From Thermoanaerobaculia bacterium (GTDB taxonomy: Bacteria; Acidobacteriota; Thermoanaerobaculia; Gp7-AA8), in assembly GCA_017883235.1 (NCBI GenBank), contig JADGNY010000055.1, positions 1-40,242 of the forward strand: 40,242 bases of DNA, written 5' to 3'. Positions 1-40,242 of this stretch are shown here, one piece after another (position 1 is the stretch's first letter; every line of letters begins with the position of its first letter). Made by a program: the position numbers and the translations under genes. The notes beneath the pieces are model-generated. The model was not told the DNA's origin and searched no databases. It worked only from the letters and a program-made list of their open reading frames with translations.

Positions 1-375
1 GCCGGCGGCACACCCGACGAACACGCTACACTTGCTTCCGGACAACACCCGCGCGTCGTAGCCGGCGTTTTCGATACTGTGCCAGCACGCTTGCAGGAAG
101 AGCCGCTGCTGTGGATCCATGCTTTCCGCTTCGGTGGGCGAGATGTTGAAAAACAGCGGGTCGAACAGATCGTATTCATCGAGCGCTCCCACCCACTGGC
201 AGTTAGTCTTGCCCGGCACGATCGCGCCGGGCTGATAGTACCCATCCACATCCCAGCGGCTCGCTGGAACCTGGCTGATGCAGTTCTTCCCTTCCGCAAG
301 ATTGCGCCAGAACTCCTCGAGGTTCCTCGCCTGCGGGAATTGACCGGCCCTGCCGACGATCGCAATCGGTTGTGA
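1..375 (-). other. PKS module 7: ketosynthase N-terminus, cut by window edge
   Basis: IAIVGRAGQFP, VPGKTNCQWVGALDEYD and DPQQRLFLQACWHSIENAGYD are the start of a KS closely similar to KS3. The active-site Cys lies outside the window, so activity cannot be judged. Confidence 0.9.
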
Positions 376-3300
376 GGACCGACCGGCCGGCGCGCCCGCG
401 ATAAAGCGCGATGCCGTGTGACTTCGCCACGACGTGAGCTTCTGCGCCGCGGTTGTCGTGGCGATCTTCTGCGGCAACAAAGTGCGATCTCCCGATGACA
501 CGGCGGGCGTCGCGCATTGGCTCAACAGAGTGCCGTGCTCTTTCACTTGCGTTCTGACATAGCGACTGAGCTGGGCAAGTGTCGGATAGCTGTAGACCTT
601 CGTCGCCTCGATCGACGTTTGATATTTCTCGTTGATCTTGCGGAGCCAGGTCACACCGGCGATCGAATCGAGGCCCACATCGACGAACTGTGCATCCTCG
701 TCGATGTCGCTCTCTTTCATCTGCAGCTCGTTCGCCAGTAGCGTTCTCAAGCTTGCGGTGACGGCAGAGAGCACGTCATCGGCGGCGGACGGCGACAGCG
801 CGCCGGCCTGCTTCGCGGGCTCGACCTGAACCTGCTGCGGGCCGGCGGCAGGCGCCTGGATCTCTGCATAGAAGTTGATCCGAATTTTCTCCGCTGTCGC
901 AGGCTGGCCCACAAACGTCTTTTCATGCATGGCCAGTTCGAGTCGATACGTCTCCTCCAGCGGCTGGTGTACATACCCGGTCAACTGCTGTTTGAGGCTG
1001 ATCAAGCGGTAGCGCGACGCCTGCGCGATTTGTTTGGCCAACGCCATCGCCGCCGGCACCACCTCGGACCGGCGCAACACACGAAGCCGGAGTCCTCTGC
1101 CTTTCAACTCCCGGCCGGTATAGGGCTGCGCCGTCAGCAGGCTTTCTCTGGCCAGGTCATGTCCGATCTTGTCCCCAAGAATCCACGTCGCGCCGGCACC
1201 CGGCGTGAATCCATAGTCCATATACGGACTCACATACCGGCTTTCTTCGCTCAGCAGGACAAGGTCAGCAAACATGCCCAGCGTCCAGCCGGCACCCAGG
1301 CCATGTCCCTGCATCGCGGCGATCACCGGGAGCTTACAGTCCAGCGGCAATTGATAGATCTTGTAATCCGTGAATTTGGCCTTGCCTTCCTGAATGGCCA
1401 GCAGGCTTTCTTTGGTCCCGCCGGCAGCAAAATAGGTGTCGTAACCGGTGAGAATCACAACCTTATAAGCCGACGTCTGCTCGATATGGGCGAAAACTTC
1501 AGTCATCCCTTCGATCAAGGCATCGGAAAACATGTTCTTTGCTTCCCGGTCCTCCATCGTCACGGCCACAATGCCGTTCGGGTAAGCGGTTGCCGTGACC
1601 ACACTTGAGCGAAGTGAAATGCGCCTGGGCGCGGCGGGGAGCAGGTCAGGTGTTTCGCCTTCCTGCTCCGCCCATGCCGGTGCGGCGCTGCGAATCTTCT
1701 GCTCGAGAGTGGTCACGGTATGTTTTTTCCAGGCAGCCAATGCGATGCGAGGCAGCTTGGCCCAGGAGGCCGCCACCTGCACGGCCGTCGACAGCACTTG
1801 ATCGTGCTCCGCCACCGTCAAACCGGCGACGCGTTGCTGGAGATCACTCCCCGAATAATTGCCGCCGGTCAGTAAGATTTCCCCGGCTGCCTCGTTGCCG
1901 AATCGATGCGCAAAGATCGCCGCGGCCGTTTGCCCGACGTTGGCCGAGGAATAAACACCTTGCCGGCTGTAGACACAGGCATCGCAGAACTGAGCGAAAA
2001 GCCAGGCGCTGCCTCTGGCATTGCCCGCCAAGGCCGCCACGACGGGGATCTCTGACTCGAGAATCAGGCGTTGGAGGTCCAACAGGGCATCCTCCGGGAT
2101 GACCGGAAGAAACTCGCCATTCTCGCTGACCAGGACGGCGGCTTTGTAGCGGCCGGATTCACAAATCCTGGCGAAAATGTCGCGAAGGTCCGCAACCAGG
2201 TCCCTCTTGTCAGCGAGACCGAACTTGACGACCATGACGTTCTCACCGGCCGGCGCAAGCTGGATATATGCCGCTGGCGAGACAATGGCCACATCCGACG
2301 GTGTGTCTGGCGCGGATGCCTCGATCTCGACAACCGTTAATGCTTCGACCTGATCGTGCAGGTGACGCGTCAGATGATGCTTCAGCAACCGGAGCGCATC
2401 CTGGGACTTCGTCGCCAACGTCGATGCAAGTCTCTGTACATACCCGTCGACTTGCGCGCCCGGAAGTATGGAACACGTCCATCCCTTCGCTCGCAGTTGC
2501 GTGCCCGTCGAAGTGGTGGAGTGGTACAAGAAGTCTAGCGTCAGGGCGTCGCCGAAACGCTCGCTGAACAGCATCTCCACGGGTGTCGTGGGATACAAGT
2601 GTTTGTCCGCGTCCGTGTACGCATACGTCGCGTCTTCATTGCACACCATGAAGTCGCACAGCGCTGCGGCCAGGAAGGCGGCGCCGATCGCATCGCCTTG
2701 CAGGACAGCGATGAGCGGGTACGGAAACGACACAATGGACTGGTAGAGCTTTTGCTCGACGGCTTCGTTGTACTCCTCTCTCCCACCGCGCGGGAAAGCG
2801 CGCTCGAGCCCGCTGAGCAGCAGTACCTTGATCGACGGCTCGCGTTGCACCCTGTCGAAGGCCTGCCGCACCTGGACAATCAGGTCCGTTGCCGGCGCCG
2901 CGCCGATTTGAATCGCGAATATCCCGTTCCCGTCGTCGTACAACCTGACCGCCGAAACGGCCGGTGCCGCGCCCGGGACGGTATTCGACAGCGTAATCGT
3001 CGCCCGTCCTGCTGACGGTTCTGCCGCGACAACCGTGCCCGGCGCGGTCAAAGAAACCGCGGCCGGCCTTTTCCGCCCGGCTGGCACCGCCGCCGCTCGT
3101 TCGTACGGCTCAAGAGCGATTTCCCTGCGCATCGGTGCGGCAGCAGGTTGATCGATGACCGGTTCGGCCACATCCATCGACGTCTGCTGACAGCAGACAC
3201 CTCGCATTTGCGCGGAGATATTGCCCCGCTCATCGCAGAGGTCGATGTCCAGTTTGACGACTGTGTCCGCCGGCTGATTTCCCGGCGAATAACGCACCCA

Positions 3301-6300
3301 CGCCACCATCTCTGCGACACAAGGCGAGACGATGCGCAACGTTTCCACGGCAAAAGGCAGTCGCCGCTGGCTCGTTCCGGGCTCACCGTCCAGAAATGCG
3401 ATCGCAGCTTGCAACGCACCATCGGTCAAGCTCGGATGGAGGACATACTCTCGCGACGAGCTTTCGGCGACGGTACCTGGCAGCCGCAATTGCGCCAGCA
3501 ATTGCCCGCTTCCTCGATGAATCGCTGCGATTGCTTGAAGAGCCGGTCCATAGACCAGTCCCATGCGGGCACAGGCCGCGTAAATGCTGCCCGGCTCTGC
3601 GTGCCCCTGCCGCATCTGTCCTTTGAGCTGATCGAGATCGAGTTTTGCGGGCGCCGGTTCGCCACTCAACACCACGCGACCCTGGCAATGGACGATCTCC
3701 TGGTCCGCGTCCTGACTGTAGATCTCATAGTCGATCCGGTCGCTGTCGTGCGCCAATAATGCGATGCTGACTTCCTTACTACCGGTAAAGACCACCGGTT
3801 GCGCCCAGACCACATCGCGCAACTCCAGAAGCTCTGACTGAGAACTGCGCCCCGCTTTTTGCGCTGCGGCCCGCGCCATTTCGAGATAAACCGCGGCAGG
3901 AAGAACCCTTTGACCACCGACTTCATGGTCTCTCAGAAAGAATTCCTCGCCGCTGAACGTCGAGCTGTAGCTCTGCTGGCTGAGGTCAGAGGTGTTACTG
4001 TGAAGCAGGGGATGCAGTACCGCGGTTGCGCCCTTGGCCGCTACCGGCTCGGCCGCCACATCGACCCAGTAGCGCTCTTTGGCAAACGGATATGTGGGCA
4101 GGCTGACACGTTGCGGTTTCGTCTCGCCGTAAAGCTTGCTCCAATCCACCTCGAGACCCTTCGCCCACAGATCCAGCAGCTTCGGGAATTTCTTGTTCGC
4201 GATCCATTTGTCGATGGTCTGCTGCAGGTCGGCATCCGTGCTGAACAACGACAGCGCTCGTTTGTCGCGTTTCACCTGACCGCGATACGCGTCTTCGATC
4301 TCCTGCTCGCCAGCCACATACGCTTCGAGCGTTTCGATCAGTTCTTCGACCGAGCTCGCGACGAAGCCCAGCCGTTCATCCATCCCCTCGCGACCCACTT
4401 GGAGCGTGTACGCCACGGCCGCCAGATCGATCTCGTTCTGCCGCCGGTGAATGAAATCCAGGAGATCGCGCGCTTTCTGCTGCAGTTGCCCGGCCGTCCG
4501 CGCCGACAGCACGATGACCGCTTCCGTAAACGCCATCGGCTGCGGAACCGGGGCCTGGTATTCCTCCACGATCATGTGAGCGTTGGATCCGCCAGCGCCG
4601 AACGAGGAGATCCCGGCAATCCGTGGCATCATTCGGCCGTCGATCACCGGCTGCTCCCATGGTCGCAATGACTGATTGACGACGAATGGGCTCTTCTCGA
4701 AATCGATGTACGGATTCAACCGCCCCGAATGGAGCGACGGCACGATCTGCTGATGCTGCATCTGCAACAGCACCTTCGTCAGTCCGGCAATCCCGGCCGC
4801 CGATTCGCAATGGCCGATATTCGATTTCGCCGATCCGATGAGGCAGAATCCGGTCTCCTGCGTATCCTTCTGGAAGGCTTTGCTCAGCGCTGCGATCTCG
4901 ATCGGATCGCCCAGTTTCGTACCGGTTCCATGCGCTTCGATGTAGCTGACGTGCCGCGCGTCCGTACCCGATTCCGCGAGCGCCCGGCTGATGACACTCG
5001 CCTGAGCTTGCGGGTTCGGCACCGTGTAGCCGTTGGTCTTGCCGCCATGATTGAGGGCGCTGCCTCGAATCACCCCGTATATGTGGTCGCCGTCCCGCTT
5101 GGCCTCGGAGAGTCGTTTCAGGACGACCACCCCCACTCCTTCTCCGGGAATGTAACCGTCGCCCCCTTCGCCGAAGCTCTGGCAGTGACCGTCACTGGAG
5201 ATGAACTGTCCGGCGCTGAGCACCAGGTATTTATTCGGGTGGATGCTGACGTTGACGCCGCTGGCGATGGCCAGGCTCGTTCGTCCCTGTTTGAGATCCA
5301 GACACGCGAAATGAATCGCCGTCAATGAAGACGAACACATCGTATCCAGGGTCACGCTCGGACCGTGTAGATTGAGCGTATACGACACGCGATTCGCGAT
5401 GCTGGCCATACTTCCAGGAACGCCGGCGCGTTTGCCTTGCGCGAGGGCCGCGGCGCCGAACAACTGGTATTCGGTGTACATGACGCCGACATAGACGCCG
5501 ACCTGTCCCGGCAGGTCGTGTACATGCGGCACCTGCAGGCTCGCGCGTGTGTATCCCGCGTCTTCGATCGCCATCCAGGCATGCTGCAGAAAGAGACGCT
5601 CTTGTGGATCGATCGACTTCGCGTCCTTGGGGGAGATGTTGAAAAACAACGGATCGAACTCATCGACGCCGGCAATGAAGCCGCCCCACTTGCTGTAATG
5701 ATGTCCGCTCCTGGTGCGATCGTCGCTGAAGTATTCCCGCCAGTTCCAGCGCTCCTTCGGTACCTCAGTGATGCAATCCCTGCCGTCACGCAGATTGCGC
5801 CAATAGGCGTCGACATCGATCGCCTCGGGGTAGCGACCGCTCAATCCGATGATGGCGATCGGATCGGATTCGGTTGTCGGGCTCGGGACAGCAGTCCGTA
5901 TGCGGCCGGGACGCCGGGCCGGCCTGGTTCGGGCCGGCGGTGGCGTTTCGAGCTGCGTGTCAGCCGGTTTTGTCCGGCCATTGCCATTGCCGGCGAACAG
6001 CGTTGCCAATCGCGCCGAATGCGATTGGATGAAGTATCTCGTTAACTCGCCAATGGTCTGGTATTCGAAAAACAGCGTCTTGGAGAGCGAGCCAAACGTC
6101 CGTTCCAAATGGGTGGTCAGCTTCACCGCGACGATCGAATCGATCCCGTAGTTCTCCAACGGCGCCTGCGGATCGATCCTCTGCGGCGGCACGTTCAACA
6201 CTTCTGAACACTGCCTGAGCAGGTAGTCTTGCGTTTTTTCTACGAAGCCGTCGCGCTCGATCGCCGCAGGAGCTGCCTCTGAAGCAACGGCTTGCACTGC

Positions 6301-7734
6301 CGCGGCCGGAAGATTGGAACCTTCCGGCTCGATGCGCCGGCCGGAGGACAACGCCAGGCGGATCTGCGCGAGATCGCCTGCCGCGACCGCAATCTGGTCA
6401 TAGGGCAACGCCAGACTGCGATAGAAGGCGCGAAGGCCTGTTGCCGTCTGCATGGGCTGTATGCCGGTGGATTGTTGCAGCCGTTCCCGGCTTGCCGGGT
6501 CGACAGTCATCCCGCCGGCCTGCCACAACGGCCAGTTGATCGACCGCGTGCGCCCGTGCCGCCGTTTTGCTGCGACCTGTCGATTGCGATACGTCGCGAA
6601 CTGGTCCATGAAGCCATTCGCGGTCGCGTAATCGGCCTGGCCGGCATTCCCGAAGGCGCCGGCCAGCGAAGAAAACAGCACGAAGAAATCGAGCTCAACG
6701 TCTTGACTGGCCAGGTCCAGGTTGAACGTGCCGGTGACTTTCGGCGCCAGTACCTGGCTGAATTCCGCGCTGGTCTTTTTCAGAATGAAGTTATCCGCAA
6801 TCGTCCCGGCACAGTGGAGAATGCCGTTGAGCTGGCCATGCTCGTCTTTGATACCGGCGATGAGTTGCGTGACCTGGTCGAGGTCAGCGACATCCACCTG
6901 CCGGTAGCTCACGCGGCCGGTCTGTGCGGACAATTCGGTGACCAGGGCTCGCGTTTCCGCGCTCACTGGCGAGCGACCTGCCAGGACCATTCGCGCCGCC
7001 GTCCGCTCGAGAATTTCTCTGGCAAACAGAGCGCCGACGCGGCCGAGCCCACCGGTAATCAGGTAGACACCGCGTTCTTTGTACACGACCGGTGCCTGAT
7101 CCGCGTCCTCCGGCAGCTCTTCCCAGCGCAAGATCTGGCGCGCGCCCTTCCGATATTGGATCAGCCGGTCCGGCCAGCCGGTCTTCTCTTCGTGCAAGTG
7201 TTTGGAGAGCTCTTCCGTGGTGATTTCCGGCGTAACGAGGATGAATTGACCAACGAACCGCGGACTTTCGAGCGTCGCCGTGTTGAGCAATCCCGACACA
7301 CCGGCGAGCAACGCTTCCTCCTCACCGTCAGCCACGACAATCTGGACGAGAACCTTGCCCGGCGGTTTGCTCCGGAGAATCGTTTGGATCAATCGAAAGC
7401 ACGCGAGCGCGGCGTCGGTGTAGCGCTGGGCAATGTTCGCCTGCTGCGCCGTTTGCAGACAGAGGCAACGGCTGCGAGGAACCGACGACTGCAGTTTCTG
7501 GACATCGACGTTCGAAAGCTGGCCGAGGACAATGTGATGTTCCGTGTATTCGACGTGGCTCGAGCCAGCGGATGCTTCGAGGGCGCTGGAATGCCAAGCC
7601 GGGGTGGCCAGCAAGGTACCGGTCTGCCCGCTTTGTTCCTCCAGTTTGAGGGCTTTGATTTTCTCCAAAGCCTCCCGTCGAGAGAGTCTGCCGTTCGACA
7701 AGTCGTCGTATATTTGCCGCAGAAGTCGTTTCAT
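1..7734 (-). CDS. Second trans-AT polyketide synthase, N-terminal part; runs off left edge
   Basis: One continuous open frame of 2578 codons from an ATG at 7734 to the left edge, in frame at base 3; the stop is outside the window. Domains by residue: an N-terminal linker about 1-35 (GRLSRREALEKIKAL); KR with structural half about 100-200, GGLGRVG near 229 and catalytic Tyr369; ACP (Ser533); KS6 (Cys800, with HGTGT and NIGH); DH (His1270 in HEVGGQRVLP); three crotonase units about 1592-1797, 1820-2010 and 2045-2289; ACP (Ser2357, Trp2363); then the first 120 residues of KS7, ending before its Cys. No AT is present. The KR and first ACP complete module 5 begun by the KS-DH end of the 7550-residue protein. 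No clear ribosome-binding site precedes 7734; GTG codons in frame at 7743 and 7797 are alternatives. The gap to pfaD is 124 nt. Confidence 0.95.
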   Translation of the reverse strand, partial: MKRLLRQIYDDLSNGRLSRREALEKIKALKLEEQSGQTGTLLATPAWHSSALEASAGSSHVEYTEHHIVLGQLSNVDVQKLQSSVPRSRCLCLQTAQQANIAQRYTDAALACFRLIQTILRSKPPGKVLVQIVVADGEEEALLAGVSGLLNTATLESPRFVGQFILVTPEITTEELSKHLHEEKTGWPDRLIQYRKGARQILRWEELPEDADQAPVVYKERGVYLITGGLGRVGALFAREILERTAARMVLAGRSPVSAETRALVTELSAQTGRVSYRQVDVADLDQVTQLIAGIKDEHGQLNGILHCAGTIADNFILKKTSAEFSQVLAPKVTGTFNLDLASQDVELDFFVLFSSLAGAFGNAGQADYATANGFMDQFATYRNRQVAAKRRHGRTRSINWPLWQAGGMTVDPASRERLQQSTGIQPMQTATGLRAFYRSLALPYDQIAVAAGDLAQIRLALSSGRRIEPEGSNLPAAAVQAVASEAAPAAIERDGFVEKTQDYLLRQCSEVLNVPPQRIDPQAPLENYGIDSIVAVKLTTHLERTFGSLSKTLFFEYQTIGELTRYFIQSHSARLATLFAGNGNGRTKPADTQLETPPPARTRPARRPGRIRTAVPSPTTESDPIAIIGLSGRYPEAIDVDAYWRNLRDGRDCITEVPKERWNWREYFSDDRTRSGHHYSKWGGFIAGVDEFDPLFFNISPKDAKSIDPQERLFLQHAWMAIEDAGYTRASLQVPHVHDLPGQVGVYVGVMYTEYQLFGAAALAQGKRAGVPGSMASIANRVSYTLNLHGPSVTLDTMCSSSLTAIHFACLDLKQGRTSLAIASGVNVSIHPNKYLVLSAGQFISSDGHCQSFGEGGDGYIPGEGVGVVVLKRLSEAKRDGDHIYGVIRGSALNHGGKTNGYTVPNPQAQASVISRALAESGTDARHVSYIEAHGTGTKLGDPIEIAALSKAFQKDTQETGFCLIGSAKSNIGHCESAAGIAGLTKVLLQMQHQQIVPSLHSGRLNPYIDFEKSPFVVNQSLRPWEQPVIDGRMMPRIAGISSFGAGGSNAHMIVEEYQAPVPQPMAFTEAVIVLSARTAGQLQQKARDLLDFIHRRQNEIDLAAVAYTLQVGREGMDERLGFVASSVEELIETLEAYVAGEQEIEDAYRGQVKRDKRALSLFSTDADLQQTIDKWIANKKFPKLLDLWAKGLEVDWSKLYGETKPQRVSLPTYPFAKERYWVDVAAEPVAAKGATAVLHPLLHSNTSDLSQQSYSSTFSGEEFFLRDHEVGGQRVLPAAVYLEMARAAAQKAGRSSQSELLELRDVVWAQPVVFTGSKEVSIALLAHDSDRIDYEIYSQDADQEIVHCQGRVVLSGEPAPAKLDLDQLKGQMRQGHAEPGSIYAACARMGLVYGPALQAIAAIHRGSGQLLAQLRLPGTVAESSSREYVLHPSLTDGALQAAIAFLDGEPGTSQRRLPFAVETLRIVSPCVAEMVAWVRYSPGNQPADTVVKLDIDLCDERGNISAQMRGVCCQQTSMDVAEPVIDQPAAAPMRREIALEPYERAAAVPAGRKRPAAVSLTAPGTVVAAEPSAGRATITLSNTVPGAAPAVSAVRLYDDGNGIFAIQIGAAPATDLIVQVRQAFDRVQREPSIKVLLLSGLERAFPRGGREEYNEAVEQKLYQSIVSFPYPLIAVLQGDAIGAAFLAAALCDFMVCNEDATYAYTDADKHLYPTTPVEMLFSERFGDALTLDFLYHSTTSTGTQLRAKGWTCSILPGAQVDGYVQRLASTLATKSQDALRLLKHHLTRHLHDQVEALTVVEIEASAPDTPSDVAIVSPAAYIQLAPAGENVMVVKFGLADKRDLVADLRDIFARICESGRYKAAVLVSENGEFLPVIPEDALLDLQRLILESEIPVVAALAGNARGSAWLFAQFCDACVYSRQGVYSSANVGQTAAAIFAHRFGNEAAGEILLTGGNYSGSDLQQRVAGLTVAEHDQVLSTAVQVAASWAKLPRIALAAWKKHTVTTLEQKIRSAAPAWAEQEGETPDLLPAAPRRISLRSSVVTATAYPNGIVAVTMEDREAKNMFSDALIEGMTEVFAHIEQTSAYKVVILTGYDTYFAAGGTKESLLAIQEGKAKFTDYKIYQLPLDCKLPVIAAMQGHGLGAGWTLGMFADLVLLSEESRYVSPYMDYGFTPGAGATWILGDKIGHDLARESLLTAQPYTGRELKGRGLRLRVLRRSEVVPAAMALAKQIAQASRYRLISLKQQLTGYVHQPLEETYRLELAMHEKTFVGQPATAEKIRINFYAEIQAPAAGPQQVQVEPAKQAGALSPSAADDVLSAVTASLRTLLANELQMKESDIDEDAQFVDVGLDSIAGVTWLRKINEKYQTSIEATKVYSYPTLAQLSRYVRTQVKEHGTLLSQCATPAVSSGDRTLLPQKIATTTAAQKLTSWRSHTASRFIAGAPAGRSSQPIAIVGRAGQFPQARNLEEFWRNLAEGKNCISQVPASRWDVDGYYQPGAIVPGKTNCQWVGALDEYDLFDPLFFNISPTEAESMDPQQRLFLQACWHSIENAGYDARVLSGSKCSVFVGCAAG
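540..5870 (-). other. PKS module 6: KS-DH-ECH-ECH-ECH-ACP, second beta-branching module
   Basis: KS6 has LDTMCSSS (Cys800). The DH has an intact HEVGGQRVLP (His1270). Three crotonase units lie at nt about 2960-2345, 2275-1705 and 1600-870. The third reads MQGHGLGAG, YGFTPGAGAT and LAMHEKTF, typical of ECH2-type decarboxylases. The ACP reads GLDSIAGVTW with Trp2363 at Ser+6. Confidence 0.85.
6010..7734 (-). other. PKS module 5, second half: KR-ACP
   Basis: The protein begins with a linker, then a complete KR (GGLGRVG, FSSLAGAFGNAGQADY, Tyr369; Asp in IADNF suggests B-type) and an ACP (YGIDSIV, Ser533). It has no KS, so it must work with the KS-DH end of the upstream PKS protein. Confidence 0.85.
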
Positions 7735-7858
7735 CTGTGTCACGTCCGTGCGCGGTTGGATTGAAGCTGCTGCCTGGCCGTCGGGAGCGGCGGCCACGGT
7801 CGTTCGCCGGCAGGTTCGAGATCGAGTCTGACCAGCGCACTGTGGTAACGGTATTGAG

Positions 7859-9269
7859 CTACGCAGTGGCCGCCGTCACGAGGCCGGTCAGCGTCATTTC
7901 CGCATACCGTTGCATCAGGACGGCTGCAGCGCCGTTCATAATACGCTCGCCAATGTCAGAGACGTGACGATTACGCCACGACTCGAGCGCCGTTCCCTTT
8001 ACCCACTGATTGAATGCGCCGAGGGCTGGCCCACAATGCACCTGGTAATTCACCCTCTCCTCCTCGACGCCGCGCATCGCCAATCGAGTGGTATGGACGA
8101 AGTACCATTTGAACACCAGGGACATTTTCTGCCTGGGCGACAGCTCCTGCTTGTCGAAGCCGGGGTTGAGCCGGGAGTAATAGTTCTTCGTTTCGACCCA
8201 TACGTCTTCGAACGAACGCCCGAAGTATTTTTCCTCGATCTGCTTCCTGGTGTGGCTGTCGATCTCGTCCAGAGAGTTGTATCTCGTATAAAGCTCGTAC
8301 AGCTTGTTCGCCCGCCCTGGAAAGAAAACGCCTTTCCTAAGGACCTGGACCTTCGCTCCACTTTCAAACATGTCGCCCGCGGGAGCGTAGGCCGTGTCCT
8401 GAACGTCCATGTCCTGCAGCATGTCTTTCACAATGGCGCTCGTGCCGGCCTCCACGGTGCACTGATTGATGGAGCCGGTGGTAATGAAATCCGCTCCCAT
8501 GATGAACGCTGCTGCTGCTGCTTCCGGAGTGCCGATCCCGCCCGAGGCGCCGATCCGAATTCGCTTTCGATATGAATACCGAGCCATCATTTCGTCTCGC
8601 AGACGCAACATGGCCGGCATGAGAGCATAGGCGACGCCTCGATCCGTGTGCCCACCCGAGTCCGCTTCGACGCAAACCTCTCCGGCAACAGGAATGTGAC
8701 GCCCCAACTCGGCCTCCTGCGAGGTAAGGCCTCCTCTGGCAACCAACTCTCTGACCATCCCTTCGGGTGCCGGGCTCATAAAGGCACGGGCGACCTCAGG
8801 ACGGGAAACTTTGGCGAGAACGAAGTTGGGAGTGTTGATCGTCTCCCCCGGACCGCGGGTCAGCCCACGGAGCCGGTATCGCACGACGCTCGGCGCGACG
8901 TCGGTATAGGCCGCAGCTTCGACGAAGCGGATCCCGCGGGACAGGAAGAGATCGACGGTCCGATCCTCCAGCTCGCGATCGGCCATGTTGTGGAGCAGGT
9001 TCATGCCGAAGGACTGGCCGGCGGTGATTGCGGACCTGATCGAATCGATCGCGGCGTCGATTCTCTCGATCGCCAGCCCGCCCGTCCCGAAGTAGCCGAT
9101 CAGACCCGCCCTGGCCAGGGCGGCGACCAATGCTTCTGAAGCGATGGCCTTGTACATCGAGCCGGCCGTGTACGCATACTTCACACGGTAATCGGATCTG
9201 AACTCGGAATCGCCGAGGCGCGCCGGGTCGATCATCCTGGTCTCGAAGGAAAACGTCATCTGAAACGGC

Positions 9270-9292
<23 letters not shown>
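7859..9292 (-). CDS. pfaD: PfaD-type trans-acting enoyl reductase (FMN-dependent, nitronate-monooxygenase fold)
   Basis: 477 residues, the normal length of stand-alone PfaD/PksE-type reductases. Family hallmarks are visible: VKYAYTAGSMYKAIASE near the N-terminus, GTGGL, the FMN-phosphate region GASGGIGTPEAAAAAF, MGADFITTGSINQC, GDMFESGAKVQVLRKGVFFP, and the C-terminal GPALGAFNQWVKG. In trans-AT PKS systems this protein reduces enoyl-ACP intermediates in trans, replacing in-line ER domains; none of the modules here has an ER. The first ATG (9292) overlaps the end of the upstream PKS gene by 23 nt, which suggests translational coupling. An in-frame ATG at 9259, 10 nt past the PKS stop, would remove 11 residues and is equally possible. 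The gene lies exactly between the two halves of split module 5, so that module is a plausible target (inference). Confidence 0.96.
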
Positions 9293-31922
<22,630 letters not shown>

Positions 31923-31983
31923 GCAGGCACCGCCGAGCGAGTTTCACAAACGCGACGGCCGTCGAGCCGGCGACTTGCGTTCT

Positions 31984-32062
31984 CCTGTTGCTGGCTGCTG
32001 TGTGCTTGCGGTGCGCGTTGAAACTTCATGCAGAGCAAGCAACACAGCCACACAGCAACAGG
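31984..32062. repeat. Imperfect palindrome in the gap before the giant PKS gene
   Basis: The left arm 31984-32009 and right arm 32035-32062 are near-reverse complements (about 26 bp with small bulges) around a loop of about 25 nt. No T-run follows on either strand, so it is not a standard intrinsic terminator. It shares GTTGCTGGYTGCTGTGT and GCTYGCGGTGCGCG with the element at 32925-32995. In transcripts it would form a hairpin in the leader of the PKS message. The rest of the 206-nt gap shows no promoter I can defend. Confidence 0.75.
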
Positions 32063-32128
32063 AGGAGTAGGAGGGAGTGGGCAGGATTCCGACGAATTTG
32101 GATACGGAGGAAGGGCGCGTTGACGCTA

Positions 32129-32836
32129 CTATTCCTTGAGGAAGGCGAACTTCGCCTGTTGGTACTTCGGCTTATTCACCACTTTTTGAATGTACGGCAT
32201 CAGCTTGAACAACATCTGTTTGCGCTGCTCATTGAACATGACCTCGGGGACGAATCCATTGAGATCCATGTTCAGCCGGTAGTCGATCTCGATCTCGCCG
32301 TTGCCCACCGGTTTGACAAACCACATGTTGTTCATGCGGGTGACGCGAACGCAGCAGTCATTGGGAGGAAGCTTCTCGGGTGTCGCCGCGTATTCGATGG
32401 TGAGCTCTTTGGTGAGCGGGTTCTGATAGAACTGCGCTCGGACGACGAATTCTCTCGGACGAAACGGCCAGGGGGAATCGTAGCGAAACGTGCTGTACAC
32501 CAACTGATCGTCGACTCGCTCCAGGAGCCGTGATTCAGTACAGCCAACACGGTCGCAAACGTCCGGGTCCTGCGCCATTTTGACCATGCCCGCCAGCGTC
32601 GAGCGGATGCGCGTAACGCCCCTGACCTGTTCCAGACTGTCGCCGGGCGCCTTCAGCGCATAGACTTTCACTCCGCGCCTTTCCCCGATCAGTCTCCATT
32701 GATTCGACCCGGAGAACTTCCAGATCGTTTGGGCAGCGAACAGTAGCACGAGGAGAGATGCGCTCACGATGAACAGGCCTCTGGCAAGCTTTTGGCGCCT
32801 CGTTTTCGGTTTCGCTGTTTGATCCTGCTGTGTCAT
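32129..32836 (-). CDS. Membrane-anchored START-domain (lipid-transfer-like) protein
   Basis: About 235 residues. A basic N-terminus (KTRRQKLAR) is followed by one hydrophobic segment at about residues 19-38, then a soluble domain of about 190 residues. That domain has START/Bet v1-like features: ERRGVKVYALK, a YDSPWPFRPREFV strand pair, and a long C-terminal amphipathic helix. START domains form a deep hydrophobic cavity that binds lipids or other apolar ligands. I infer a single-pass signal-anchored protein whose binding domain is probably outside the cytoplasm. The ATG at 32836 is preferred because GAGAGGGA lies 5-6 nt upstream; a longer frame from 32878 would place that site within the gene. 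Its role in the pathway is unknown. Binding or shuttling of a hydrophobic product or of membrane lipid is possible. It sits alone between two palindrome-bearing gaps of 162 and 206 nt, so it may not belong functionally with its neighbours. Confidence 0.82.
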   Translation of the reverse strand: MTQQDQTAKPKTRRQKLARGLFIVSASLLVLLFAAQTIWKFSGSNQWRLIGERRGVKVYALKAPGDSLEQVRGVTRIRSTLAGMVKMAQDPDVCDRVGCTESRLLERVDDQLVYSTFRYDSPWPFRPREFVVRAQFYQNPLTKELTIEYAATPEKLPPNDCCVRVTRMNNMWFVKPVGNGEIEIDYRLNMDLNGFVPEVMFNEQRKQMLFKLMPYIQKVVNKPKYQQAKFAFLKE

Positions 32837-32852
32837 GTTGTCCCTCTCTTTA
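32834..32852 (-). promoter_or_regulatory. Ribosome-binding site deciding the START-protein start
   Basis: On the minus strand GAGAGGGACAAC precedes the ATG at 32836, a purine-rich Shine-Dalgarno site with 5-6 nt spacing. It excludes the longer in-frame start at 32878 as the main one. Confidence 0.75.
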
Positions 32853-32924
32853 GAATGTCTGCAACGATGATCGAACACTTCGCCTTACAGTCGCCTGAAC
32901 CGGCGTGTAAGACACCTCACTACG

Positions 32925-32995
32925 GTTGCTGGTTGCTGTGTCGCTGGTCGCTCGCGGTGCGCGGCTTTCAGGCGCGGCCTTCGCAAGCAACCAGG
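32925..32995. repeat. Related palindromic element in the gap after the GMC-like gene
   Basis: It shares a 17-base block (32925-32941 with 31987-32003) and a 14-base block (32950-32963 with 32004-32017) with the other element; 8 bases are inserted between the blocks here. GCAAGCAACC at 32983-32992 can pair with the GGTCGCTCGC stretch at 32946-32955, allowing G.U pairs. Both copies read in the same direction. They look like members of a dispersed intergenic repeat family. Confidence 0.7.
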
Positions 32996-32998
32996 TCT

Positions 32999-34312
32999 TC
33001 AGATGGAGCGCGACAGGTGATTGGCTAGATACTTTCCGAGGCAGATCAGCGTCAGGGTCGGGGTGACCACATCCGGCGGCACCACCGAGCCGTCGCATAC
33101 GTACAAGCCGCGGTACTCCGTCTGCAGGTTCTCATCGACATGTTCTTGGATTCTGAGCGTGCCGGTGATGCTCGACGCATTGACGAACGTTCTGAACAGA
33201 TTCTTTCCCCCGGCGTGCTCAATGAGGCGGCGGGCGACCTCTTCGCCTTTGGCGAGCTTCGCTCCATCTTCAGCCGCGAGCTCCTTGTAGTAACGGCCGT
33301 CCTCCCGCAGCTCCCCACCGGGACCATCCATGATCATGACGCCTACGGCGATGGCGTTCCCGTACCGAAACACCCGAAGCCATTTACGCTCGCGCAGCAT
33401 GAGCAACCGGTGCACCGTGCGATCGAAGTTCGCATCGCCGATGTGAATGTCGTTATCGACGATGAATCCCCAGCTGCCACCGAAGCCTTCGGTCCCTTTC
33501 AGTCCCGAGATGGTGCCGAACACCGCGAAGCTCGGATGACAGAAGAAGCCACGATTCGCGACGTTCCTGATTCCGCTCGCGCGAAGGAGGAGCGGCGTCG
33601 ATGCGCAGCCGGCGGCCACGACGATCTTCGATCCGAAGACCTGGCGAGTCTCGGCCTGCCTTCTCGTTTTCCCCAGTTCGTACTCCACACCGATGGCCCG
33701 GCCCTGATCGACGAGGACCCGCCGGGCTCTGGCTCCATTGATCAGGGTGGCGCCGTTCCGGACGGCGTCCTCGACGTAGCTTCTGGCCGTCCATTTGGCC
33801 CGGTAGGAATAACCGGAAGTGCACGTGGACTGATCGACCAGCATCCGGCGTATGACCAGCTCATGACCCATCGCCATGGCGCTGTCCCGCAGTTTCAGAG
33901 ATGGCGGCCGCAATAGCGCGTCCGGCAGTGTCGCCAGCGGCAACTCGCTTTCCGCCTCTTCCAGCGCCATGGACAAATCGATTCCCAGAGACCGGAACGT
34001 CTCCAGGGGCGGACGAACCGCCGACCCCAGATAGACGGCCGTCGTGCCACCTGTCGTCAGGGCCCTCCCCATGAAGATCTTGCCGCCCACGGAGACGCCA
34101 TTCAGAATCGAGACGGTGGCGAACAGACCGTCGCGCAGCGGTGCATTGCCGCCACGTTCGAGAATCAGCACTCTGCTCCCCCGTCTGCTCAATTCCCTCG
34201 CGACTGTCGCGCCGCCGGGCCCTGAACCGATGACAATGGCATCGAATTCGGCGTTGCCAGGCTGTTTATCCAAACGAGCCTCCAGGTGCGACCATGCGTC
34301 CCTTGAATGCAT
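32999..34312 (-). CDS. GMC-like FAD-dependent oxidoreductase
   Basis: About 437 residues with an N-terminal dinucleotide-binding fold: DAIVIGSGPGGATVARELSR followed by an acidic ILERG at the end of beta-2. The substrate-binding half contains KWTARSYVEDAV, as in choline-dehydrogenase-like GMC proteins, and the C-terminus has LYVCDGSVVPP. GMC enzymes oxidise alcohols or aldehydes using FAD. The protein is shorter than classic GMC enzymes (500-550 residues). The usual C-terminal HPxG and NPxxT signatures, which supply the catalytic His and Asn, are not recognisable; TPTLTL stands where NPxxT is expected. It may use other catalytic residues, or may not be a standard dehydrogenase. Start: the ATG at 34312 directly precedes the FAD motif. 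An ATG at 34354 would overlap the MATE stop by 22 nt; neither has a strong ribosome-binding site. A tailoring role is inferred from position. Confidence 0.85.
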   Translation of the reverse strand: MHSRDAWSHLEARLDKQPGNAEFDAIVIGSGPGGATVARELSRRGSRVLILERGGNAPLRDGLFATVSILNGVSVGGKIFMGRALTTGGTTAVYLGSAVRPPLETFRSLGIDLSMALEEAESELPLATLPDALLRPPSLKLRDSAMAMGHELVIRRMLVDQSTCTSGYSYRAKWTARSYVEDAVRNGATLINGARARRVLVDQGRAIGVEYELGKTRRQAETRQVFGSKIVVAAGCASTPLLLRASGIRNVANRGFFCHPSFAVFGTISGLKGTEGFGGSWGFIVDNDIHIGDANFDRTVHRLLMLRERKWLRVFRYGNAIAVGVMIMDGPGGELREDGRYYKELAAEDGAKLAKGEEVARRLIEHAGGKNLFRTFVNASSITGTLRIQEHVDENLQTEYRGLYVCDGSVVPPDVVTPTLTLICLGKYLANHLSRSI

Positions 34313-34332
34313 GAATGTCGTGAGCGACGGGC

Positions 34333-35658
34333 TCAGATCTTGACACTTTTCCATCGGCCCTGGGCCCAGATCGCGGTGATCAACACTGTCGCAATCGCAC
34401 CGTAGACCATTTGAACGAGCCAGATTTGCAGGAGACCGTATCTCAGCCAAGGGCCGACGATCCAAACCGCCGGCAAAAAGATGATCCATTGTGTACCGAA
34501 TGAAACCAGGATGACGCGATTGCCATCGCCGACGCTGAACAACGTATACGCGAAGATATAGATCAGGCTGCCCAGGCCAGTCGTAGCCGCCACCATTCGC
34601 AGCGGTATGACGGCCATCGCTATCGTGTGGGGATGCATGAGAAAAACAGAAAGAACGCGCTCCGGAAAGAGAAAAAGCGGAAGGCCGAGTAAGGTGATCC
34701 CGATGACCCCCAGCTTTCCTGCGTCCCAACCCCACTCCGCGGCGCCTGCAGGATCGCCGGCCCCTACATTTTTCGAGACCAAGGTCGCGGAGGCTGTTCC
34801 CAGCCCCATCGCCATGAGCACGAGTACCATCGAGATTCTGACCAGCACATTCGCGGCCGCCAGCTCCGCCGTTCCGATCTTTCCAATCATCCAGAAAAAC
34901 ACGAGATAGCCGAGCGCAAAAAGAAACTCCTGCATGGTAGCGGGGATTCCCAGTTTGAGGATGCGCACCATAAGAGCCCGCCCTGGCTTTGCGGTCAAGA
35001 ACCCTTCCTTTCGGTCACGCCAGTAGATGAGCACGAAATTGATGATCACGCCCACCCAGAGGGCCGTGGCCGTGCTGACGGCGGCTCCCGTAGCTCCTAA
35101 GGCGGGCAGGCCGAACCTTCCGGAAATCAGAGTGTAGTCCCCTGCGAAGTTCAGGCATTGCACGAAGAGGACGATCACCAGGTTCACGTTCGGCTTTTCG
35201 ATGGCGTACCAATAGCCTTTGAAAGCGCAGACCATTCCTACCGCGGTGACGCCCGTGTATAGAGTTCTGAGAAATGGAACGGCTACTTTGACGACCGCAG
35301 GATCAGAGGAGAGCAAAGAGACGAGGAAAGGAGTGAAGAAGTAGCAAAGGATCGTTAGAGGTACGCCCACGACCAGCGCGGTCAAGAGACCTGCATTGAG
35401 CGGCAGGCATCTCGGTTCCTTGGAGCCCTGGCCTCTCCTGCGGGCGACGATCCCTTGGACCGCAGGCGCAATCCCCCCCACGAAAGCTAAAACTAGGATA
35501 TTGCTGAATACCGCTAATCCCACCGCTGCGCTGGTGTGGTTCCCCAATCTTTTCACGAAGGCCAGATCGACCAGCGACATGGCCAAAGTCAAACTCACGG
35601 AGATGAATACGGGAAACGCCAACGCGGAGATGGTCTTGGTTCGATCCCAAGTGATCAT
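34333..35658 (-). CDS. MATE-family multidrug/product efflux transporter
   Basis: A polytopic inner-membrane protein of 441 residues, the usual size for MATE (MatE/NorM-like) antiporters, with roughly twelve hydrophobic segments separated by short basic loops such as RRRGQG and YWRDRKEG. MATE pumps use a Na+ or H+ gradient to export organic compounds. Here the likely job is export of, or self-resistance to, the product of the locus (inference from context). I chose the ATG at 35658 because GGAAGGGG lies about 7 nt upstream; a TTG at 35676 in the same frame would place this ribosome-binding site inside the coding region. The gene starts 59 nt after the NRPS stop and its TGA is 20 nt before the preferred start of the flavoprotein gene, which suggests co-transcription. 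Confidence 0.92.
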   Translation of the reverse strand: MITWDRTKTISALAFPVFISVSLTLAMSLVDLAFVKRLGNHTSAAVGLAVFSNILVLAFVGGIAPAVQGIVARRRGQGSKEPRCLPLNAGLLTALVVGVPLTILCYFFTPFLVSLLSSDPAVVKVAVPFLRTLYTGVTAVGMVCAFKGYWYAIEKPNVNLVIVLFVQCLNFAGDYTLISGRFGLPALGATGAAVSTATALWVGVIINFVLIYWRDRKEGFLTAKPGRALMVRILKLGIPATMQEFLFALGYLVFFWMIGKIGTAELAAANVLVRISMVLVLMAMGLGTASATLVSKNVGAGDPAGAAEWGWDAGKLGVIGITLLGLPLFLFPERVLSVFLMHPHTIAMAVIPLRMVAATTGLGSLIYIFAYTLFSVGDGNRVILVSFGTQWIIFLPAVWIVGPWLRYGLLQIWLVQMVYGAIATVLITAIWAQGRWKSVKI

Positions 35659-35675
35659 GTTAAATTCCCCTTCCA
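35645..35675 (-). promoter_or_regulatory. Ribosome-binding site deciding the MATE start
   Basis: On the minus strand GGAAGGGG is followed after about 7 nt by the ATG at 35658. It favours this ATG over the in-frame TTG at 35676. Confidence 0.75.
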
Positions 35676-35717
35676 AGAATGTGAATCGGTGTGTTACCGC
35701 CCTACTGCCTCACAGAG

Positions 35718-38700
35718 TCAACAATCCGCCAACTCGCGAATATGCACCTTCGCCAGGATGGAAAAATGAGTGGCCTCGACGTCGTAGGTACGAATCGGAG
35801 TCTGAAGCAACCGATCCCAGCCGTAATCGCGAGGCATGTCCGGTCCGTTGTGACGCGCTTGCGTCGCGCGGTACAGCGACACATCGATCTTCCGTGACAG
35901 CATCGACGGTGTGTAGGCACGATAGCTATCCACATTGGCTCGATAGACCCTGTAAAACGCGGCGAATTGATCGGCATTGATCTCCATGCCGCGCTCGTTC
36001 AGCAGTCGAGCGATGGTTTGGACGTTCTCTTCGGTCGTCGATTGTCGTAACCGTTCGACATCGATCTCCACGTCTGCGTCATACAGATTGGCCACCGCCG
36101 TACACGCCTCGACGAGCGCGTCGGCCTCGTCATGAGCGGCTCTTCGCTGCATGACCGACGGAGCGATCGAGTCCAGCAAGGTCAGCGAGGAAATCTCCTC
36201 TCCCTGCTCCACCAGCATCCTGGCCATTTCATAGGCGACTACGCCGCCGTAGGAGTGCCCGATCAGGCTGTAGGGACCTGCAGGCTGTACCGTTTTCAGG
36301 GCCTCAATATTCGTTCGCGCCGTTTGCTCGACGCTGCTGTGAGGCGCCGTTTTACCGTCGAGGCCAACGGCCTGGAAGGCGAAGAGGGGCTGATCGCCCA
36401 GCGCCCTGCCGAGGGGTCGCAGCGACAGTACGTTCCCACCAGCTCCCGGCACGGCGAAGACTGGCGGCGCATTGCCATCCTTCCGAATGGGAATCAGGAT
36501 CTCGAACGACGGCGCCTCTTGACTCGAGATCGCCTTCGCCAACGCGGCAATGTTCGGAGCAGTAAAGAGGATCGCCAGAGGCAGCATCTGGTTGAAGTGC
36601 CTCTTGGTTTTCGCCATCAATTGCACTGCCGACAGCGAATGCCCACCGAGCTCGAAGAAATTGTCATTGACTCCGATAGTCTCCGGCGCCCGATTCAACA
36701 CCTCCGCCCAGATGCCGACGAGTTGCTGCTCCCTCTCTGTGCGCGGCGCCACATACTCCTGACCGGCACCGATGGTCACGTCCATCCGCGCCAGCGCCCG
36801 GCGATCCACCTTGCCATTCGGGTTCAGCGGAATCGCCGCCAGGCTGACGAACGCCGCCGGCACCATGTACTTCGGCAGCGTCTGCTGGAGATGCCCGCGC
36901 AGCTCCTCATTCGGCAGATGAACGATTTGATCTGCCGTGGTCTCTTTGGCGCGATAGAAGGCGATGAGCTGTTTGTTGGCTCCTTCACCCTGCGCGACCA
37001 CGGCGCTGTCCTGTATACTGGGGTGCTGATTGAGCCGGGCTTCGATCTCGCCGAGTTCAATGCGGAAACCACGGATTTTGACCTGCGTGTCGATTCTGCC
37101 CAGATACTCGATATTGCCGTCCGTCAGCCATCGTCCCCGATCTCCGGTCCGGTACATCCGGGCCTTGGGATCGGAGCTGTAGGGATCCGAAAGAAACTTC
37201 TCCGCCGTCAAATCGGGCCGGTTCAGATATCCGCGCGCCACTCCTGCGCCGCTCACGTACAACTCGCCTGCCACACCTAACGGCACCGGCTGCCGCCGGG
37301 AATCGAGAACGTAAATCCGGGTATTCGCAATCGGCCGCCCGATGGGAATGGAGCGCTTTTCGCCGACTGGCGCGTCGATCTCGAACGTGCAGCAGCCCAC
37401 AGTGGTCTCCGTGGGCCCGAAGTGATTCACCAATCTGACTTGAGGAAAGCGGCGCTGCCAGAACAGAATATCCGACGGGATCAACGCTTCCCCGCCGATC
37501 ATCAGGGCCGCCGTGGGCGCCCTGTTCCCATCCGCGGCAATCATTTGATTGAAGAGCTTCAGATGCGAAGGTGTGACTTTGATCAACGTGTAAACAAAGC
37601 TGCCCGAGGAGCACGCCTGCGCCAGACACTCCATCTCTGATCCCTGCGGCAGCAACCTCAGTGTCTGCCCCGCCACCAAAGGACCAAACAACGTCGTCAC
37701 CAGTCCATCGAACCCAATCGAATGAACCGCCGGCGAGCCATCCTCCGCCTTCCGGAAATATGCAGCGTCAGACCAGCGCAGATAATTGGAGAGATTCCTG
37801 TGCTCGATCATGACCCCCTTGGGCTTACCAGTGGACCCGGAGGTATAGATCACGTAAGCCAGATGATCAGGCCTCACATCGACGGAATCGAGGTTTGCAC
37901 TCCCTTGCTGCTCGGCAACCCTCCATTCACTGTCTACGGCAATGACCTGAGCCGAGGTCTTCGGCAGAATCCCCTTCAACCCCTCCTGCGTGAGCACGAT
38001 CGTCGGCGACGCATCCTCCAGCATGTACTGCAATCGCTCCGTCGGATAGCTCGGATCCAGCGGCACATAGGCGCCGCCTGCCTGCAGTATCCCCAGCAGC
38101 CCCACCATCATATCCAGCGATCTCTCCATACAAAGACCAACCAGACTGCCAGGTGTGACTCCCTGCGCTCGTAAATAGGAGGCCAGCGCGCGGCTCTGAT
38201 CATAGAGCTCTCGATAACTTAGTTGTTGCTCGCCAGACACGACCGCCGTCCTGTCAGGATGGATTGCAACTTGCGCGGCGAACATCTGATGAACGCACTC
38301 GTCCCTGGGGTAGTAGTCGGTTTGCGTATCGTTGTAACGGTTGAGCAGTTGGTGTTTCTCTGCCTCACCTATGTAGTCCAGAGAGCCGATCGTAGCGGTC
38401 GGTGCGATTATGATTGCCTGGCACAGGGCAATGAAGTGCCCGATCATGCGCTCGATGGTCTGCGGCTTATACAGCGCTGTACTGTATCGGATTGCGCCGG
38501 CCAGCCCCGCCGACGTTTCCGCAAACTCGAGTGTGAGATCGAACTTGCTGATGCCGCTTTCCAAAGGATAGGGCTGAATACTCTGGTTCAGCGCTCCTCC
38601 CATATCGGCATTCTGCAAGGTCACCATGACCTGAAATAGAGCGCTGACCGCCAGGTTGCGCTGAGGATGCACCATGTCCACTACCTTCTCGAACGGTGCA

Positions 38701-40242
38701 TCCTGATGCTCGTAGGCCTCCAGACAGGTGGCCCTGACCCTCGCGAAGAACGCGACAAAGGTATCGCCAGGCTCGATCTGGCTTCGTAGGGCCAGAGTGT
38801 TGATGAACATCCCGATCAGCCCTTCCGTTTCCCAATACTGCCGGTTGGCGATCGGGCTGCCGACACAGAGGTCGTTCTGGCCCGTGTAGCGATAGAGCAA
38901 AGCTTTGAAGGCGGCCAAAAGCACCATGTACAGCGTGCCGCCCTGTTGTTCGGCCAGGCGCTTGAGCTGTCCCGTCAGTTGCCCGTCCAGGGCGAACGCA
39001 TGGCTCGCGCCGGCGTAGGAGGGCACGCTCGGCCTCGGATAGTCGGTCGCCAGATCGAGACTCTCCGAAGCACCGGCCAGTTTGTTCTGCCAGTAGGCGA
39101 GTTGCCGCTCGAGAATCCCTCCCTCTTCCAGCCATTTCCGTTGCCAGACGCTGTAATCGACATACTGAATCGGCAGCGGAGGCAACTCCGGACGACGGCC
39201 CTGACGGAAGGCCTCCAGGATCACGCCCAGTTCCTTGATCAATACAACGAGGGACCACCCGTCACTGATGATGTGATGCATATTGAGCATCAAGATGTGC
39301 TCATGCTCGGCGAGCTTGATGGCCTTCCCGCGCAGCATCGGTCCGTTGGCTAAATCAAACGGCGTCGCCGCGTCCGCTCGACAGAGTCGTCTCGCTTCGT
39401 CGTCGCGGGCCTCTCTGCTTTCGTAGTCGCTCAGATCGATGCGCTCAAGCTTGAAATCAACTCGATCCAGGATACGCTGGTGAGCCCGACCATCCTGGCT
39501 CGGGAACAGCGTGCGCAGATTCTCATGCCGGGCAATGATCAGGTTGAACGCCTCTTCGAGCTGGCCCAGATCCAGCGCGCCACTGATGGTCACCGCTCCC
39601 GGAATGTTGTACCCGGCGCTGTTGGGCTCGAGCTCGCTCAAGAACCACAGCCTTTCCTGCGCAAAGCTCAGCGGCAGCCGCTCGAATTGCGATCGGTCGA
39701 CCGGTAGGATGGGAGGAATGTCGTTCTTCTCTCCCTTTGCCACCAATTGAGCCAATTGAGCGACACTGCCACCCTCAAACAGCGATTTCAGAGGGAGGTC
39801 GACGTCGAGCCGGCTGCGGATCTTCGAAATCAGTTGCGTTGCGAGCAGCGAATGCCCGCCCAGCTCGAAGAAATTGTCATTGACCCCAATGCTCTCCGGC
39901 GCCCGGTTCAACACCTCCGCCCAGATGGCAACGAGTTGTTGTTCCGTCTCTGTGCGCGGCGCCACATACTCCTGACCGGCACCGATGGTCACGTCCATCC
40001 GCTCCAGCGCGCGGCGATCCACCTTGCCATTCGGGTTCAGCGGAATCGTGGCCAGGCTGACGAACGCCGCCGGCACCATGTACTCCGGCAGCGTCTGCTG
40101 CAGATGCCCGCGCAGCTCCTCATTCGGCAGCTCGACGATGTGCTCTGCCGTGGTCTCTTTGGCGCGATAGAAGGCGATGAGTTGCTTGTTGGCCTCCTGG
40201 CCCTGCGCGATGACCACCCCGTCCTGGATCTCCGGGTGCTGA
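35718..40242 (-). CDS. Non-ribosomal peptide synthetase, C-terminal part (A-T-C-A-T-TE), runs off right edge
   Basis: The frame is open to the right edge, so the start is missing; 1507 residues are visible. Domains in order: the C-terminal end of an adenylation domain (NPNGKVDR near 40020); a carrier domain (GGHSL near 39850); a condensation domain starting at LPLSFAQERLWFL with the active-site motif HHIISDG near 39265-39280; a full adenylation domain (YTSGSTGKPKG, GPTETT, NGKVDR); a second carrier (GGHSL near 36640); and a type I thioesterase with GHSYGG, LLDS and a late ATHFS His. It therefore adds at least two amino acids and releases the product by hydrolysis or cyclisation. My manual reading of the specificity pocket of the complete A domain is D-G-T-K-M-G-H-V-G-K, closest to Asp-activating codes (inference). 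The condensation domain looks like the ordinary LCL type and no epimerase is present. The MATE gene follows after 59 nt. Function is certain; substrate is tentative. Confidence 0.97.
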   Translation of the reverse strand, partial: QHPEIQDGVVIAQGQEANKQLIAFYRAKETTAEHIVELPNEELRGHLQQTLPEYMVPAAFVSLATIPLNPNGKVDRRALERMDVTIGAGQEYVAPRTETEQQLVAIWAEVLNRAPESIGVNDNFFELGGHSLLATQLISKIRSRLDVDLPLKSLFEGGSVAQLAQLVAKGEKNDIPPILPVDRSQFERLPLSFAQERLWFLSELEPNSAGYNIPGAVTISGALDLGQLEEAFNLIIARHENLRTLFPSQDGRAHQRILDRVDFKLERIDLSDYESREARDDEARRLCRADAATPFDLANGPMLRGKAIKLAEHEHILMLNMHHIISDGWSLVVLIKELGVILEAFRQGRRPELPPLPIQYVDYSVWQRKWLEEGGILERQLAYWQNKLAGASESLDLATDYPRPSVPSYAGASHAFALDGQLTGQLKRLAEQQGGTLYMVLLAAFKALLYRYTGQNDLCVGSPIANRQYWETEGLIGMFINTLALRSQIEPGDTFVAFFARVRATCLEAYEHQDAPFEKVVDMVHPQRNLAVSALFQVMVTLQNADMGGALNQSIQPYPLESGISKFDLTLEFAETSAGLAGAIRYSTALYKPQTIERMIGHFIALCQAIIIAPTATIGSLDYIGEAEKHQLLNRYNDTQTDYYPRDECVHQMFAAQVAIHPDRTAVVSGEQQLSYRELYDQSRALASYLRAQGVTPGSLVGLCMERSLDMMVGLLGILQAGGAYVPLDPSYPTERLQYMLEDASPTIVLTQEGLKGILPKTSAQVIAVDSEWRVAEQQGSANLDSVDVRPDHLAYVIYTSGSTGKPKGVMIEHRNLSNYLRWSDAAYFRKAEDGSPAVHSIGFDGLVTTLFGPLVAGQTLRLLPQGSEMECLAQACSSGSFVYTLIKVTPSHLKLFNQMIAADGNRAPTAALMIGGEALIPSDILFWQRRFPQVRLVNHFGPTETTVGCCTFEIDAPVGEKRSIPIGRPIANTRIYVLDSRRQPVPLGVAGELYVSGAGVARGYLNRPDLTAEKFLSDPYSSDPKARMYRTGDRGRWLTDGNIEYLGRIDTQVKIRGFRIELGEIEARLNQHPSIQDSAVVAQGEGANKQLIAFYRAKETTADQIVHLPNEELRGHLQQTLPKYMVPAAFVSLAAIPLNPNGKVDRRALARMDVTIGAGQEYVAPRTEREQQLVGIWAEVLNRAPETIGVNDNFFELGGHSLSAVQLMAKTKRHFNQMLPLAILFTAPNIAALAKAISSQEAPSFEILIPIRKDGNAPPVFAVPGAGGNVLSLRPLGRALGDQPLFAFQAVGLDGKTAPHSSVEQTARTNIEALKTVQPAGPYSLIGHSYGGVVAYEMARMLVEQGEEISSLTLLDSIAPSVMQRRAAHDEADALVEACTAVANLYDADVEIDVERLRQSTTEENVQTIARLLNERGMEINADQFAAFYRVYRANVDSYRAYTPSMLSRKIDVSLYRATQARHNGPDMPRDYGWDRLLQTPIRTYDVEATHFSILAKVHIRELADC
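36637..37029 (-). repeat. Direct repeat, copy 1: A-domain end plus carrier domain of the NRPS
   Basis: About 390 bp that matches 39850-40242 base for base at roughly 90% by eye with a constant offset of 3213 bp (1071 codons, one C-A-T module). It covers the C-terminal subdomain of the last A domain and the start of the carrier. Confidence 0.85.
39850..40242 (-). repeat. Direct repeat, copy 2, reaching the right edge
   Basis: Second copy of the repeat at 36637-37029. It continues to the last base of the window, so the repeated tract is probably longer. Confidence 0.85.

Follow-up and report, generated by a model that had tools for sequence, protein, structure and literature searches.

A triplet of ECH2-derived crotonase units, two truncated and one complete, in trans-AT PKS modules of Acidobacteriota and Bacteroidota

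The locus described here raises the question of why a trans-AT PKS should keep two truncated crotonase-like units directly in front of a complete one. The window, that is, the whole stretch of DNA analyzed, is an entire contig (C77) of 40242 bases belonging to an assembly of 6.9 Mb in 246 contigs. Its main genes lie on the minus strand and encode a 7550-aa PKS (31922-9270), a second PKS truncated by the contig end (7797-1) and, between both PKS genes, a PfaD-like protein (9292-7859). This putative trans enoyl reductase shows an NMO fold with a FabD-type helical insert (window 7859-9292). Inspection by eye of the upstream region (window 32129-40241, minus strand) indicated an NRPS with C-A-PCP-TE-like content (40241-35718), a MATE-type transporter (35676-34333), a GMC/FAD oxidoreductase-like protein (34735-32999) and a START-like protein (32878-32129). 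Plus-strand open frames of up to 861 aa are found opposite the PKS genes (window 9400-31900), most likely as a side effect of the GC-rich codon usage. The PKS cluster is distributed over several contigs, and the window ends within a KS. Contigs C77 and C167 stop at the same residue within a near-identical KS (...SGSKCSVFVGCAAG); these breaks are probably assembly failures at the repeated KS sequence, and the cluster therefore extends beyond the window.

The end-truncated PKS carries a tandem of three crotonase-fold units, named u1, u2 and u3, which form block B (window 868-2949, minus strand) and correspond to residues 1617-2310 of the translated protein in a single open frame. The first two units are truncated ECH2-like crotonases recognized by the Pfam ECH_1 model (u1, 2317-2949, 69.5 bits; u2, 1687-2271, 60.7 bits). 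The third one (u3, 868-1608) is a complete in-cis ECH2 of the mECH type, recognized by the NF005496 model and considered a putative decarboxylase. Directly behind the block, on the same strand, is the acceptor ACP (532-798), whose translation contains the motif GLDSIAGVTW with the Trp flag encoded at positions 646-648. The same module includes a KS (4729-5865; Pfam ketoacyl-synt and Ketoacyl-synt_C) and a DH (3175-4014) identified by Pfam PKS_DH_N/PS-DH and by its HEVGGQRVLP motif, so that the order is KS-DH-u1-u2-u3-ACP, with KR absent between the DH and the ACP according to the Pfam and motif scans. In a beta-branching module that lacks a KR, the substrate of the DH is not obvious. The start of a downstream KS, cut at the contig end (1-366, minus strand), was recognized by translation and would take over the branched chain from the block B module.

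A homologous triplet, block A, is located in the 7550-aa PKS (window 21642-23717, minus strand). It consists of u1 (23121-23717), u2 (22461-23057; Pfam ECH_1 26.5 bits, slightly below the cut-off of 27) and an ECH2-type u3 (21642-22385) that keeps the catalytic His and differs from PksI by G66A, K80R and F234I, followed by an ACP with the Trp-flagged motif GLDSILSVTW (21333-21581). The DH region ahead of block A (window 23760-25100, minus strand) lacks the HxxxGxxxxP motif (FFLKAQTDGGTVQKVLAG) that is present in the block B DH. Block B had been described in the original prediction as a second triplet with the same unit order ahead of a Trp-flagged ACP, and the comparison unit by unit agreed with this description, with similarities far above chance: 56% identity for u1 (E 7e-83), 48% for u2 (E 5e-58) and 64% for u3 (E 5e-113), while different units within a block shared only 21-26% identity with one another. 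All the motifs quoted in the prediction were found in the sequence, including YGFTPGAGAT and LAMHEKTF in u3 of block B, for which block A has YGFAPADGST and VILHDKTI. The two copies then proposed are both in the window, but the count was short, as the genome holds a third triplet, block C, on contig C167.

The origin of the three units was addressed with family models, structural databases and phylogeny. Among the crotonase families, u1, u2 and u3 all scored best to the PKS ECH2 model NF005496, whose curated cut-off is 215 bits; in block B the scores were 108 bits for u1 and 89 bits for u2, both under the cut-off, and 285 bits for u3, and u3 of block A was also over it (254.5 bits). The closest PDB chains were PksI for u1 (E 1e-17) and CurF for u2 (E 2e-19), and u3 of block A matched PksI at E 3e-61. 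In a maximum-likelihood tree of 54 rows that included ECH1 enzymes from three cassettes, u1, u2 and u3 each clustered by unit across Acidobacteriota and Bacteroidota (support 84/98 for the u1 clade, with the u2 and u3 clades starred). All three units were placed inside the ECH2 family and the ECH1 enzymes were set apart at 100/97; u3 joined embedded ECH2 domains, not PksI-like trans enzymes. In the Nostoc and Ensifer pairs, the first unit gave a very long row, and its grouping with u1 counts as no more than a hint. The position of the three units within the ECH2 family, apart from ECH1, indicates that the block is an ECH2 triplication and not an ECH1-ECH2 pair. Thus, all three units derive from a PKS ECH2 decarboxylase of the PksI/CurF type and not from ECH1, and u1 and u2, although paralogues of ECH2 in descent and fold, are not ECH2 enzymes.

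This distinction comes from the active-site positions, which were assigned in PksI numbering (PMC7501309) and scored residue by residue in 11 of the 24 blocks collected. The catalytic His (PksI H230, CurF H240; PMC7501309) has its equivalent in u3 of all 24 blocks and, according to the alignment with PksI, is encoded in block B at positions 925-927 (minus strand) within LAMHEKTF. Both u1 and u2 stop before this position in the 11 scored blocks, and in all of them the ten-residue active-site loop that carries PksI K80 and F81 is deleted from the two units. The oxyanion-1 Gly was found in 9 of the 11 scored u1 copies and in none of the 11 u2 copies, and u1 carries a conserved stretch of the YNxAxEQKL type. 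Judged by their residues, u3 is live and both u1 and u2 are catalytically dead.

Structure predictions suggest that the fold has nevertheless been retained. In the PDB search, the AlphaFold model of u1 from the homologous block E matched CurF with a Z score of 23.6 (213 residues, 3.1 A), and that of u2 from block B matched PksI with a Z score of 24.2 (203 residues, 2.9 A). The predicted models of u1 and u2 thus keep the ECH2 fold, and the term degenerate, previously applied to both units, holds for them as enzymes, with their residues missing, but not as folds. These Foldseek/VIA searches compare single units, and most of the matches listed are to one unit; AlphaFold2 runs on the whole triplet, carried out with two query blocks and five sequences each, gave a pTM of 0.42 both times, a value from which no packing of the units on one another is deduced.

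Selection on each unit was estimated as pooled NG86 dN/dS over seven block pairs, some of them paralogous or with high dS, so that single values are rough. The pooled dN/dS was 0.26 for u1 (95% interval 0.22-0.31), 0.34 for u2 (0.30-0.40) and 0.16 for u3 (0.13-0.20), with about 0.66 and 0.55 for the linkers, one of whose intervals extends above 1. All pairs pointed the same way, and the closest ortholog pairs gave 0.18, 0.19 and 0.14 (Ga-Ha) and 0.24, 0.27 and 0.20 (Gb-Hb) for u1, u2 and u3, respectively. Therefore, u1 and u2 are under purifying selection, which is weaker than that acting on u3.

The 24 triplet blocks were collected from nine genomes of Acidobacteriota and Bacteroidota. Three of them (A, B and C) belong to the window genome, two to an acidobacterial MAG, two to Fulvivirga imtechensis AK7, two to each of two genomes of the Fulvivirga order, three to each of three genomes of the Fulvivirga family, and four to G1328, an acidobacterium of the window's own family. 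A contig pattern scan with unit 1 patterns gave three loci only, and further genome searches added more blocks. The u1-u2-u3 order and open frames were found in all 24 blocks, among which neither loss of u1 or u2 nor frameshifts were detected. No complete triplet was found in a broad Acidobacteriota sample outside the window genome, or in a broad Bacteroidota sample except in Fulvivirga. Two plasmid matches (Eleftheria and the thiomarinol plasmid), in which several query pieces had fallen on one single ECH2, were corrected by a domain scan. Both the selection on u1 and u2 and their retention in homologues, which had been suggested as checks, bear out the earlier proposal that the two units matter and are not debris.

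In the four triplets of G1328 (L081, L082, L079 and L083), u1 and/or u2 are about 30-60 residues shorter. Three of these blocks have a u1 of 147-166 residues and a u2 of 139-166 residues, and the fourth one has a u2 of 162 residues. The losses are largely in the oxyanion and active-site-loop segments and adjoining helices, the u1 oxyanion loop being lost in three of the four blocks. The shrunken units keep the central strand-helix core (for example FPxPxIA...CDFxV), and u1 also keeps the C-terminal helices. Erosion of u1 and u2 in G1328 stops before loss, and these blocks provide a natural series for the minimal scaffold that is retained.

The triplets are coupled to the acceptor ACPs of beta-branching. 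According to the motif scan, the Trp-flagged ACPs in the window and in contig C167 are exactly those located behind triplets A, B and C, and the remaining ACPs of the window lack this Trp. Several tandem acceptor ACPs behind Bacteroidota triplets (L040-L043, L064-L066, L069-L071 and L073-L075) have Phe or Leu instead of Trp (GLDSIVGVTF, GLDSITGVTL), and the Trp is therefore not absolute. The window genome also encodes an HCS on contig C100 and an ECH1 on contig C35 adjoining KS, PPTase and AT genes. Apart from the triplets, no ECH2 was found in this genome, where a generic crotonase with 27% identity came next among the matches, and u3 is therefore its only ECH2. The acidobacterial MAG is alike in this respect, with HCS and ECH1 and without ECH2 outside the triplets. 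Fulvivirga-type clusters include HCS, ECH1 and a trans ECH2 plus two cis triplets, so that in-cis decarboxylation is not the sole route in these Bacteroidota. In another Bacteroidota genome (G1084, L067/L088), an ECH2 without a truncated unit is located at the N-terminus of a PKS protein, which comes behind a protein with tandem Trp-flagged ACPs.

The reading preferred here, to which a probability of about 0.5 is assigned, is that the block acts as an in-cis decarboxylation station of a beta-branching module, in which the dead u1 and u2 are kept as structural partners of u3. A trans HCS cassette (HCS, donor ACP, decarboxylating KS and ECH1) would build a 3-methylglutaconyl-type branch on the Trp-flagged ACP, and u3, as a modular ECH2, would then decarboxylate this branch in cis, with an exo-beta-methylene as the probable product. 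A structural role is the most likely reason why the dead ECH2 duplicates u1 and u2 persist, and together with the live fold they could form a pseudo-trimer within the chain, whose only active site would lie beside its ACP.

PksI, PksH and the CurF ECH2 form trimers in which every subunit has its own active site (PMC7501309), and BonH and BonI were found to be trimeric by SEC (PMC12560621). The pseudo-trimer is proposed because PksI, the CurF ECH2 and BonI are trimeric and because u1, u2 and u3 sum to three. The triplet would then be a covalent pseudo-trimer with one active site, produced when an obligate homotrimer was domesticated into the dimeric line by tandem triplication and inactivation of two subunits; this more specific model is tentative and is placed somewhat below even odds. 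PKS modules are dimers, and hence mismatched to a trimer. If the pseudo-trimer model is true, it would resolve the conflict in symmetry that a trimeric crotonase meets in a dimeric PKS, and pairing of two chains might yield a hexamer-like body on the two-fold axis of the PKS. Counted against the model are relatives that carry a single truncated unit (Nostoc, Ensifer and the lasonolide cluster) or none (Eleftheria), since no in-chain trimer is possible there. The pTM of 0.42, the trans ECH2 of the Bacteroidota clusters and the Phe or Leu in several of their acceptor ACPs are also set against the preferred reading.

The main rival to the pseudo-trimer is that u1 and u2 are docking platforms that recruit the trans-acting HCS and ECH1 or hold the acceptor ACP near u3, in which case a trimer would be irrelevant. 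The location of both units directly before the acceptor ACP is consistent with such a role, and the known single truncated ECH of LasH/LasO (ECHa) has been called inactive, with its role unproven (PMC9600693). That a single truncated unit suffices in other clusters fits docking better than a trimer. However, the conservation of u1 and u2 tracks core crotonase positions, and the shrunken copies keep core strands and helices, so that docking is regarded as rather unlikely. A catalytic or gating role of u1 or u2, for example by binding the thioester in what is left of the oxyanion hole and directing the alpha,beta versus beta,gamma outcome, is improbable. It would be in keeping with the oxyanion-1 Gly and the conserved stretch of u1, with the statement that a truncated ECH ahead of ECH2 accompanies exo-beta-methylene formation (PMC9600693), and with the real role of a non-canonical ECH, with Gln for His, in aurantinin synthesis (PMC11425284). 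Nevertheless, the His and the active-site loop are missing from both units in all scored copies, u2 is also without oxyanion-1, and u1 has lost its oxyanion loop in most G1328 blocks. The view of u1 and u2 as neutral debris of tandem duplication carried along by a functional u3 has very little left in its favor; their higher dN/dS in comparison to u3 and their shrinkage in G1328 would agree with it, but it was rejected in view of dN/dS values far under 1 with narrow intervals, clearly less constrained linkers, retention in every block across two phyla and folds that are predicted to be kept. Finally, the first units as in-cis ECH1 dehydratases of the PksH/MupJ type, following the antiSMASH-based labels of OnnB, whose tandem ECH domains were published as ECH1 and ECH2 (PMC6855096), were rejected as next to impossible, since u1 and u2 fall with ECH2 in the tree, far from the ECH1 rows, a true standalone ECH1 is present elsewhere in 5/5 genomes tested, and the catalytic residues are absent from both units.

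With structural partnership of u1 and u2 still as the preferred reading, the triplet can be compared with known systems. The ECHa-ECHb tandems of lasonolide LasH/LasO have, as here, an inactive truncated ECH directly before an in-cis ECH2 (PMC9600693), and the OnnB/PedI-type tandems of the pederin family show the same arrangement (PMC6855096); as in the blocks described here, they are found in modules with Trp-flagged ACPs of trans-AT PKS. Units u2 and u3 fit this pattern, and u1 is an extra truncated unit. The lasonolide/pederin type is a pair, whereas here a triplet is found with two distinct truncated units, each in its own clade across two phyla, and selection on the truncated units has been measured. 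Exo-beta-methylene formation is said to be commonly accompanied by a truncated ECH before ECH2, although lasonolide has an endo case (PMC9600693). The in-cis modular ECH2 domains of weishanmycin and kalimantacin are reported to yield exo-beta-methylenes (PMC12560621, PMC7618002); u3 is likewise an embedded ECH2 with a predicted exo-beta-methylene product, but in the passages considered no dead units are described ahead of the mECH, in contrast to the two found here.

Unit u3 shares sequence family, fold and catalytic His with PksI and CurF, and u1 and u2 share the fold. The free homotrimer of PksI has three active sites, whereas each chain has here one active site and two dead units, and the CurF ECH2 occurs as a single domain of a cis-AT PKS and not in a triplet. 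The aurantinin protein Art21 contains an ECH-Q, a non-canonical relative of ECH2 which, like u1 and u2, lacks the catalytic His and is nevertheless important in vivo; in contrast to these truncated units, the ECH-Q has full length, is fused to a TE and carries Gln in place of the His, and it acts in succinyl incorporation, not in beta-branching (PMC11425284). In the open papers searched, also with regard to pseudo-trimers and the Fulvivirga trans-AT PKS, no description of an ECH triplet was found, although an earlier report is possible. Thus, pairs of a single truncated ECH and an ECH2 were already known, and the triplet with two separate conserved dead units appears to be new.

Truncated ECH domains beside in-cis ECH2 have been noted before and called inactive, without a role being known for them. 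As the triplet shows, selection can maintain two such dead units over long times, and the triplet suggests a testable reason for their persistence, which is the completion of a trimer within a dimeric megasynthase. If this is true, it would explain the pattern, would guide the choice of cut sites for moving beta-branching modules, and would provide a clear example in which pseudoenzyme subunits share one chain with their live partner.
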